This document shows, piece after piece, positions 1-64,000 of a stretch of 64,000 nt of DNA (its first letter is position 1; each line of letters opens with the position of its first letter). The notes beneath the pieces are model-generated. The model did not search any database. It was not told where the DNA came from and saw only the letters and a list, made by a program, of their open reading frames with translations. A program made the translations under genes and the position numbers. The DNA is taken from assembly GCA_016219275.1 (NCBI GenBank), contig JACRBM010000056.1, positions 62,001 through 126,000 on the forward strand, written 5' to 3'. Origin of the DNA: Chloroflexota bacterium. GTDB lineage: Bacteria; Chloroflexota; Anaerolineae; UBA4142.

Positions 1-968
1 GCTTGCGCGGCGAATTTCGAATTACGAATTTTGAATTTGCCTTCCGTTTTTCCCCACAACATCACCGGTTGTTCTGGACTATCTTCGCGCTCGGCGCCGT
101 CGCGTAGTTGGCGCAGCGCGCGCGCGACGAGGACGCGCACCATTTCGCGGCGATAATCGGCGGTGCCGCGAATGTCGTCAATCGGTCGCGCGGCATTCAT
201 CGCGAGACGCGCGGCTTGCTCGATCGTTTCGTCGTCGAGCGTTTTGCCGATGAGGAATTGCTGCGCGTCGGTCGCCGCGACAATCGTCGGCGCGACAGAC
301 CCTAATGTAATCCAAACCGATTCAAGCGGTGAATTTCGAGTTTCGAATTTCGAATTTCGAAATCCCAACACGACCGCAACATTGACCACCGAAATCGCTT
401 GTGCGCGGCGCAGACCCAGTTTGATGAACGTGCCGAATTCGTTTTGCTTGAGCGCGGGGAACGAAATCGCGGTGAGCATTTCATCCGGTTCGAGCGCAGT
501 CTTGCGGACGCCGCGCATAAATTCTTCGAGGTCCAGCTCGCGTTTGCCGCGCCCCTTGCTTTCCAGCGTCACCCATGCGCCGAGCGCGCGCAACGGCGTG
601 ATCGTATCGTTCGCCGGCGACGCGGTGATGAGGTTGCCAGCGACCGTCCCGCGATTGCGAATCTGCGGCGCACCCACTTCCCAGCACGCGCGCACGAGCG
701 GGTACGCGTGTGCGCGCAAGCGCGCATCGGCGACGACTTGATTGTGCGTGACGCTCGCGCCAAGATGAAACGTGCCGTCCTCGAAGCGGATTTCGTCCAG
801 TTTCGGAATTCGACTGACATCAATCACAACCTTGGGCGCGCGCGCCTTGCGTTCGATTTCCAAAATCAAATCCGTGCCGCCGTTGATGAGCCGCGCGTTG
901 TTGCCGTGCTGTGCGAGCAGGTCAAGCGCGTGTTCAATGGATGTCGCGGTGATGTATGTGTCCCACAT
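1..968 (-). CDS. Xanthine dehydrogenase-family FAD-binding subunit (XdhB/CoxM-like), 3' end outside window
   Basis: Reading the minus strand from ATG at 968 gives one open frame to the window edge, about 322 codons. It shows the FAD-binding hallmarks of the molybdenum hydroxylase medium subunit: GGTDL near residues 30-34 and IRNRGTVAGNL followed by SPAND near residues 105-123. This subunit passes electrons from the Mo/FeS centres to FAD and NAD in xanthine/hypoxanthine oxidation. It follows xdhC by 47 bp, and the purine transporter and deaminase genes lie upstream on the same strand. Two heptamer repeat tracts fall inside the frame (330-363 and 10-41); the first encodes RNSKFETRNS in a loop between conserved strands. 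The C-terminal CoxM domain is present; the true stop is not in the window. Family call is solid; substrate is inferred from context. Confidence 0.85.
   Translation of the reverse strand, partial: MWDTYITATSIEHALDLLAQHGNNARLINGGTDLILEIERKARAPKVVIDVSRIPKLDEIRFEDGTFHLGASVTHNQVVADARLRAHAYPLVRACWEVGAPQIRNRGTVAGNLITASPANDTITPLRALGAWVTLESKGRGKRELDLEEFMRGVRKTALEPDEMLTAISFPALKQNEFGTFIKLGLRRAQAISVVNVAVVLGFRNSKFETRNSPLESVWITLGSVAPTIVAATDAQQFLIGKTLDDETIEQAARLAMNAARPIDDIRGTADYRREMVRVLVARALRQLRDGAEREDSPEQPVMLWGKTEGKFKIRNSKFAAQ
10..41. repeat. Heptamer tandem repeat inside xdhB-like gene
   Basis: Four to five imperfect copies of CGAATTT/CGAATTA with a 7-bp period. The tract is translated in frame near the end of the visible part of the FAD-subunit gene. 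Confidence 0.75.
330..363. repeat. Heptamer tandem repeat inside xdhB-like gene
   Basis: Consecutive CGAGTTT, CGAATTT, CGAATTT units. AT-rich within a GC-rich gene, same unit as the tract at 10-41, and read through in frame without a stop. Confidence 0.8.
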
Positions 969-975
969 GGTTCCC

Positions 976-1018
976 CGTAAATGGTAAATGGTAAATGGCA
1001 ATTACCAACAACCAATTA
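976..1018. repeat. Heptamer repeat with inverted arm between xdhC and xdhB
   Basis: Three copies of GTAAATG followed by CAATTAC/CAACAAC-type units of the opposite sense, which would form a weak hairpin in the intergenic RNA. It runs up to the xdhC stop codon. Confidence 0.75.
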
Positions 1019-1786
1019 CGCCTTTCGTTTTACTTGAATGATCTCCGCCATGATGCTCACCGCGATTTCCTGCGGCGTCTCGGCGTTGATTTCTATTCCA
1101 ATCGGCGCATGGACGCGCGCGAGTGCGGCGTCGCTTACGCCGCGTTGTTTCAGTGCGTTCTTCGCGGTTTGCGCGCGCCGGTCGCTGCCCAGCATCCCAA
1201 TGTATGCAACATCCTTTTCGACAAGCGCGCCCAGCAACGCGGGATCGAGCGCGTGCGCGCGGGTAACGAGGACGACGTACGTTTGCGGCGTGAGGTCAAG
1301 CGCGGCGATTTTTTGGACCAGGTCGCCGGCGATGCGTTCGTCCGCGCACGGAAATTTTTCCGGCGTCACAAATTCCGGACGGTCGTCGAGCACGACGATG
1401 TAAAAACCGAGCGACCGTGCGAGTGCGGCGACTGCCGCGCCGACGTGTCCCGCGCCGACAATCACGAGCGTAAGCGCGTGTGTGAGCGGCTCGATGAAAA
1501 CGTCCATCTCACCGCGCTCATCGTCCAAATTTCCGCCCGCGTGATTTTGTAAATCCAAATCAAGACAGCGCGCCTTACCCTCGCGAATCGCGACGCGCGC
1601 CTCGGCAATGACGCGCAGTTCCATCTCGCCGCCGCCAATCGTGCCGACAAATTTACCGTCGGGATAGACGAGCATTTTCGCGCCGGGTTCGCGCGGACTC
1701 GCGCCGCGCGTTTTGACGACCGTCGCGAGCGCGACAAGTTGGTTGTTTTGTAGAGCATCCATCAACGCATGAAAAACTGGATCCAT
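1016..1786 (-). CDS. xdhC: XdhC/CoxI family molybdenum hydroxylase maturation protein
   Basis: 256 aa from the ATG giving MDPVFHAL. XdhC proteins bind the molybdenum cofactor and deliver its sulfurated form to xanthine dehydrogenase; they are not part of the mature enzyme. The N-terminal XdhC/CoxI domain (LATVVKTRGASPREPGAKML, about residues 18-37, then GTIGGGEME) is followed by a Rossmann domain with VIVGAGHVG near residue 108. A longer frame opening at a TTG (1858) would run into the divergent small gene, so the internal ATG is preferred. It lies directly upstream of the FAD-subunit gene, as expected for an XDH operon. Confidence 0.9.
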   Translation of the reverse strand: MDPVFHALMDALQNNQLVALATVVKTRGASPREPGAKMLVYPDGKFVGTIGGGEMELRVIAEARVAIREGKARCLDLDLQNHAGGNLDDERGEMDVFIEPLTHALTLVIVGAGHVGAAVAALARSLGFYIVVLDDRPEFVTPEKFPCADERIAGDLVQKIAALDLTPQTYVVLVTRAHALDPALLGALVEKDVAYIGMLGSDRRAQTAKNALKQRGVSDAALARVHAPIGIEINAETPQEIAVSIMAEIIQVKRKA

Positions 1787-1844
1787 TAAAACTCCGCTGA
1801 CAAAACCTGGGGCTTGCTTTAGAATGCGGCGAGAGAGGTGTGAA

Positions 1845-2153
1845 ATGGCAACTCCCAAAACAGTAACTCTGATTTACGCGAATGGCGTGTTCACCCCAGT
1901 CGAAAAAATAAAACTGCGCCCGCGTGAAAAAGTGCGCGCCAAGATTATACCGTTTGCGCCACCCACGCGCAAAACGACGCCGCGCAAGCGTGTGTGCGCA
2001 GATTTGACGAAAGACGAACTCGTTAAACAGCGCATCCGCGAGTCATTTGGCAGGTGGGCGGACCGTGACGACATTGGCGACGCTGTAGAGTGGGTCAACG
2101 AAATTCGCGCCGGCTGGGAAGAACGCATGAAAAGAATCTACTCCGATGGCTGA
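1845..2153 (+). CDS. AF2212/DUF104-like antitoxin
   Basis: 102 aa starting MATPKTV. The N-terminus IYANGVFTPVEKIKLRP matches the short beta-barrel of AF2212-type antitoxins, which pair with VapC PIN-domain RNases; the basic and acidic C-terminal half would wrap the toxin. The next start codon (2146) overlaps its last codons by 8 bp, the usual layout, but that toxin frame is truncated. It is divergent from xdhC (58 bp apart) and is the only plus-strand gene in the first 15 kb. Family assignment rests on the YxNGVFxPxEK pattern. Confidence 0.65.
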   Translation: MATPKTVTLIYANGVFTPVEKIKLRPREKVRAKIIPFAPPTRKTTPRKRVCADLTKDELVKQRIRESFGRWADRDDIGDAVEWVNEIRAGWEERMKRIYSDG

Positions 2154-2226
2154 ATACCTTTTCGATTCCACCGTGCTGATTGATAATTTGCGCGACAACC
2201 TCTCCCTCGAATTCTATTCCCTCTGA
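2146..2226 (+). pseudogene. Truncated VapC/PIN toxin remnant
   Basis: The frame from ATG 2146 encodes 26 residues beginning MAEYLFDSTVLIDNLRD, the classic first strand and first catalytic Asp of a VapC PIN domain, and then stops. A functional PIN toxin needs about 120 residues with three or four acids. The frame ends 3 bp short of the convergent permease stop codon, so the rest of the toxin was apparently lost by a deletion or rearrangement that brought the ABC transporter operon up to this point. It leaves the upstream antitoxin without a partner. Confidence 0.7.
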
Positions 2227-2229
2227 TTT

Positions 2230-3204
2230 CTACTCTTGCTCGAATGTCGTACCCAATGCGCCGGGCGGCATGCCGCGCAACGATTGCCAAATCTTGCGCG
2301 ACATGGGCGAGCCGCTAAAGAAACGATCAATTGATTCGTTGCTCACAACCAACAACGCGATAATCATCACCGCGAACGGCGCAGTCTGGAAAACCTGGGT
2401 CGGCACGTTCGCAAACGCGGGAATACTCTGCGCCAAGCCGCTGACCGATTGCAAGCCGCCAAAGATGTACGCGCCAATCGCCGCGCGAACCGGATGCCAG
2501 CCGCCGAAAATCACAATCGAAAGCGCGATCCACCCCAGCCCGTACGTGTGATGATAACTCCAACCCAGTTTGACGAACAGCGAGTACGCCGCGCCGCCAA
2601 AGCCGACGAGCGCGCCGCCGATGAGCGTGTAAATAAATCGTTGCAGATTTACGTTCGTGCCGCGCGCGAATGCCGCCGCCGGTTTTTCGCCGATGCCTTG
2701 CAGTTTCAACCCCAGTTGCGTTTTGTAAATCCACCACCACGCCGCGAAAATCAAAATGACGCTGAGATAGACGACGACGTTTTGATTGAAAAATATCCTG
2801 CCGATCACCGGAATATCCGCGAGTAATGGAATTGGAAAATTCTGGACGCCTTCGTAGGGCTTGCGGACGAATGGATTGCCAAAAAAAGTCGAGAGGTCGC
2901 CGCAGAGCAAGGTGAGCACGAAACCCACTGCGATCTGGTCGAGCTTGAGCACAATGCTGGAGAACGCGATAATTGCCGCGATGAGCGCGCCAACCAACAT
3001 CGCCGCGAGAAATGCGAGGTACAAATTGTCGGTCGTGAACGCGACGGCAAAGCCGACCATCGCGCTCAATAAAATCGTCCCATCGAGCGACAAATTCGTG
3101 ACGCCGGATTTTTCCGATAATGTTTCGCCAATCACCGCGAACACAAGCGGCGAACTATCGGCGAGCATGGAGGCGAGTGTAAGGATCAGTAAATTGGTAT
3201 CCAT
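2230..3204 (-). CDS. ABC transporter permease, BMP/nucleoside (simple sugar) type, second subunit
   Basis: 324 aa hydrophobic protein with about eight to nine membrane segments, of the branched RbsC-like permease superfamily used with BMP-family lipoproteins. LADSSPLVFAVIGETLSEKSGVTNLSLDGTIL at the N-terminus is the characteristic opening of the second permease (NupQ/YufQ type). Together with the ATPase and first permease encoded upstream it should import nucleosides or purine bases. It is 225 bp downstream of the first permease, and that gap is filled by repeats. Substrate is inferred from neighbouring adenine and 8-oxoguanine deaminases. Confidence 0.85.
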   Translation of the reverse strand: MDTNLLILTLASMLADSSPLVFAVIGETLSEKSGVTNLSLDGTILLSAMVGFAVAFTTDNLYLAFLAAMLVGALIAAIIAFSSIVLKLDQIAVGFVLTLLCGDLSTFFGNPFVRKPYEGVQNFPIPLLADIPVIGRIFFNQNVVVYLSVILIFAAWWWIYKTQLGLKLQGIGEKPAAAFARGTNVNLQRFIYTLIGGALVGFGGAAYSLFVKLGWSYHHTYGLGWIALSIVIFGGWHPVRAAIGAYIFGGLQSVSGLAQSIPAFANVPTQVFQTAPFAVMIIALLVVSNESIDRFFSGSPMSRKIWQSLRGMPPGALGTTFEQE

Positions 3205-3232
3205 TATTTAGACTTTATCGGTAACAACTTTT

Positions 3233-3437
3233 ACCTCTCGCCAAAACGCAAAGCACGCAAAGAATCATCCTGAAAAAACTTGGCGTTCTTGGCGGCTTGG
3301 CGAGAGAGGTCTTATTCCCTATAATGTCTTTTGTTTCATAGTTGGATAGTTTAGGTAGTTGTGTAGTTGGATAGTTTAGGTAGTTGTGTAGTTGGATAGT
3401 TTCCGTTATCTAACTACGCAACTACCTAACTATCTAA
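3233..3437. repeat. Two repeat clusters between permease genes (decamer-like and octamer-like)
   Basis: 3233-3313 carries an inverted pair: a CTCTCGCCAAAACGCAAAG arm, then a CTTGGCGTTCTTGGCGG arm ending CGAGAGAGGT. 3341-3437 has GTAGTTGGATAGTTTAGGTA repeated nearly perfectly about 2.5 times, then the opposite strand sense (ACTACGCAACTACCTAACT). Both would form long RNA hairpins within the transporter operon. This fills the 225-bp gap; no gene is seen. Confidence 0.8.
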
Positions 3438-4464
3438 ACTTGGCGCGCACCCCTTGGGCGAGCACAACAAGCAACACGATGATGCCTTGCAATACACCGC
3501 CGAGCGCGGAATCAATTTGCAGATCGAGCGGGAGCGACACACTGCCTTTGGTGACCGCCGCGAAAAAGAACGCGACGAACGGCACACCCGTTGCTTGAAA
3601 GCCGGAGAGCAGAACGACGAGAATCGAGAGATAACCGTACCCGCCAGAGATCGAAGGAATCAGTCGCGCCCACACCCCGGCAGATTGCTCCGCGCCGGCA
3701 ATGCCAGCCAACGCGCCGCACAACGCGAACGCGCCCAGCATGTACCGACTCGTCGGAATGCCGAGCCAAAACGCCGAGCGAATGTTTTTGCCAATCGCTT
3801 TTAACTTCAAGCCCCACTGCGTTCCGCGCAGAGCCAAGTACACGATGACCAACGCGATGATCGCGATCACAATTTCAATGGGACCGATGGACAGACCCGG
3901 AAAATTGGGCAACACCGCGGCAGGGCGAAACGGTTCGGTGCCGCTCGTGGACGCGATGCCTTCGCGTTTCCACGGACCGATGATGAGATAGAGCGCAATG
4001 CCCATCGCGACGAAATTCAAACCCAGCCCGCCAAAAATTTCGTGGACGCGTCCGTACACTTTGAGCACGCCGACGAGCAATGCCCACACCATTCCGCCCA
4101 TCGCGCCCGCGACAAAAAGAAGCGGAACGAGCACCTCAGCGGGCAAGTCGAACGTGCGCGCGACCCAGGTCGCGAATATCGCGCCCATCGCGATTTGTCC
4201 TTCGATGCCAATGTTCCACAACCCGGCGGTGAACGTGATGAGCAAGCCGACCGAACAGAGCACGAGCGGCACCCAGGCATCCATCACGCTGCTCAGTTTT
4301 TCCGCCGAACCGAACGCGCCGTTCCACATCGTCGCGTACGCTTTCGCCGGATCTGCGCCAATCGCGATGAGCGCGAGCGTCGTTAGCAGCAAACCGAGTA
4401 GAACTGGACCGATTGCCCACGCGGCGTCGAGCCAGGGTGATTTTTTCGACGTCGTTTCGCTCAT
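3430..4464 (-). CDS. ABC transporter permease, BMP/nucleoside type, first subunit
   Basis: 344 aa, first permease of the BMP-type importer (NupP/YufP type), with about nine hydrophobic segments. WNGAFGSAEKLSSVMDAWVPLVL near residues 48-70 is the conserved family segment preceding the core helices; GLNFVAMGIALYLI and GGYGYLSILVVLLSGF further on are also family-typical. Its start overlaps the ATPase stop by 4 bp, so translation is probably coupled. The last codons overlap the octamer repeat tract (to 3437), so the extreme C-terminus is repeat-derived. Confidence 0.87.
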   Translation of the reverse strand: MSETTSKKSPWLDAAWAIGPVLLGLLLTTLALIAIGADPAKAYATMWNGAFGSAEKLSSVMDAWVPLVLCSVGLLITFTAGLWNIGIEGQIAMGAIFATWVARTFDLPAEVLVPLLFVAGAMGGMVWALLVGVLKVYGRVHEIFGGLGLNFVAMGIALYLIIGPWKREGIASTSGTEPFRPAAVLPNFPGLSIGPIEIVIAIIALVIVYLALRGTQWGLKLKAIGKNIRSAFWLGIPTSRYMLGAFALCGALAGIAGAEQSAGVWARLIPSISGGYGYLSILVVLLSGFQATGVPFVAFFFAAVTKGSVSLPLDLQIDSALGGVLQGIIVLLVVLAQGVRAKFR

Positions 4465-5924
4465 AGCCCCTTGCCCCCGATGAGTTCGCCGAGTTGCCGC
4501 ACTGATGTTTCGCGCGCGTTCAACGCGCGCGCGACGCGTCCGCCGGAAAATACCAGGATGCGGTCGCTGTAATCAAAAATTTCGTCGAGGTCGGCGGACG
4601 CGAAAATGATTGCCGCGCCGCGCTTGCGTCGTTCGAGCAATTGCTTCCACACCCACATCGAAGATTCAATGTCGAGTCCGCGCGTCGGATGTTCGAGCAA
4701 AATCAGATTCAAGTCCGGTTGTAGCAATGCGAGCAACGCGCGCTGTTGATTGCCGCCGGACAGCGCCTCGACGCGCGAGGTGGGCGCACCGCGAATGTTG
4801 TACTCTTTGATGCGCGCTTGCGCTTCGTTCAACGCGCGATCCCAGTTCACAAAAAAATCGTTCGCGCGTTTCGCGAGCACAAAATGCTCGGTGAGATCCA
4901 GCCCTGGTACGAGTCCTTCTTCGAGTCGTCCCGCCGGCAGATACGCAACGCCACGATCCAGATATTTTTGGTACAGCTGTCCGTTCATCCGCGCGCCCGC
5001 GATCCACACGTCGCCGGCGACCGGCTGATCGAGTCCGGCGCACATACGCAGGAACAATCGCTGTCCGCTTCCTTCGATGCCCGCGAGTCCGATGACTTCG
5101 CCAGTGCACACTTGCAGGTTAATGTCCGGCACGCGCAAGCGATAGTCCGCGACCGCGATGTTCCGCAAATCAAGAATCGGTTCGCCCAGCTCGATGGCTT
5201 GACGCGCGTTCGTCGCCAACGCTTGTCCGAACATCAGTTGGACGAGTTGATCGCTCGTGAACGGGCGCGTCACTTCGCCGACGACTTTGCCCAGGCGCAA
5301 CACGGTCACGCGACTGCACAGCGCTTCGGCGTCTTCGAGTTTGTGCGTGACGAAAATAATCGTCATGCCTTCGTGGGCGAGGAGGTTGAGTGTTTCGAAC
5401 AGTTTGTTTTTTTGCGGAAGCGAAATGCCGGTCGTCGGCTCGTCGAAGATCAAGATTTTTGCGCCGAGTGAAAGCAAGCGCATGATTTCGAGTTGCTGGC
5501 GTTCGCCGACGGTGAACGATGAAACGGGCGCGTCGGGATCGAGAGCGAACCCGAACTGCGCGGAATATTTTTTGAGATCGCCGCGCGCGGCATCGCGTTT
5601 CTGGATAAACCCATCATCGCGCCCGAGCAAAAAATTATCGAGGACGGAGAGCGGAGGGAAATCGAGCGGGTCTTGGTGGAGCATCCCCACGCCGGCGCGG
5701 ATCGCTTCGGCGGGATTTTTGAACGCGACCGCACGACCATCCACCGAAATTTCGCCGGCGTCGCGATGGATGAACCCGGAGAGCATTTTCATCAACGTGG
5801 ACTTGCCCGCGCCGTTCTCGCCCAATAGACCGTGAATCGTGCCGGCTTGAATCGTCACGCTGACGTCGTTGTTCGCGTGGACCGCGCCAAAGTGTTTGTG
5901 AATGTTTTTGAGTTCGACGCGCAT
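4461..5924 (-). CDS. ABC transporter ATP-binding protein (double NBD) for BMP-type nucleoside importer
   Basis: 487 aa with two tandem nucleotide-binding domains, as usual for simple-sugar/nucleoside importers (NupO/YufO, RbsA type). The first domain has an intact Walker A (GLLGENGAGKSTL, about residues 33-45), a Q-loop (MLHQDPLDFPPL) and Walker B (KILIFDEPTTGIS). The second has the degenerate P-loop (GLAGIEGSGQR) typical of the family and a strong signature, LSGGNQQRALLAL. It overlaps the downstream permease by 4 bp and is separated from the lipoprotein gene by a near-perfect palindrome. Confidence 0.9.
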   Translation of the reverse strand: MRVELKNIHKHFGAVHANNDVSVTIQAGTIHGLLGENGAGKSTLMKMLSGFIHRDAGEISVDGRAVAFKNPAEAIRAGVGMLHQDPLDFPPLSVLDNFLLGRDDGFIQKRDAARGDLKKYSAQFGFALDPDAPVSSFTVGERQQLEIMRLLSLGAKILIFDEPTTGISLPQKNKLFETLNLLAHEGMTIIFVTHKLEDAEALCSRVTVLRLGKVVGEVTRPFTSDQLVQLMFGQALATNARQAIELGEPILDLRNIAVADYRLRVPDINLQVCTGEVIGLAGIEGSGQRLFLRMCAGLDQPVAGDVWIAGARMNGQLYQKYLDRGVAYLPAGRLEEGLVPGLDLTEHFVLAKRANDFFVNWDRALNEAQARIKEYNIRGAPTSRVEALSGGNQQRALLALLQPDLNLILLEHPTRGLDIESSMWVWKQLLERRKRGAAIIFASADLDEIFDYSDRILVFSGGRVARALNARETSVRQLGELIGGKGL

Positions 5925-5935
5925 GAAATCCTCAA

Positions 5936-5962
5936 GTAGGGGCGGGGTAACCCCGCCCCTAC
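5936..5962. repeat. Near-perfect 27-bp GC palindrome between binding-protein and ATPase genes
   Basis: GTAGGGGCGGGG, three central bases, then CCCCGCCCCTAC. In the minus-strand transcript this is a very stable stem just after the BMP lipoprotein stop. Such stems often lower downstream expression or protect the upstream mRNA, giving more binding protein than ATPase. No U-run follows, so full termination is unlikely. Confidence 0.75.
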
Positions 5963-5972
5963 GCGATCAGAA

Positions 5973-7226
5973 CTATTTACTGGGCGCGCTCTGTCCAGTC
6001 ATGCCTTGCAACAGTTGCGGCAGATACCAAATCTCCTTGTCGGTCGCCGTCGCGCCGTCTTTGACGTAGACGGAGCCATCTTGCAACGTGATAGGACCTT
6101 TGAAGAGATTGATGCTACCATCGCCCAGACCTTTGATGAACGTTTCGACCTGGGTCTTGTTCGCGGCGCTCAACGCTTTGCCGAACGTGAAGCCGACTGC
6201 GCCGGTGTCCGGGTTGTTGATGTCTTTCCAATCCGGACCGTCCCAGTCCCATGCGGCTTTATACGCGCCGGCTTGGAAATCCTTGACGGTCTTCAAGTAA
6301 CGCGGACCCCAGTTAAAGTACGGCACGCCGAGGCACACGTCTTCGGCTTCCTTGCAGCCGTCCTTGTAGTCGTACGACACTGCCCAGACTTTTTCGCCCT
6401 TCTTCGCGCGTTGTCCGGCGACGACGAGCGCTTCGGTCGTGTCAATACCGGAGATCACGACGTCATTGCCCGCGTTGTAGAAATCGTTCGCAACCTTGGT
6501 CGGGTCGAGCGTGACGCCGGGAATGTTGAACCAGAACCCGATCCATTTCACGTCGAATTTCAAATCGGCGGCGGGCTTTTTCGCGTACGTCGTCCAGCAG
6601 TATTTAGCACCGAGGTATGCCATATCCGCGAGACGGCGCGTTTCGTCGTTGATGAGGGGACCCAAGAAACCGATCTTGCCTGTCTGCGTGCTGAGTGCGG
6701 CGGAACAGCCGGCAACCATCTTCATGTATTCCATCTTGCCCATAAAGTTGCCGAGATTCTTGATGTCCTTGAAATTCTTACCATCTTTCCAGGCGCTGTC
6801 GCCGGACGCGTTGATGAAGGTGATGTCCGGGAATTTCGGCGCGACCGCCAGCGTATCGGTCTGGAAATCGTCCGAGGTCGTGATGATCAATTTCACGCCC
6901 TTGGATTTCATGTCGTTCACGACTTGTTCGAGCGTCGTGCCGGGACGATCGGCGGGGTTGAGTTTGTCGAGGTAAATGAAATCGGAGCCGGGAAGTTTGC
7001 TCTTGACGTACTGCGCGCCTTGGTAATGCGCCTCGCTCCAGCCATGATCGTTGTACGGACCAACGAGGACGACGCCGAACGTAATCCCGGCGGCGGGCTT
7101 GGGCGCGTCCGTCGGCTTCGGCGCGGCAGTCGGCGGAGCCGGTGTCGGCGCTGGCGCGGGCGCACACGCCGCAATCAACGCGAGACCCAGGATGACCACC
7201 ATGAACAGCGAAAGTTTTTTCAACAT
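5973..7226 (-). CDS. BMP-family (Med/PnrA) nucleoside-binding lipoprotein
   Basis: 417 aa. The start MLKKLSLFM is chosen because AAGGAG lies just upstream; it creates a lipoprotein signal peptide with lipobox LIAAC near residue 20, followed by a Pro/Thr/Ala-rich linker. The mature part has the PnrA/BMP fold: FGVVLVGPYNDHGWSEAHYQGA near the start, then LIITTSDDFQTDTLAVAPKFPDITFINASGD. It should capture purine nucleosides or bases outside the membrane for the ABC importer encoded downstream. The adenine deaminase gene lies 130 bp upstream. Confidence 0.9.
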   Translation of the reverse strand: MLKKLSLFMVVILGLALIAACAPAPAPTPAPPTAAPKPTDAPKPAAGITFGVVLVGPYNDHGWSEAHYQGAQYVKSKLPGSDFIYLDKLNPADRPGTTLEQVVNDMKSKGVKLIITTSDDFQTDTLAVAPKFPDITFINASGDSAWKDGKNFKDIKNLGNFMGKMEYMKMVAGCSAALSTQTGKIGFLGPLINDETRRLADMAYLGAKYCWTTYAKKPAADLKFDVKWIGFWFNIPGVTLDPTKVANDFYNAGNDVVISGIDTTEALVVAGQRAKKGEKVWAVSYDYKDGCKEAEDVCLGVPYFNWGPRYLKTVKDFQAGAYKAAWDWDGPDWKDINNPDTGAVGFTFGKALSAANKTQVETFIKGLGDGSINLFKGPITLQDGSVYVKDGATATDKEIWYLPQLLQGMTGQSAPSK

Positions 7227-7355
7227 TTCGAATTCTCCTTTTCGATTCGTCAAAACATTGGAATGATGCTATCACGACACTGAAACGTGAGTTTGTTTCA
7301 CCTCCTCTCCGGTTTGAGGTTGCGCGGTTTCATCGTCGAATCCTGAACCTGAAAC

Positions 7356-9068
7356 TTAGTCCGCGAACACCGGCACGAAATCGAACTTGTTCACATCCAC
7401 CAGTCCCTTGTCGGTGAGTTTCAATTCCGGAATCACTGGCAACGCGAGAAAGGCGAGCGCCATAAACGGACCGTGCAGATTGCATCCCAGGTCATGCGCG
7501 GCTTGTTCAACATCATCCAATTCTTCGCGTACGCGTTCGAGTGGTTGATCGCTCATCAAACCGGCAATCGGCAGCGGGACGCGCGCAAGCACTTGCCCGT
7601 CGGCAACCGCGACCAAGCCGCCTTGCATCGCGGCAATCGCGCGCGCGGCGGTCATCATGTCATCATCGTTCGTGCCGGCGAGGATGATGTTGTGCGAATC
7701 GTGCGCGACGCTCGAACCGATCGCGCCGCGTTTTAGACCCAGCCCGCGCACGAAACCCAAGCCGACGTTGCCGGTCGCTTGATGCCGCTCGATGACCGCG
7801 AGCTTGAGCACATCGCGCGACGGATCGGAAACGGCAAAGCCATTCTCGATGCGCGCGGCTTCGATGCTTTGCGTCGTGACGATTTGTTCCGGCACGATGC
7901 CCATCACGCGCACTTTTTTATGCCCGTTTGCATGCAAACGCAAATCCACCTTGCGCCAATTGATGTTCATCGAATTGCGAACGGGCGGATGGCGCGGCGA
8001 TTCTTCCTGCGGCAGAACGCGTCCGTTGCGCGCGACCAGTTTGCCGCCGCGATACACCTGCTCGACGTTCAGTTTGTAGAGATCGTCGAAGATGACGAGG
8101 TCGGCGCGGCGACCTGGCGCAATCGCGCCGAGGTCGTGTAAGTTAAAGTACTCGGCGGCGTTCAGCGTTGCAATTTGGATCGCGGTGATTGGGTCGAGTC
8201 CTTCGCGAATCGCGGTGCGGAGCATGAAATCAATATGTCCTTCGTCAATCAGATCGGAGGGAAAGCGGTCGTCGGTGACGAACAGGACGCGGCGCGCGTT
8301 CCACGGTGTAATCACCGGGAGCAATGCCTTCAAGTTGCGCGCGTTCGACGCTTCGCGAATCATTACGCGCATACCGAGCCGGATTTTCTCGCGCGCTTCG
8401 TCGGCGGTCGTGCATTCGTGATCGCTCATAATCCCGGCGGCGACGTACCCTTCGAGGTCGCGTCCCGTCACGCCGGGCGCGTGCCCGTCAATGCGTTTGT
8501 CCGCGAACGCGCGCAGTTTGTCGAGCACGTTCTCGTCCCGGTGCAACACGCCGGGATAGTTCATCATCTCACCCAAGCCGACGACCCAGGGATCGCTCTT
8601 GAACTGGATGAGATCAGACCAGCGTAAAATGCCGCCGTTCGTTTCGAGATTCGTTGCGGGGACGCACGAAGGCACCATCACGTAGACGCTAAACGGTGTG
8701 TACTTGCTCGCTTCGAGCATGTAGCGGATGCCTTCGACGCCGAGCACGTTCGCGATTTCGTGCGGGTCAATGATGACGGATGTAGTCCCATGCGGGACGA
8801 CCGCGCGCGCGAATTCGAACGGCGGGACCATCGCGCTTTCGATGTGGACGTGTGCATCTATGAATCCTGGCGCGATGTAGCGTCCGCGCAGATCAATGAC
8901 ACGGTGCGCCGGATAATCGTTGCCCAGCCCGATGATGCTCATGTGTTTGATTGCGACGCCGGTCTCTTCGACTTCGCCGGAAAAGACATTGACGACGCGC
9001 GCGTTCTTGAGCAGGATGTCCGCCGGTTCTTCGCCGCGTGCGACTTTGATGAGCGTGGAGATTTCCAT
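7356..9068 (-). CDS. ade: Adenine deaminase
   Basis: 570 aa, matching bacterial Ade length. It converts adenine to hypoxanthine and ammonia, feeding xanthine dehydrogenase. Metal-binding FIDAHVHIESAMVPPFEFA lies near residues 73-91; GLGEMMNYPGV, DGHAPG and SDHECTTADEA follow, and the C-terminal Ade domain contains SVAHDSHNIILAGTNDDDM. It begins 12 bp after the hepT stop, so it now sits directly downstream of the toxin-antitoxin island; without the island it would directly follow the 8-oxoguanine deaminase gene. Confidence 0.95.
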   Translation of the reverse strand: MEISTLIKVARGEEPADILLKNARVVNVFSGEVEETGVAIKHMSIIGLGNDYPAHRVIDLRGRYIAPGFIDAHVHIESAMVPPFEFARAVVPHGTTSVIIDPHEIANVLGVEGIRYMLEASKYTPFSVYVMVPSCVPATNLETNGGILRWSDLIQFKSDPWVVGLGEMMNYPGVLHRDENVLDKLRAFADKRIDGHAPGVTGRDLEGYVAAGIMSDHECTTADEAREKIRLGMRVMIREASNARNLKALLPVITPWNARRVLFVTDDRFPSDLIDEGHIDFMLRTAIREGLDPITAIQIATLNAAEYFNLHDLGAIAPGRRADLVIFDDLYKLNVEQVYRGGKLVARNGRVLPQEESPRHPPVRNSMNINWRKVDLRLHANGHKKVRVMGIVPEQIVTTQSIEAARIENGFAVSDPSRDVLKLAVIERHQATGNVGLGFVRGLGLKRGAIGSSVAHDSHNIILAGTNDDDMMTAARAIAAMQGGLVAVADGQVLARVPLPIAGLMSDQPLERVREELDDVEQAAHDLGCNLHGPFMALAFLALPVIPELKLTDKGLVDVNKFDFVPVFAD

Positions 9069-9080
9069 ATTACTTTCCCT

Positions 9081-9422
9081 TCAGCGATCTTTTAATAATT
9101 TTGAAACTGCTTTCTTCAATTGCGGGATGTCGTCCTTGGCAGTGTCCCAAATCCTTGAAACGTCAATTTCAAAATAGTCATGGACGATTTTGTTGCGCAT
9201 ACCAATCATTTCTGACCAGGGTATTTCGGCATGTTGTTCTTGAAACTCATTCGAGATATTGCGCGCCGCTTCACCAATAATTTCAATTTGGAGCATAACG
9301 GCGTCTTGGCGCATCAAATCATCCTCAAACTTTTTCTCATTCGTGCCGCGCATGTACAACTCGATGCGTTTGATGGCGACGAGAATGTCTTCTAATCGTC
9401 CGTAGTTGTCGGGGTTTTTCAT
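9081..9422 (-). CDS. HepT-like ribonuclease toxin (DUF86/HEPN)
   Basis: 113 aa, all-alpha HEPN protein. The catalytic RX4HXY motif is intact (RNKIVHDYF, about residues 78-86), as is the family opening [19 protein letters not shown]. HepT toxins cleave RNA and are neutralised by a partner MNT nucleotidyltransferase, which AMPylates the motif Tyr. Here the MNT gene is directly upstream with an unusually long 86-bp overlap in a different frame. The first gene of the set is a TIR-like protein, making a three-gene module. Confidence 0.85.
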   Translation of the reverse strand: MKNPDNYGRLEDILVAIKRIELYMRGTNEKKFEDDLMRQDAVMLQIEIIGEAARNISNEFQEQHAEIPWSEMIGMRNKIVHDYFEIDVSRIWDTAKDDIPQLKKAVSKLLKDR

Positions 9423-9720
9423 AGAGAATTACCATTTCCCTTTCGACGGTAGGTCGGATACGTTTTTTCAATCCTTTGGCGGGAACCAAATCCGCTTTTC
9501 TTCCCAGACGTTTTGACAATTCTTCTTCTAGTTGTATCCATTTGAACAAGCCAAACGGTTTCTTACGTGGCTCTTCGAAATCCACGAGAATATCAATATC
9601 ACTCTCTGGCGTTTCTTCCCCGCGCACAACCGAGCCGAAGAGCGCGATGCGCGTGACACCGTAGGGTTGGAGGATGGGCAGAATTTTATCACGGAGATTG
9701 TCGAACTTGTTCATCTTCAC
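9337..9720 (-). CDS. MNT-domain nucleotidyltransferase antitoxin (MntA-like)
   Basis: 127 aa. The nucleotidyltransferase signature GS-X10-DXD is perfect: [15 protein letters not shown] near residues 29-43. In MntA/HepT pairs this enzyme transfers AMP onto the toxin. The frame can start at a GTG (9720) that overlaps the TIR gene stop by 4 bp, or at an ATG 6 bp later. Normal MNT proteins end near EREMVILYE; this one runs on for about 26 residues across the hepT start, either a real extended overlap or a sign of a lost stop codon. Confidence 0.8.
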
Positions 9721-10568
9721 AATACCTTGTTCAAGTCAATTTCGATGCCGGCATTCTTGATTTCTTTCGCAAGTGCCATCCGCCATGCACCAGCCGAATC
9801 CATTGAAATGTACGCAACGCCTTTATAATCGGATGGAATATCAACATCTTCTTTGTAGAGCGCGCACACACGTCCTCGTCCAAGTTTGCCCATAAAGTAA
9901 CCCAGTTCGAGAATCACATTTTGACGGGCACGCGGTTTCGTTTCACTCGATTTGTCTTTGGGTGAGCCGACATCGTCAGGTGTAAGCAACACAATGGCAA
10001 AACCGACGTTGGAGTGATCTTCAAATTTCTCGATGATGGTTCTACCGGCGTTTGGTTGTTCGTGAAGGATGATTGCTTCTAATCCCAGTTTCTCAACAAA
10101 TCTCGCGGCAGATTCTTTTGCGGCTTCGTCATGACCGTGAACAATGAAAACTTTGCTCTCCAGAACCATCTGCCGAGTAATTGATTGGGTTGTACCAGGC
10201 GCATCAGGAATTAGGTCGAGTTGCTCCAGAAGTGTTTCCAGAATACCAATGAGCGCGCCCATTCTACTTCTGAAGAATTCAACGTAGTCTTCACTGAAGG
10301 GGATTTCTGTGATTTGTATTTCACGAAAGAAGGAGTTGTATTCTTCTAAAACAGTAGCGTCGTTGAACAAGCGACCAACTAATTCAACATTGTCCTTAAA
10401 CCACTTGATTGCATTCTTCTTGGCATTTTTTAGTCTTTCTGGATAGGTCACCAAGTTACTAATCTCAATGCCTTTTTCTATCTGTGTTCTAATTGCTTGT
10501 TCAGCTTCATTTCTCGGAACCAGAAGAAGAAGCAAAGACTGGGATGAAACGGAATTTTGAGTTACCAT
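9717..10568 (-). CDS. TIR-like nucleotide-binding domain protein (PF10137-type), candidate defence effector
   Basis: 283 aa. The C-terminal half (about residues 137-270) begins [20 protein letters not shown] and continues with [27 protein letters not shown] and [18 protein letters not shown], the pattern of the predicted nucleotide-binding TIR-like domain found in CBASS/Pycsar and stand-alone defence effectors that degrade NAD. The N-terminal 130 residues are helical and unassigned; they may sense the trigger. Its ATG follows by 2 bp a stop codon belonging to a diverged copy of the 8-oxoguanine deaminase 3' end. Its stop overlaps the MNT gene by 4 bp. TIR domain confident; biological role inferred. 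Confidence 0.8.
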
Positions 10569-10570
10569 TG

Positions 10571-10679
10571 CTATACTCCCACCCTCTCCACTATCTCGCG
10601 TTCGATCCGATTGTGCCGCTCAATCACCTGTATCACATCGAACGTTTTCAGTTCGCCGTTCCCGACGACGACGCGATTA
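10571..10679 (-). pseudogene. Diverged copy of the 8-oxoguanine deaminase gene 3' end (tail copy d)
   Basis: Reads without interruption as [20 protein letters not shown] followed by [13 protein letters not shown] and a stop, aligning with the true gene end ([31 protein letters not shown]). Nucleotide identity to 13788-13890 is about 80% by eye. It fills exactly the gap between the stop codon of the upstream nucleotidyltransferase and the ATG of the TIR gene. Confidence 0.85.
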
Positions 10680-11114
10680 GTCCAAATTCTCCACGTCCGC
10701 CAAATCTTGCAATCGCCCGACTGCTTTCTTGTTCTTTTTCAAGTTTGCCAGTCCAATAAAATTCACATTCACGCCATCTACTTTGACGCGCACACGCGAA
10801 CGATAACTGCTTGCAAACTCAACGCCCTGCAACTCGTTCAAGATATCAATGCGGCTGGGTGGATTGCCCAATTGAATGATTTGGTCTGGCGCAAGAAAAT
10901 CATTCACCGTCAAACCAAGTGATGCAAATCCAAACTGCGCCAACGCTTTGACAACGCGCGCGGCATTTTGTGGTGTGCGCTCGACCCACACATCCAGGTC
11001 TTTGGTGTAGCGCGGATGTCCATGAAATGCAACCGCGTATCCGCCAATCACCAAGTAGCGCGCTCTATTTGCGTTTAACGACTCGATAAACTCTTTGAAG
11101 TCTTGGCTGAACAC
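10677..11114 (-). CDS. AbiEii/DUF6036-like nucleotidyltransferase, probable toxin
   Basis: 145 aa with a minimal nucleotidyltransferase core: RYLVIGGYAVAFHGHPRYTKDLDVWVE (about residues 19-45) carries the GG and DLD metal-ligand pair. Proteins of this type occur with a small upstream partner and are viewed as type IV or related toxin-antitoxin components. The upstream 70-aa gene overlaps its start by 50 bp. Its stop codon is the point where the deaminase tail copy begins. Which protein of the pair is toxic is not visible from the sequence. Confidence 0.7.
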   Translation of the reverse strand: MFSQDFKEFIESLNANRARYLVIGGYAVAFHGHPRYTKDLDVWVERTPQNAARVVKALAQFGFASLGLTVNDFLAPDQIIQLGNPPSRIDILNELQGVEFASSYRSRVRVKVDGVNVNFIGLANLKKNKKAVGRLQDLADVENLD

Positions 11115-11277
11115 CGTACTTCCACCCGTGATACTCTTGACGGATTCGTTCTAATGCGTCGAGACGTTCCTGGTATGAACGCGTTTGCCAGTACGCAAAA
11201 TCGCTCTTTTGATTTCTCATCGAAATCTTTTTGACCGATTTCTGAATCGTTTGCGTAACTCTTTTACGGACTACCAT
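11065..11277 (-). CDS. Small basic partner protein of the nucleotidyltransferase (putative antitoxin)
   Basis: 70 aa, strongly basic at both ends (MVVRKRVTQTIQKSVKK, then RVYRVVKRK). The core DFAYWQTRSYQERLDALERI followed by RQEYHGW resembles the small proteins commonly encoded just upstream of DUF6036-type nucleotidyltransferases. It overlaps the PIN toxin gene stop by 7 bp and the nucleotidyltransferase start by 50 bp, so the genes are co-translated. There is no deaminase tail between it and the PIN gene, which suggests these two pairs travel as one unit. Confidence 0.6.
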   Translation of the reverse strand: MVVRKRVTQTIQKSVKKISMRNQKSDFAYWQTRSYQERLDALERIRQEYHGWKYGVQPRLQRVYRVVKRK

Positions 11278-11759
11278 GTTTCGCCTACCGCGCGTTGGAG
11301 CGCATCACGCGCAGTTTGATCGTCGATCCGAAATCCAATTGCCTGCAAAGCACGCAACTCATGCGCTGCCGATGCGATCAATCCCTTTTGCTTTGCTAAC
11401 AAAATGATACCCAGCGTGCCTTTCACGTTCAGCGACAAACTTCGCGCGCATTTTCGCGCGGCTTCGTCGTCAAGAATTGCTGTCCACCCCGGTTCTGCCG
11501 ATGCGAATGCTAATACCGCCGTTTCGCCGGCACCCAGATCCCAGGCAAGAATTTCAGTGGATGGTGGCGGTGTGTCAACAATCACAAAACGTCCGCCGGT
11601 TAATGCTTGTTGCGCCGCGTCTTTTGGTCCCGCCTGAATTTCTTGCGCGACCACGCGCGGAACAGCCACGTGATCTGCCAACGCGAAAAGCAAATCATCG
11701 CGACCAATCCGCGCGAGAACGATCAATGGTGAAGCATTGATGACCCAGCGTTCAGCCAT
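11271..11759 (-). CDS. PIN-like RNase toxin (DUF3368)
   Basis: 162 aa from MAERWVINASPLIVLARIG; the earlier frame start is inside the antitoxin gene. PIN acids visible: NAS near residue 8 (family variant of the first acid), E in GAGETAVLAFA (about residue 91) and DDEAARKCARSL (about residues 104-106), then GTLGIILLAK. DUF3368 proteins partner with UPF0175 antitoxins, and here the UPF0175 gene overlaps its start by 8 bp. Likely an intact toxin. Confidence 0.8.
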   Translation of the reverse strand: MAERWVINASPLIVLARIGRDDLLFALADHVAVPRVVAQEIQAGPKDAAQQALTGGRFVIVDTPPPSTEILAWDLGAGETAVLAFASAEPGWTAILDDEAARKCARSLSLNVKGTLGIILLAKQKGLIASAAHELRALQAIGFRIDDQTARDALQRAVGETW

Positions 11760-12009
11760 GCTTGACTTCCTCGACAATTTCATCGGCATCGTACTGGAAT
11801 GGCGAAACGCCAAACCGCTGCAACGCAGTCAAAAACTCGCTGCGCGAAACACCGGCGATCTCCGCCGCCTTTGCCTGCGAGATCATCCGCATTTCGTACC
11901 ATTTGACTGCTGCTGCTAAACGCATCTCGCGCACGAAATTATCTGGGTCTTGGCGCAAAGCGGACAAGACACCTCTGGGCAAATCTATCGAAACATGAAC
12001 CGTATCCAT
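11752..12009 (-). CDS. UPF0175 family antitoxin, first copy
   Basis: 85 aa. It has the UPF0175 layout: beta-strand start (VHVSIDLPRGVLSAL), LAAAVKWYEMRMISQAKAAE, then the helix-turn-helix-like IAGVSRSEFLTALQRFGVSP. It is paired with the DUF3368 PIN toxin by an 8-bp overlap, the same overlap as in the second UPF0175/PIN pair at 13.5 kb. It starts 10 bp after the stop codon of a diverged deaminase tail copy. The two copies differ strongly in sequence, so this is not a recent duplication. Confidence 0.85.
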   Translation of the reverse strand: MDTVHVSIDLPRGVLSALRQDPDNFVREMRLAAAVKWYEMRMISQAKAAEIAGVSRSEFLTALQRFGVSPFQYDADEIVEEVKHG

Positions 12010-12019
12010 TTATTCCCCC

Positions 12020-12073
12020 TTATCGCGCCCCCGCTTTTTCCACCATCTCTTTCGCGATTCGATTGTGCCGCTC
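12020..12073 (-). pseudogene. Diverged copy of the 8-oxoguanine deaminase gene 3' end (tail copy c)
   Basis: Translates as ERHNRIAKEMVEKAGAR then a stop, differing from the intact gene's C-terminus (ERHNRIAREMVESAGAR) at two residues. It starts at the stop codon of the AbiEii-like gene and ends 10 bp before the UPF0175 start. Confidence 0.9.
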
Positions 12074-12701
12074 AGACGACCTTACGCAATAACGGCGGCG
12101 CTTCCCTCTCGAAGAATTGCTTTACACGCTTCCACGATACGCGCTTGAGCATCCGCGGCATTGGATCGGCTTCGGCTTCTTCAAAATAAGTCAATGCCTT
12201 GATATAGTGGATCAGATTGACCTCGACGCCTTTGTATTTTTCGCGATACCAATCGAGTACGTCTTCAAGCGTATGCCCAGCGAGGCAGATGTAGTAGAGG
12301 TCAATAAAATCACGTTTCTTACCGCGCGTGCCAATCGCATCCAACTTCATCGCGCCAATGTCGGACATGCCGGCAATCGCTGTGTTCAGCACCGTCTCAC
12401 TTTTCGCAATGAGTGGGTACGAATACCGGAAGAAACTCACTTTGACTTGATCGAATGTTCCGAGCAAAGTGTCTTTCTTCCGTTGCTCTTGCACGAACGC
12501 GCCCGTTTTGGCTAGCCGCCGAACCAACGTCACGACATCAAAGGATCGCGGCGTGAAAAAATCCAAATCTACCGAGATACGATGCCCTAAATGCAGAGCC
12601 AGTGCGGAACCGCCAGCAAGATAAAATCCATGCGCGATCTTTTTCTCGCCTAGTAATGCCAAGCTTTGCCGGGCTGATTCTGGGAGTGTTTCGATAAACA
12701 T
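12072..12701 (-). CDS. AbiEii-like nucleotidyltransferase toxin
   Basis: 209 aa from MFIETLPES. Motifs of the AbiEii/AbiGii family: GFYLAGGSALALHLGHRISVDLDFF (about residues 26-50, with GGS and DLD), then IGAMKLDAIGTRGKKRDFIDLYYI, the conserved second half with KRDFIDLY. These enzymes transfer nucleotides to RNA or tRNA and act as abortive-infection or type IV toxins. The upstream partner overlaps its start by about 50 bp. The frame ends at the start of a deaminase tail copy. Confidence 0.85.
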   Translation of the reverse strand: MFIETLPESARQSLALLGEKKIAHGFYLAGGSALALHLGHRISVDLDFFTPRSFDVVTLVRRLAKTGAFVQEQRKKDTLLGTFDQVKVSFFRYSYPLIAKSETVLNTAIAGMSDIGAMKLDAIGTRGKKRDFIDLYYICLAGHTLEDVLDWYREKYKGVEVNLIHYIKALTYFEEAEADPMPRMLKRVSWKRVKQFFEREAPPLLRKVV

Positions 12702-12979
12702 CGTACCTCGTCTCTGGACAAGCCAAAATACACCGCCCAAAAATTCGCGCTCATTCTGGAAAGTGTGCGGGTTTTTTTCAAGACGCCAATAATTTGGGGT
12801 CGCGAATAGTTTTGCAAAAGCCAGCGTGCGGTTTGCGGATTGCCCCACTCCAACAACCGCTCGATCACGTAGGTCGAGTGTCTATTCGCGTCGAGTTTTG
12901 CTGGGTCTGTGTCCCAAAAATATCGTCGCGCGAATTGCGGTATTTGCCGTTTTTCTCTTGGTACCACTTTCATCTTCAT
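12650..12979 (-). CDS. DUF6922-like antitoxin of AbiEii system
   Basis: 109 aa. The core (RRYFWDTDPAKLDANRHSTY, VIERLLEWGNPQTARWLL, then a serine-rich SANFWAVYFGL) resembles small proteins found upstream of AbiEii-type toxins. The start is taken at ATG 12979 because the longer frame back to 13030 (beginning MNVRIELRARW) is only an out-of-frame reading of the deaminase tail copy. It overlaps the toxin start by 52 bp. Confidence 0.65.
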   Translation of the reverse strand: MKMKVVPREKRQIPQFARRYFWDTDPAKLDANRHSTYVIERLLEWGNPQTARWLLQNYSRPQIIGVLKKTRTLSRMSANFWAVYFGLSRDEVRCLSKHSQNQPGKAWHY

Positions 12980-13026
12980 CGCGCCCCACTCTCTCCGCCA
13001 TCTCGCGCGCAATTCGATTCGGACAT
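12979..13026 (-). pseudogene. Diverged copy of the 8-oxoguanine deaminase gene 3' end (tail copy b)
   Basis: Reads NRIAREMAERVGR in the deaminase frame, then runs past the missing stop codon into the start of the DUF6922-like gene. The best aligned stretch is 12981-13019 against 13795-13833. It lies between the stop of the broken PIN toxin and the next antitoxin start. Confidence 0.75.
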
Positions 13027-13524
13027 TCAATTCTCACCCGCAAGCCGCACTGATTCTTCAATCACGTCAGCGCCCAAGCGAATGCCGCCCTGAACGAGTT
13101 CTTCGATGAGTGGTTTGACTGCGGAAATGAATCCATGTTCTTTTGCTTCGAGCAGGACGCCAAGCGTGCCGGTTAGTTTCAAACCAAGTCGCCGCGCGTG
13201 CTTTCGCGCGATACGTTCATCAATAATCACCAGATCAGCGCCAAGTTCTTGCGCGAGTACTATCGCTTCAGCTTCTCCGCGATCCAAGTCGGACAACAAA
13301 TCCGCGCGGCGCGTATCTTTTAACATGGTTACGATCAGCCAATCGGATTTTTTCAGTTAGGCAATTCCAATTCCGCTTGCGCCGCCGGCGAGTACTTCGT
13401 TTTGTACCGTCGGTGGAATAACCACCTGGTCGTACAACCGACGCAATAGGTTCAACTGTCCAATTAGCGCCAAACTGATTATCGGCGTTGTGTTGGTAAC
13501 GATGATACGTTTACGTTCAGGCAT
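13027..13524 (-). pseudogene. PIN-like toxin (DUF3368) interrupted by an in-frame stop
   Basis: The frame from ATG 13524 gives MPERKRIIVTNTTPIISLAL, with the PIN first strand, and continues to GGASGIGIA before TAA at 13357-13359. The same frame then continues LKKSDWLIVTMLKDTRRADL and DRGEAEAIVLA with the remaining acids (IIDERIARKHARRLGLKLTG). So one nonsense codon, plausibly CAA to TAA, splits an otherwise complete 165-codon gene. An internal ATG at 13326 could yield only a 99-aa C-terminal fragment lacking the first catalytic acid. The UPF0175 partner overlaps its start by 8 bp and is intact. Confidence 0.8.
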
Positions 13525-13774
13525 TCGCCATATCCTCAGCTAATTCGTTGGCATCCACACCTATGGGCGACAAGCCAAAACGCCCAAGCGCAAACATAAA
13601 TTCGACCCGACCCATTCCAGCAAGTCGCGCCGCCATCCCAGTGGAAACCTTACCAAGTTCGTAAAGTTTCACCGCGAGCAAGAGTCGCGCTTCAGATTCA
13701 AACTGCACCGGGTTCTCTTTCAACGAAAGCAACAATTCTTCAGGGTATGGAATTGTCAAAACATTCATTGCCAT
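13517..13774 (-). CDS. UPF0175 family antitoxin, second copy
   Basis: 85 aa, the same length as the copy at 11.75 kb. ATG 13774 has GGAGG 4 bases upstream; a second ATG 6 bp on is possible. Family features: TIPYPEELLLSLKENPVQFE, ARLLLAVKLYELGKVSTGMA, ARLAGMGRVEFMFALGRFG. Its cognate PIN toxin is broken by a stop codon. It starts 13 bp after the stop of the intact 8-oxoguanine deaminase gene and is the first gene of the island. Confidence 0.85.
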   Translation of the reverse strand: MAMNVLTIPYPEELLLSLKENPVQFESEARLLLAVKLYELGKVSTGMAARLAGMGRVEFMFALGRFGLSPIGVDANELAEDMANA

Positions 13775-13787
13775 ATTTCCTCCAAAC

Positions 13788-15164
13788 CTACCGCGCCCCC
13801 GCGCTCTCCACCATCTCACGCGCGATCCGATTGTGCCGCTCGATCACCGGCATCAAATCGAGCGTCGTCAGCGCGCCATTCTCGACGACGACGCGACCGT
13901 TGATGACGGACAAATCTACGCGCGGCGGCGTGCAAAACACGAGCGCGGAAACCGGGTCGTGCAACGCACCGGCAAAATCGAGGCGATTCAGATTCACCGC
14001 GATGAAATCTGCCGCTTTGCCAGTTTCGAGTGCGCCAATATCATCGCGACCCAGGACGCGCGCGCCGCCGAGTGTGCCGAGTTCGAGCGCCTGCCGCGCG
14101 GTCAACGCGCGCGGATCGCCGCCGACGCGTTGCAACAACATGGCTTGGCGCGCTTCGGCTAGCATGTGCGACGAATCGTTCGACGCGGAACCATCCACGC
14201 CCAAGCCGACCTTGACCCCGGCGTTCAGCATTTTCACAATCGGCGCGATGCCGGACGCGAGCCGCATGTTCGATGTCGGACAATGCGCGATGCCCGCGCC
14301 GACTTGCGCGTATCGTTTGATCTCCGCGTCGTTCACCCAAACGCTATGCGCGAACCACACGTCGTTGCCCATCCATTCGAGATGTTCTGCGTAATCCACC
14401 GGGCGATAACCAAATTTTTGCAAACAAAAATCTTCTTCGTCGCGCGTTTCGGCGAGATGTGTGTGGAGGTGAACCTTGTACGCGCGCGCGAGCCGCGCCG
14501 ATTCGCGCATCAGATCCGGCGTCACGGAAAATGGCGAGCACGGCGCGAGCGAGACGCGGCACATCGAGTACGGGTTTGGATCGTGGAATGTTTCGATCAC
14601 GCGGCGCGAATCGCGCAGGATCGCGTCCTCACTGTCGCACACGCGGTCGGGCGGCAAGCCGCCTTGCGATTCGCCGAGCGACATCGAGCCGCGCGTCGGA
14701 TGAAAGCGAATGCCAATTTCGCGCGCCGCGCGAATTTCATCGTCGAGTTTGGAACCGTTCGGAAAAAGATAGAGATGATCGGCGGCAGTCGTGCATCCGC
14801 TCAACACGAGTTCGGCAAGCCCAGTGAGCGCGCTCGTGTAAACAGCGTCGGGCGTGAGTTCCGCCCAAATCGGGTAAAGCGTTTTGAGCCAGTGAAAGAG
14901 GTCGGCGTCTTGTGCAGCCGGCAGCGCGCGCGTGAGTGTTTGGTAGAGGTGATGGTGCGTGTTGACGAGACCCGGCAAGACGACCATCCCGCGCGCGTCA
15001 ATCACGCGGTCAGCAGTGGTGGGCAGTTCGTTCGTCGCGCCGACTTGCGCGATCACATTGTCGCGTACAAATAACGCACCGTCGCGAATTTCGCGGCGCG
15101 CAGTGTCCATCGTCAACAAAACATCGGCGTGTTTGATGAGCAAGGTCGGCACTGACAACTCCAA
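13788..15164 (-). CDS. 8-oxoguanine deaminase (amidohydrolase)
   Basis: 458 aa. Amidohydrolase superfamily metal ligands: GLVNTHHHLYQTLTR (about residues 69-83), VHLHTHLAETRDEEDFC (about residues 231-247), WFAHSVWVNDAEI, and VGLGVDGSASNDSSHM (about 318-333). GTCTTAADHLYLFPNG and the loop ESQGGLPPDRVCDSEDAIL are hallmarks of the 8-oxoguanine/isoguanine-type deaminases rather than guanine deaminase. It turns 8-oxoguanine to urate. The last 17 to 36 codons recur as diverged copies at three downstream module junctions. The RelE-like pair ends 3 bp upstream. Confidence 0.85.
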   Translation of the reverse strand: MELSVPTLLIKHADVLLTMDTARREIRDGALFVRDNVIAQVGATNELPTTADRVIDARGMVVLPGLVNTHHHLYQTLTRALPAAQDADLFHWLKTLYPIWAELTPDAVYTSALTGLAELVLSGCTTAADHLYLFPNGSKLDDEIRAAREIGIRFHPTRGSMSLGESQGGLPPDRVCDSEDAILRDSRRVIETFHDPNPYSMCRVSLAPCSPFSVTPDLMRESARLARAYKVHLHTHLAETRDEEDFCLQKFGYRPVDYAEHLEWMGNDVWFAHSVWVNDAEIKRYAQVGAGIAHCPTSNMRLASGIAPIVKMLNAGVKVGLGVDGSASNDSSHMLAEARQAMLLQRVGGDPRALTARQALELGTLGGARVLGRDDIGALETGKAADFIAVNLNRLDFAGALHDPVSALVFCTPPRVDLSVINGRVVVENGALTTLDLMPVIERHNRIAREMVESAGAR

Positions 15165-15166
15165 AC

Positions 15167-15493
15167 TTAGCGCATCGTATACGCTTTGGCGTGAGGGCGA
15201 ACCGTGAGAAAAACAATTGTTTGGTCGGGCAAACCATCACAGAAACAGTACTGACATTCGGGCACTGCGCGACATTCTTCACAGATTACAAAGATGATCC
15301 TGAAATTTCGTCCAACGTGCGCGCTAGGACATCCTTTAAGATTGAGCGTGTTGGCAGGGTGCCCCAATTTTTCAGTGTTCGTGTATGGGGCAGCGGTAAT
15401 GCGCTGAACTTGTTTCCAAATACGTTCGCGCAGACTGGGATAGGTGGCAAGGTCTTTTTCAAAGCGTGGTGTGTCGTGACACTGATAACTCAT
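15167..15493 (-). CDS. RelE/ParE-like toxin with Cys-rich C-terminus
   Basis: 108 aa. The body (FEKDLATYPSLRERIWKQVQ, LKGCPSAHVGRNFRIIFVI) fits the RelE-type barrel, with the basic residues expected for mRNA cleavage. The tail has a cluster of cysteines (CEECRAVPECQYCFC) that may bind zinc, uncommon in classic RelE. It overlaps the upstream antitoxin stop by 4 bp and ends 3 bp before the deaminase start. Toxin family is probable, not certain. Confidence 0.6.
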   Translation of the reverse strand: MSYQCHDTPRFEKDLATYPSLRERIWKQVQRITAAPYTNTEKLGHPANTLNLKGCPSAHVGRNFRIIFVICEECRAVPECQYCFCDGLPDQTIVFLTVRPHAKAYTMR

Positions 15494-15714
15494 CTACTCC
15501 AGACCTCTTTGTCTGAGAGTAATTTGATGCGACCGGCGCGTGCATCTTTGCGAATCTCGACCAAAGCTTGATAGAGTGGCGATTCGGGATCGGATTGCCA
15601 GGGTTCGGCTTGCGCGAGCAAGTTGCGAAGTTCGTCCCGCACAACCTTGCGCAACGGAGTCTCAAGTTCACTTTTTTTGATCGTGATCATCCCTGCTGTG
15701 GCGGCTCGTGACAT
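15490..15714 (-). CDS. Putative antitoxin of RelE-like pair
   Basis: 74 aa from MSRAATAGMITIKKSELE. The start is chosen for the GGAGG 7 bases upstream; the longer frame runs through the divergent promoter. It is hydrophilic and charged with no recognised DNA-binding fold. The 4-bp overlap with the toxin and the upstream extended -10 promoter support an autoregulated antitoxin. Not assigned to a named family. Confidence 0.55.
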   Translation of the reverse strand: MSRAATAGMITIKKSELETPLRKVVRDELRNLLAQAEPWQSDPESPLYQALVEIRKDARAGRIKLLSDKEVWSR

Positions 15715-15739
15715 TGGACACCTCCGTATTTTCACGGTC

Positions 15740-15767
15740 ATTATAGCACACCTGACAAGCCACCCAA
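15740..15767 (-). promoter_or_regulatory. Promoter for RelE-like TA pair
   Basis: On the minus strand: TTGGGT, 16-bp spacer, TATAAT with an extended TG one base upstream. It lies 26 bp before the antitoxin ATG, back to back with the thiF promoter. Confidence 0.6.
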
Positions 15768-15769
15768 AA

Positions 15770-15798
15770 TTGATTTGCGCTTTGAAACGTGCTACAAT
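15770..15798 (+). promoter_or_regulatory. Promoter of thiF, possibly giving a leaderless mRNA
   Basis: TTGATT, 17-bp spacer, TACAAT. The thiF ATG lies 9 bp after the -10, so the transcript would start at or next to the start codon, and no Shine-Dalgarno fits. Confidence 0.6.
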
Positions 15799-15806
15799 CA
15801 TTCGCG

Positions 15807-16829
15807 ATGAATACACTAGATCGGTACATTCGCCAAACGATTTTTGCGCCGCTGGGCAAAGCGGGGCAAGAAAAATTGCTCGCGGCGCGCGTCGCGATCA
15901 TCGGGTGCGGCGCGAACGGGAGCGTGATGGCAAACACGCTCGCGCGCGCTGGCGTTGGGTCGCTCGTCATCGTGGATCGCGATTTCGTCGAGTTGAACAA
16001 CTTGCAACGCCAGGTGCTGTTCGACGAGGACGACGTGGCGCGCGGCACACCGAAAGCGATTGCCGCCGTCGAAAAATTGCGGCGCATCAATTCGACGATC
16101 CAAATCGAGCCGGTCGTCGCAGATGTGAACGCGGAGAATATCGAAGATTTCGCGCGCGGCGTGACGCTCGTGATGGATGGCACCGACAATTTTGAAACGC
16201 GCTTTCTCATCAACGACGCGTGCGTCAAACACAACGTGCCCTGGGTCTACGCCGGCGCGGTGTCGAGTTACGGCATGACGACGACGATTGTCCCGCGCGA
16301 GACCGCGTGCTTGCGCTGTCTCTTTCAAAAAGAACCCGCGCCGGGCACACTGCCGACGTGCGACATCGCGGGCGTCCTGGGTCCGATCGTCAACGTGATG
16401 GCGTCTATCGCGAGTGCGGAAGCGATCAAATTCATCGCGGGCGCGGGGACGCGCAATGCGGGGCTGATCAATGTTGATCTCTGGGACAATTCGTTCGAGG
16501 CGTTCGCGATGGCGCGCAATCCAAATTGCGTCTGTTGCGCGCAAAACAAATTCGAGTACCTCGAAGGGGAACGCGGCGGCGTAATGACCGCGTCGTTGTG
16601 TGGGCGTAATTCGGTGCAGGTCAACCCAGGCAAGGGGCACACGATTGATCTCGCGCGACTCGCGGATCAATTGCGCGAGGTGGGACAAGTATCGCTGAAT
16701 GAGTATCTGCTCAAATTACAAATTACAAATTACGAACTAACTATTTTCCCCGACGCGCGCGCGATCATCAAGGGCACAGACGATGCGACCGTGGCGCGAG
16801 GCGTATACGCCAAGTACGTAGGATCGTAA
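15807..16829 (+). CDS. thiF: ThiF/MoeB-family adenylyltransferase
   Basis: 340 aa from MNTLDRYIRQ. E1-like enzyme that adenylates the C-terminal Gly of a sulfur-carrier protein (ThiS or MoaD). ATP-binding IIGCGANGSVMANTLARAG lies near residues 31-49; VDRDFVELNNLQRQ, TDNFETRFLINDACV and two zinc Cys pairs (CLRCLF near 172, CVCC near 243) are present. The C-terminal extension (TASLCGRNSVQV, later FPDARAIIKGTDD) is typical of thiamine-type ThiF. A heptamer repeat encodes KLQITNYEL in that extension. No thiS or thiG nearby. Confidence 0.85.
   Translation: MNTLDRYIRQTIFAPLGKAGQEKLLAARVAIIGCGANGSVMANTLARAGVGSLVIVDRDFVELNNLQRQVLFDEDDVARGTPKAIAAVEKLRRINSTIQIEPVVADVNAENIEDFARGVTLVMDGTDNFETRFLINDACVKHNVPWVYAGAVSSYGMTTTIVPRETACLRCLFQKEPAPGTLPTCDIAGVLGPIVNVMASIASAEAIKFIAGAGTRNAGLINVDLWDNSFEAFAMARNPNCVCCAQNKFEYLEGERGGVMTASLCGRNSVQVNPGKGHTIDLARLADQLREVGQVSLNEYLLKLQITNYELTIFPDARAIIKGTDDATVARGVYAKYVGS
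16711..16741. repeat. Heptamer tandem repeat inside thiF
   Basis: Three AAATTAC units and a GAACTAA variant, read in frame just before the conserved FPDARAIIKGT segment. Confidence 0.75.
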
Positions 16830-16831
16830 AC

Positions 16832-16866
16832 CAAGACCCTTGGGGTTTGAAAATCCCCAAGGGTCT
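16832..16866. terminator. Bidirectional intrinsic terminator between thiF and the phosphatase gene
   Basis: AAGACCCTTGGGG, short loop, CCCCAAGGGTCTTTT: a strong stem with an A-run on one side and a T-run on the other, so it can stop both convergent transcripts. Confidence 0.85.
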
Positions 16867-16867
16867 T

Positions 16868-19867
16868 TTATTTCACCACGCGTTTGAGGACGACCATCGT
16901 CAAGTCGTCAAAGTGCACACCCTCCCCGGCGAACTCGGTAACCGCGCGCTTGATCTCCTCGATCAGTTCATCCGAATTCAATTGCGCGTTTGTCACGACC
17001 AAATCCGCCAGTCGCTCTGCGCCAAACTCTTCCTCGTTCGCATTGATCGCGTCCGTTACGCCATCGGTGTACATCAGCAAGATATCGCCCGACTCAAGAT
17101 GATTCTCGTACTCTTCGAGCGTAATGTCTGGGAATACGCCGAGCGCGATGCCGTGACCTTTGAGCGTCGTCAGTTCGCGCTTGGCGGCGCGGTACAGCAA
17201 CGGCGCGTTGTGTCCCGCGTTCACGTACTTGAAGGAATGCGCGTGCGGATCGAGTTGCGCGTGGAACACGGTCACGAACATATCCGAGCGCGCGTCGGCG
17301 ATGATGACGTCGTTCGCGCGTTCGATGGCTTCACGCGCCGACGGCTTGCCAATCGTCATCGTCCGCAAAATCGTGCGCGAGAGCGCCATGAACATCGCCG
17401 CCGCCATGCCCTTGTCCGACACGTCGGCAATCGTGATCGCCAGTCGCCCGCCGTTCAGTTGCACGAAATCGTAAAAGTCGCCGCTGACCTCGCGCGCGGT
17501 TTGCCACAACGAACAAATTTCGTACCCCGGCAACGCGGGACATGAATCAGGCAAAAAACTCGTTTGGATCTGGCGTGCAAGTTGCAGTTCGTAATCGAGT
17601 CGTTTTTTTTCTTCCGCCGCGTGCGTCAACTGCGCGCCCTCGATCGTTACCGCGGCTTGATTCGCAATGCCCATCACGACGTCAATCTCGTGTTGCGAAA
17701 ACTGGGTCGAGCGATTGCCCTGGTCCACCATCATCAAACCGACCATCTCGCCGCGCGTCGAAAGCGGCACCATCAAAATCGAGCGGATGCCGAAGGTCTC
17801 GATCAATTCGCGTGGCAAGAGCGGACTGGTTGCCGCGTTCTCGATCATCAATGGCGCGTGCTCGCGGAAAAGTTTCTCGAACGCAAAGTCGCCGTCGGTC
17901 CGAAATTCCAGCGAGAAAAATCGGTCGCGCAGTAGCGGCGTCAGTCCGTACTCTTTTGCCGGCACAAATTTTTGCTCGGCGGCGCGATATAACAAAATCG
18001 CGCACCGCTCGACGCCGACGAGGAGCGGCGTGATGCGAACGATCGTCTCCAGCCCCTCGTCGAGATCGGTAATCGCGGACAGGTTTTGCGAAACCTGCAA
18101 CAGCACATTGAGATAGTACGCTTCTTCGCGTTGCGAATTGTAGAGACGCGCGTCCTCGACGGCGACGGCGAGTTGCGCGGCAAGCGTTTTGAGAATGAAC
18201 AGGTCTTCGTCGTCGAACGCGTTGAGTTGATTGCTCTCCACATCGAGCACGCCGGTTACGTCATTGCCCACCGTCATCGGCACAACGATTTCCGATTTTG
18301 TTTCCTCCGCCAGTTGATCGGGGTACGGCGCAAAGCGCGGTTCTTTGCTCACGTCGTTCACGAGGAGCGGTTTGCCCGTCGCGGCGACCCAGCCCACAAG
18401 TCCTTCCAACCCGATGCGATAGCCGATGCCGCGTTCGCGCCATTCGACGCCACGCGGATGTGTGCTCGCGCGAAACATGACATAGCCCGCATCGCGATCC
18501 ACGGTGAAGATGTGGACGTTGGTGTACCCAAAGCGTTCGCGCACGAGCGCGACCGTTTTGCGGAGCAATTCGTCGAGGTCGAGGAGCGACGCGATTTGGC
18601 GGCTGACTTCGCTGACGGTCGCGAGTTGCCCGGCGCGTTTGCGCTCGGTCGCGTACAAGCGCGCGTTTTGAATCGCGACCGACGCTTGCGCGCACATCGA
18701 AAAGAGATTGCGCGCTTGCAGCGCAAAAAAGCCGTGCGCCTTGACGCTGAACAGCGAGAGCGCGCCGATGAGTTCGTCGCCGGCGAACATGGGCACGATC
18801 AACGCGCTGCGCGCGACCAGTCCATCGAGTTCCGGCAAATCCAGGCGGAACGGCAGCGCTTTTACACTCAGGTCGTTGCCGCGCACGGATTCGCGGTGCG
18901 AGAAAAAATATTCGCGCAGGGGCGCGTGGTCGAGCGGTGTGTACGGGTGCGTCGCGCCTTGCGCGTTCGCTTCGAGCGCGAGTAACGCACGCGTTTCGCG
19001 CTCGAACAACTCGACGCGATACAGATCGGCGAGCGCGATGCGCTGGACGTGTTCGTACAACAAATCAATCACGCGTTCCGATTCAAACCCGGCTTCGGAC
19101 AATGCCTGCCCAAACTGATTCAGCGCGGCGAGGTCGCTCGACCGGCGTTCGAGGCGCGCACTCGCGTCGGCGTAACGTTGCACGATGATCGCGGTGCCGA
19201 CCAAGCCCGCCGCCATCAGCAAAAAGATTTCGGTGCTGGCGACGGTGTACGCCACCGCAATCGCGATCGCGAACGGCAGCGGCAACAGTTCGACGAGCAC
19301 CGAATAACCGAGCACGGTGCGGAAAAAATTCCACAACGCCGGCACGCCGCCGCGCAAAAATTCGAGCGTCGCCCAACCAATGTGATCAAGCACGAACCAG
19401 GTGAGCGCGGCGCTCAGAACGGCGGGCGCGTTTATCATCGTAAATTCTTTGGGCGCGAACGTTCCGCCAAACAGCGTGTACAAATGCGTGCTCGCGTACG
19501 CCATCCCGATTTTCAGACCCGCGTTGAAAATCGGCATCTCGACGAGATTGACGAACGTGTGATTGTCGCGTCGCCACGCATTGAGGAACAGGTACGCGAA
19601 TCCGCTCGACGCGGCAACCCACGCGCCGAGAATCGGTCCGAAGATGAACACCGCCGCGAGGTCAATGATGCCGACGAGCGAGTGCGTCACTTCGGGCGCG
19701 GCGTGAAAACCGGCGCGCTTGAGGAAAAAAGAAAGCGCGGCGAAGAACGCGAGCGGCACGAGGCGCGCCAGCCACGCGTTCCAGTCGGTCAGCACGATCA
19801 GCGCGCCGATGCCGAACACGCCGACACTGAGCGCATAAGTCGTTGCAAAAAGGGAATGGCGAGTCAT
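16868..19867 (-). CDS. Membrane sensor with three GAF domains and SpoIIE-type PP2C phosphatase
   Basis: 999 aa. About residues 1-235 hold seven or so hydrophobic segments; three GAF domains follow (roughly 240-400, 410-565 and 580-740), then a coiled stretch EEKKRLDYELQLARQIQ, then the SpoIIE phosphatase (about 775-998) with GDFYDFVQL, IADVSDKGMAAAMFMAL, YVNAGHNAPLLY, YTDGVTDA and DDLTMVVL, all metal-binding Asp motifs intact. Such proteins dephosphorylate anti-sigma antagonists; no partner gene is visible here. The start MTRHSL abuts an octamer repeat tract. Convergent with thiF. Confidence 0.85.
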   Translation of the reverse strand: MTRHSLFATTYALSVGVFGIGALIVLTDWNAWLARLVPLAFFAALSFFLKRAGFHAAPEVTHSLVGIIDLAAVFIFGPILGAWVAASSGFAYLFLNAWRRDNHTFVNLVEMPIFNAGLKIGMAYASTHLYTLFGGTFAPKEFTMINAPAVLSAALTWFVLDHIGWATLEFLRGGVPALWNFFRTVLGYSVLVELLPLPFAIAIAVAYTVASTEIFLLMAAGLVGTAIIVQRYADASARLERRSSDLAALNQFGQALSEAGFESERVIDLLYEHVQRIALADLYRVELFERETRALLALEANAQGATHPYTPLDHAPLREYFFSHRESVRGNDLSVKALPFRLDLPELDGLVARSALIVPMFAGDELIGALSLFSVKAHGFFALQARNLFSMCAQASVAIQNARLYATERKRAGQLATVSEVSRQIASLLDLDELLRKTVALVRERFGYTNVHIFTVDRDAGYVMFRASTHPRGVEWRERGIGYRIGLEGLVGWVAATGKPLLVNDVSKEPRFAPYPDQLAEETKSEIVVPMTVGNDVTGVLDVESNQLNAFDDEDLFILKTLAAQLAVAVEDARLYNSQREEAYYLNVLLQVSQNLSAITDLDEGLETIVRITPLLVGVERCAILLYRAAEQKFVPAKEYGLTPLLRDRFFSLEFRTDGDFAFEKLFREHAPLMIENAATSPLLPRELIETFGIRSILMVPLSTRGEMVGLMMVDQGNRSTQFSQHEIDVVMGIANQAAVTIEGAQLTHAAEEKKRLDYELQLARQIQTSFLPDSCPALPGYEICSLWQTAREVSGDFYDFVQLNGGRLAITIADVSDKGMAAAMFMALSRTILRTMTIGKPSAREAIERANDVIIADARSDMFVTVFHAQLDPHAHSFKYVNAGHNAPLLYRAAKRELTTLKGHGIALGVFPDITLEEYENHLESGDILLMYTDGVTDAINANEEEFGAERLADLVVTNAQLNSDELIEEIKRAVTEFAGEGVHFDDLTMVVLKRVVK

Positions 19868-19868
19868 G

Positions 19869-19951
19869 TTTGTTGGTTTGATCGTTGGATCGTTGGGTAG
19901 TTGAATTTCCGCTCCTCAACTATCCAACGATCCAACTATTCAACTTTCCAA
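19869..19951. repeat. Octamer-type repeat hairpin between esterase and phosphatase genes
   Basis: GATCGTTGGATCGTTGGGTA, then the opposite sense CAACTATCCAACGATCCAAC and further CAACT units. The arms would pair in the minus-strand RNA. Confidence 0.8.
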
Positions 19952-20950
19952 TTACCGAACGATAGCATTACTCATCGCTGTGAGCGAATTGTCGTATCGG
20001 TACTGAATGCCGAAATGCCCGTCGTCGAATTCTTCGTGGGTGTACGCGATGCCGCGTTCGTTCAAACGTTGGCAGAAAATGCGCGCGCCGTACTGCAGCG
20101 CGAATTCGTCGCGCAGTCCCGCGTCGAGATAGATGAGACGAAGCGAACGCAACGCGTCTGCGTAGCGGTCTACTAAATTCACCGGATCAAATTCGAGCCA
20201 ACGCGCCCACACGTCCGCGCGCACTTCGCCAGTATCTGGGTCGAACGGCAAATCGAAACCGTGCGGCGCGTTCGGGTTCGGCGAGTAGCACGCGGACATG
20301 GCGACGGTGTTGAGCGTCATGTTGAAATCGCGATCGTGCGGGCGAATCGTTTGCATCGTATCCCAGAATTTGCCGAGACCGCCATAGCGTTTCAAGCCGC
20401 GCAGCGCGCCGGGGAAATCCATTTTATAACAGAACTCAAAGTACGTGTCGCCGCTGTGACTCGCCAGCAAGCCGAACACATCGGAGTGGCGCATCGCGAG
20501 CATCAGCGCGCCGTACCCGCCGGAACTTTTGCCGACGACCGCGCGCGCGTCGCGATGTGCGACGGTCCTGTACTGACTATCGGCGAAGGCGACCAATTCT
20601 TTCACGATGTGATCTTCGTACTGTCCGATCGCCGGTGAGTTGACGTACTGGCTCCCGCCGATGCGCGTAAGGCAATCGGGCATCACGAGAATCATCGGGC
20701 GCACTGCGCCTTGCGCGATCAAGCGATCCATGCGTTGCGCGAGCGTCTCTTCCCACAGTGCGTCGTTGAAAAACGTTTGCCCGCGTCCGGTAAATCCAGC
20801 CAGCACGAACACGACCGGGTAACGCATATCGCTATCGCTATAGCCGGGCGGCAAATAAATCGGCACGCGGCGCACGAACGGATCACCGAGCGGATTGCCG
20901 CGCAACGCTTCGCTGGCAATGGTCTCGATGACGACAGTCCCTTCGGACAT
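19952..20950 (-). CDS. Esterase-family alpha/beta hydrolase (enterochelin-esterase/esterase D-like)
   Basis: 332 aa from MSEGTVVIE, preceded by AGGAGG. Nucleophile elbow GKSSGGYGALMLAM near residues 140-153, an upstream oxyanion region (VVFVLAGFTGRG), Asp candidates near LDAGLRDEF, and His in DDGHFGIQYRYD near the C-terminus make a plausible catalytic triad. The natural ester substrate is unknown. The last codons reach the repeat tract. It has its own 5' region, divergent from lacI. Confidence 0.75.
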   Translation of the reverse strand: MSEGTVVIETIASEALRGNPLGDPFVRRVPIYLPPGYSDSDMRYPVVFVLAGFTGRGQTFFNDALWEETLAQRMDRLIAQGAVRPMILVMPDCLTRIGGSQYVNSPAIGQYEDHIVKELVAFADSQYRTVAHRDARAVVGKSSGGYGALMLAMRHSDVFGLLASHSGDTYFEFCYKMDFPGALRGLKRYGGLGKFWDTMQTIRPHDRDFNMTLNTVAMSACYSPNPNAPHGFDLPFDPDTGEVRADVWARWLEFDPVNLVDRYADALRSLRLIYLDAGLRDEFALQYGARIFCQRLNERGIAYTHEEFDDGHFGIQYRYDNSLTAMSNAIVR

Positions 20951-21246
20951 GGGAACCTCCTGCACGATGAATAAACATGGGAAAGGTCCACGATGGCAGC
21001 AGAACTATGGTCGAACGACAATATTGTAGCACATCACAAAGGAGAGAACAAATCATTTAGCCGCATTGGAAGGGAACGCTCCGGCGAGCGTTCTCTACGC
21101 TAACAACCAAATCTTCGACGCACATCCTCACCCGCGCCACACCTTGACAAGGTACATTTTGTAGTGTAAAATGTAAGTGCTTTCAGGTAAGAAGTTTCTT
21201 TTCTGCTTCCTCTTTCAAACTAGCAGCCCGAAGCGGAGCAACGCAG
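20951..21246. promoter_or_regulatory. Divergent intergenic region with lacI promoter and operator-like inverted repeat
   Basis: 21144-21149 TTGACA, 17-bp spacer, TAAAAT at 21167-21172. A perfect 7-bp inverted repeat, ACATTTT-N7-AAAATGT (21154-21174), overlaps the spacer and -10, a natural place for LacI-type autoregulation. A small GC hairpin (AACGCTCCGGCGAGCGTT) lies near 21074. No gene is seen in this 296-bp stretch. Confidence 0.6.
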
Positions 21247-22242
21247 ATGCCAGACGCAACTGTCTATGATGTGGCAAAGAAAGCCAAAGTCAGCATTGCT
21301 ACTGTGTCGCGCGTTCTCAATTCGCCCGAGAAGGTGCAAGCGTCCACGCGCAAGCGCGTCCTCGCCGCGATTGACGCCCTGGGTTTTGTCCCGCGCGCAG
21401 AGGCGGTCGCACGCGCGCGCAAGAGTCAAGGGCGCATCGGCTTGCTCGCGCCCTTTTTGACTTATCCCTCTTTTGCTCAGCGGCTGCGCGGCATCTCGGC
21501 GGCGCTCAGCGCCTCTCCGTACGAATTGGTGATCTACAATATTGATTCCTCGGCGCGGCGCGACGGTTATCTCAACAGCATTTCTGTGACCCGCCGTTTG
21601 GATGGTTTGATCATCATGTCGTTTCTGTTTGACGATCATACGGCGCGGCGATTGGTTCAACATGGATTGGAAACGGTGTTGATCGAAAGCAGCCGCGACG
21701 TATTCAGCAGCATCGAAATTGACGATGAAGCCGGCGGACGGATTGCGGCTGAGTATCTCCTCTCCAAAGGGCACACGCGCTGCGCGTTCATCGGCGATAC
21801 CGACCTACCGGATTATGCCATCCCTGTCTGTCAAAAGCGCTTGACCGGCTATCGCCATGCCTTGCGCGCGGCGGGCACGGCGTTGCCGGAAGAGTACGTC
21901 GCGCTGGCTCCGATTGGCATGGAACAAGCGCGCCAGCAAGCGCATTGTTTGCTAAACTTGCCCCATCCGCCCACCGCAATTTTTTGCTACAGCGATCTCC
22001 AAGCCATGGGCGTCCTCAAAGCCGCGCGCGAGCGCGGCGTCGCAGTGCCAGGTCAACTCGCCGTCATGGGTTTCGACGATTTGGATGTCGCCGATTACAT
22101 CGGCTTGACGACGATTCGCCAACCGCTGGAAGAATCGGGACGCGTCGCCGTCGAATTGTTGCTCGCGCGTTTGACCGATCGCACGCGACCAGTCCAACAT
22201 GTCAAATTACCCCTTACCGTTATTCCGAGAGAAACCGCTTGA
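21247..22242 (+). CDS. LacI-family transcriptional regulator of the sugar locus
   Basis: 331 aa. N-terminal helix-turn-helix and hinge: TVYDVAKKAKVSIATVSRVLN, then ASTRKRVLAAIDALGFVPRAEA. The periplasmic-binding-like sensor core includes IGLLAPFLTYPSFAQRL, DDEAGGRIAAEYLLSKGHTRCAFIGD and GFDDLDVADYIGLTTIRQP. It precedes the sugar transporter and amylosucrase genes on the same strand, so it probably represses them in the absence of the sugar. Effector is inferred (sucrose or derived alpha-glucoside). Confidence 0.9.
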   Translation: MPDATVYDVAKKAKVSIATVSRVLNSPEKVQASTRKRVLAAIDALGFVPRAEAVARARKSQGRIGLLAPFLTYPSFAQRLRGISAALSASPYELVIYNIDSSARRDGYLNSISVTRRLDGLIIMSFLFDDHTARRLVQHGLETVLIESSRDVFSSIEIDDEAGGRIAAEYLLSKGHTRCAFIGDTDLPDYAIPVCQKRLTGYRHALRAAGTALPEEYVALAPIGMEQARQQAHCLLNLPHPPTAIFCYSDLQAMGVLKAARERGVAVPGQLAVMGFDDLDVADYIGLTTIRQPLEESGRVAVELLLARLTDRTRPVQHVKLPLTVIPRETA

Positions 22243-22335
22243 GCGCCAATCCTAGAAAGGAGGCAAACGGCTGATCGAACACGTCTGCACATTTCTAAAA
22301 TCGGGTCTGTCCAATTTTCAAAAAGGAGGAGTTTC

Positions 22336-23784
22336 ATGAAACGCGTGACGTTCATGGCGCTGATCGTTTTGTTTGCCGTGATTCTGACGGCGTGCGCGAC
22401 GCCCACGCCCGCACCCACCACCGCGCCGGCGCAACCGACCAAGCCGCCGGCAGTCGAACCGACCAAAGCGCCCGCACCCACCACCGCGCCGGCGGTTGGT
22501 GTATCCACCGGCGAGAGCGAAGCCACCGCGCGCGCCAAGGGGTTGACTTTTCTGGCAGATGCGTACGCCGGCAAGTACAAAGGCACAAAAGTGACGATGA
22601 CCGGTCCGTTCACCGACGAAGATGCGGTCAAGTTCAACAACTCGATGAAAGATTTCACCGCCAAGACCGGCATCACGATTCAGTACGAAGGATCGAAAGA
22701 GTTTGAAGCGTCCATCAGCGCGCGCATCGCTGCGGGCGATCCGCCGAACATCGTTGATTTTCCACAGCCCGGTTTGCTGGGCACGTTCGCCAAACAGGGC
22801 AAGGTCGTTGATGCGACCAAGCTCGTGCCCGCTACGTGGATGAAAGAAAACTACGCCCAGTCCTGGCTCGACATGGCGACCATGCCGGGCGCGGACGGCA
22901 AGTCCATGATAGGCGGCATCTGGCAACGCTTCAACGGCAAGAGCCAAGTCTGGTATCCCAAGAAAACGTTCGACAAAGCCGGCTACAAAGTTCCGAATAC
23001 CTGGGATGAGTTGGTCGCGTTGTCGGATCAAATCGTGAAAGACGGCGACACGCCCTGGTGCATCGGCATTCAGTCGGGCGCGGCGACCGGTTGGCCCGCG
23101 ACAGACTGGACGGAAGACGTCATGCTGCGCACGACCTCGCTCGAAAACTATGACAAGTGGGTGCGCGGCGAACTAAAGTTCGCTTCGCCGGAAGTGAAGA
23201 GTGCCATCGAAACCTTCGCCAAGATTTGGAACAACGACAAGTACGTGTACGGCGGACGCGCCAAAATCGTGACGACCTTTTTCGGCGATGCGCCCGCGCC
23301 CATGTTCCAAACTCCGCCCAAGTGCTGGCTCCATCGCCAGGGCAACTTTATCACCTCGTTCTTCCCCAAAGGTGTGAAAGCCGGCGAGGATTACGATTTC
23401 TTCTACTTTCCGCCGATTGATGCCAAGTACGGCAAGCCCTATCTCGTCGCGGGCGACATCATGGCAGCGTTCTCCGACAAACCCGAAGTTGCCGCGGTGA
23501 TGCAGTACTTTGCGACTGGCGCAGGCGTCAAGGGCTGGTTAGCCGCTGGCGGCGCGTTGTCGCCGCACAATGACAGTTCCCTGGATTGGTACGGCGACCC
23601 GGTCGAAAAGAAAATCGCGCAGATCGTGCGCGCCGCGACCGCCGTTCGCTTTGACGCTTCCGACTTGATGCCCGGTGCGGTCGGCTCCGGCTCCGAGTGG
23701 AAGGGCTTTACCGATTACTTTTCGGGCGCGGCGAATCTCGACACCGTGCTCGCCGAGATTGACAAATCCTGGCCCAAAAAGTAA
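22336..23784 (+). CDS. Sugar ABC transporter substrate-binding lipoprotein
   Basis: 482 aa, family 1 extracellular solute-binding protein. AAGGAGGAG 5 bases before the ATG. Signal peptide with lipobox LTAC near residue 20, then a Pro/Thr/Ala linker to about residue 57. Mature domain: FTAKTGITIQYEGSKEFEAS, ARIAAGDPPNIVDFPQPG, IGGIWQRFNGKSQVWYPK. First gene after lacI; followed by two permeases and amylosucrase, so sucrose or an alpha-glucoside is the likely ligand. No ATPase gene is included; a shared MsmK-type ATPase elsewhere is likely. Confidence 0.9.
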   Translation: MKRVTFMALIVLFAVILTACATPTPAPTTAPAQPTKPPAVEPTKAPAPTTAPAVGVSTGESEATARAKGLTFLADAYAGKYKGTKVTMTGPFTDEDAVKFNNSMKDFTAKTGITIQYEGSKEFEASISARIAAGDPPNIVDFPQPGLLGTFAKQGKVVDATKLVPATWMKENYAQSWLDMATMPGADGKSMIGGIWQRFNGKSQVWYPKKTFDKAGYKVPNTWDELVALSDQIVKDGDTPWCIGIQSGAATGWPATDWTEDVMLRTTSLENYDKWVRGELKFASPEVKSAIETFAKIWNNDKYVYGGRAKIVTTFFGDAPAPMFQTPPKCWLHRQGNFITSFFPKGVKAGEDYDFFYFPPIDAKYGKPYLVAGDIMAAFSDKPEVAAVMQYFATGAGVKGWLAAGGALSPHNDSSLDWYGDPVEKKIAQIVRAATAVRFDASDLMPGAVGSGSEWKGFTDYFSGAANLDTVLAEIDKSWPKK

Positions 23785-23790
23785 GATGCG

Positions 23791-23840
23791 TTCGGATCGG
23801 ACCCGAAGGGTCGCTTGCGAAAACCCTTCGGGTCTTGAAT
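23791..23840. repeat. Inverted repeat of the ACCCGAAGGGT family
   Basis: GGACCCGAAGGGTCGCTTGC, then AAACCCTTCGGGTCTTG. The same motif recurs at 55424-55463. It makes a stem between the binding-protein and permease genes, probably tuning relative expression. Confidence 0.7.
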
Positions 23841-23852
23841 AGGAGAGCAACC

Positions 23853-24971
23853 ATGGAATCGAGCGCCAAAGCTAGATTGAGCCAACCGGTTGGTCCGTTG
23901 GATTGGCTGACGACCAATTTCCTCCGCCTTCTCCTCGCGCTGTTCGTGCCCGTGGCAACCTTCGGCATCCTGTACGCCGGCTTTATCTTTCTGCGCGACA
24001 GCCAAGCGCCCAAGATCATCATCGCGATTGTGGCGATTATCCTGGGTGTGGGCGGAGTTGCCCTGCTTTACACCGTCGCGAATTGGTTCGTCGAGCAACT
24101 CGGCGACCGCTGGCGCGATCGTCTATTGCCTTTTATTTTTGTGGGACCCGCCATCGCGATCCTCATTTGGTATCTTGCCTTGCCGACTCTCCGCACCTTC
24201 TGGATCAGTTTGTTTGATTCGGACGCCAGCGACTTGGTCGGGCTGGCGAATTACTTGGCGGTCTTTACGGATCGCACCATGTTCATCGCCTTTCGCAACA
24301 ATCTGATTTGGATCATCGTCGGCGCGACGTTCTGCGTGGTGTTCGGGTTGTTGATCGCCGTGCTCGCGGACCGCAGCCGCTTCGAGACGTTCGCCAAGTC
24401 ACTGATCTTTTTGCCGATGGCGATCTCGATGGTCGGCGCGGGTGTGATCTGGAACATGATCTTCAACGTCAGTCCGAACGTCGGCATGATCAACGCGGTC
24501 TGGGCGGGACTCCTGGGTCAAGACCCGGTGGCGTGGACCGCCGCCGCGTCGCTGCAACCCTGGAATAATCTTTTTCTCATCGTCATCGTGATTTGGCTGC
24601 AGACCGGGTACGCCATGGTGTTGTTCTCAGCGGCGCTCAAAGGCATCCCCGGCGAAATTCTCGAAGCCGCGCGCGTGGATGGCGCGACGGAAATCCAAGT
24701 CTTTTTCCGAATCATGCTTCCGTCCATCATGGGCACGATCATCGCCGTGGCGACGACGATCATCATCTTTACGCTAAAAATCTTCGACGTGGTCTGGGTG
24801 ATGACGGGCGGTCAATTCAGCACCCAGGTTATCGCGACCCAGTTTTATCGCGAGTATTTTACCGCGCAAAATTCCGGTTACGGCTCGGCGATTGCGATCG
24901 TGTTGCTGTTGACGGTCATCCCGGTGATGGTTTACAACTTGAAGCAATTCAGCGAGCGGGAGGTGTTCTGA
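23853..24971 (+). CDS. Sugar ABC transporter permease (MalF type)
   Basis: 372 aa from MESSAKARLS, with GGAGAGCAACC just upstream. About eight membrane helices; two extra N-terminal ones precede the core. The inner-membrane EAA loop (EILEAARVDGATEIQVFFRIMLPSI, near residues 268-292) is intact for ATPase docking. Overlaps the next permease by one base (TGATG). Confidence 0.9.
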   Translation: MESSAKARLSQPVGPLDWLTTNFLRLLLALFVPVATFGILYAGFIFLRDSQAPKIIIAIVAIILGVGGVALLYTVANWFVEQLGDRWRDRLLPFIFVGPAIAILIWYLALPTLRTFWISLFDSDASDLVGLANYLAVFTDRTMFIAFRNNLIWIIVGATFCVVFGLLIAVLADRSRFETFAKSLIFLPMAISMVGAGVIWNMIFNVSPNVGMINAVWAGLLGQDPVAWTAAASLQPWNNLFLIVIVIWLQTGYAMVLFSAALKGIPGEILEAARVDGATEIQVFFRIMLPSIMGTIIAVATTIIIFTLKIFDVVWVMTGGQFSTQVIATQFYREYFTAQNSGYGSAIAIVLLLTVIPVMVYNLKQFSEREVF

Positions 24972-26083
24972 TGGCACGTCAATCTCAACCCCGACGACGT
25001 TTGCGCGCATCCGATTTGACGGTGAATGGCATCTTGCTATTGCTCGTGCTTGCTTGGACGATTCCAACCATCGGCTTGTTCGTCTCGTCGTTTCGCACCC
25101 GCACGGACATTCAGACATCCGGTTGGTGGACGTTTCTGCCGCATCAAGAATGGGTCAAGGTCGAGGAGTTCGATCCGCCCGCTGGACTAGACCGCGACGG
25201 CGTGATGGAAATTCGCGGCGCGCAGGGAACTTTCGAACAATTTCGCAACGGCATCGCCTCTTCCGACGGCAACACACGTGTGACGTGGATCGGCAACAAG
25301 CGCCTCGGCACGGTCCAAGTGCAACAGCAAAAATGGATCGTCGGTTACGACCTCACGCTCGACAATTATGGACAGGTGCTCGCCGGGAAAACATTTGACA
25401 TTCGCCAGCCCGACGGCAGTATCGTCACGGAGCAAGGCGACGATTTTACCGGCGCGTTTCTCAACAGTTTGATCGTGACCGTGCCCTCCACGGTGATTCC
25501 GATACTCATCGCCGCGTTTGCCGCGTATGGTTTTGCATGGATGCGTTTTCCCGGGCGCAAACTGTTTTTCACGATGGTCGTCGCGCTGCTCGTCGTGCCG
25601 CTGCAAATTGCGCTCGTGCCGATCCTGAGCGACTATGTGAGTTTGAACTTGAACGGCACCTTCCTGGGTGTGTGGCTCGCGCACACCGGCTTTGGTTTAT
25701 CGCTCGCGACGTATTTGCTCTACAACTATATCAGCAGTTTGCCGCGCGACATTTTGGAATCGGCGTTCATTGACGGCGCATCGCAGTTCACCATTTTTAC
25801 GCGCTTGATTCTGCCGCTCTCGGTACCCGCCCTCGCCTCGTTCGCGATCTTTCAATTTCTATGGGTGTGGAACGATTACCTCGTCGCGTTGATTTTCATC
25901 GGTGCGAAACCGGACGTCCAGGTGTTGACGATGCGGATCGCGGAGATGGTCGGCTCGCGCGGCAACGATTGGCATTTGCTCACCGCCGGCGGATTTGTTT
26001 CGATGATTCTGCCGCTTGCCGTGTTCTTCTCGTTGCAGCGGTTTTTCGTGCGCGGCTTGCTGGCAGGTTCGGTCAAAGGATAA
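24971..26083 (+). CDS. Sugar ABC transporter permease (MalG type)
   Basis: 370 aa from the ATG in the TGATG overlap with the previous gene. First helix NGILLLLVLAWTIPTIGLFVSSFRTR, then a long extracytoplasmic insert (about residues 45-165) and the permease core. EAA loop: DILESAFIDGASQFTIFTRLILPLS. A longer frame upstream of 24971 is only a shadow of the first permease. Confidence 0.88.
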   Translation: MARQSQPRRRLRASDLTVNGILLLLVLAWTIPTIGLFVSSFRTRTDIQTSGWWTFLPHQEWVKVEEFDPPAGLDRDGVMEIRGAQGTFEQFRNGIASSDGNTRVTWIGNKRLGTVQVQQQKWIVGYDLTLDNYGQVLAGKTFDIRQPDGSIVTEQGDDFTGAFLNSLIVTVPSTVIPILIAAFAAYGFAWMRFPGRKLFFTMVVALLVVPLQIALVPILSDYVSLNLNGTFLGVWLAHTGFGLSLATYLLYNYISSLPRDILESAFIDGASQFTIFTRLILPLSVPALASFAIFQFLWVWNDYLVALIFIGAKPDVQVLTMRIAEMVGSRGNDWHLLTAGGFVSMILPLAVFFSLQRFFVRGLLAGSVKG

Positions 26084-26116
26084 ACCGCGCGCGGACTTGG
26101 GCGACTTGAGGTTTAG

Positions 26117-28066
26117 ATGTTCGAGGCGGAGTGGCTGGAACAGCAAGCCGCGCGGACGTGGCAACGCTTGCAACCCAGAATCGAAACGCGTTTTGCATCG
26201 TTCGCGCGGCGCGCGCCAGAGGACTGGCGCGTTTTCCATCAGCGGTTGGAAAATAATTTTCCCCGCTTGTTTCAGTCGCTCATTCGCGTCTACGGCAAGC
26301 AGTACGATTTCATTTATTTTCTCGAAGAACTGATGGCGGGGATGGCGCAAGCGTGGTGGGCGCGTCCCCCGGAACTCAAAGAACTCGATGCCGCGCGCGA
26401 AAAAAATCCGCGCTGGTTCCAATCCAATCACATGCTCGGCGGGGTCTGCTACGTAGATTTGTTTGCCGGCAATTTGAAAGGTCTGCGCGCCAAGATTCCG
26501 TATTTCAAAGAGCTGGGGCTGACCTACTTGCATGTAATGCCGCTCTTCAAAACACCGGTGGGCGAAAATGACGGCGGCTATGCGGTCAGTTCGTACCGCG
26601 AGGTCAATCCCCGGCTGGGCACCTTCAAACAACTCGCCGACCTCGCCTCCGAACTGCGGCGCGAAGGCATCAGTCTCGTGTTGGATTTCGTGTTCAATCA
26701 CACGTCGAACGAACACACGTGGGCAAAACGCGCGCAAGCCGGCGTCCGCGAGTACCAGGAATTCTATTATCTCTTTCCGGACCGCGCGCGGCCGGACGCG
26801 TACGAGCGCCACTTGCGCGAAATTTTTCCGGAGGAACATCCGGGCGCGTTCACCTATTTCCCCAAAATTCATCGCTGGGTCTGGACGACGTTTCACCGTT
26901 ATCAATGGGATTTGAATTACGCGAATCCGAACGTGTTCAACGCGATGGCGCAAGAGATGCTCGCGCTCGCGAACGTGGGGGTCGAAGCGTTGCGGCTCGA
27001 CGCAGTCGCCTTCATTTGGAAACAACTCGGCACGAACTGCGAAAACCTGCCCGAGGCGCACACGTTGATCCAAGCGTTCAACACGGTGACGCGCATTGCC
27101 GCGCCCGCGATGATTTTCAAGTCGGAAGCCATCGTTCACCCGGACGACGTAATTAAATACATTCGTCCGGACGAATGCCAGGTCTCGTACAATCCGTTGC
27201 TGATGGCGTTGTTGTGGAATTCGCTGGCGACGCGCGAGGTGCGTTTGCTCAACCTCGCGCTGCGAGAACGCTTTCAAATTCCCGCCGAATGTTCCTGGGT
27301 CAACTATGTGCGTTGCCACGACGACATTGGCTGGACGTTTTCCGATCACGACGCGGCGCGTTTGGGCATCCAGGGTTACGATCATCGCCGGTTTCTGAAC
27401 AGTTTTTACACGGGACGGTTTCCCGGCAGTTTTGCGCGGGGGTTGGCGTTCCAGGAGAATGCGAAAACCGGCGATTGCCGCATCTCCGGCGCGTGCGCGT
27501 CGCTCGCCGGTTTGGAAAAGGCGCTCAAAGAAGAAACCGCCGTCGAGGTCGAACTGGCGATTCGCCGCATCGTGTTGATTCACGGAATTATCTTGACCGC
27601 AAGCGGCATTCCGCTGATCTACCTCGGCGACGAAATCGGCGCGCTCAACGATTATGGCTATCGCCACGACCCCGGCCATGCCGACGATAGTCGCTGGGCG
27701 CATCGTCCCGTCACCGATTGGAAGAAAATGGCGCGGCGGAATTCCGCCTCCTCGGTGGAAGGGAAAATTTTCGCGCGCTTGCGCCACCTGATCCAAATTC
27801 GCAAACGCGAATCCGCCTTCGCCGGCAACGATCTGCAAGCCATGAACGTCGGCAACGATCACGTGCTGGGATTCGTGCGCCAACATCAGGCGCATTGCAT
27901 CATCGTGTTGGCGAATTTCAGCGAGCAAACGCAAACCGTGGCGGGCAATCTAGTGCGGCTCTACGGTTCGGGATACGCGTTCACCGATTTGGTGAGTGGA
28001 CAAACGATCAATGCGGAGGATTTCGAACTAGCGCCATATCAATTCTTGTGTTTGAAGTGTAGTTGA
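26117..28066 (+). CDS. Amylosucrase-like GH13 glucosyltransferase
   Basis: 649 aa, close to amylosucrase length. Amylosucrase cleaves sucrose and either hydrolyses it or adds glucose to alpha-glucan. Conserved regions: VLDFVFNHTSNEH (about 195-207), VEALRLDAVAFIWK with the nucleophile Asp (about 291-304), FKSEAIVHPDD with the acid/base Glu (about 334-344) and NYVRCHDDIGW (about 396-406). An N-terminal helical part (FEAEWLEQQAARTWQRLQPR) and VENDGGYAVSSY also match. No signal peptide, so it is intracellular, acting on imported sugar. Confidence 0.9.
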   Translation: MFEAEWLEQQAARTWQRLQPRIETRFASFARRAPEDWRVFHQRLENNFPRLFQSLIRVYGKQYDFIYFLEELMAGMAQAWWARPPELKELDAAREKNPRWFQSNHMLGGVCYVDLFAGNLKGLRAKIPYFKELGLTYLHVMPLFKTPVGENDGGYAVSSYREVNPRLGTFKQLADLASELRREGISLVLDFVFNHTSNEHTWAKRAQAGVREYQEFYYLFPDRARPDAYERHLREIFPEEHPGAFTYFPKIHRWVWTTFHRYQWDLNYANPNVFNAMAQEMLALANVGVEALRLDAVAFIWKQLGTNCENLPEAHTLIQAFNTVTRIAAPAMIFKSEAIVHPDDVIKYIRPDECQVSYNPLLMALLWNSLATREVRLLNLALRERFQIPAECSWVNYVRCHDDIGWTFSDHDAARLGIQGYDHRRFLNSFYTGRFPGSFARGLAFQENAKTGDCRISGACASLAGLEKALKEETAVEVELAIRRIVLIHGIILTASGIPLIYLGDEIGALNDYGYRHDPGHADDSRWAHRPVTDWKKMARRNSASSVEGKIFARLRHLIQIRKRESAFAGNDLQAMNVGNDHVLGFVRQHQAHCIIVLANFSEQTQTVAGNLVRLYGSGYAFTDLVSGQTINAEDFELAPYQFLCLKCS

Positions 28067-28098
28067 GTTGCTAACGTTTCTGTGCTGGGCTGAACGAT

Positions 28099-28578
28099 CT
28101 ACGGTCCTCGCCCACGCATCAGCTTTAGCTCATTCGACCTGGCGCGCTCCCACAACGCGATGCTCTCCGCTTCGAGCACGCCGCCGACATAGTCCTTGAT
28201 GTGTCGCCGCACGTACGGATTTTCGAGCATCTGTGCCGGGTTGATGTTCTTGTCCGCGAGCGCGAACACGACATGATCCACGTCGCTCATCACGATCGCG
28301 CCGAGGCACATCACGCATGGCTCGACGGTCGTGTACAAAATCACGCCGTCGTGAATGTGATCGTGGATGAATTTCTCCGCGTCGAGCAACGCGTTCAGCT
28401 CCGCGTGCGCGATTTCGCTATGCCGCGCGTTGTGCTGCGCGCGACCTCTGCCGACGATCTTGCGATCATGCACGATGACCGCGCCAATCGGTCGCTCACC
28501 TTCACTCAGCGCACGCGCGGCTTCGCTCAACGCTTCGCGCATGAAAAATTCGTGGTCGTGCGAATCGAAATCAAGCAT
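28099..28578 (-). CDS. Nucleoside/guanine deaminase, CDA fold
   Basis: 159 aa from MLDFDSHDHEFFM. Zinc-binding HAEL (about residue 58) with TVEPCVMCLGAI (about 85-96) gives the His-Ala-Glu and PCxxC signature of the tRNA-adenosine/guanine deaminase branch. RPIGAVIVHDRKIVGRGRA precedes. The C-terminal part differs from TadA, so a free nucleoside or base is more likely. It overlaps the Nudix gene stop by 8 bp, hinting at joint processing of abnormal nucleotides. Confidence 0.8.
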   Translation of the reverse strand: MLDFDSHDHEFFMREALSEAARALSEGERPIGAVIVHDRKIVGRGRAQHNARHSEIAHAELNALLDAEKFIHDHIHDGVILYTTVEPCVMCLGAIVMSDVDHVVFALADKNINPAQMLENPYVRRHIKDYVGGVLEAESIALWERARSNELKLMRGRGP

Positions 28579-29035
28579 CGTGAATCTCCGCGTGGGTGAT
28601 CGTTTCGTTGTCATCGCCGAAGGTAAATTTCGCCGCGACGTGTTTGCCTTGCAAGACGCGCGGCAACCAGTGTTGATCGTCCGCCCACATTGTAGCATAA
28701 GGAATCGAATTTGTCGCAAACCAACGCGGCGACATTTCATCCGTCTCGCTTGGCTCGCCGCGCCAGCGCGTCGCGATGAACGTGTGAACGACCTGGTCCC
28801 ACTCTGGTTTCGCCGGAAAGAAAAACTCGATGCGCGCGACGGGCATCAAATCGTCCGGCGCAACGATGACACTGGATTCTTCGCGCAACTCACGCGCCGC
28901 GGCATCGGCAATAGACTCGCCATCCTCGATCTTGCCGCCGAATCCATTCCACTTGCCCGCGCCAAATCTCTGCTTTTTATAGCCGAGCAAAATCTTGTCG
29001 CCGTCGAGGAGAAAGACCAGTGTCGCGTCGCGCAT
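28571..29035 (-). CDS. Nudix hydrolase, MutT/MTH1-like 8-oxo-dGTP diphosphatase
   Basis: 154 aa. Full Nudix box GGKIEDGESIADAAARELRE-ES (about residues 36-57). The preceding KQRFGAGKWNGFGGK and the following PRWFATNSIPYATMWADD (conserved Trp and Asp pocket) resemble the MTH1 type, which cleans oxidised purine nucleotides. Starts 7 bp after the upstream membrane gene and overlaps the deaminase gene. Confidence 0.8.
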   Translation of the reverse strand: MRDATLVFLLDGDKILLGYKKQRFGAGKWNGFGGKIEDGESIADAAARELREESSVIVAPDDLMPVARIEFFFPAKPEWDQVVHTFIATRWRGEPSETDEMSPRWFATNSIPYATMWADDQHWLPRVLQGKHVAAKFTFGDDNETITHAEIHDA

Positions 29036-29041
29036 GATTTT

Positions 29042-29362
29042 CTACAGCGTGTTGATGAGCAAGAAACTTGCCGCGAGCAAGGTCATGCCCGCGCCGATGG
29101 CGATCATCGCGGTCAGATTGCCGCGCTGCTGGGTTGGCGGTGTGCGTTTGCCGCGCGATGAAATCGCCGCGACAATCCCAACCACCGCGCCGACGAGAAT
29201 CACGGCAAAGCCCGCGAGGTACAACGCCTCGGCAAACGCATCGAGCGTCCATCCGCCGACGAGCCAACTCACCGCCATCGCGATGAACGCGGCGGCGACG
29301 TCAATCACAACCACACCTTGCGCTAATTCTTTGAACGTCACAGAACTTTCAGAGTCGTTCAT
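29042..29362 (-). CDS. Small membrane protein of unknown function
   Basis: 106 aa with three predicted membrane helices (VVVIDVAAAFIAMAVSWLVG, ALYLAGFAVILVGAVVGIVA, AMIAIGAGMTLLAASFLLIN) separated by a basic loop (SRGKRTPPTQQR). No recognised family. It lies between the Nudix gene and the glycosyltransferase in a tightly packed minus-strand run. Confidence 0.6.
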   Translation of the reverse strand: MNDSESSVTFKELAQGVVVIDVAAAFIAMAVSWLVGGWTLDAFAEALYLAGFAVILVGAVVGIVAAISSRGKRTPPTQQRGNLTAMIAIGAGMTLLAASFLLINTL

Positions 29363-29368
29363 CGTTGA

Positions 29369-30505
29369 CTACCTCGATGTCAAGTAAGTTTGTAACTCGC
29401 GCGCCGCCTTGTCCCAGGAAAACTTTTTCGCTTGGGCAAATCCGCGCGCGCGTAAATCGTCTCGCAGTGATTCGTCCGTGAGCGCGCGTTGCATCGCGTT
29501 TGCCATCGCGTCCACATCGTGCGGATCAAAGTACAGCGCGGCATTGCCCGCGACTTCGGGCAACGACGACGCGTGCGAGCACACGACCGGCGCGCCGCAC
29601 GCCATCGCCTCGGCGACCGGCAAACCGAATCCTTCGTAGAGCGACGGATACACAAACAACGTCGCGCCCGCGTACAACGCCGGCAAATCGTCGTCCGCGA
29701 AAAAGTCTGGAAAGATCACGCGCTCTTGCAGTCCAAGCCGCTCAACTTTTTGAAAAACATCCTCAAACATCCACCCTTTTGCCCCACTGATAACCAATTG
29801 CGAATTGCGAACTAGGAATTGCGAATTCGCTATTCTGCCAAATGCTTCGATCAATCGCGCGTAATTCTTGCGCGGCTGAATCGTGCTGACCGCGAGCAGG
29901 TACGGTTTGCCGCGTGTCAGTTCGTGGACGCGCGCTTGCGATTCGGGGGCAATGCTGGGATTGAAACGCGGATCAACGCCGGAGTAGAGCGTCTTGATTT
30001 TGTCGCGCGGCACGCGATACACATCGTTCACATCGCGCCGCGTGCTGTCCGCATCGGCGAGAACCAGGTCGGCGCGTGCAAGCGCGCGCGGAACGGCGCG
30101 ATTGAGATAGTTCAACAACGGCGCGGGGAAACATTCGGGCACGCGCACGTACGAGAGATCGTGAACGGTGACGAGTGTGCGCCGCGCGCGCGTGGGCGGC
30201 AACAAAAAATCCGGCGAGTAGAATACGTCTACCTTGCCGATGAACGCTTCGACGAACAGCGGCACACGCGCGCGATGCCACAGCGCGGCGAGATAGCGTT
30301 CGGTCAGCGGCGCGCGCCGAATCGTAAAGTTGGGCGACCAATCGAATCGGAGCAACTCAGCGTGCGCGTCGCGCGGGACGAAGAGGACGTAACGATTCGT
30401 GCCATCAAGTCGCGACAAGGCGCGCACCAACTCACGCGCATAGCGACCAATCCCGGCACGCTCGCGTGAAGCAGAGGTGAAATCAATTCCGATGGTTAGT
30501 TGCAT
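29369..30505 (-). CDS. Glycosyltransferase family 4
   Basis: 378 aa GT-B fold enzyme. Donor-binding part: LLAVSTIQPRKNYARLIEAF near residues 204-223, and YEGFGLPVAEAMACGAPVV near residues 290-308 with the EX7E motif. Acceptor half includes DVFYSPDFLLPP and LVTVHDLSYVR. A heptamer repeat is translated in frame (NSQFLVRNSQ) between the first helix and the next strand of the C-terminal domain. First sugar-transfer gene of the exopolysaccharide run. Confidence 0.88.
   Translation of the reverse strand: MQLTIGIDFTSASRERAGIGRYARELVRALSRLDGTNRYVLFVPRDAHAELLRFDWSPNFTIRRAPLTERYLAALWHRARVPLFVEAFIGKVDVFYSPDFLLPPTRARRTLVTVHDLSYVRVPECFPAPLLNYLNRAVPRALARADLVLADADSTRRDVNDVYRVPRDKIKTLYSGVDPRFNPSIAPESQARVHELTRGKPYLLAVSTIQPRKNYARLIEAFGRIANSQFLVRNSQLVISGAKGWMFEDVFQKVERLGLQERVIFPDFFADDDLPALYAGATLFVYPSLYEGFGLPVAEAMACGAPVVCSHASSLPEVAGNAALYFDPHDVDAMANAMQRALTDESLRDDLRARGFAQAKKFSWDKAARELQTYLTSR
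29791..29835. repeat. Heptamer repeat inside glycosyltransferase gene
   Basis: ATTGCGA units (three clear copies plus variants ACTAGGA and ATTCGCT), translated in frame as NSQFLVRNSQ on the minus strand. Confidence 0.75.
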
Positions 30506-30507
30506 CG

Positions 30508-30579
30508 TTTTATAGTTTTGTAGTTGGATAGTTGGATGACTGAAGAACTACTCAACTATTCAACTACTCAACTACCCGA
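30508..30579. repeat. Octamer repeat hairpin between GtrA and glycosyltransferase genes
   Basis: TAGTTGGATAGTTGGAT arm, short loop, then CAACTATTCAACTACTCAAC arm; spans the whole intergenic gap. Confidence 0.8.
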
Positions 30580-31020
30580 CTAAATTCCTCGATACGTCCA
30601 CTGACGATTGATGAAGAAATTCCAAAACAAGACCACGCCGATGGCAGTCGCTTTGGCGGCGTTGTAATCGAGTGGATGCGGCAGCACCGGTCCAAAAATC
30701 AACGCGTCCGCGCTGAGAAAAACGCGTTGGTTGATGCCCAAGCCGATCAGATTCACAATCGTAAATTTACCGAACTGGGTATGCCAGGGACGCTCGCGTG
30801 ATTCAGGATACGTCCACAAACGATTCCACGTAAAGTTGCTCACAATCGCGCATATTACCGAAACGAGGTTCGCGTACTCTTTCGGCAAACCGACACCGAG
30901 AACAAGCCAGTTGAGCACACTAAAATCCACGAATGCGCCGACGCCACCGACAATCACGAATTTAAAAAAACGGTTGAATTCGCTCTGATTGAGCGCGATC
31001 AATGATAGTAACTTCGCCAA
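30580..31020 (-). CDS. GtrA-family membrane protein
   Basis: 146 aa, four membrane helices. GtrA hallmark: FNRFFKFVIVGGVGAFVDFSVLNWLV near the N-terminus and a C-terminal VLFWNFFINRQWTYRGI. GtrA proteins help move lipid-linked sugars across the membrane. Flanked by octamer and heptamer repeat tracts on both sides. Confidence 0.88.
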   Translation of the reverse strand: MAKLLSLIALNQSEFNRFFKFVIVGGVGAFVDFSVLNWLVLGVGLPKEYANLVSVICAIVSNFTWNRLWTYPESRERPWHTQFGKFTIVNLIGLGINQRVFLSADALIFGPVLPHPLDYNAAKATAIGVVLFWNFFINRQWTYRGI

Positions 31021-31035
31021 ATAAAATCCTCCGAG

Positions 31036-31140
31036 GCAATGGCGAATAGCGAATGGCAGATAGCGGATGGCAAATTGCTATTCGCCATTTGCTATTCACT
31101 ATTTGCCATTTGCTATTCGCTCTCCGCTATTCGTTATTTC
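31036..31140. repeat. Heptamer repeat hairpin reaching into the O-antigen ligase 3' end
   Basis: Fourteen or so 7-bp units: GGCGAAT/AGCGAAT/GGCAGAT/AGCGGAT then the complementary sense CGCCATT/TGCTATT/CACTATT. The ligase's last residues (ITNSGERIANGK) and stop codon are encoded by the repeat. Confidence 0.85.
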
Positions 31141-32553
31141 CTCCAAGATTCCTAGCCCGATGCCGACCTGCACTGCTATGCCGTGTACAAACAAATTGTC
31201 GAAGAGGTTGTGCACGGAGAGCGCGACGAGCATACCGAGCAGCCCTGCCGCGACGCCGCGTTGCCATCCACGCGCGACGCGAATCGCGCGCCATGCTTGC
31301 CAAAACGCCGCGCCCCACAGCGCGAGGTACGCGAGTAAACCGATCGCGCCGGTTTCGGCGGCGACGTTCAAATAATAATTGTGCGCGTGACCGAGCGGAT
31401 CGTCCCAGCGCGGCAGACTGTACGCGGGATACGCCGGCGCGTAGTTTCCGAATCCCACGCCGAGCACTGGATTGCGCGCGAACATTTCCGCCGCGGCTTG
31501 CCAGTGCGCCATACGTTCGACCAGCGCGAAATTCGCGTCGTCCACTCTGACGCCGCGCACGTCGAACACGCCGAAATAATCCGTGATGCCGCTAAACCGG
31601 TCCGCGATCATTGGCGGAATGAGATTGAGACTGCCGAGAAACGCGATGACGATCAACGCGAGCGCGGCGACGTTCGTCAGCACGAACGCGCGGCGGCTTT
31701 GCGCGACGACGGCGACAACACAGCCCGCCGCGACGCCAATCCACGCGCCGCGCGACCAGCTCATCAGCACCGCGGCGAGCATAGCGATGCCTGACGGTAC
31801 GGCGACGAACGCTAACGAGTAAACAGTGAACAGTGAGCAGTGAACAGTTTTACTGTTGACTGTTGACTGTTCACTGTCGACTGCGAAAACTAAACCTATC
31901 GTTATTGGCGCGATCAGCGCGAGATACCCGGCGAATGGATTCGGTTGTTCGAACGTGCCGAACGCGCGGATGAATTGCCCGAATAACAAAAATCCTTCGG
32001 GACCCCAACGAAACACAAATTGGTAAATGCCAATCGCGGCTTCTGTCATTCCCGCGAGCAACAGTGCGACGAGCACGCGCGGCAACTGCTTTTCGTCCAG
32101 GTTGTTCGCGACGTACAGATACATCGCGAACATTTCAAGCCACTTGATCAATTCTTTTGCCGCGAACTCGAACGACACCGCGGCGGTCGTCGAGAGCAGC
32201 GCGGCGAACAGAAACAATGCGAACGGCAGCGACAATGCCGGCAATCGAATCGCGATGCGCCGGTCGCGCGCGATCATCCGCGCGAACCACAACGCGACGA
32301 GCAACGCGACAAGCACATCCACCGCGGTGACGTTCGCGACGCTGATTTGAATCGGAAACCACGAACCGTACGGTACGGCGAAGATCAGCGCGTACAACGC
32401 GAGTTCGTGCCAACGCGCCATCGCAACCAGCGCGAGCGCCCCGCCGATCAACGCGAGCGCGCTCGCCGTCGGCAAGACAATCAACGCGCCCGCGACCATA
32501 ATCAGCGCGAGCGCGAGTCCCACCATTCGATAATTCTGCCGTGCGATGAACAT
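31099..32553 (-). CDS. O-antigen ligase/polymerase family membrane protein (Wzy/WaaL-like)
   Basis: 484 aa, about eleven membrane helices. Conserved periplasmic segment MAHWQAAAEMFARNPVLGVGFGNYA, followed by HAHNYYLNVAAETGAIGLLAYL, matches the WaaL/Wzy_C domain with its catalytic-type His. Around residues 225-246 a heptamer repeat contributes DSEQSTVNSKTVHCSLFTVY in a loop. The C-terminal 12 residues also derive from a repeat. Confidence 0.87.
   Translation of the reverse strand: MFIARQNYRMVGLALALIMVAGALIVLPTASALALIGGALALVAMARWHELALYALIFAVPYGSWFPIQISVANVTAVDVLVALLVALWFARMIARDRRIAIRLPALSLPFALFLFAALLSTTAAVSFEFAAKELIKWLEMFAMYLYVANNLDEKQLPRVLVALLLAGMTEAAIGIYQFVFRWGPEGFLLFGQFIRAFGTFEQPNPFAGYLALIAPITIGLVFAVDSEQSTVNSKTVHCSLFTVYSLAFVAVPSGIAMLAAVLMSWSRGAWIGVAAGCVVAVVAQSRRAFVLTNVAALALIVIAFLGSLNLIPPMIADRFSGITDYFGVFDVRGVRVDDANFALVERMAHWQAAAEMFARNPVLGVGFGNYAPAYPAYSLPRWDDPLGHAHNYYLNVAAETGAIGLLAYLALWGAAFWQAWRAIRVARGWQRGVAAGLLGMLVALSVHNLFDNLFVHGIAVQVGIGLGILEEITNSGERIANGK
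31815..31886. repeat. Heptamer repeat with inverted arms inside O-antigen ligase gene
   Basis: GTGAACA/GTGAGCA/GTGAACA units followed by TGTTGAC/TGTTGAC/TGTTCAC/TGTCGAC, a hairpin-forming tract translated in frame in an extramembrane loop. Confidence 0.85.
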
Positions 32554-32559
32554 CGTCAG

Positions 32560-32637
32560 TTGGGATAATTGGGTAGTTTGATAGTTTGATAGTTTAATTG
32601 TTCAAGCACCCAACTATCCAACTACTCAACTATCAAA
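32560..32637. repeat. Octamer repeat hairpin between SDR and ligase genes
   Basis: TAGTTTGATAGTTTGATAGT arm, then CAACTATCCAACTACTCAAC arm; fills the intergenic gap up to the SDR stop. Confidence 0.8.
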
Positions 32638-33576
32638 CTACTTACCTTTGATCTTGCGCCTAAAGTACTCTATCGTCGTGGTGAGACCGGCGTCCAATTC
32701 GACGCGCGGCTCCCACCCCAGGATCGTGCGCGCTTTGGTAATGTCCGGACAACGCCGGTTCGGGTCGTCCACGCCGCGCGGACGAAAGACGATGCCGGCT
32801 TGGTTGCCCGTGATCGCGATGATCTTTTGCGCGAACGTCAGAATCGTCGTTTCGTTCGGGTTGCCGATGTTGACTGGCATGCGCTCGTTCGATTCGAGCA
32901 AACGGACGATCCCTTCGACGGTGTCGCCGACGTAGCAGAACGAACGCGTTTGTTGTCCGTCGCCATGCACCGTCAACGGTTCGCCGCGCACGGCTTGCCC
33001 GATGAAATTCGGCACGACGCGTCCATCGTCGAGCGCGTTGCGCGGACCGTACGTGTTGAAAATCCGAACGATGCGCGTCTCGACATTGTGCGCGCGATGG
33101 TACGCCAGCGTCATGGCTTCGGCAAAGCGTTTCGCCTCGTCGTACACGCCGCGCGGACCGATCGGGTTGACGTTGCCCCAGTAATCCTCGCGCTGCGGAT
33201 GGACAATCGGGTCGCCGTACACTTCGGACGTGGACGCGAGCAAAAAGCGCGCGCCTTTGGCGCGCGCCAAGCCGCACGCCTTGTGCGTGCCGAGCGCGCC
33301 GACCTTGAGCGTTTGAATCGGATACGCCATGTACGAGACGGGGCTTGCCGGCGAGGCGAAATGGAGAACCGCATCGAGATACCCTTCGATGCGGATGTGC
33401 TCGGTGACATCTTGCCGGATGAACGTAAAATGCGGATTGCCCTGCAGTTGGGCAATGTTGTCGGGGCTGCCGGTGATGAAATTGTCCATCGCGATCACGT
33501 TGTCGCCGCGCGCGACGAAATAATCGCAGAGGTGCGAGCCGATCAAGCCGGCGCCCCCGGTAATTAGGATTCTCAT
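32638..33576 (-). CDS. Extended SDR: UDP-glucuronate decarboxylase (UDP-xylose synthase)-like
   Basis: 312 aa. NAD-binding [15 protein letters not shown] near residues 7-21; active-site Ser/Tyr/Lys as STSEVYGDP and [10 protein letters not shown] (YXXXK, about residues 142-148); [32 protein letters not shown]. The RFAEAMT context after YDEAK is typical of UXS enzymes. Makes UDP-xylose for the polysaccharide. First gene of the minus-strand polysaccharide run. Confidence 0.82.
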
Positions 33577-33611
33577 CGGTGTTTATGCCTCCACAAGCGA
33601 TGTGGCGCAAT

Positions 33612-33656
33612 TATAAATGACAAATGGGCAAATGACAAATGACACATGCCGAATGG
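33612..33656. repeat. Heptamer repeat
   Basis: Units AAATGAC/AAATGGG/AAATGAC/ACATGCC upstream of the SDR gene and abutting the small insertion element. Confidence 0.75.
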
Positions 33657-33774
33657 GTGTGCGTCAAAATTTTGGAACACTCAACCTTGCGAAGGTTTTG
33701 ACGACAAATCAAATATGATAGCCGTTCAACCTTCGCAAGGATTTTTCACCACCCAAAAACTTGACGTACACCCA
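33654..33774. mobile_element. MITE-like element with terminal inverted repeats and flanking direct repeats
   Basis: Ends TGGGTGTGCGTCAA (33654-33667) and TTGACGTACACCCA (33761-33774) are inverted repeats with one mismatch. The 11-bp sequence CATGCCGAATG flanks the element at 33645-33655 and 33773-33783, consistent with a target-site duplication (7 to 11 bp depending on where the ends are drawn). Inside are an inverted pair AACCTTGCGAAGG/AACCTTCGCAAGG. No coding capacity. A partial copy, in reverse orientation, is at 41214-41296. Confidence 0.75.
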
Positions 33775-33805
33775 TGCCGAATGTTGAAATAGGCACGATG
33801 TACTT

Positions 33806-33834
33806 TTGCCAAATCCAGGACAGGTCAGTATAAT
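33806..33834 (+). promoter_or_regulatory. Promoter of the diguanylate cyclase gene
   Basis: TTGCCA, 17-bp spacer, consensus TATAAT at 33829-33834. It lies about 30 bp beyond the right end of the MITE-like element and leaves a leader of nearly 200 nt. Confidence 0.65.
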
Positions 33835-34038
33835 GAATACCAGTTCTCATAGTGCTTGTTTAGCAATTCGGCGAAATGCCTTGCGAAGGTTGATTAGAAA
33901 CGCGTTTCTCAATGACGCGCCCGTCGCCTGCAAACCACACTTGTTTTGTCGGCTAACCCTTCGCAAGGTTGGCTGTTCCTAAACATTCTCTTAGACAGGT
34001 CTGCTTCTTCCGGGCTAGGTTGTTTGAAAGGTCTCGTT

Positions 34039-36378
34039 ATGTCCAAGGCGCTTCGCTCATTGATGAGTTTGCGCGCACGTTTACTTTGGCTTGTTTTCCT
34101 CGCCGTAGCGCCGATGCTGGGTCTGATTTTCTACCTGGATCTGCAACAGCGCGAGCGCGTAGTGGATGAGATCGAAGCCGACGCGTTGCGGACGGCACAC
34201 TTTGCCGCCGATGCGCATCAAGACCTCATCGAAAACGCGCGTGCTTTGTTGACCACGCTCGCTTTACTTCCTCAGATTCAAAGCGATGACTCGACCGCGT
34301 GCAACGATTTGCTCGCCCGCGTCATCCAACAAAACTCTGCGTACGCCAACCTTGCCGTCGCCGATCCAAATGGAGCGGTCTTGTGCAGCGCCATTCCTTT
34401 TACCGGCAAGTTCGATATTGCCGAGCGCCCACATTTCCGTCGCGCACTCGAAACGCGCGAATTTGCGGTGGGCGACTATCAAGTTGGTCTAATCAGCCAT
34501 AAAGCATCACTCGCCTTGGGTTATCCTATACTCGATTTGTCTGGACAAGTTCGGCGCGTCGTAACGGCGGGACTGGATCTCGCCTGGCTCAATCAAGTCG
34601 CCGCGAGCGCGCGCTTGCCGGAAGGTTCGCAACTTGTCATCCTTGATCGGAATGGCGTGATTCTGGCGCGCTACCCCAATCCGGAAAACTGGGTCGGCAA
34701 GCTCGCCGCCGATTATGCCATCGCCAAAACCGTTCTCGCGCAAAATGAAGGCACGGCGCAAGGATTGGGAATGGACGATGTGCCGCTTTTGTATGCGTTT
34801 ACCACACTGCACGATCAAACCGATTCGAGCGCGCATGTGCTGATCGGCGTTCCGCGCGCGGTTGCGTTTGCCGCGCAGGATGCGATCCTCACGCGCCAAC
34901 TGGTCGCGTTGGCGTTGGTGACCGCGCTCGTGTTTGTGCTCGCGTGGTACGGCGGCGATTGGTTTATCGTACGGCGTGTCAATACGCTGTTGCGCGCGAC
35001 ACGGCGACTTGCCGAGGGCGATTTATCGGCGCGCACGACGTTGCCATACGGTGTCAGCGAACTGAGTGAGCTGGCGCGAGATTTTGACGAGATGGCGGAT
35101 GCGCTCGAACAACGCGACGCGCGGCAAACACACATCGCGCAAGAATTGGAAGCGGAACGCGATTTCGTTCTCCAGATCGTCAACACGATGGGGCAGGGCT
35201 TGACGGTGATTGATGAGGAAGATCGTTTCGTGTACGTCAATCCGGCGTACGCGCGCATGACCGGCTATTCCGTCCAAGATCTGATTGGCAAATGTCCAAG
35301 CGACGTGACGGTCATCGAAGACCTGGACACACTCGCACTCGCGCAGGCGAATCGCGTGGAAGGCAAGACGACGACGTATGAAATGCACGTGCGCCGTCCG
35401 GATGGCGCGCACGTCCACGCGTTGGTGACCGGCGTGCCGCGCTGGCACGCTGGTCAATACGCCGGCGCGATTGCGGTGATCACCGACCTGACCGAGCGTC
35501 GTCAAATGGAAGAGGCGTTGCGCGCGAGCGAATCGTTATACCAATCGCTGGTGGCGGCATTGCCGCTCAGTTTGTGCCGCAAAGATTTGGACGGGCGGTT
35601 GGTCTTTGCCAATGCGCGTTATTGCGAAGCCTTCGGCAAATCGTTAGCGGACCTGATGGGCAAAACCGATTGGGATTTGCACCCGCCGGAGTTGGCGGAA
35701 AAATATCGCGCCGATGATTTGCGCGTCATCGAATCCGGCGACACGTTCGAAACCGTCGAAGAACATCAACCCTTGGGCGGGAGCAAACGATTCGTCCAGG
35801 TCCTCAAGACGCCGTTGCGCGATCGTGAAGGCGCGATCGGCGGCTTGCAAATCGTTTTCTGGGATGTCACCGCGCGCACACTCGCGGAACAGCAACTCGA
35901 ATATCTCAGCACTCACGACACGCTGACGCAACTATTCAATCGCGCGTTTTTTGAATCTGAACTGACGAGCTTGGAACACAGTCGTCAATTCCCCGTCTCG
36001 CTCGTGATGGTGGATGTGGACCGGCTCAAACCCGTCAACGATCAGCAAGGTCACGCGGCGGGTGATGCGTTGCTCCAGCGCGCAGCAAGCGTCCTACGCA
36101 AATCCTTTCGCGCCGAAGACGTGGTAGCGCGCATCGGCGGCGATGAGTTTGCGGTGCTCTTGCCGAACACCGACGCGAACGCGGCAGAGATAACCTTGCG
36201 GCGCGTGCGTCATCATCTCAAGCTGCACAACGCGGCGGAGAATGATGCGCCGCTAGAATTTTCTATCGGCGTTGCCACCGCTACGCGGGGCGAATTGTTG
36301 AACGAGGCGTTGCGGCAAGCGGACGCGCAAATGTACTGCGAGAAGGAAGCGCATCGAAAAAGAGACGCGGGTAAATAG
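34039..36378 (+). CDS. Membrane diguanylate cyclase with Cache, HAMP, two PAS and GGDEF domains
   Basis: 779 aa from MSKALRSLMSLRARLLWLVF. Order: membrane helix, extracytoplasmic Cache-type sensor (about 35-275), second helix (ALALVTALVFVLAWYGG), HAMP, PAS 1 (NTMGQGLTVIDEEDRFVYVN), PAS 2 (LPLSLCRKDLDGRLVFAN), and GGDEF with intact RIGGDEFAVLL (about residue 700). VSLVMVDVDRLKPVND precedes it. It should make c-di-GMP in response to a ligand outside the membrane. No RxxD inhibitory site was evident upstream of GGDEF. No EAL partner nearby. Confidence 0.9.
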   Translation: MSKALRSLMSLRARLLWLVFLAVAPMLGLIFYLDLQQRERVVDEIEADALRTAHFAADAHQDLIENARALLTTLALLPQIQSDDSTACNDLLARVIQQNSAYANLAVADPNGAVLCSAIPFTGKFDIAERPHFRRALETREFAVGDYQVGLISHKASLALGYPILDLSGQVRRVVTAGLDLAWLNQVAASARLPEGSQLVILDRNGVILARYPNPENWVGKLAADYAIAKTVLAQNEGTAQGLGMDDVPLLYAFTTLHDQTDSSAHVLIGVPRAVAFAAQDAILTRQLVALALVTALVFVLAWYGGDWFIVRRVNTLLRATRRLAEGDLSARTTLPYGVSELSELARDFDEMADALEQRDARQTHIAQELEAERDFVLQIVNTMGQGLTVIDEEDRFVYVNPAYARMTGYSVQDLIGKCPSDVTVIEDLDTLALAQANRVEGKTTTYEMHVRRPDGAHVHALVTGVPRWHAGQYAGAIAVITDLTERRQMEEALRASESLYQSLVAALPLSLCRKDLDGRLVFANARYCEAFGKSLADLMGKTDWDLHPPELAEKYRADDLRVIESGDTFETVEEHQPLGGSKRFVQVLKTPLRDREGAIGGLQIVFWDVTARTLAEQQLEYLSTHDTLTQLFNRAFFESELTSLEHSRQFPVSLVMVDVDRLKPVNDQQGHAAGDALLQRAASVLRKSFRAEDVVARIGGDEFAVLLPNTDANAAEITLRRVRHHLKLHNAAENDAPLEFSIGVATATRGELLNEALRQADAQMYCEKEAHRKRDAGK

Positions 36379-36380
36379 AA

Positions 36381-36416
36381 AGAACCCAGGTTTCTTCACG
36401 GAACCTGGGTTCTGGC
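36381..36416. terminator. Intrinsic terminator after the diguanylate cyclase gene
   Basis: AGAACCCAGGTTTCTTCACG, then GAACCTGGGTTCT: inverted repeat directly after the stop, between convergent genes. Confidence 0.65.
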
Positions 36417-36425
36417 ATGGTCAGA

Positions 36426-39077
36426 CTAGTCATTCCGGTCAATCTGGCTAACGAATCCAAGCGTGAGCATCCACACGAACGCGAGGTCCACGTAAAAGTA
36501 CGCCGCGTCAATCAAACCGTGCGCGAGCGCGGCGCTCATACTCGCGATCAACCCAATGACGAGGGCGCGCGCATTCCCCTTTATTTCCCTCAGTTCCCCG
36601 ATCCCCTTCTTGAAGAATTCAAAAACCATCCACCCCAGCGCGATCAACCCAGGAATACCCATGCGCGCCCAGAAATCCAAAACAACATTGTGCGGATGTG
36701 AGAGGTTCGGTTCGCGCCACGCGTCGGCGCTGATGTACTTGGGATACGCGTACAAAAAGTTGTCCAGCCCGACACCCAGGATCGGGTGATCGAGAATCAT
36801 CGCCCAGCCGGACTGCCACACGCTCACGCGGAAAAAGCCGGTGCCGGTACCGAGTTGAAACAACGATTGCGCGCGTTCGGTTTGCGAGAACGGAATCAGC
36901 GCGAGGACGGCAACGACGAGCAACGCGATCAGCACGAGCCGCGCACGGCGACCACTCAGCATGCCGATGACGAGCAAACCGGCTGGCAAGCCGATCAACC
37001 ACGCGCCGCGCGAGAACGTCAAAAACAAACATGCCCCAATTGGAATCGCGGCGAGCGCGTACGCGATGCGCCGACGCGGATCATCCGCAAACCACGCGAG
37101 CGCGAGGACAAGCGGCAACGCGCGGTCGAGATAAAGCGCGAGATTATTCGGCGAGCCGTACACCGCGAGAATGCGCCGCACACCTTCGCCGACAATCACG
37201 TAATTGGTAAATAGGAATTGGTAAAGCCCGATCAGCGATACCGCGAGCGCGGACAAGATGAACGCGTCGGCGAGTCGCTGCAGAGCGCGCGCGGACAAAT
37301 TCGACCCGCGGATCAACGCGTAGAGCAACGCCGGTTCGAGGACGATCACGCGCAGTTCGCGATTCGCCACGCCAAAGTTCGCGGCAATCGCGACCGAGAG
37401 AACGCCGGCGAGGATAAAGAAGAAGATAGCAATGTCAAGAGATGCAAGCCGTGAAATGTAATGCGTAAAACGTGAAACGTAACTCTCCCCTGCTCCCCTG
37501 CTCCCTTTCTCTCCCACTTGGCGAATCATCCATCCGACAACCGAAGCCAGCGTCAGCAACTCGACAAGCGAAAACTGCGCGCTGCCAATTAGATTTTTCG
37601 GGAACAGGTAGAACGGAATTGTAAAAACCGTGATCGCCAATCCCAGGTCGCGGCGCAGCGCAAACAGGAAAACCACGAGCGCGAGCAAAACGAAATTCAG
37701 CGCCGCGTTGCGCGAATAGTAAAATGCTACGACCGCGAGCGCGAGCGCGGCAAACTGGACGATTTCCGGCAATGCGACGAAGCGCGTTTCAATTGGTTGC
37801 CACCACGCGTGGATTGGCAATTGCCACAACGCACGCCACGCTTGCCACGCGGCAATCAGCGCGAGCACGCCGAGCGCGGCAAGCATTACGTAGAATCGCG
37901 CGTAATCGAACGACGCGAGGAGAACCGGCGCGGCAATCGCGCGCGTCGCGGCAGTGTACAGCGCGCGCGGTTCGAGATTCTTATCCACGAGTGCGAATCC
38001 CCATACCGGGTCATCGCTGGGCGCGTTCGGCTGGAAATGTTGAACGATCATCGCGTTCATCCAGCCCCACTCGCTCCGCGCGCGTTGAATCGCGCCGGCG
38101 AGACGCGCGGCTTGCGTCGCTTCGGAATCGGAACCCCAGGGAGAAGACTTGCCGCGCCAATCAGTCGGCAACGCGTTCCATCCAAACTCCACTGCCCATG
38201 CTGGTTTCTTCGCATCACCCCGCGCGAGCATTTCCTCGCGCAAAAGAATCGCGCGTGAAAAGTTGAACGTGTCCATCGCCACGCGGCGATCATCCGCGCC
38301 CGACCACATCCCATACGGTTTGACGCCGAGAATATCAAAACATTCGCGCGCGCCCGCGTCATACATCCCGCGCAAGTACAACACGTCCGAAAAATCTGGG
38401 TGCTCGCGAATCAATTCTTCGCTCGCCGCGAGACCGGCAGAGAGAATTTTGATTTGAGGATTCGCCGCGCGCGCCGCGCGTGCGCTCGCACACAAAAGTT
38501 TTGTGTATTCGGACGGGTCGGCATTGCGGCGACCCCAAAACGGGTGCACGTTCGGATTGTCCCAGATTTGAATATAGAGACGACTTGCCCAGTTGTCTCG
38601 GCGCGAGTACCGCTCCACGAACGCGGCGACGAATCGCGCGTAATTGTCCGGGTTGGCGGGTGGTGCGTTCACTAGGTCGGCTTCGCCTGGATCGCGCGCC
38701 CAGGCGGGCGTCGTGTCAATCACCGCGATGAGGTCAAGATTATTTTCGCGCGCGCGCCAGATGATTCGATCTGCTTTCTCCCACGCGAACTCGCCACGTT
38801 TCGGTTCCAGGTCGTCCCAATAAAAATGCTGGCGAGCGAGCGTAAAGCCGCCGTTGCGAATCAGCGCGAGCGCGCGATTCAAATCCGCGTCCGAGTACTG
38901 TTCGAGCGAAACATTCACGCCGAATTGCGTGGGGCGATTTTCCAAATCGCCAACCCCGCGCGTCTGCGTTTGCATATCGCGAAACTTAATGAATGCAAAA
39001 CCGGCGGAGCCAGCCAGCGCCGCCGCGCAAATGAGAAGGATAAATAGATCGCGAATGATTCGTGATGTGTTTGTCAA
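36426..39077 (-). CDS. Fusion: N-terminal glycosidase-like (beta-alpha barrel) domain and C-terminal O-antigen ligase
   Basis: 883 aa. One helix at the N-terminus, then an extracytoplasmic glycosidase-like domain (about 45-385): GVNVSLEQYSDADLNRALAL, QHFYWDDLEPKRGEFAWEKAD, YIQIWDNPNVHPFWG and AVEFGWNALP, a pattern like GH39/cellulase-fold proteins. From about residue 400 it has many membrane helices, with the Wzy_C signature ILDHPILGVGLDNFLYAYP and SHPHNVVLDFWARMGIPGL. The frame opens at a TTG overlapping the HNH gene stop (TTGA), so the exact start is uncertain. A repeat tract is translated in frame near residue 525. Confidence 0.78.
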   Translation of the reverse strand: MTNTSRIIRDLFILLICAAALAGSAGFAFIKFRDMQTQTRGVGDLENRPTQFGVNVSLEQYSDADLNRALALIRNGGFTLARQHFYWDDLEPKRGEFAWEKADRIIWRARENNLDLIAVIDTTPAWARDPGEADLVNAPPANPDNYARFVAAFVERYSRRDNWASRLYIQIWDNPNVHPFWGRRNADPSEYTKLLCASARAARAANPQIKILSAGLAASEELIREHPDFSDVLYLRGMYDAGARECFDILGVKPYGMWSGADDRRVAMDTFNFSRAILLREEMLARGDAKKPAWAVEFGWNALPTDWRGKSSPWGSDSEATQAARLAGAIQRARSEWGWMNAMIVQHFQPNAPSDDPVWGFALVDKNLEPRALYTAATRAIAAPVLLASFDYARFYVMLAALGVLALIAAWQAWRALWQLPIHAWWQPIETRFVALPEIVQFAALALAVVAFYYSRNAALNFVLLALVVFLFALRRDLGLAITVFTIPFYLFPKNLIGSAQFSLVELLTLASVVGWMIRQVGEKGSRGAGESYVSRFTHYISRLASLDIAIFFFILAGVLSVAIAANFGVANRELRVIVLEPALLYALIRGSNLSARALQRLADAFILSALAVSLIGLYQFLFTNYVIVGEGVRRILAVYGSPNNLALYLDRALPLVLALAWFADDPRRRIAYALAAIPIGACLFLTFSRGAWLIGLPAGLLVIGMLSGRRARLVLIALLVVAVLALIPFSQTERAQSLFQLGTGTGFFRVSVWQSGWAMILDHPILGVGLDNFLYAYPKYISADAWREPNLSHPHNVVLDFWARMGIPGLIALGWMVFEFFKKGIGELREIKGNARALVIGLIASMSAALAHGLIDAAYFYVDLAFVWMLTLGFVSQIDRND
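37438..37517. repeat. Heptamer repeat inside the O-antigen ligase fusion gene
   Basis: GTGAAAT/GTAATGC/GTAAAAC/GTGAAAC/GTAACTC units followed by CTCCCCTG-type units; read in frame as GEKGSRGAGESYVSRFTHYI in a loop between membrane helices. Confidence 0.8.
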
Positions 39078-39439
39078 TCCTGCGTCTCTCTTCGCGCGAT
39101 ATTTTTTCGACGACGATTCGCTCGCAATCTTTTCAACTTTTTACCAAGGTCACTATTCTTGTGGATTTCACGCCGTGCGATTATTTCCAATACGATTGTT
39201 CGCCGCAATGTTATGCCGTTACGATGCCAGCGCAGGCGGTTACAATTCGTACAGGCAGGTAAACAATTCTTTGCCGAACGCGCGCCTCCTTTAGCGCGCT
39301 GAGTTACGTGGTCAACTTCCCAATAGCCGCGCAAACTACCTGGTCGCCAACCGCGTTTATCAAAATCCAGTTTGTTGCCGCAAAAATGACAATGCCCGTT
39401 TGTTTTTTCAACTATCTCGCGCAATTGTTTTTTTGTCAC
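39074..39439 (-). CDS. HNH endonuclease
   Basis: 121 aa. Zinc Cys pairs CHFCGNKL (about residues 17-24) and CTNCNRLR (about 62-69) bracket the HNH core WEVDHVTQRAKGGARSAKNCLPA, with the catalytic DH and the Asn. The C-terminus is very basic (KKLKRLRANRRRKN). It may be a stand-alone homing or defence nuclease; the solo methyltransferase 3 kb away is in the opposite orientation, so a functional link is only speculative. Confidence 0.8.
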   Translation of the reverse strand: MTKKQLREIVEKTNGHCHFCGNKLDFDKRGWRPGSLRGYWEVDHVTQRAKGGARSAKNCLPACTNCNRLRWHRNGITLRRTIVLEIIARREIHKNSDLGKKLKRLRANRRRKNIARRETQD

Positions 39440-39453
39440 GTCTCAACCCTCGC

Positions 39454-39491
39454 GCATCACGCAATACGCCATTCGCCATTCGCCATCCGCT
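39454..39491. repeat. Heptamer repeat between lipoprotein and HNH genes
   Basis: Units ACGCCATT/CGCCATT/CGCCATC next to the stop of the G5-domain lipoprotein gene. Confidence 0.65.
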
Positions 39492-41054
39492 TCACCGCGC
39501 CCACCGCGGCAACGACGACGCGCTATTCGCGGTCAGCTGCGCCCAGCGATTCGTCGCGAAATCGTACAACCACACATCGCCGTCGCGAATCGCGGCGAGT
39601 TGTTGCGCGCTCGGCGACCACGCGCTCTGCACGACCGTCAACCCGGTTTCATCGGCTTGCGGAAAAATGCGTCGCTTGTTTCCGCCATCGCGATCCATCA
39701 CTTCGAGCGCGTAGCGACTGCGTTCACTGTCGCTCGGCGAGAGCGATACGCCGAACGCGATGCGACTCTCACCGCGCGCGTTCGCCGGCGACCACGTCGG
39801 CGCGGACCACATCCCGGTCTGTTTTGCCAGCGGCGCGCTCACCGAGCCATCGCGCGCGAGCGCCCACACCTCGAACGTTGGGTCGTCGCTCGCGGCGAGC
39901 GGGTTGCCGAGCGGCGCGTGCACGACGCCGATGATAAAACGACTATCGGGCGACCACGCGATTTGCGGAGTCCACACCCAATCGGCGCGCGTGCGAAACG
40001 GCGCGAATGTTTTCAGCGCGCGGCGCGGCGTGCGATTGTCGTCGGTTGCGCGGTCGCCGGCATCTACGAAACCGATTTCATTCGAGAACGCGTAAGCAAT
40101 CGAACGATTGTCCGACGCCCACACGAAATTCGCGCCCCACCAACTGTACGGCGCGGGGAACGCCGGCTTCCACACTTGTTGCGCGGGTCTGAGCGATACG
40201 TTGCCGTCGCCCAGGGCGAGCGGCGCAACCCAGAGATCGTTGCGCGCTTTCCAACCCGGCGCGCCTTCGATCTTTTCGCCGGTCGTGTACGCCAGCGCGC
40301 GCGCGTCGGTCGCGAGTTGCGCCCACAGCACATCGTTCACACCGAGCGGGCGCGGCGCGTCACCGCTGACGAGTGTGTCCACGATCCACAGCGCGTTGAG
40401 CGCGTTCGCGGCGTCGCTTGCCGCGCGCGAAAAAAGCAAATACCGTCCGTCTGCCGAAAGCGAAAGCACACGTCCGTCGAGATCGCCGCTTGCCGTGAGC
40501 GGACGTTTTTCGCCGCTCGATTGGCGCATCACCCACGCGTTGCGGTACGAGAGATACGCGAGTGTGCCGGAAATGGGAACGCTGGGAATACTGCCCTGGG
40601 TTCCGAACGCGAGCACTTCGTCTTTAGGTTGCGCGATTATTTTGCGCGCGGTCTCGCGACGCCCGGTCTCTTTGCCATCTTCGATGGTGATCGTGTAGGT
40701 GATCGCGACCGAGCCGTTCGCGCCGAGTTGCAGTACGCGCGGTTGACCTTGCGGGTAGGTTTCATCGCGTACGATTTGGCGCGTAAAAGGCAAGAGCTGG
40801 GAGACGGACTCGACGCGCGTTTCGACGCGGGTGACAGTGATCGTCGCGCTGCGTCCCACCTCGGCGAAGAGGGGCGGGTCCACACGGTCGTACTCACCGA
40901 CCGGGATTTGTTGCTCGCGCAGAACGTCTTCGACGGTGACGGCTTGCGTGTCGAACACGCGTCGTTCGCCGTCGCTGATGAGGACGACGCGCTTGGTTGT
41001 CGGCGCGCACGCGCAGACGAGGATCGCGATGAAAACAAGGTAGGGTCTAAGCAT
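39492..41054 (-). CDS. Lipoprotein with DUF348, G5 and TolB-like WD40 repeats
   Basis: 520 aa from MLRPYLVFIAILVCACAP; a longer frame upstream lacks coding character. Lipobox VCAC near residue 15. Then a DUF348 ubiquitin-like domain (RVVLISDGERRVFDTQAVTV), a G5 domain (about 75-160: RVESVSQLLPFTRQIVRDET, ETGRRETARKIIAQPKDEV) and several PD40/TolB-like blades (LSADGRYLLFSRA, WASDNRSIAYAF, WSPDSRFIIGVV, WSPSAQQLAAIRDG). G5/DUF348 usually occur in cell-wall hydrolases such as Rpf/YabE; here the enzyme domain is replaced by a propeller. Role unknown. Confidence 0.75.
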   Translation of the reverse strand: MLRPYLVFIAILVCACAPTTKRVVLISDGERRVFDTQAVTVEDVLREQQIPVGEYDRVDPPLFAEVGRSATITVTRVETRVESVSQLLPFTRQIVRDETYPQGQPRVLQLGANGSVAITYTITIEDGKETGRRETARKIIAQPKDEVLAFGTQGSIPSVPISGTLAYLSYRNAWVMRQSSGEKRPLTASGDLDGRVLSLSADGRYLLFSRAASDAANALNALWIVDTLVSGDAPRPLGVNDVLWAQLATDARALAYTTGEKIEGAPGWKARNDLWVAPLALGDGNVSLRPAQQVWKPAFPAPYSWWGANFVWASDNRSIAYAFSNEIGFVDAGDRATDDNRTPRRALKTFAPFRTRADWVWTPQIAWSPDSRFIIGVVHAPLGNPLAASDDPTFEVWALARDGSVSAPLAKQTGMWSAPTWSPANARGESRIAFGVSLSPSDSERSRYALEVMDRDGGNKRRIFPQADETGLTVVQSAWSPSAQQLAAIRDGDVWLYDFATNRWAQLTANSASSLPRWAR

Positions 41055-41213
41055 TCGCAAAATCGCGATAGCTGGCGAACCATCGCGACGGATAGCATCG
41101 CGTTTGATATTTAGAGTTGGCTTGGGCGAATGCTTCGCCCCAACGCGTGATAGACCGGACATGGGCGCAAGTGTAGCACAGGTCACACGCGCGAGCAAAC
41201 CGATGCAGGCGGC

Positions 41214-41296
41214 TGGGTGTGCGTCAAGTTTTTGGGTAGTGAAAAAACCTTGCGAAGGTTGAACAGCAATCACATTTGATTTGTCGTCAAAACCTT
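41214..41296. mobile_element. Partial second copy of the MITE-like element (inverted)
   Basis: Begins with the same end TGGGTGTGCGTCAAG and aligns for about 80 bp with the reverse complement of 33690-33774, including the AACCTTGCGAAGG-type core (CCTTGCGAAGGTTGAAC) and TTTGATTTGTCGTCAAAACC. The other terminal repeat is not seen. It lies between the lipoprotein and GNAT genes. Confidence 0.7.
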
Positions 41297-41345
41297 TTCA
41301 ACCACAACACAGCACAGGTTGCGTGATGCCGAAACCTGCATCAAG

Positions 41346-41374
41346 TTGTATCCACGCGGCGTTCGTGCTATACT
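41346..41374 (+). promoter_or_regulatory. Promoter of the GNAT gene
   Basis: TTGTAT, 17-bp spacer, extended -10 TGC-TATACT. It lies 30 bp before the ATG at 41404. Confidence 0.6.
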
Positions 41375-41403
41375 CCGCGCAATTTCAACGATGGAGGCGA
41401 ACG

Positions 41404-41946
41404 ATGTGGCGCGGTGAACAAGTGGAACTCGCCGCAGTGCAACGCGAGGAATTGCCCAAGTACGTCGCATGGCTGAACGATTGGGAAGTGAGCCAGTTCT
41501 TGATGCCCGGTATTCCGATCCCAATGAACATCGAAGACGAGACTGAGTGGTTTGAGAATCGCCGCAAGAGCAAGGAGAATTTTGTCTTTGGCATCCGCAC
41601 ACTCGAAGGACAACTCATCGGCAACTGCGGTTTGCACAACGTGGATTTGAAGAACCGCACCGCGACGTTCGGCATTTTTATCGGCGACAAGAATTATTGG
41701 AGCCAGGGGTACGGCACCGACGCGACGCGCACACTCTTGCGTTTCGCCTTCGAGCAACTGGGATTGAACCGCGTCCAGTTGTGGGTGTACGATTTCAACC
41801 CGCGCGCGCAACGCGCGTACGAAAAAGCCGGCTTCAAACGCGTCGGCGTCAAGCGGCAAGGTCTGTTTCGCAACGGCACGTTCCACGATGAAATTCTGAT
41901 GGACCTTTTGCGCGAGGAATGGGACGCCCTCGCGCGCCCAGGATAA
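41404..41946 (+). CDS. GNAT acetyltransferase (RimJ/RimL-like)
   Basis: 180 aa from MWRGEQVELAAV, chosen because GGAGG sits 7 bases upstream. RimJ/L-type layout: WLNDWEVSQFLMPG near residue 24, FGIFIGDKNYWSQGYGTDATRTLL (acetyl-CoA loop Q/GYGT, about residues 90-113), then FNPRAQRAYEKAGFKRVG. Substrate unknown (protein N-terminus or small amine). Confidence 0.85.
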   Translation: MWRGEQVELAAVQREELPKYVAWLNDWEVSQFLMPGIPIPMNIEDETEWFENRRKSKENFVFGIRTLEGQLIGNCGLHNVDLKNRTATFGIFIGDKNYWSQGYGTDATRTLLRFAFEQLGLNRVQLWVYDFNPRAQRAYEKAGFKRVGVKRQGLFRNGTFHDEILMDLLREEWDALARPG

Positions 41947-41949
41947 TTT

Positions 41950-42020
41950 GAATCAACCACTGATTTCACAGATTGCATGGATTTTTTTCTGTGGAATCTG
42001 TGAAATCTGTGGTTGATCAT
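41950..42020. repeat. Repeat of the ACAGATT/AATCTGTG type
   Basis: AACCACTGATTTCACAGATT arm, then AATCTGTGAAATCTGTGGTT arm; inverted with a T-rich loop. A shorter relative is at 43285-43332. Confidence 0.8.
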
Positions 42021-42039
42021 TTCGACAAAGGCAAACTGA

Positions 42040-43275
42040 GTGAATTGGTCAAACATCGTGCCCGACCCAACCTGGTCGTTCACCGAATGCACCTCGGCGC
42101 AAACGCGCTATATCACGCACGGCTATTACACCTACCCGGCGAAATTCATTCCGCAACTCGCCGCGCGCTTGATTCGCGAATTGTCCCGCGCAGGCGATAT
42201 CATCGCGGACCCGTTTATGGGTAGCGGCACGACGATCATCGAAGCGATGATGCAGGCACGTGTCGGCGTCGGCGTGGACATCAACCCGGTCGCGCATCTC
42301 GTCGCGCGCGTCAAAGCCACGCCCATCGAACCGGACACGCTCAAGCACGCACTCGCGCTACTCGATTTCGAAAACGCGCGCGCGATCATTCCGGCGAACG
42401 AACGGATTGACTATTGGTTTACGCGCGCGCAAAAAGAAAAACTGGGCGCGATTCTCGGCGCGGTCTCGGCGATGGACGACGCGCCCGTGCGCGATTTCTT
42501 CCTCGTCGCGTTCGCGCAGATTTTGAAATCGTGCTCGATCTGGCTGCAACGCAGTGTCAAGCCGACGCGCGATCCACACAAAACGCCGGCGGACCCGGTC
42601 GCCGCGTTCGCGCGACAAACGCGCGCGATGCTCAGACAGAATCACGCATTCTGGGACGCACTCGCGCCGCGCGTGCGCGAGAACCCGGACGCGTTTCGCA
42701 TCGCGCAGTGCGGCGACGCGCGCGCGTTGCCGGTCGCGGACAACGCCGCGACGCTCGTCGTCACCTCGCCGCCGTACGTCACCTCGTACGAGTACGCCGA
42801 CTTGCACCAACTTGCCGCGCTGTGGTTGGCGTACTGCGACTCGCTCCCGGAATTTCGCAAACAGTTCATCGGCACCGCGCACTCGACGCGCGATGACATC
42901 GCGTTGCAGAGCAAGCTCGCGGACGAAATTTGTCGCGCGATGGGCGAGACGAAAAAATCGCGCGAGGTGCAAAACTATTTCGCGGACATGCTCGAATGTT
43001 TTATCGAGATGCGCCGCGCGCTCAAACCCGGCGGCAAGGCGTGCATCGTCATCGGCAACACGGCGTTGAAAGGCGTCGCGATTCGCAACGCTGAAGTGTT
43101 TGTCGAGCAGATGCAAAGTATCGGCTTTCGCAAACACGCCATCATCAAGCGCGAGATTCCTTCCAAAATTCTCCCGCAAACACGCGACCCCGAAACCGGT
43201 AAGTTCACTTCCGCGGCAAACGCGAAGATGCTCGCGTACCCAGTTGAGTACATTTTGGTGATGGAGAAAATCTAG
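42040..43275 (+). CDS. DNA methyltransferase (TSPPY type, N4-cytosine or N6-adenine)
   Basis: 411 aa. Catalytic TSPPYVTSYEYADLHQ near residues 243-258 and SAM-binding DPFMGSGTTIIEAMMQARVG near residues 58-77 give the motif order I then IV, with YITHGYYTYPAKFIP before them, as in solitary or type II beta-class enzymes. A C-terminal core strand (KACIVIGNTALKG) completes the fold. No restriction endonuclease gene is adjacent, so it may be an orphan regulator or epigenetic enzyme. Flanked on both sides by AATCTGTG-type repeats. Confidence 0.82.
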   Translation: MNWSNIVPDPTWSFTECTSAQTRYITHGYYTYPAKFIPQLAARLIRELSRAGDIIADPFMGSGTTIIEAMMQARVGVGVDINPVAHLVARVKATPIEPDTLKHALALLDFENARAIIPANERIDYWFTRAQKEKLGAILGAVSAMDDAPVRDFFLVAFAQILKSCSIWLQRSVKPTRDPHKTPADPVAAFARQTRAMLRQNHAFWDALAPRVRENPDAFRIAQCGDARALPVADNAATLVVTSPPYVTSYEYADLHQLAALWLAYCDSLPEFRKQFIGTAHSTRDDIALQSKLADEICRAMGETKKSREVQNYFADMLECFIEMRRALKPGGKACIVIGNTALKGVAIRNAEVFVEQMQSIGFRKHAIIKREIPSKILPQTRDPETGKFTSAANAKMLAYPVEYILVMEKI

Positions 43276-43284
43276 CCAGCCACA

Positions 43285-43332
43285 AGAAAAGTTGAACCAC
43301 AGATTGCACAGAAAAAACAATCTGTGGTTTTT
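43285..43332. repeat. Repeat of the ACAGATT/AATCTGTG type
   Basis: AACCACAGATTGCACAGAAA, then CAATCTGTGGTTTTT: inverted pair between the methyltransferase and mutY. Confidence 0.75.
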
Positions 43333-43343
43333 GAAAATCGCGC

Positions 43344-44441
43344 ATGAGTGTCCTGTCAGCAAAGAATTTATCCGCTCGCTCCCGCAAAAACATCGCCGCA
43401 CGTTTGCTCGCGTGGTACGCCACCCACAAACGCGCTCTCCCCTGGCGGCGCGACGCGCACGATCCGTATCGCGTTTGGATTTCTGAAACGCTCCTCCAAC
43501 AGACCCAAGTCGCCATAGTCATCCCGTATTACGAACGATTCCTCGCGCGCTTTCCAACGGTTCACGCGCTCGCGTCCGCGCCGCTCGACGACGTGCTCAA
43601 GACCTGGGAAGGCGCGGGATACTACGCGCGCGCGCGGAATCTGCATCGCGCCGCGCAAGAGATCGTCGCGCGGTTCGACGGCAACCTGCCCAGCACCGTC
43701 GAAGAACTGCGCGCGCTGCCCGGCATTGGTCGTTACACCGCCGGCGCGGTCGCCAGCATCGCGTTCCAGCGCGATGCGCCGGTGCTCGACGGCAATGTGA
43801 CGCGCGTATTGTGCCGTTATTTCAAGATTGAGAGCGACTCTAAAAGCAAAGCGACGCAGGATTCACTCTGGGAGTTGGTGACGGAACTGGTCCCACACGG
43901 ACTCGCAGGCGAGTTCAACCAAGCCGTGATGGAACTCGGTGCGACGGTTTGCTCGCCGCGCAAACCCGCGTGCGACGCGTGTCCGCTGAAACGCGGGTGC
44001 GCCGCGCGACGTGCCGGGATTCAAGATGAGTTGCCGATCAAGCAAAAAAAGAAACCACTGCCCCATCATGAAATCGCAGTGGGCGTGATCTGGAAACGCG
44101 GCAAGGTGTTGATCGCGCGACGCAAAGACGACGCGCTGCTTGGCGGGCTGTGGGAATTTCCGGGCGGTCATCGCGAAAAACGCGAGTCGCTCGAAAAATG
44201 CGCCGCGCGCGAGGTGCGCGAGGAACTGGGGATCGAAATCGCGGTCGGAGAAAAATTCGCGGAGGTGGAACACGCGTACTCGCACTTTGCGATCACACTG
44301 CACGCGTTCCAGTGCAAACACGTCCGCGGTCGCCCGCGCGCGATTGGATGCGCGGCGTTCAAGTGGGTCGCACCGGACGCACTGTCGCGTTACGCGTTTC
44401 CAAAAGCGAATCTCAAAGTAATCGAGAAAATGAGACTGTAG
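43344..44441 (+). CDS. mutY: A/G-specific adenine glycosylase MutY
   Basis: 365 aa. Removes adenine mispaired with 8-oxoguanine. Helix-hairpin-helix and catalytic region: ISETLLQQTQVAIVIPYY (Glu, about residue 47) and LPGIGRYTAGAVASIAF with DGNVTRVLCR (catalytic Asp, about 148). The 4Fe-4S loop is intact: C-X6-C-X2-C-X5-C in CSPRKPACDACPLKRGC. The C-terminal Nudix-like recognition domain is present (LGGLWEFPGGHREKRESL). ATG at 43344 has a poor Shine-Dalgarno. Confidence 0.95.
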   Translation: MSVLSAKNLSARSRKNIAARLLAWYATHKRALPWRRDAHDPYRVWISETLLQQTQVAIVIPYYERFLARFPTVHALASAPLDDVLKTWEGAGYYARARNLHRAAQEIVARFDGNLPSTVEELRALPGIGRYTAGAVASIAFQRDAPVLDGNVTRVLCRYFKIESDSKSKATQDSLWELVTELVPHGLAGEFNQAVMELGATVCSPRKPACDACPLKRGCAARRAGIQDELPIKQKKKPLPHHEIAVGVIWKRGKVLIARRKDDALLGGLWEFPGGHREKRESLEKCAAREVREELGIEIAVGEKFAEVEHAYSHFAITLHAFQCKHVRGRPRAIGCAAFKWVAPDALSRYAFPKANLKVIEKMRL

Positions 44442-44627
44442 CATGCCCGCCGGTAAAATGGCAATTGTCCCGAATGCAATGAGGGATGGACGCCCGGCGG
44501 AACGCCCACCAAAGGCGATTTCAATCGCCCCTGTCGGTCGCCATGCTACACTGTTGAGAAAATCGGTAGACAAGTTGGCATCGCCACCATGTCTACCGGT
44601 TTTCTTGTCTACCGGTCTACCCACGAC

Positions 44628-46580
44628 TTATTTTTTCGCGTCGAACAACTTGATGTCGTAACTGCCCGTGCCGTTCCAAAAGAGCCAGCCGTGACTGCCC
44701 GCGTCCGCCGCGGCTTTTTTCTGTACGCGATATTGCGTCAGTCCAAAATCGCCGCGTCCGCTGTACGCTTGCAACCACGGACGAATGCGCGTCGGTGTTT
44801 TTTCCATCGCACGTTTGGTGCTGTTGAAGATCACCTCGTACGGACAGCGCACCGCTTCGGTGCAATTCGGAATACCCAGCCCGCGCGATAACAAATCCTC
44901 CGCGCGCACCCAGGTATCGGGATAGACCATCGGCGAAATGTAATCGAGGTACGGACCCAGATCGCGCAACCGTTGCCCGGTGTATTGCTCGTCGTCGGTT
45001 GCGGTCGTCAAACCGAACACATCCGCGGAGAGGAACACGCCGGTCGGACGCAATTCCTTTTGCGCCCGCGCGAGAAAACCACTAATCGTCGCGATGCGCG
45101 TCTCTTCGGTATTCGTCACCCCCGCGCCGAAATAGAGATTGTTCCACAAGCCAGGAAAACGCACATAGTCGAATTGGATTTCTTCAAAGCCCAACGCGGC
45201 AACTTCTTTTGCGAGCGCCAGATTATACGCCCACGCATCTTGATGGTACGGATTCGTCCACGCGCTGCCGCCGTTCTCGGTAAACACCACACCGTTTGTA
45301 TACTTGATCGCGAGATTTGGGCGTGAGGTGGCAAGCAAGGTGTCTTGAAAGACCGGCATTCGCGCGATGCAATAGATGTTGTGCTTGCGGCACGCGTCGA
45401 GCACGACCACGAGGTCCACGCTTTGCGGTAGACGCGCGCCGATTTCTTTCGCAAGCGGAACCTGGGAATCCCAGGCAATGCGCCCTTTCTCCGATTTTAC
45501 ATCCACGACCACCGTGTTCAATTCCGTCTTGGTCACCATGTCAATCAGCTCGGACACGTGATCGTTTGTCGCGCCGAATGGTATGCGAATGCCGCGCGCG
45601 TGGAACGGCGCGAGTTTCACATCGCGCCTCGCCAAGCCGCTGACTTCGACCGGCGTTTTGCGATAGCCGGGCGCGAGCAAAGAGATCGTCGCCTTGGGTG
45701 GAACATTTTCGATGCGATACTTGCCTTGTGCGTTCGTCGTCACACTCGTCGCGCCCAGAAAGATCAACGTGCCACTGATCGGTTGATTCGTCACCGCGTC
45801 GGTGACCACGCCTTCGACAACATTTGCGCGCAACGCAAACGCGAGCGACGCGTTCCCGGTGTATGGCGCGCTTGCGGCGTCGTAGCCAGCCAGCGCGACG
45901 CGAATCGCCGTCCCAGGTTTCACACGACGCAATTCGACGCGACCATCCGCGCCGGTCGTCAGCGTTTGGTTTCCGAATTCTACACGCGCATTCGCCAGCG
46001 GGCGCTTGGTCGTCACATCGCTCACCGCGACGACGAGAACGTTCGGCGCGAGCGGGAAATCGAAATCGTTCTGCTCGTCGAACGTCTGGGTGGACGATTG
46101 ATAACCCAGCAGTACGGCGGTGATCATCGCGCCTTTTTTTACGCCGCGCGCTTCAAACGCGCCCTGCGCGTTCGTCGCAAGTTTCTGTTCGCCGACCGTG
46201 ACCGACGCGTTTGGCAAAGGCAAGTGCGTCTCCGCATCGCGCACCACGCCGGCAACGCGATTCGGCATGAGCCACACATCGAGCGCGACAGTCTGTGACA
46301 ATGGACTCACGGCGTCGAGATAAACCTGCGCCGCCGCGTAGCGCTCCGCTTCGACCGCGAGCAAGGTCGCGCCAGGCGGCAAAGACACGGCGTATTCGCC
46401 ACGCGTGTCGCTCGCGGCAAGATTGCCGGCAAGGTTCAGTAACGCATCTTCAATGGGTTGTTGATTCGTTGCATCGCGCACGACGCCAGTGAGTTGTCGC
46501 GTGGTTTGCGAAAGATACACCAGCATCGTTGCGGGGATCAAAATCACGAGGGCGAGCGCGAGGAAAATCCATTTACGCAT
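44628..46580 (-). CDS. Secreted/anchored protein with carboxypeptidase-regulatory-like repeats and DUF4015 glycosidase-like domain
   Basis: 650 aa. N-terminal anchor (WIFLALALVILIPATMLVYL), then four beta-sandwich repeats of the carboxypeptidase-regulatory type (TGVVRDATNQQPIEDALLNL, AGVVRDAETHLPLPNASVTV, VVAVSDVTTKRPLANARVEF, EGVVTDAVTNQPISGTLIFL), about residues 33-335. The rest is a DUF4015 putative glycoside hydrolase barrel: ELNTVVVDVKSEKGRIAWDS, EIQFDYVRFPG, YISPMVYPDTW. Likely a cell-surface polysaccharide-acting enzyme; substrate unknown. Confidence 0.82.
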   Translation of the reverse strand: MRKWIFLALALVILIPATMLVYLSQTTRQLTGVVRDATNQQPIEDALLNLAGNLAASDTRGEYAVSLPPGATLLAVEAERYAAAQVYLDAVSPLSQTVALDVWLMPNRVAGVVRDAETHLPLPNASVTVGEQKLATNAQGAFEARGVKKGAMITAVLLGYQSSTQTFDEQNDFDFPLAPNVLVVAVSDVTTKRPLANARVEFGNQTLTTGADGRVELRRVKPGTAIRVALAGYDAASAPYTGNASLAFALRANVVEGVVTDAVTNQPISGTLIFLGATSVTTNAQGKYRIENVPPKATISLLAPGYRKTPVEVSGLARRDVKLAPFHARGIRIPFGATNDHVSELIDMVTKTELNTVVVDVKSEKGRIAWDSQVPLAKEIGARLPQSVDLVVVLDACRKHNIYCIARMPVFQDTLLATSRPNLAIKYTNGVVFTENGGSAWTNPYHQDAWAYNLALAKEVAALGFEEIQFDYVRFPGLWNNLYFGAGVTNTEETRIATISGFLARAQKELRPTGVFLSADVFGLTTATDDEQYTGQRLRDLGPYLDYISPMVYPDTWVRAEDLLSRGLGIPNCTEAVRCPYEVIFNSTKRAMEKTPTRIRPWLQAYSGRGDFGLTQYRVQKKAAADAGSHGWLFWNGTGSYDIKLFDAKK

Positions 46581-46803
46581 TGCCGCCGATTATAACACAC
46601 ATTTTTTCCACAACCAATCCACATGTACCGCCGTTTTCATCCACACCTCTTGTGGCATTTTTTTCAACGACCACTAGGCGTGGGGGATACGCGTATAGAT
46701 TTCTTAACCTGCACGAGTAGTGCGCGCTTTGTCCACATCTTTTCTACCGGCGAGTCCAATCTTAAAAAGCCGGCACGCGGATTTCCTTTTTAAGGTTTTC
46801 ATC
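46581..46803. other. Candidate oriC part 1: DnaA-box cluster upstream of dnaA
   Basis: Four near-consensus boxes (consensus TTATCCACA): TTTTCCACA 46604-46612, CAATCCACA 46615-46623, TCATCCACA 46637-46645, TTGTCCACA 46729-46737, all in the same orientation. The stretch is more AT-rich than its neighbours. No gene is seen. Confidence 0.6.
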
Positions 46804-46832
46804 TTGCGTACAATCCCAAGATGTATTACAAT
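46804..46832 (+). promoter_or_regulatory. Promoter of dnaA
   Basis: TTGCGT, 17-bp spacer, TACAAT at 46827-46832. It lies downstream of four DnaA boxes, allowing autoregulation by DnaA. The leader to the ATG is about 60 nt. Confidence 0.55.
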
Positions 46833-46902
46833 CTTGCGGCATTTGATACCGAGACAGCGCGGTCACGGCTTTTTTGTTTCCCTGCGCAGACAGGACACAC
46901 CT

Positions 46903-48306
46903 ATGAACCCTCAAGAGATATGGCACGCGACGCTCGGCGAACTGCAATTACAGATGACCAAAGCGACCTTCGATACCTGGGTGCGCCCCACGTATGCGAT
47001 TGGGTACGACAACGGCTCGATGGTCGTCGGCGTCCATAGCCCGTATGCCAAAGAATGGCTCGAAAATCGTCTGTCCACCACTATCCACCGGACTTTGACC
47101 GGCATCCTGGGTCGGTCGGCGGAGGTACGCTACGTGGTCAAAGATCAAAAATCTTCGCGTGAACGAACAGACCCACCGGCGGAACGCACCACCCCATTGC
47201 TGGGTCACGCGCAGGTAGACGAACGGGAACCCAAGCGCGAAGAGCCAGCCACCGCCAATCCGCGTGAGACCGATTTTGCTGGACGCATCACTCGCCCACT
47301 CAATCCCAAATATACCTTCGAAACTTTTATCGTCGGCAACTCGAATCGGTTAGCGCACGCCGCCGCACTCGCCGTCGCCGAACATCTCGGCGAATCGTAC
47401 AATCCGCTGTTTTTGTACGGCGGCACCGGGTTAGGTAAGACACACTTACTGCACGCGCTCGGACAGCATCCGCAAGTGCATGGCAAGCGCGTGATGTACG
47501 TCTCATCCGAGACCTTCGCCAACGACCTGATCAATTCGATTCGCAATCAGTCCACCGAAGAATTCCGCCAATTGTATCGCCAGGTGGATGTGTTGCTGAT
47601 TGACGACATCCAATTTATCGGCGGCAAAGAGTCCACCCAGGAGGAATTTTTTCACACCTTCAATCACTTGCACGCAGCGAACAAACAAATCGTGATTTCA
47701 AGCGACCGCCACCCGCGCGCGATTTCGACGCTGGAAGACCGCGTGCGCTCGCGCTTTGAGGGCGGCATGATCACCGATATTCAACCGCCGGATCTCGAAA
47801 TGCGGATCGCGATTTTGCGCGCCAAGGTCGAAAGCCATTCCGTCGCGGTGCCGAGCGAAGTGCTCGATTTCATCGCGCGCAAAGTGCAAAGCAACATTCG
47901 CGAGTTGGAAGGCGCGCTGACGCGCGTGTACGGTCACGCCCAATTGATGAAACTGCCGTTGACCGTGGACCTCGCCGAAATCGTGCTCCAAGACATTCTG
48001 CGCCATCAACCGATCACCGAAGCGCAAGTGATTCAAGTCGTCGCCGAGTTTTATCGCGTGGACTTGGCGGACTTGACGGGGCGCGGGCGTAACAAAGAGA
48101 TCGTCGTGCCGCGCCAAATGGCGATGTACCTTTTGCGCGAAGAGACCGACGCCTCGCTCCCGCAGATCGGCGAATTGCTCGGCGGGCGCGATCATACGAC
48201 CGTGATGTACGCCTACGAAAAAATCGCCGAACAGATCGAGACGGACAACCAGCGCCGTCGGGAAGTATTGGCGATCAAAGAGCGGCTTTACAACCAAGCC
48301 ACCTAA
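46903..48306 (+). CDS. dnaA: Chromosomal replication initiator DnaA
   Basis: 467 aa from [18 protein letters not shown]; the upstream in-frame extension has no coding character. Domain I about 1-80; variable linker with Pro/Glu to about 125; AAA+ domain III with Walker A ([12 protein letters not shown], about 165-176) and Walker B ([14 protein letters not shown]); domain IV with the DnaA-box-binding signature ([16 protein letters not shown]). A strong terminator follows the stop. Confidence 0.97.
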
Positions 48307-48308
48307 CG

Positions 48309-48336
48309 AAAAAACCGGGCACTTGCCCGGTTTTTT
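48309..48336 (+). terminator. Intrinsic terminator of dnaA
   Basis: AAAACCGGGCACTTGCCCGG followed by TTTTTT: compact GC stem with U-run. Confidence 0.9.
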
Positions 48337-48349
48337 GTGTACCCAGCCC

Positions 48350-48443
48350 AACCTTGCGAAGGTTACCCACCACTTTGCCGAAACAGAACGCGACGATGCC
48401 AAATTCCATTTCTAGAGAATTGTACCTTCAAACCTTCGCAAGG
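48350..48443. repeat. Inverted pair of AACCTTCGCAAGG motifs
   Basis: AACCTTGCGAAGGTT at 48350-48364 and AACCTTCGCAAGG at 48431-48443, the same motif as in the MITE-like element and the diguanylate cyclase leader. Flanks otherwise unremarkable DNA. Confidence 0.7.
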
Positions 48444-48834
48444 ATGAAAACTCACTTTTTTTCTGTCAACCACTTGTCTTTTCCATCTAACTTTATGTCT
48501 GTTGATTTATGATTTTTTTGTGGATAACTGCCATTAATCTGGGGATAAAGACGCCGACTTGGGGATAACCTCAATCTTACCAAACTTTGTTATGCTACAA
48601 TTTGTGCTGGTTCGGCAAGCCGACCACAATCTATTGGACACTGAAAAACATCAAAAAAATGTGGAAAACCACAAATTTTCGCCCACAAGCCATACCCATT
48701 CTATTCGCGCCGATTTTGGTACGCGCAAACTAAATCTCGCGAAGGTAGCTGGGTTGCAACGCGAGGGCTCGCACCGAATAGCACAGGCGTTCGCTCTCCC
48801 CACTTTTCCACAGCCCCTACTACGACTACTAGTA
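48444..48834. other. Candidate oriC part 2: DnaA boxes and AT-rich DNA downstream of dnaA
   Basis: A perfect DnaA box, TGTGGATAA, at 48519-48527; one-mismatch boxes TGGGGATAA at 48540-48548 and 48560-48568; weaker TGTGGAAAA 48660-48668 and TTTTCCACA 48804-48812. The interval 48590-48680 is AT-rich and a candidate unwinding element. No gene is seen in these about 390 bp. Confidence 0.65.
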
Positions 48835-49059
48835 CTATTTATTGATGATACGAAGAATAACATTGATCAATACCGTCAGCACAATGCTCAACAGAATTGA
48901 AGTTGCCAATGGAAAGAAACATGAAAAACCTTCCATCTGAATTGCAAAATCACCCGGCAAACGACTAATGCCGGGTATGCGTCCGACAAACACGAGCACA
49001 CCACCCAACAACGCAAGCGCGAGTCCGACGAGCAATAGCATCTTGCCCCACTCTTCCAC
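48835..49059 (-). CDS. DUF2905 family small membrane protein
   Basis: 74 aa with two membrane helices (MLLLVGLALALLGGVLVFVG and a C-terminal ILLSIVLTVLINVILRI) flanking GRIPGISRLPGDFAI, the characteristic DUF2905 segment. Function unknown. Begins 10 bp after the stop of the upstream glycosyltransferase. Confidence 0.85.
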   Translation of the reverse strand: MEEWGKMLLLVGLALALLGGVLVFVGRIPGISRLPGDFAIQMEGFSCFFPLATSILLSIVLTVLINVILRIINK

Positions 49060-49069
49060 TGCAACCTCC

Positions 49070-50647
49070 CTACTGGCTCTTTCTCCGATACAATGTCAGA
49101 AACTTGGCAAGCGCCGGATCGTCCGTCCACGTAACTGGAACTCGTTCGTACTCTGCGATGCTATCGAACAACGTTCCGAAAATCACGACGTATTGCGGTT
49201 GCCGTACGAGTACGTAACCCAGATCGAATTTCTCATGTCCGGGCGTGCCGGTCCCCAAGGTCGGTACTGCAAGCCGTCCGATGTGCAAGTCATTGATGCC
49301 GAACATGTCCACTGCCGGCAGATCGGAAAAGTACGGTACTTGCCCTGCGGCGTCTACCGCGATCAACGTCCCCGGCGGCACGTTCGCTTTAAGCCACCGC
49401 CCCATTGTCTCACGTGCGAGCGTTGCCTTGCCTGCGTCGAAACTCTTGATGTAGATGCCATACTCGCCCATCCACGACGAAGCCAATATTATCAACAGAA
49501 TTAGTGCAGTTATCCCCAAACCCGCGACCCAGGATGAGCGTAGTTGTCCCCATTTATCCACAATCCATCGCCAGATTTCCACAACTCCGGTGGAAAGCAC
49601 CAGGTAGAACAATGGCATCAACGGCGCAAAGAATCGTCCGACCGACCAATCGCCGCCGACGTAAACGATGTAGGCGCAGTACGGCGCGATGAGCGCGATG
49701 AAGTAGGTTAGCCAGAAAAGCCGGGAGCTCCAAAATTTTCTTCCTGCCGTCTTATGTAACGAATTAATAAGTGCCGCAAGCGCCGGTAGCAGGATAATCC
49801 AACTGAGGTGCACGCCGACAAACTGGGACAGGTGTCGCCAGCCGCGTTCGATTTGCGCGGCGGGTCCCGACGCGGAGACCTTGGCGTGGAACGAGTTAGG
49901 TAAGAGCGATTTGAAATACCACCAGCGTCCCAGCCAGTACGGCACGAAAATCATCGCGAAGGTTGCGACGCGCGCGACATCGCGCCCGGTGAACAAGCGC
50001 CGCTCGGCGAGAATGCGCCACGCGGCTTGATGCGCGACCGTGATCGCGAACACCAGCAGTCCCTCCGGGCGCGTCATCCCGGCGAGCGCGAAGAAAATGC
50101 CGCTGAGTGGGAAATTTTGGACGCGAATGAACGCGGATGTGCGCGGATTTTCGTTCTTTGATTGAGACGCTCTGTCCAAGTTGTTTTCGCGCACATAGAG
50201 CCACGCGCCGGCGAAAATCAGAAAACCGAACAGCGGCGTCTCGAGTCCGCTGACCGACCACAGCACGAACGAGCCATCCGCGGCAAGCAAACCCGCGGCA
50301 AGCAAGCCGACACCGCGCGGCGCGTCAACTGTTTTCGCAAATTGCACGACGAGCCACATCGTCGCGAGCGCGAACAGCGCGCCGAGCACCATACTCGCGC
50401 GACCGACATCCGCGTGAATGCCTTCGAGCGGAATCATCGCGACCGTCCACAAAAAGTTGGTGAACCCTTCGACGCGCTCGCCGGGATTGAACACCAGCCC
50501 GATGCCGCGCACCGCGTTCTGCGCGTATCGAAACGAAATGAACGCGTCGTCCACCGCGTCGTAACCGAGGACGACAAAATAGAAAACCGCGTGCGCGACG
50601 AAGACGCCCATCGCGAGCGCGAGCCACAAGGAGTTTCGTTGTTTCAT
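49070..50647 (-). CDS. GT39/ArnT-like membrane glycosyltransferase (GT-C fold)
   Basis: 525 aa from MKQRNSLWLALAMGVFVAHA; a longer frame upstream is antisense to the divergent gene. About ten membrane helices. First extracellular loop DAVDDAFISFRYAQNAVRGI carries the acidic pair expected for a GT-C active site, followed by GERVEGFTNFLW. The soluble C-terminal part includes VDAAGQVPYFSDLPAVDMFG. A decamer-type repeat is read in frame as NENPRTSAFIRVQNFP. Likely transfers a lipid-linked sugar. Confidence 0.78.
   Translation of the reverse strand: MKQRNSLWLALAMGVFVAHAVFYFVVLGYDAVDDAFISFRYAQNAVRGIGLVFNPGERVEGFTNFLWTVAMIPLEGIHADVGRASMVLGALFALATMWLVVQFAKTVDAPRGVGLLAAGLLAADGSFVLWSVSGLETPLFGFLIFAGAWLYVRENNLDRASQSKNENPRTSAFIRVQNFPLSGIFFALAGMTRPEGLLVFAITVAHQAAWRILAERRLFTGRDVARVATFAMIFVPYWLGRWWYFKSLLPNSFHAKVSASGPAAQIERGWRHLSQFVGVHLSWIILLPALAALINSLHKTAGRKFWSSRLFWLTYFIALIAPYCAYIVYVGGDWSVGRFFAPLMPLFYLVLSTGVVEIWRWIVDKWGQLRSSWVAGLGITALILLIILASSWMGEYGIYIKSFDAGKATLARETMGRWLKANVPPGTLIAVDAAGQVPYFSDLPAVDMFGINDLHIGRLAVPTLGTGTPGHEKFDLGYVLVRQPQYVVIFGTLFDSIAEYERVPVTWTDDPALAKFLTLYRRKSQ
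50112..50165. repeat. Decamer-type repeat inside membrane glycosyltransferase gene
   Basis: ACGCGAATGA/ACGCGGATGT/GCGCGGATTT units, the same family as at 56528-56594 and 60224-60262; translated in frame. Confidence 0.75.
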
Positions 50648-50689
50648 CGCGCCGATTATACCGCGAGTGAATCGAATCCCCAACTTTAT

Positions 50690-50718
50690 TTGACCCCGCA
50701 CACGTGTTCTGTTATAAT
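50690..50718 (+). promoter_or_regulatory. Promoter for the membrane protein gene at 50727, possibly leaderless
   Basis: TTGACC, 17-bp spacer, TATAAT at 50713-50718. The ATG is 8 bp further on, so the mRNA would begin within a base or two of the start codon. Confidence 0.65.
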
Positions 50719-50726
50719 TCTCGCCG

Positions 50727-51722
50727 ATGATGAAACAAACAGAAAACAAACCGCTCGGCGTGATCGAAATTCTCTCCGGCGGATTCGCGATGATCGTGCG
50801 CCGACCGTGGGTGTTGCTCATTCCGATCGCGCTCGATCTCTTTTTGTGGTTCGGTCCGTCTATCACCGCCGAGCCGGTGTTGCGTCCGCTTTTTTCGTCG
50901 CTCAGTCTGCCGGCGGGAATGACCGCGGATGCGGCGAAAAATTTTGACGAACTGAAACACGCGTTGGAAACCGGCACGGCGCACTTTAATGTCTTTACGT
51001 TCCTCACGTTGCTCGCGTTCGGTATGCCGAGTCTCGTCGGCGCGGTGGATGCAGAGAGCGCCTGCATTCCCGCGCGCGCGACCTGGCTAACGCTCAACAA
51101 CGGCGTCGGGTTGTTTGCGCTCGCCGTCGTGCTCGTCCTCGTCGGCGTTCTGCTCGCGAGCGTATATCTCGAAGCGGTCGCGCGCGGTGTGCGGCGCGAG
51201 TCCGGCGGCGCGTTGGTCGGACGCGCGGTCAAAGCGTGGTTAAATGTGCTCGCGTTGCTCGTACTCGGCTTGCTCGCGTTCATGGTCTTGATGATTCCGT
51301 TCTCGATCATCGCGGTGCTCGCGAGTTTGATCAATCAAGGTGTGGGCGCGTTTGTGTTAATGCTAGGCATGGTCATTCTTTTGTGGACGGCGCTCTATCT
51401 TGCGTTTACGATCCCCGCGATTTTTGTCGGCGGATTGAACGTGCGGCAAGCCGCGCTCAACAGCATCGCGATTTTTCGGTTCAATGGACGCTCGGCGCTC
51501 ATTCTGCTGTTCTTGATCTATTTGCTTCAGATCGGATTCGCGGTCGTCTGGGAGAATTTATTGGTCAATGTGTGGGGCTTGGCATTCGATATTGTCGCCA
51601 ACGCGTTTTTGGGCAGCGGGTTGATCGCGGCGGTGATGCTGTTTTACTACGACCGCGTGAATTGGCTCGCGCAGTGGCAAGCCCAGGCGCGCAAAGCGGC
51701 GACGCCGCCGGTCAAGAGTTAG
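50727..51722 (+). CDS. Integral membrane protein of unknown function
   Basis: 331 aa with about six membrane helices, including WVLLIPIALDLFLWFGPSI, VGLFALAVVLVLVGVLLASV and LVLGLLAFMVLMIPFSII. Soluble segments are short. There may be two starts (MMKQ). Similar multi-pass proteins have no settled function. Divergent from the GT39 gene; gyrB follows after a repeat. Confidence 0.65.
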   Translation: MMKQTENKPLGVIEILSGGFAMIVRRPWVLLIPIALDLFLWFGPSITAEPVLRPLFSSLSLPAGMTADAAKNFDELKHALETGTAHFNVFTFLTLLAFGMPSLVGAVDAESACIPARATWLTLNNGVGLFALAVVLVLVGVLLASVYLEAVARGVRRESGGALVGRAVKAWLNVLALLVLGLLAFMVLMIPFSIIAVLASLINQGVGAFVLMLGMVILLWTALYLAFTIPAIFVGGLNVRQAALNSIAIFRFNGRSALILLFLIYLLQIGFAVVWENLLVNVWGLAFDIVANAFLGSGLIAAVMLFYYDRVNWLAQWQAQARKAATPPVKS

Positions 51723-51734
51723 GATTCATTCAGT

Positions 51735-53800
<2,066 letters not shown>

Positions 53801-53930
53801 GCATCCCAGGGACGTTTCCTAAAAACGACGAACTGTTCGGGTGCCAATGTGACCCCGTTCGATTCGAGTAGGTGGTTTGCCTGCTCAGGTCGTACCTGGG
53901 CGGGCAATTGTGTTTTGCCTACGCTCTGAT

Positions 53931-53982
53931 TTGACAGACGTTGGTTTGTAGTGTATAAACATATTAACCCCCGCCGTTAATA
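53931..53982 (+). promoter_or_regulatory. Promoter and operator-like inverted repeat of the HigBA-type operon
   Basis: Consensus TTGACA (53931-53936), 17-bp spacer, TATAAA (53954-53959). Just downstream, TATTAAC-N7-GTTAATA (53962-53982) is a perfect 7-bp inverted repeat at the transcription start, where the HTH antitoxin would bind. Confidence 0.7.
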
Positions 53983-54002
53983 CTTTTTTATAGGGGTTTT
54001 TA

Positions 54003-54341
54003 GTGAAAATCCTCTTTCAAAACGATCGGCTCCGCAAAGAATTCAACAATAGCAGATTGCTGGTCAAACGCTATGGCGCGATCCAAGCCAAACTCATTCA
54101 GCGGCGTCTTGCCGAGATACACGCCGCTGATCGCTTGGAGGATTTGCGCTCACTGCCGCAAGCGCGTTATCACCAATTGAGGGAAAATCGCGCTGAACAA
54201 ATCTCCGCTGACGTAGAGTATCCGTACCGTCTAATTTTTGTCTGCGCGAATGATCCTGTACCACGCAACCCTGATGGCGGGTTGGATTGGACACGTGTCA
54301 CAGCGATTGTGATTATTGGCGTGGAGAATACGCATGATTAA
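54003..54341 (+). CDS. HigB/RelE-family toxin
   Basis: 112 aa. RelE-like fold with ILFQNDRLRKEFNNSRLLVK, RLAEIHAADRLEDLRSLPQA-RYHQL and YPYRLIFVCANDP, the plasmid-maintenance killer type. An unusual loop (NPDGGLDWTRV) precedes the last strand. Toxin first, antitoxin second, with an 8-bp overlap, as in HigBA. The start TTAGTG-AAA: the frame opens at GTG 54003. Confidence 0.75.
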   Translation: MKILFQNDRLRKEFNNSRLLVKRYGAIQAKLIQRRLAEIHAADRLEDLRSLPQARYHQLRENRAEQISADVEYPYRLIFVCANDPVPRNPDGGLDWTRVTAIVIIGVENTHD

Positions 54342-55419
54342 ACAATTACAAAATCAATTCATCCCTGACTATGCCACTCCCCCCGGCGACACGTTGCTCG
54401 AAACGATTCAGGCGCTTGGGATGAACCAAGCCGAACTGGCAAAACGCACTGGTCGCCCGCTCAAAACCGTCAACGAAATCATCAAAGGCAAAGTCGCGAT
54501 TACGCCTGAAACGGCTTTGCAATTGGAGCGCGTGCTGGGTGTGCCTGCCGGCTTTTGGAACAATCTCGAACGCAATTATCGCGAATCTCTCGCGCGCCTT
54601 GATGAGCAAGAACGTTTGCAAAAGCAGTTGGCTTGGCTCAAACAGATTCCGGTCAAAGCAATAGCTAAACTCGAATGGTTTGCCGCGTTCGATGATCCCG
54701 TTCAGCAATTCCAAGCTGTCTTGCGGTTTTTTGGCGTGGCGTCGCCCGATCAATGGGAAAACCTTTGGGGCAAGCCGGCTGCCGCGTACCGTCAATCCCG
54801 CGCGTTTCAGAGTGATCCCGGCGCGGTGGCGGCGTGGCTTCGCAAAGGCGAGCTGGACGCACAACAAATTCCTTGCCAAGCGTATGATGCCGCCAAGTTT
54901 CAAGCCGCGCTGAGTCACGCGCGTGCGTTGACGACTGCCGCGCCCGAAGAGTTTTGTCCCGCACTAACGCGGATGTGCGCGAATGCTGGCGTCGCGGTCG
55001 TTTTCGTGCCGGAACTCCCCAAAGTGAGAGTGAGCGGCGTCACACGTTGGCTCTCGCCAGACAAGGCGCTCATTCAACTGAGTTTGTTTTACAAACGCGA
55101 TGACCAACTCTGGTTCACCTTCTTCCACGAAGCGGGACACATCGTCTTGCACGGCAAACGTGACGTGTTTCTTGAAGAGGATACGTTGACCGACGACAAA
55201 GAAAACCAGGCGAACGATTTTGCGGCAAATTTATTGATTAGTCCGGCCGACTGGGAACGATTCATCCAAGCCGGTTCGTACCGCACTAAAACCGCCATCC
55301 AAGAATTTGCGGATGAAGTTGGAATTGCCCCAGGCATTGTCGTCGGACGGTTGCAACACGATGGACATTTGCCGCACAGTCATTGCAACGATTTGAAACG
55401 CCGCTTGGTGTGGATCTGA
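54334..55419 (+). CDS. HigA-type antitoxin: XRE HTH fused to ImmA/IrrE-like metallopeptidase
   Basis: 361 aa from MIKQLQNQF. N-terminal XRE HTH (MNQAELAKRTGRPLKTVNEI then IKGKVAITPETALQLERVLG, about residues 30-70), a helical middle, and an IrrE-like domain with the zinc site FFHEAGHIVLHGK (HExxH, about residues 266-278) and a downstream acidic NDFAANLLIS. So it may be both a repressor and a protease that clears a regulator. Overlaps the toxin by 8 bp. Confidence 0.82.
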   Translation: MIKQLQNQFIPDYATPPGDTLLETIQALGMNQAELAKRTGRPLKTVNEIIKGKVAITPETALQLERVLGVPAGFWNNLERNYRESLARLDEQERLQKQLAWLKQIPVKAIAKLEWFAAFDDPVQQFQAVLRFFGVASPDQWENLWGKPAAAYRQSRAFQSDPGAVAAWLRKGELDAQQIPCQAYDAAKFQAALSHARALTTAAPEEFCPALTRMCANAGVAVVFVPELPKVRVSGVTRWLSPDKALIQLSLFYKRDDQLWFTFFHEAGHIVLHGKRDVFLEEDTLTDDKENQANDFAANLLISPADWERFIQAGSYRTKTAIQEFADEVGIAPGIVVGRLQHDGHLPHSHCNDLKRRLVWI

Positions 55420-55423
55420 TCAA

Positions 55424-55463
55424 GACCCGAAGGGTTTTCGCGAAGTGAACCCTTCGGGTCTGT
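55424..55463. terminator. Inverted repeat terminator-like element (ACCCGAAGGGT family)
   Basis: AAGACCCGAAGGGTTTTCGC, then AACCCTTCGGGTCTGTG. The same family as at 23791-23840. Follows the HigA-like stop by a few bases; a strong stem but without a clear T-run. Confidence 0.6.
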
Positions 55464-55471
55464 GCGCTACT

Positions 55472-55782
55472 ATGACCCAAAAAACAATATCTGCTTGGCG
55501 CACCATCCGCTTTGGCGACGTGATGCGGAATGTCCAAGTTGACGCCGAACCGCAATGAGCGGTTTGGAACAATATGTTGCGGGCGAGTATATGGACACGG
55601 ATAATTTACGCATTCGTCGATGGGGTAAAATTGGCGACGGTTGTTTTGATCCCGTGGTGCTCCGCAAATTTGTGTAAAGTCACGTGCTATACGGTTCACG
55701 ACGCACATTGCTCAAGCATCAACTGCACACTGGCCAGGAATTGTTCGGTCGTGCATTTGCGTATGTGAGGAAGTATTATTAA
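55472..55782 (+). pseudogene. Degraded type I restriction specificity subunit (hsdS) fragment
   Basis: Three frames carry pieces in order: MTQKTISAWRTIRFGDVMRN-VQVDAEPQ then stop; MSGLEQYVAGEYMDTDNLRI-RRWGKIGDG (in the overlapping ATGA frame); then VLYGSRRTLLKHQLHTGQEL. The order (W..RFGDV, GLE.Y, MDTD.LRIRRWG, DVLFGKRRAY-like) matches the first target-recognition domain of HsdS. Two frameshifts and loss of the rest show it is dead. No hsdR/hsdM in view. Remaining bases of the 55420-55827 gap hold nothing else recognisable. Confidence 0.7.
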
Positions 55783-55827
55783 AACTTGGGGCGAAGCATT
55801 TGAAAAATGCTTCGCCCTGTTTTTATT

Positions 55828-56460
55828 TCACGGCAACCACTTGATTTCTATTTCATTCGCTAACACATCATTCGCCTTGAGGACGAGTTCGTCGTTTTGC
55901 CGTAGCGCATCCACTTCGTCCGGCGAAATCGGTCTACCCTGGAATTCGCGCGCGCGGTCCGAAACGCTAATCAAACACTTCAGTCGGCAATCGGGGCACG
56001 CGTACAGCCACACGTATTCGTTAGCCAATTTACGCCCTTCGACAAAATGGAGCGGACGCGGTCGCGATTTGGGACACTGGGTCGCTGGCGGCGGCGCTTT
56101 CGCCAAGATGACATTGCAGATTTGTTTGACCTCGTCTTCACCGGGAAAAATGATGCCAACCGCGCCCAGGTCGCGAAAGCGCGATGCCTTTGGATGCATC
56201 GTCGTCACGCCGATAATGCGCGCGTCCGGCTTGTAGGCGCGCAAGAGACCCGCACCTTCGACGCCGCCCATCTTTTTGCCAAAGTTGCTGTAGCAAACGA
56301 ACACGTCATAGTCCAGCGTCGAGTCCAGCAAATCTTCCATGTACCGGTAGGCGAGCACCTCTACGTTGCGATAGCCGAGGACGCGGAGACGATAACTGAC
56401 GCCGCGTGCGAGCAACTCGCGCGCGGGCGGATACGTGTTATTGGCAATAGCCACTTTCAT
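55828..56460 (-). CDS. Unassigned protein with Rossmann/receiver-like domain and Cys pair
   Basis: 210 aa. The first half alternates strands and helices (MKVAIANNTYPPARELLARG, DYDVFVCYSNFGKKMGG, ARIIGVTTMHPKASRFRDLG then AVGIIFPGEDEV), like a receiver or cobalamin-binding Rossmann-type fold but without a recognised active site. The second half contains YVWLYACPDCRLKCLIS (C-X2-C-X3-C, about residues 163-169), a possible metal site. Its start ATG is preceded by GGGGATCGC. Monocistronic between the hsdS remnant and the trp operon. Function not recognised. Confidence 0.65.
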   Translation of the reverse strand: MKVAIANNTYPPARELLARGVSYRLRVLGYRNVEVLAYRYMEDLLDSTLDYDVFVCYSNFGKKMGGVEGAGLLRAYKPDARIIGVTTMHPKASRFRDLGAVGIIFPGEDEVKQICNVILAKAPPPATQCPKSRPRPLHFVEGRKLANEYVWLYACPDCRLKCLISVSDRAREFQGRPISPDEVDALRQNDELVLKANDVLANEIEIKWLP

Positions 56461-56527
56461 GTGCGATCCCCTTCCGTGGTTTCAGTATAACGCATCACGC
56501 ACACGCGCGTCAATTTTGGCAAGATGA

Positions 56528-56594
56528 AAAATAGGACGCGGATGAACGCGGATTTTTTTCTTATCCGCGAAAATCCGCGTTCATCCGCGTCCAA
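56528..56594. repeat. Decamer-type repeat hairpin
   Basis: GACGCGGATGAACGCGGATT arm, then AATCCGCGTTCATCCGCGTC arm: perfect 20-bp inverted complement around a short T-rich loop. Lies after trpA and may act as its terminator. Confidence 0.85.
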
Positions 56595-56606
56595 ATAGTT
56601 CTGGTA

Positions 56607-57404
56607 TTATTCGATCTTGTGATTGATCGCTCCACGCAACTCGGCGATGAACTCGCGCGCGGCTTGAATCGCGTTGCCATTGCCAATCTTGTTCACGAGC
56701 GCACTGCCCACGATCACCCCGTCCGCGATCTGCGCGACCTGCCGCGCCGATTCCGCATTCGCGATGCCGAATCCCACGCAGACCGGTTTCGAGGTGATCG
56801 CGCGCACCCGCGCAACGAAACTCGACAGATCGGCGGCGAGTTGCGCGCGTGCGCCGGTCACGCCAACGACCGACACGAGATACACAAAGCCGCGCGTTGC
56901 CGCCGCGATTTTTTGCAAACGTTCCGGTGTGCTCGTCGGCGCGGCGAGAAAAATCAATGCGAGGTCGTGCGCGCGCGTCGCCGCATCGAACGCGCCAGCT
57001 TCTTCGGGCGGCAAGTCGGGCACGATGAGTCCATCTACGCCGGCGTTTTGCGCGTCGCGCGCGAATGCAGCGATGCCGTAACGCAGAATCGGATTCGCGT
57101 ACCCCATCAAGATGAGCGGAATCGTCACGCCTGCATCGCGCGCCGCGCGCGCCATCGCCAAACATTTCGCGAGCGTGACGCCGTTCTTCAGCGCAACCTG
57201 GGTCGCGTGTTGAATCACCGGACCATCCGCGAGCGGATCGCTGAATGGTACGCCGAGTTCGATCATGTCCGCACCCGCGTCGGCGATCACGCGAATCAAG
57301 TCCTGGGATTCCTCCACCGTCGGATAGCCGAGCGGCAAGTACGGCATCAGCGCGGCGCGCTGCTGTGTTCCTAGTTCGACAAATTTTTCTTCAATCCGAT
57401 TCAT
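56607..57404 (-). CDS. trpA: Tryptophan synthase alpha chain
   Basis: 265 aa. Splits indole-3-glycerol phosphate; indole goes to TrpB. Catalytic Glu/Asp regions: ADMIELGVPFSDPLADGPVIQ (about 45-65) and GLIVPDLPPEEAGAF with Asp (about 127-141); phosphate loop VGFGIANAESARQVA and GVIVGSALVNKI. Last gene of the operon, 23 bp after trpB. Confidence 0.96.
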   Translation of the reverse strand: MNRIEEKFVELGTQQRAALMPYLPLGYPTVEESQDLIRVIADAGADMIELGVPFSDPLADGPVIQHATQVALKNGVTLAKCLAMARAARDAGVTIPLILMGYANPILRYGIAAFARDAQNAGVDGLIVPDLPPEEAGAFDAATRAHDLALIFLAAPTSTPERLQKIAAATRGFVYLVSVVGVTGARAQLAADLSSFVARVRAITSKPVCVGFGIANAESARQVAQIADGVIVGSALVNKIGNGNAIQAAREFIAELRGAINHKIE

Positions 57405-57417
57405 GTCTCAACTCCGA

Positions 57418-57440
57418 TATTCACTGTTCATTGTTCACCG
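57418..57440. repeat. Short heptamer tract at trpB 3' end
   Basis: TTCACTGTTCATTGTTCACC: three 7-bp units overlapping the trpB stop codon. Confidence 0.55.
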
Positions 57441-58597
57441 CTCGCCGACATCACCGTTTGCAAATCCTTGTCCCCGCGCCCGGACAAATTTACCAACACG
57501 ATTTCATCGCGAGGCATTTCGCGCGCGCGCTTGATCGCTTCGGCGACCGCGTGCGCGGATTCGAGCGCGGGCAAGATGCCTTCGAGCCGCGCGAGTTGGT
57601 GAAACGCGTTGAGCGCCTCGTCGTCGGTCGCGTACGTGTAGCCGACGCGTTCGGTGTCGAACAGGTGCGCGTGTTCGGGACCGACCGCCGGATAATCCAA
57701 ACCGGCGGAAACCGAATGCGTCGCGCGCACCTGACCATCGTCGTCTTGCAGAACGTAGGTGTACGTCCCGTGCAAAACGCCCGGGCGCGCCTCGGCGAAA
57801 CGCGCGGCGTGTTTGCCGGACGCGATGCCGAGTCCGCCGGCTTCGACGCCGATCATCGCGACGTCGTCGTCGCGGAACGCGTGAAAGAGACCGATCGAGT
57901 TCGAGCCGCCGCCGACGCACGCGATCAACAAATCGGGTAGACGTTTTTCGGTCGCGAGCATTTGGGCGCGCGCCTCGTGACCGATGACCGCTTGAAACTC
58001 GCGCACCATCGTCGGGTACGGATGCGGACCGAGCGCCGAGCCGAGCAAATAGTGCGTCGTCTGCACGTTCGTCACCCAATCGCGAATCGCTTCGTTGATC
58101 GCATCCTTTAAGGTGGCGCTGCCCGCGTCCACGCCGCGCACCTCCGCGCCGAGCAACTTCATGCGATACACATTTGGCGCTTGACGGCGCATATCTTCGG
58201 TCCCCATGTAAACGATGCACTCCAGACCCAGCATCGCACAGACCGCCGCGCTCGCGACGCCGTGTTGTCCCGCGCCGGTCTCGGCGACGATGCGTGTCTT
58301 ACCCATTCGCTTGGCGAGCAGACCTTGCCCGAGCGCGTTGTTGATTTTGTGCGCGCCGGTGTGCGCGAGGTCTTCGCGTTTCAAATAAATTTTTGCGCCG
58401 CCGCAAAATTCGGTGAGGCGCGACGCAAAATACAATGGCGTCGGTCGTCCGGTAAAATGCGCGGACAAATCCACAAATTGATTTTGAAACGCGTCATCCA
58501 TGCGCGCGGCGTTGAACGCGTCATCCAATTCTGCCAGCGCCGCCATCAAAGTTTCGGGCACGAACTGCCCGCCGTACTCTCCGAATCGTCCGATCAT
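57428..58597 (-). CDS. trpB: Tryptophan synthase beta chain
   Basis: 389 aa. PLP enzyme joining indole and serine. PLP Lys in [21 protein letters not shown] (about residue 82), [16 protein letters not shown] phosphate cup (about 225-240, beginning [11 protein letters not shown]), catalytic Glu in [16 protein letters not shown]. TrpB1 type. Start overlaps the trpF stop (TAATG). Confidence 0.97.
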
Positions 58598-59247
58598 TAA
58601 ATTCCTCCGTCAATTTTTGCCGCGCGAATAAACTCGCGCACCTTGGCGTGATCCTTCAGTCCCGGCGCGCGTTCGACGCCCGACGAGACATCCACGCCCC
58701 AGGGTCGCACGCGTTGAATCGCGTCCGCGACATTCTCCGCGTTCAATCCGCCGGCGAGCAACAACGGAAACTCGCGCGCGATAATTTCCGCGATCTCCCA
58801 GTCCGCGCGCGTGCCCGTTCCGCCGAATTGTCTTGCGTCGAACGCGTCCACGAGCAACGCCGGCGTGTTACCGTTCACCGCCGCGCGATACATTTCGATT
58901 TGAGCGCGCGCGTACAAGGCATCGCGCGGGCGCAATGCCTTGTACGCGCGCGGCGACAACGCGCGCACCATCGCGGCGGATTCGTCGCCGTGCAGTTGCG
59001 CGAAATCGAGCCGCGCCGTTCCCATCGTCGCGCGAACTTGTTCGAGCGAATCGTTCACGAACACACCGACAAAACGAACGGCAGGTGACGCGTGGCGAAC
59101 GCGCTGAACAATTTCACGCGCGCGTTCCGGCGCGATATAGCGCGGCGATTTCGCGTAAAAGATAAAGCCGAGCAAATCCGCACCCGCGTCCGCCGCGACG
59201 CGCGCATCGTCCAGGTTCGTGATTCCACAGATTTTGATTTGAGCCAT
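58597..59247 (-). CDS. trpF: Phosphoribosylanthranilate isomerase
   Basis: 216 aa from [15 protein letters not shown]; an earlier in-frame start is inside the octamer repeat. Active-site Cys in KICGIT and Asp in [27 protein letters not shown] and [15 protein letters not shown] are conserved. One-base stop/start overlap with trpB. Confidence 0.94.
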
Positions 59248-59249
59248 AA

Positions 59250-59298
59250 GCAAAATGTAAACAGGTAAACAAGGAAACAAGGAAACTTGTTTACCTGT
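59250..59298. repeat. Octamer repeat hairpin between trpC and trpF
   Basis: AGGTAAACAAGGAAACAAGG arm, then CTTGTTTACCTGTTTACTTG arm. It reaches the trpC stop and forms an RNA stem inside the operon. Confidence 0.85.
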
Positions 59299-60108
59299 TT
59301 ACTTGTTTCCGCCTTTCCCTATTTCCTTGCTTACCGGCACTTGCGTCAATTCTTTCACCCTTGCCGCGATCTCTCCCGCGCGCACCAACGCCTCGCCGAC
59401 GAGGACTGCGCGTGCGCCAGCGTGTGCCGCGCGCGAGACATCCTCGCGCGTGAACACGCCGCTCTCCGCGACGACGATTTTATCGGATGCGATTTTCGGC
59501 GCGAGTCGTTCGGTTGTCGCGAGGTCAACCGTGAAATCGGCGAGGTTGCGATTGTTGATGCCGATCACACGCGCGTTCGCCGCGACCGCGCGTGCGAGAT
59601 CGCGTTCGTCGTGAATCTCGACGAGCGTGCCCAGTCCCAGGTCGCGCGCGCACGCGAGGTACTCGCGCAACTGCGTGTCGCCGAGCACGCGAACGATGAG
59701 CAGGATCGCGTCCGCGCTCGCGGCGCGCGATTCGAAAATCTGGTACGCGTCCACCGTAAAATCTTTGCGGAGGACAGGCACACTCACTGCCGCGCGCACC
59801 GCGCGCAAATCGTCGAGCGAGCCGTGAAAGTACTTTTCGTCCGTGAGCACCGAAATCGCGGACGCGCCATTTTCGGCGTACACGCGCGCGAGCGCGACTG
59901 GGTCGGCAATCGCGTTCAACGCGCCGCGCGACGGTGACACGCGTTTGATTTCAGCGATGAGCGCGATGGTGTCGCGTTGCAGTGCGCCCGCGAAATCGCG
60001 CGGGGGTGGCGTCGCTTCGGCGCGCGCGCGGATTTCGGAGAGCGGTACGCGTTGCTTTAGCGCGTCCACTTCCTGGCGCTTGTGCGCGATGATGTCGTCA
60101 AGAATCAT
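59299..60108 (-). CDS. trpC: Indole-3-glycerol phosphate synthase
   Basis: 269 aa. Catalytic residues visible: LIAEIKRVSPSRG (Lys, about 50-62), VLRKDFTVDAYQIFESRA (Lys, about 113-130), IGINNRNLADFTVDLATT (Asn), VVAESGVFTREDV (Glu/Ser), and the phosphate-binding AVLVGEALVRAG. Separated from trpD by about 155 bp of repeats. Confidence 0.96.
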   Translation of the reverse strand: MILDDIIAHKRQEVDALKQRVPLSEIRARAEATPPPRDFAGALQRDTIALIAEIKRVSPSRGALNAIADPVALARVYAENGASAISVLTDEKYFHGSLDDLRAVRAAVSVPVLRKDFTVDAYQIFESRAASADAILLIVRVLGDTQLREYLACARDLGLGTLVEIHDERDLARAVAANARVIGINNRNLADFTVDLATTERLAPKIASDKIVVAESGVFTREDVSRAAHAGARAVLVGEALVRAGEIAARVKELTQVPVSKEIGKGGNK

Positions 60109-60146
60109 TTTGTTTTTGTCCCATTAACTCACGTTACACGGTTTTG

Positions 60147-60222
60147 TCATTTCGACGAGCGAAGCCAGGAGAAATCGCGAATCGGAGTGGAGATTTCTCG
60201 CTTCGCTCGAAATGACAGTATG
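60147..60222. repeat. TCATTTCGACGAGCGAAG-type inverted repeat
   Basis: GTCATTTCGACGAGCGAAGC, a central stretch, then CTCGCTTCGCTCGAAATGAC: complementary ends about 76 bp apart, MITE/REP-like, in the trpD-trpC gap. A decamer tract (60224-60262) adjoins it. Confidence 0.8.
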
Positions 60223-60223
60223 A

Positions 60224-60262
60224 AAAAATCCGCGTTCATCCGCGTTCGTCCGCGTCCTATTT
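60224..60262. repeat. Decamer-type repeat before trpD stop
   Basis: Units AATCCGCGTT/CATCCGCGTT/CGTCCGCGTC, the same family as at 50112 and 56528. Confidence 0.75.
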
Positions 60263-61285
60263 TTACATCGCGAAATCCTGGCTCATTGAAACCAACCCAT
60301 CGAGTGCGCGTTGCGCCGCGCCGGAATCAATCGCGGTGTTGGCGCGTGCGAGACCATCGCGTAAATCGCGCGCTTTGCCCCCGGCAACGAGCGCGGCGGC
60401 GGCGTTGAGCATGACGACATCGCGTTTTGCGCCGCGCTCTTCACCCGCGAGAATCGCCCGCGTGATCTGCGCGTTCTCAGCCGGCGTGCCGCCGCGCAAA
60501 TCGTCGCGCGTTGCGCGCGGCAGACCCAGGTCGCGCGCGTCCAATTCTTCATTGCGAATCGCGCCGTTGTCGAATCGCGCAACGTGATTCATGCTGGTCG
60601 TCGTCAGTTCGTCGAGACCGTCCGCGCTGTGAAACACAAACGCGGCGCGTACGCCGAGCGCGTGCAGAACGCGCGCCATCGTCGTCGTGAGCCGCGCATC
60701 GTACACGCCAACAATTTGCGCGGGCGTGCGCGCGGGATTCGTGAGCGGACCTAGGATGTTGAACACGGTGCGAATGCCCAATTCCTTGCGCACGGGCGCG
60801 ACATTCTTCATCGCGGGATGCAATTTCTGCGCGAACAAAAATCCGATGCCGACGCGATCAATGCACTGCGCGACCTGTTCGGGCGTGAGGTTGAGATTGA
60901 CGCCGAGTGTTTCGAGCAAATCCGCGCTGCCGCTCTGCCCGGAGACCGCGCGATTGCCATGTTTGGCGACGCCCAACCCCGCGCCGGCGATCACGAACGC
61001 GGCGGTCGTCGAAATGTTGAACGTGCCGGCTTTGTCGCCGCCGGTGCCCGCCGTGTCCACCAGGTCGGTGCGTTGCGGTTTGACCGCGATCGCTTTTTCG
61101 CGCATCACGCGTGCGCAACCGGTGATTTCGTCCACGGTTTCGCCTTTCGCGCGCAACGCGGTGAGGAATGCCGCCATCTGCGCCTGGGTCGCGGCGCCGT
61201 CCATGATTTCGTTCATCACGCTTGCGGACTCGTCGTGCGAGAGATCTTGCCGCTCGATCAGTTTGGCGATAGATTCGCGAATCAT
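60263..61285 (-). CDS. trpD: Anthranilate phosphoribosyltransferase
   Basis: 340 aa from [15 protein letters not shown], whose ATG overlaps the trpG stop by 4 bp. PRPP/metal motif [20 protein letters not shown] (about 79-98), then [21 protein letters not shown] and [21 protein letters not shown] longer upstream frame is antisense or overlapping reading of trpG. Confidence 0.96.
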
Positions 61286-61851
61286 TGTGCACCTCGATTC
61301 AAAAAGTTTTTCAAAATTTGTTTGCCGTGCTGGGTCAGCACGCTTTCGGGATGGAACTGTACACCTTCGAGCGGAAACTGTTTGTGGCGAATGCCCATCA
61401 CTTCGCCTTCTTGCGTGTGCGCGGTGACGCACAATTCGTCGGGTAGCGGGTCTTGCACGATGAGCGAGTGATAACGTCCCGCCTCGAAGGGATTGGGAAC
61501 GCCGGCAAAAATGCCGCGCCCGTCGTGATAAATCGCGGACGTTTTGCCGTGCATCAAGCGCGGCGCGCGCGTGACGTTGCCGCCGAACGTCGCCCCGATG
61601 CACTGATGACCCAGGCACACACCCAGGATCGGCACGGTGCGATGGAAATCACGAATTACCGCGTTCGAAATGCCGCCTTCGCTCGGATTGCCGGGACCGG
61701 GCGAGATGACGATGTGCGAGGGCGCGCGCCGCGCAATATCGCCGAGAGTCACTTGGTCGTTGCGAAACACTTGCAACTCTGCGCCAAGTTCGCCCAGGTA
61801 TTGCACGAGGTTGTAGGTGAACGAATCATAGTTATCAATGACGAGAATCAT
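61282..61851 (-). CDS. trpG: Anthranilate synthase glutamine amidotransferase component
   Basis: 189 aa from [19 protein letters not shown]. Class I glutaminase triad: Cys in [16 protein letters not shown] (about residue 79), His and Glu in [11 protein letters not shown] (about 168-178). Supplies ammonia to TrpE. Confidence 0.96.
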
Positions 61852-61863
61852 GGGAATGCCTCC

Positions 61864-61921
61864 TGTGGGACAAGTTTCCAACTTGTCCACCCAATGATAA
61901 AGCAAATTGGAAATTTGCTTT
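61864..61921. repeat. Two inverted repeats between trpE and trpG
   Basis: GGGACAAGTTTCCAACTTGT is a self-complementary stem; AAAGCAAATTGGAAATTTGC is a second one right at the trpE stop. Both would form hairpins in the operon RNA. Confidence 0.75.
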
Positions 61922-63401
61922 ACGATTCCGCGATTTCGATGGCACGCGTGAGCGCGCGCGCCTTGTTTTCACATTCGCGATGCTCGCCGAGCGGATCGGA
62001 ATCCGCGACGATGCCAGCGCCGGCTTGGACGAACGCGTGCTTGCCGCGCTGAACGATGGTGCGAATCGTGATGCAAAAATCCATATTGCTCTTGCCCGCA
62101 ACCGGAAAACCGAAATAACCAACCGCCCCGGCGTACGGTCCGCGTCGTGTCCCTTCAAGGTCTTCGATGATTTCCATCGCGCGAACCTTGGGCGCGCCCG
62201 AAACCGTCCCCGCCGGGAAGGTCGCACGAAGCAGATCGAACGCGCTGAACTCGCGGCGCAACTTGCCGACGACGCGCGAGACGATGTGCATCACGTGCGA
62301 GAATCGCTCGACGGTCATGTACTGCGGAACCTGCACCGAGCCGTACTCGCACACGCGACCCAGGTCGTTGCGACCCAGGTCTACCAACATCACGTGCTCG
62401 GCGCGTTCCTTGGGATCGTTGCACAACTCAGTTTCGAGCCGCGCGTCCTCGGCTTCGTCCTTGCCGCGGCGACGTGTGCCCGCAATCGGATTCAGTTGCG
62501 CGATATCGTCTTCGAGCCGCACGAGCACTTCGGGCGACGACCCGATGAATTGCAGATCGCGGAAATCGAGCAAGAACATGTACGGCGATGGATTCAATCG
62601 GCGCAGGGCGCGATAAATCGAAAACGCGTCCGCTTCAGTTTCGCGCGAAAAACGTTGCGACAAGACAACCTGGAAAATATCGCCCGCCGCGATGTGTTCT
62701 TGCGCGCGGCGCACCATCGCGGCGAATTGGTCGGGTGTGACGTTCGATTGCAACGCGTGTCCATTGGGCGCGGGCGCAGTATCCGATGTTGGAACCGGGC
62801 GATTCAACCGCGCGACGATATTCTCGATACGCGCGACGGCGTCGTCGTACGCGGCGCGCGCGCTCCCGCGCTCCGCGACATGCGCGTTCGCGATGACGAG
62901 CGTACGATGCTTGACCTGATCGAACGCGATGAGCGTGTCGGTCAGCAAGAAAATCGCGTCCGGCAGATCGAGTTCATCGCGCGCGGTGCGCGGCAAGCGT
63001 TCGATGTAGCGCACGATGTCGTACGACAGGAATCCGACCGCGCCGCCGAAAAAGCGCGGTAGACCTGGGATTGTGACCGCGTGATACGGCGCGAGAAAAT
63101 CGCGCAACGCGTTCAGCGGGTCGTCGGCATCGAACGTCGTTTCCGCGCGCGTGTGATCGCGCAGCGTGACGCGCCCCTCGCGTACGGTGATGACGCGCGA
63201 CGGATTGACGCCGATGAACGAATAGCGCGCCAGTTGTTCGCCACCCTCGACCGATTCGAGCAAGAACGAGGCGTACTCATCGCGTAGTTTAAGGTAGACC
63301 GACACGGGTGTTTCCATGTCCGCGTTGAGTTCGCGATAAACCGGGATGAGATTGCCCTGGCTGGCGAGCGATTCGAATTCGCTAAAGCTGGGATATGTCA
63401 T
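61920..63401 (-). CDS. trpE: Anthranilate synthase component I
   Basis: 493 aa; ATG 63401 is preceded by AAGGAGG. N-terminal allosteric segment [20 protein letters not shown] (LLES Trp-feedback motif, about residues 45-64). Chorismate-binding core: [52 protein letters not shown] and the final [21 protein letters not shown]. First gene of a full trpEGDCFBA operon controlled by the T-box leader. Confidence 0.97.
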
Positions 63402-63424
63402 TGCGACCTCCTTTTGAATTTCTG

Positions 63425-63606
63425 AAAAATAAAAACCTCTCGTCCGTTGCGCGTATAGATACGCAACAAGGGACGAGAGGTTGCTTGGCTCCCGTGGTGC
63501 CACCCTGATCGAGACTGGCGAGACATTGAGTTGTATGTCTCGATAAAATAAAACGTGCGTTTCGTGATGAAACGAAACGCACGAGCCAGTCTCACTCTGT
63601 GGAAAC
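63425..63606 (-). promoter_or_regulatory. T-box riboswitch leader of the trp operon
   Basis: In the minus-strand RNA: an outer stem (AGACTGGC pairs with GCCAGTCT) encloses two hairpins (CGTGCGTTTCG/CGAAACGCACG and CGAGAC/GTCTCG); then the T-box motif AGGGTGGCACCACGG (63492-63506); then CGTCCCT and a long terminator stem (63434-63482) followed by U-rich sequence. T-boxes sense uncharged tRNA and prevent termination; tRNA-Trp is inferred from the operon. The stem I region is short and branched, and I could not identify a UGG specifier with certainty. Confidence 0.8.
63434..63482 (-). terminator. T-box-controlled terminator
   Basis: AACCTCTCGTCC, an inner GTTGCG/CGCAAC stem, GGACGAGAGGTTTTTA in the minus-strand sense. 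It competes with the antiterminator formed by the T-box motif and the CGTCCCT segment. Confidence 0.8.
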
Positions 63607-63609
63607 GCA

Positions 63610-63706
63610 TTTAGAAGTTGGAGGTTAGAAGTTGGAGGTCGGGACTTGGATTCTCGATGTTTCAATCCAATTTCCAAACTCCAACTTCTAATCTCTAATT
63701 TCTAAA
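63610..63706. repeat. Heptamer repeat upstream of the trp T-box
   Basis: GTTAGAA/GTTGGAG/GTTAGAA/GTTGGAG units, then the opposite sense CCAATTT/CCAAACT/CCAACTT/CTAATCT/CTAATTT. Lies at the 5' edge of the leader. Confidence 0.85.
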
Positions 63707-63707
63707 A

Positions 63708-63917
63708 TCAATTTCCTCTGCCACGATAACGGGGGCGATTTCCGTCCACGCATACTGGGCGTTTGCCGTTCAGCGGGAGACTCATCGGTCCATTCGCCGT
63801 TTTCGGAAATATCAATCTCACACCAACTCGATTGACTCTCTGAATTTCGTCTGACGAGTACTCGTCCGAATCATTGTCTTTCAGTGGCAAACATATACCA
63901 CAAAAAAACGCGGCTGT
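63708..63917 (-). CDS. Possible small protein of unknown function
   Basis: An open frame of up to 70 codons (no good ATG at its beginning; a TTG overlaps the upstream gene stop by 4 bp). Composition is mixed (KDNDSDEYSSDEIQRVNRVG, then PLNGKRPVCVDGNRPRYRGR) and does not match a family I know. Kept because its overlap with the upstream stop resembles a coupled gene; it could equally be non-coding leader. Confidence 0.3.
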   Translation of the reverse strand, partial: TAAFFCGICLPLKDNDSDEYSSDEIQRVNRVGVRLIFPKTANGPMSLPLNGKRPVCVDGNRPRYRGRGN

Positions 63918-64000
63918 CAATTCGCGCGCGCGCGATATTGCCGCAACACGTCAAAGCCGACGAGCCGTTGTGCTTGCTCGTCCCACAAATGCAGATGTAC
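63917..64000 (-). CDS. C-terminal end of an unidentified protein (5' end outside window)
   Basis: An open minus-strand frame enters at the window edge and stops at TGA 63917-63919. The 27 visible residues (HLHLWDEQAQRLVGFDVLRQ, ending YRARAN) look like folded protein sequence rather than chance, but are too few to assign. Confidence 0.45.
   Translation of the reverse strand, partial: VHLHLWDEQAQRLVGFDVLRQYRARAN

Follow-up and report, generated by a model that had tools for sequence, protein, structure and literature searches.

The leader of trpE in the window (the whole 64,000-nucleotide stretch of Chloroflexota DNA analysed here, in whose numbering all positions are given) aligns as a full-length tRNA-sensing T-box, and its stem III encloses an additional hairpin, T1, that has the form of an intrinsic terminator and is a candidate upstream stop or pause point. 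Judged from sequence comparison, T1 is a feature of the Trp T-boxes of the Anaerolineae.

In a search of the last kilobase of the window the T-box model RF00230 aligned end to end, over the whole model, with positions 63883-63466 of the minus strand (80.8 bits, E 1.1e-17), and the first gene after the leader was identified as trpE (61920-63401, minus strand; TIGR00564, 582.5 bits). An earlier description made from the letters alone (the sequence-only reading) had placed a T-box leader before trpE, rightly so. Rfam at its gathering threshold gave no match anywhere in the window (the cut-off being 93 bits), probably owing to the long insert described below. As 7 of the 11 T-box matches in the source genome likewise score under it, the gathering threshold is a threshold for detection rather than a defining trait of a T-box.

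All parts of the leader lie on the minus strand. The alignment put stem I (63780-63883), stem II (63746-63777, with the GAA/AGUA S-turn sequences) and the stem IIA/B region (63727-63744, ending in CCCCGUUA) at 63883-63727, i.e. upstream of the stretch 63425-63606 to which the leader had been assigned and beyond a heptamer repeat that is an insertion relative to the model. The specifier, UGG at 63792-63790 within GAA-UGG-ACC, fits Trp as the regulated amino acid and trpE as the gene. The sole tRNA-Trp located (30 of the 36 tRNA matches of the genome were scanned) has the anticodon CCA and the 3' end GCCA, which fits both the specifier and the UGGC bulge at 63502-63499 of the T-box core AGGGUGGCACCACGGG (63506-63491). 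Antiterminator and main terminator (T2) are mutually exclusive by sequence and fold over 63480-63425: the T2 hairpin (63480-63436) is followed by a U-tract that runs to 63425, and its 5' arm doubles as the antiterminator partner (CUCGUCCC). T-box motif, partner and terminator had all been recognised correctly from the letters. A tandem T-box was rejected, there being a single T-box match and no second complete element upstream of trpE. By its sequence the leader is a T-box riboswitch, with a predicted response of expression to uncharged tRNA. Upstream of stem I we read by eye a promoter-like TTGACA-17-TATATG sequence (63892-63920), which is absent from the scan listing; the scan accepted a second hexamer only if it ended in T.

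The outer stem with two hairpins that the sequence-only reading had noticed upstream of the T-box is real: 63500-63605 folds at -49.8 kcal/mol, and none of 200 shuffles was as stable (z -9.5). It had been taken for the whole upstream part of a compact T-box, a branched stem I in which no specifier was evident. The fold of 63600-63510 is as was described then, but we give the compact form hardly any weight and reject it on the RF00230 alignment: the covariance-model search suggested at the time located a canonical stem I with a UGG specifier further upstream, the outcome that had been named as contradicting it, and the same fold is stem III in the trpB-like and trpS leaders of the source genome and in relatives. 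The suspicion that the leader is a structural variant was sound, except that the variation lies in stem III, as a conserved terminator-like hairpin, and not in stem I. Fold, terminator scan and comparison of modules give the following order for stem III: the purine string GAGUG (63593-63597), corresponding to the RRRxG motif that precedes stem III according to the available text of PMC7583486; the outer 5' strand AGACUGGC (63585-63592), which holds a conserved CUGG; T1 (63583-63554; 12 bp, 7 of them G-C); its U-tract UUUUAUUUU (63545-63553); a second small, lineage-variable hairpin (63520-63541) that differs or is absent in relatives; and the outer 3' strand GCCAGUCU (63512-63519). Compared with the class I T-box of RF00230 (stems I, II, IIA/B and III) the leader thus has the same stems, UGG specifier, bulge, antiterminator and terminator, and adds the terminator-like hairpin with its U-tract and a 97-nt palindromic repeat in the linker.

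The linker forms a hairpin (63601-63716) with the base GGAAA/UUUCC, equivalents of which were read in relatives, and the repeat is its apical part, a palindromic array of degenerate heptamers (63610-63706). The mirrored heptamer tract mentioned in the sequence-only reading indeed exists, its arms at 63610-63652 and 63664-63706 being 84% complementary. It is a dispersed genomic repeat, with 54 matches in the source genome to a 107-base query, including itself and its own reverse complement. Three of the 11 T-boxes of the genome hold it in the same place, those of trpE, trpB-like and trpS, and since these three leaders are plainly paralogous, shared descent explains why they have it in common. 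The corresponding hairpin of relatives is short or contains other palindromes or none, and the repeat is probably tolerated rather than needed; a preferred or functional role in the T-box was set aside because the three carriers are paralogues and relatives differ at the site. The window contains seven long palindromes, several of which are similar arrays of 7- or 8-mers; degenerate palindromes with units of 7 or 8 bases recur with centres at window positions 3406, 19910, 31081, 32607 and 63658. Such arrays were also seen within stem III of three other T-boxes of the source genome (L002, L004 and L005). The Trp leader of genome G013 (L116, 1-447) is a Trp T-box that lacks both stem III and the T-box core; its sequence switches right where the palindromic array ends, which would fit recombination or misassembly at the repeat. 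A T-box that is read from the antiterminator outwards can have its stem III confused with stem I if repeats split its halves.

T1 has the sequence make-up of an intrinsic (Rho-independent) terminator, a stable hairpin directly followed by a U-tract, and is present in all three Trp T-boxes found in the source genome (trpE, trpB-like and trpS). Among related genomes a fixed detector found it in 17 of 18 Trp T-boxes versus none of 81 for other amino acids, after 9 of 108 loci without a parsable core had been dropped, the Trp T-boxes of relatives having been fetched by specifier pattern and those for other amino acids taken from RF00230 matches (19 genomes). An initial parse was narrower but also took in Trp leaders from farther afield; with 53 of 141 loci unparsed, it gave T1 in 26 of 40 Trp and 1 of 48 other leaders (5/800 and 1/960, respectively, in shuffled sequences). 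The 14 Trp leaders without T1 in that parse were L082-L094 (13 finds by specifier pattern) and L106; its sole non-Trp call (L196) is probably a misplaced main terminator and was gone in the wider parse. The energies of T1 range from -12.6 to -18.2 kcal/mol, and in 26 out of 26 cases the 8 nt that follow contain 5-7 U; its stems are weaker than the main terminator.

The stem of T1 covaries. In an alignment of 24 sequences 95.7% of the stem cells are paired and 6 of 10 pairs change on both sides (34 such cells versus a shuffled mean of 8.5), and in an alignment of 50 sequences this holds for 9 of 10 pairs (83 cells versus a shuffled mean of 19.9); none of 500 shuffles was as high in either case, where the larger alignment was fitted to the model and the smaller one was unfitted but made of members that had been chosen because they contain T1. 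Pairing of the outer stem of stem III was seen in 36 of the 50 sequences; 2000 partner shuffles gave 20.3 on average and 27 at most. Judged by its Trp-limited presence, its covarying stem and its recurrence across the class, T1 is no accident.

We also searched for the module beyond the relatives. An exact-pattern scan of 84,980 species genomes yielded 27 stretches, 18 of which have a T-box core 13-122 nt downstream and come, without exception, from records labelled Chloroflexi, Anaerolineales, Anaerolineae, Anaerolinea, Caldilineaceae or Candidatus Aquidulcis; no T-box core was found downstream of the other nine, which carry other labels. Model R1, made without the trpE leader of the window and without L145 (stems out of register in alignment A1), recovered both and, at E <= 0.001, had matches in 23 of 400 phylum genomes. 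A core lies within 52-163 nt in 55 of the 57 modules examined, the other two being L241, with a variant core, and L245, with none. The core of the L241 Trp leader is GGGUUGGCACCACGG, one U above the usual. L245, with no T-box nearby and likely a chance match, was left out of alignment A4, as were the copies or near-copies of included entries (L209, L210, L212, L213, L216, L219 and L248). At E <= 0.01 model R2 had matches in 168 of 298 class genomes, a count that includes those used for training. From 96 of the weaker R2 matches listed, 39 sites were taken by fixed steps, and 38 of these have a T-box core (in two, L329 and L348, the regular expression matched within stem I and the true core was read by eye). 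The UGG specifier was likewise found in 38 of the 39, one specifier lying past the contig end.

The exception among the 39 sampled sites (L338) led to a family of the Anaerolineae (f55) in which trpS leaders of three genera (L351, L353 and L354) have T1 and a GUGANNCUGGC motif and, in the next 320 nt, no T-box-like motif, antiterminator or second terminator-like site. In all three trpS follows T1, with the frame open from 12 nt (L354), 106 nt (L353) and 138 nt (L351) past the hairpin. In L351 and L353 the part from stem I to IIA/B is recognised by RF00230 (67.9 and 57.3 bits, respectively), and of the 31 model pairs in this part 27 are standard in the two leaders alike, three of these being changed on both sides; stem I of L354 is not recognised by Rfam and this leader looks degraded. 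The T1-only leaders retain UGGC. In L351 a remnant like the start of an L354-type trpS lies between T1 and the intact trpS. The order that holds these leaders has matches at E <= 0.001 in 9 of 56 genomes, and the leaders themselves come from three drafts, fragmented genomes of a single family. Their sequences would suit either riboswitches with T1 as the sole platform or relics whose decay is yet to come.

On balance we favour the reading that T1 is an upstream stop or pause point, so that Trp leaders would get two successive chances to stop transcription. RNA polymerase would reach T1 after stem I and stem II have been made and before the T-box sequence exists; part of the complexes would terminate or stall there, and the delay would leave a tRNA longer to bind stem I ahead of the main choice between antiterminator and terminator. 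We infer from this arrangement that T1 may act in termination or pausing in vivo and that tRNA may influence it. In the glyQS T-box, stem III was proposed to be a transcription stalling site, for which the available part of PMC6197855 quotes a pause of 30-60 s with NusG, and T1 could be a hardened form of such a stop. The two are alike in that the polymerase is proposed to stop at stem III, when the T-box sequence has yet to be transcribed; unlike what the same text gives for glyQS, T1 is shaped like an intrinsic terminator, occurs in Trp leaders alone among the compared genomes and is conserved across a class, and its pause is a prediction. Trp operons in Bacillota have tandem T-boxes (PMC12452182, accessible part) and extra stringency for Trp therefore has precedent. 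Those leaders likewise have more than one stop point, but by that account through two complete T-boxes, whereas the T1 leaders combine one sensor with two terminator-like hairpins. Several points weigh against a stop or pause at T1: the 14 Trp leaders that lack it, its stems being weaker than the main terminator, the low share of matches in the order of the T1-only leaders, the origin of these leaders in a single family, one of them with a stem I that escapes Rfam, and the loop sequence and missing antiterminator strand described below.

The sequence AGUGA-NN-CUGG before T1 is near-invariant. CUGG is found in 87 of 87 modules, a figure inflated by selection with the model, and in all 18 Trp T-boxes that were selected independently of the model versus none of 81 others; the apical loop has UCA in 72 of 86 modules, which is beyond the need of a plain terminator (for these counts the start filter removed 4 of 91 aligned rows). 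These CUGG counts speak for T1 being a second platform under tRNA control, where uncharged tRNA-Trp on stem I would pair its 3' GCCA with UGGC and hinder T1 and charged tRNA could not, and so do the architecture of stem III, whose outer stem, 5' UGGN and inner hairpin are arranged much as in the antiterminator, and the T1-only leaders, which keep UGGC and in two cases stem I to IIA/B and would then be T-box riboswitches without a T-box. Folding, however, does not support a free UGGN at T1, its mean unpaired probability being just 0.29 in RNA that ends at T1, UGGC pairs with the outer-stem 3' strand in several leaders, and no route is visible from NCCA pairing to the loss of T1; we consider a tRNA-controlled platform unlikely. 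In its fullest form, to which we also assign a low, if very slightly higher, probability, the CUGG-T1 module would be an independent tRNA-Trp-responsive terminator, the same tRNA being read twice per polymerase pass, and would have taken over altogether in the trpS leaders of f55. Reading by eye, we found no conserved strand upstream of T1 that might serve as its antiterminator. The linker sequence UGCGUUUC (63609-63602) recurs within the T1 5' arm (63574-63581) and could compete for the 3' arm, but as relatives have, by eye, no such exact match, this pairing was rejected as an antiterminator.

The terminator-like sequence and the lack of a visible conserved antiterminator would also suit a constitutive attenuator, a 5' brake that lowers trp and trpS expression without sensing tRNA and that could act alone in the T1-only leaders. 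We find such a brake doubtful, in view of the limitation of T1 to Trp leaders among the compared genomes, the conservation of its loop and of the upstream CUGG, and the retention in L351 and L353 of a stem I that a tRNA-blind brake does not need. Alternatively, T1 may be a rigid structural arm of stem III with its U-tract as a spacer, causing neither stop nor pause; stem III is part of the discriminator that senses aminoacylation and varies in length in known T-boxes, according to the available text of PMC7583486. Yet all 50 modules keep the U-tract (5-8 U among the 9 nt that follow the last G-C pair) while the flanks vary, and with a mean of only 1.6 A in the 8 nt before the stem, the tract is more than the 3' side of a longer stem. 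T1 is moreover still present in leaders that have lost the remaining discriminator, and we regard the rigid arm as improbable, the least favoured of these functional readings. The upstream stop or pause point stays our preferred reading.

Trp T-boxes of Chloroflexi were described for trpE and trpB-like in Dehalococcoides (PMC2494555), i.e. for the same phylum and the same kinds of target; unlike for the T1 leaders, the accessible text mentions no extra hairpin there. In the literature covered, which includes the available parts of PMC7583486, PMC2494555, PMC7778990, PMC12452182, PMC6197855 and PMC9382623 and has most subscription papers outside its scope, we found no report of a terminator-like hairpin in stem III of a T-box. 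It is an old question why T-boxes have a stem III and whether a polymerase stop there buys time for tRNA binding, and a conserved, Trp-restricted stem III in terminator form, together with natural T1-only leaders, makes this question testable.

Two other observations were made on the side. In L006 (1414-1707) a T-box leader follows closely on the end of a tRNA-Val gene (GAC) of the same strand, and downstream of trpS a sub-threshold match to the c-di-GMP-II riboswitch was found (L040, 3177-3263; 49.5 bits versus a cut-off of 53.5).
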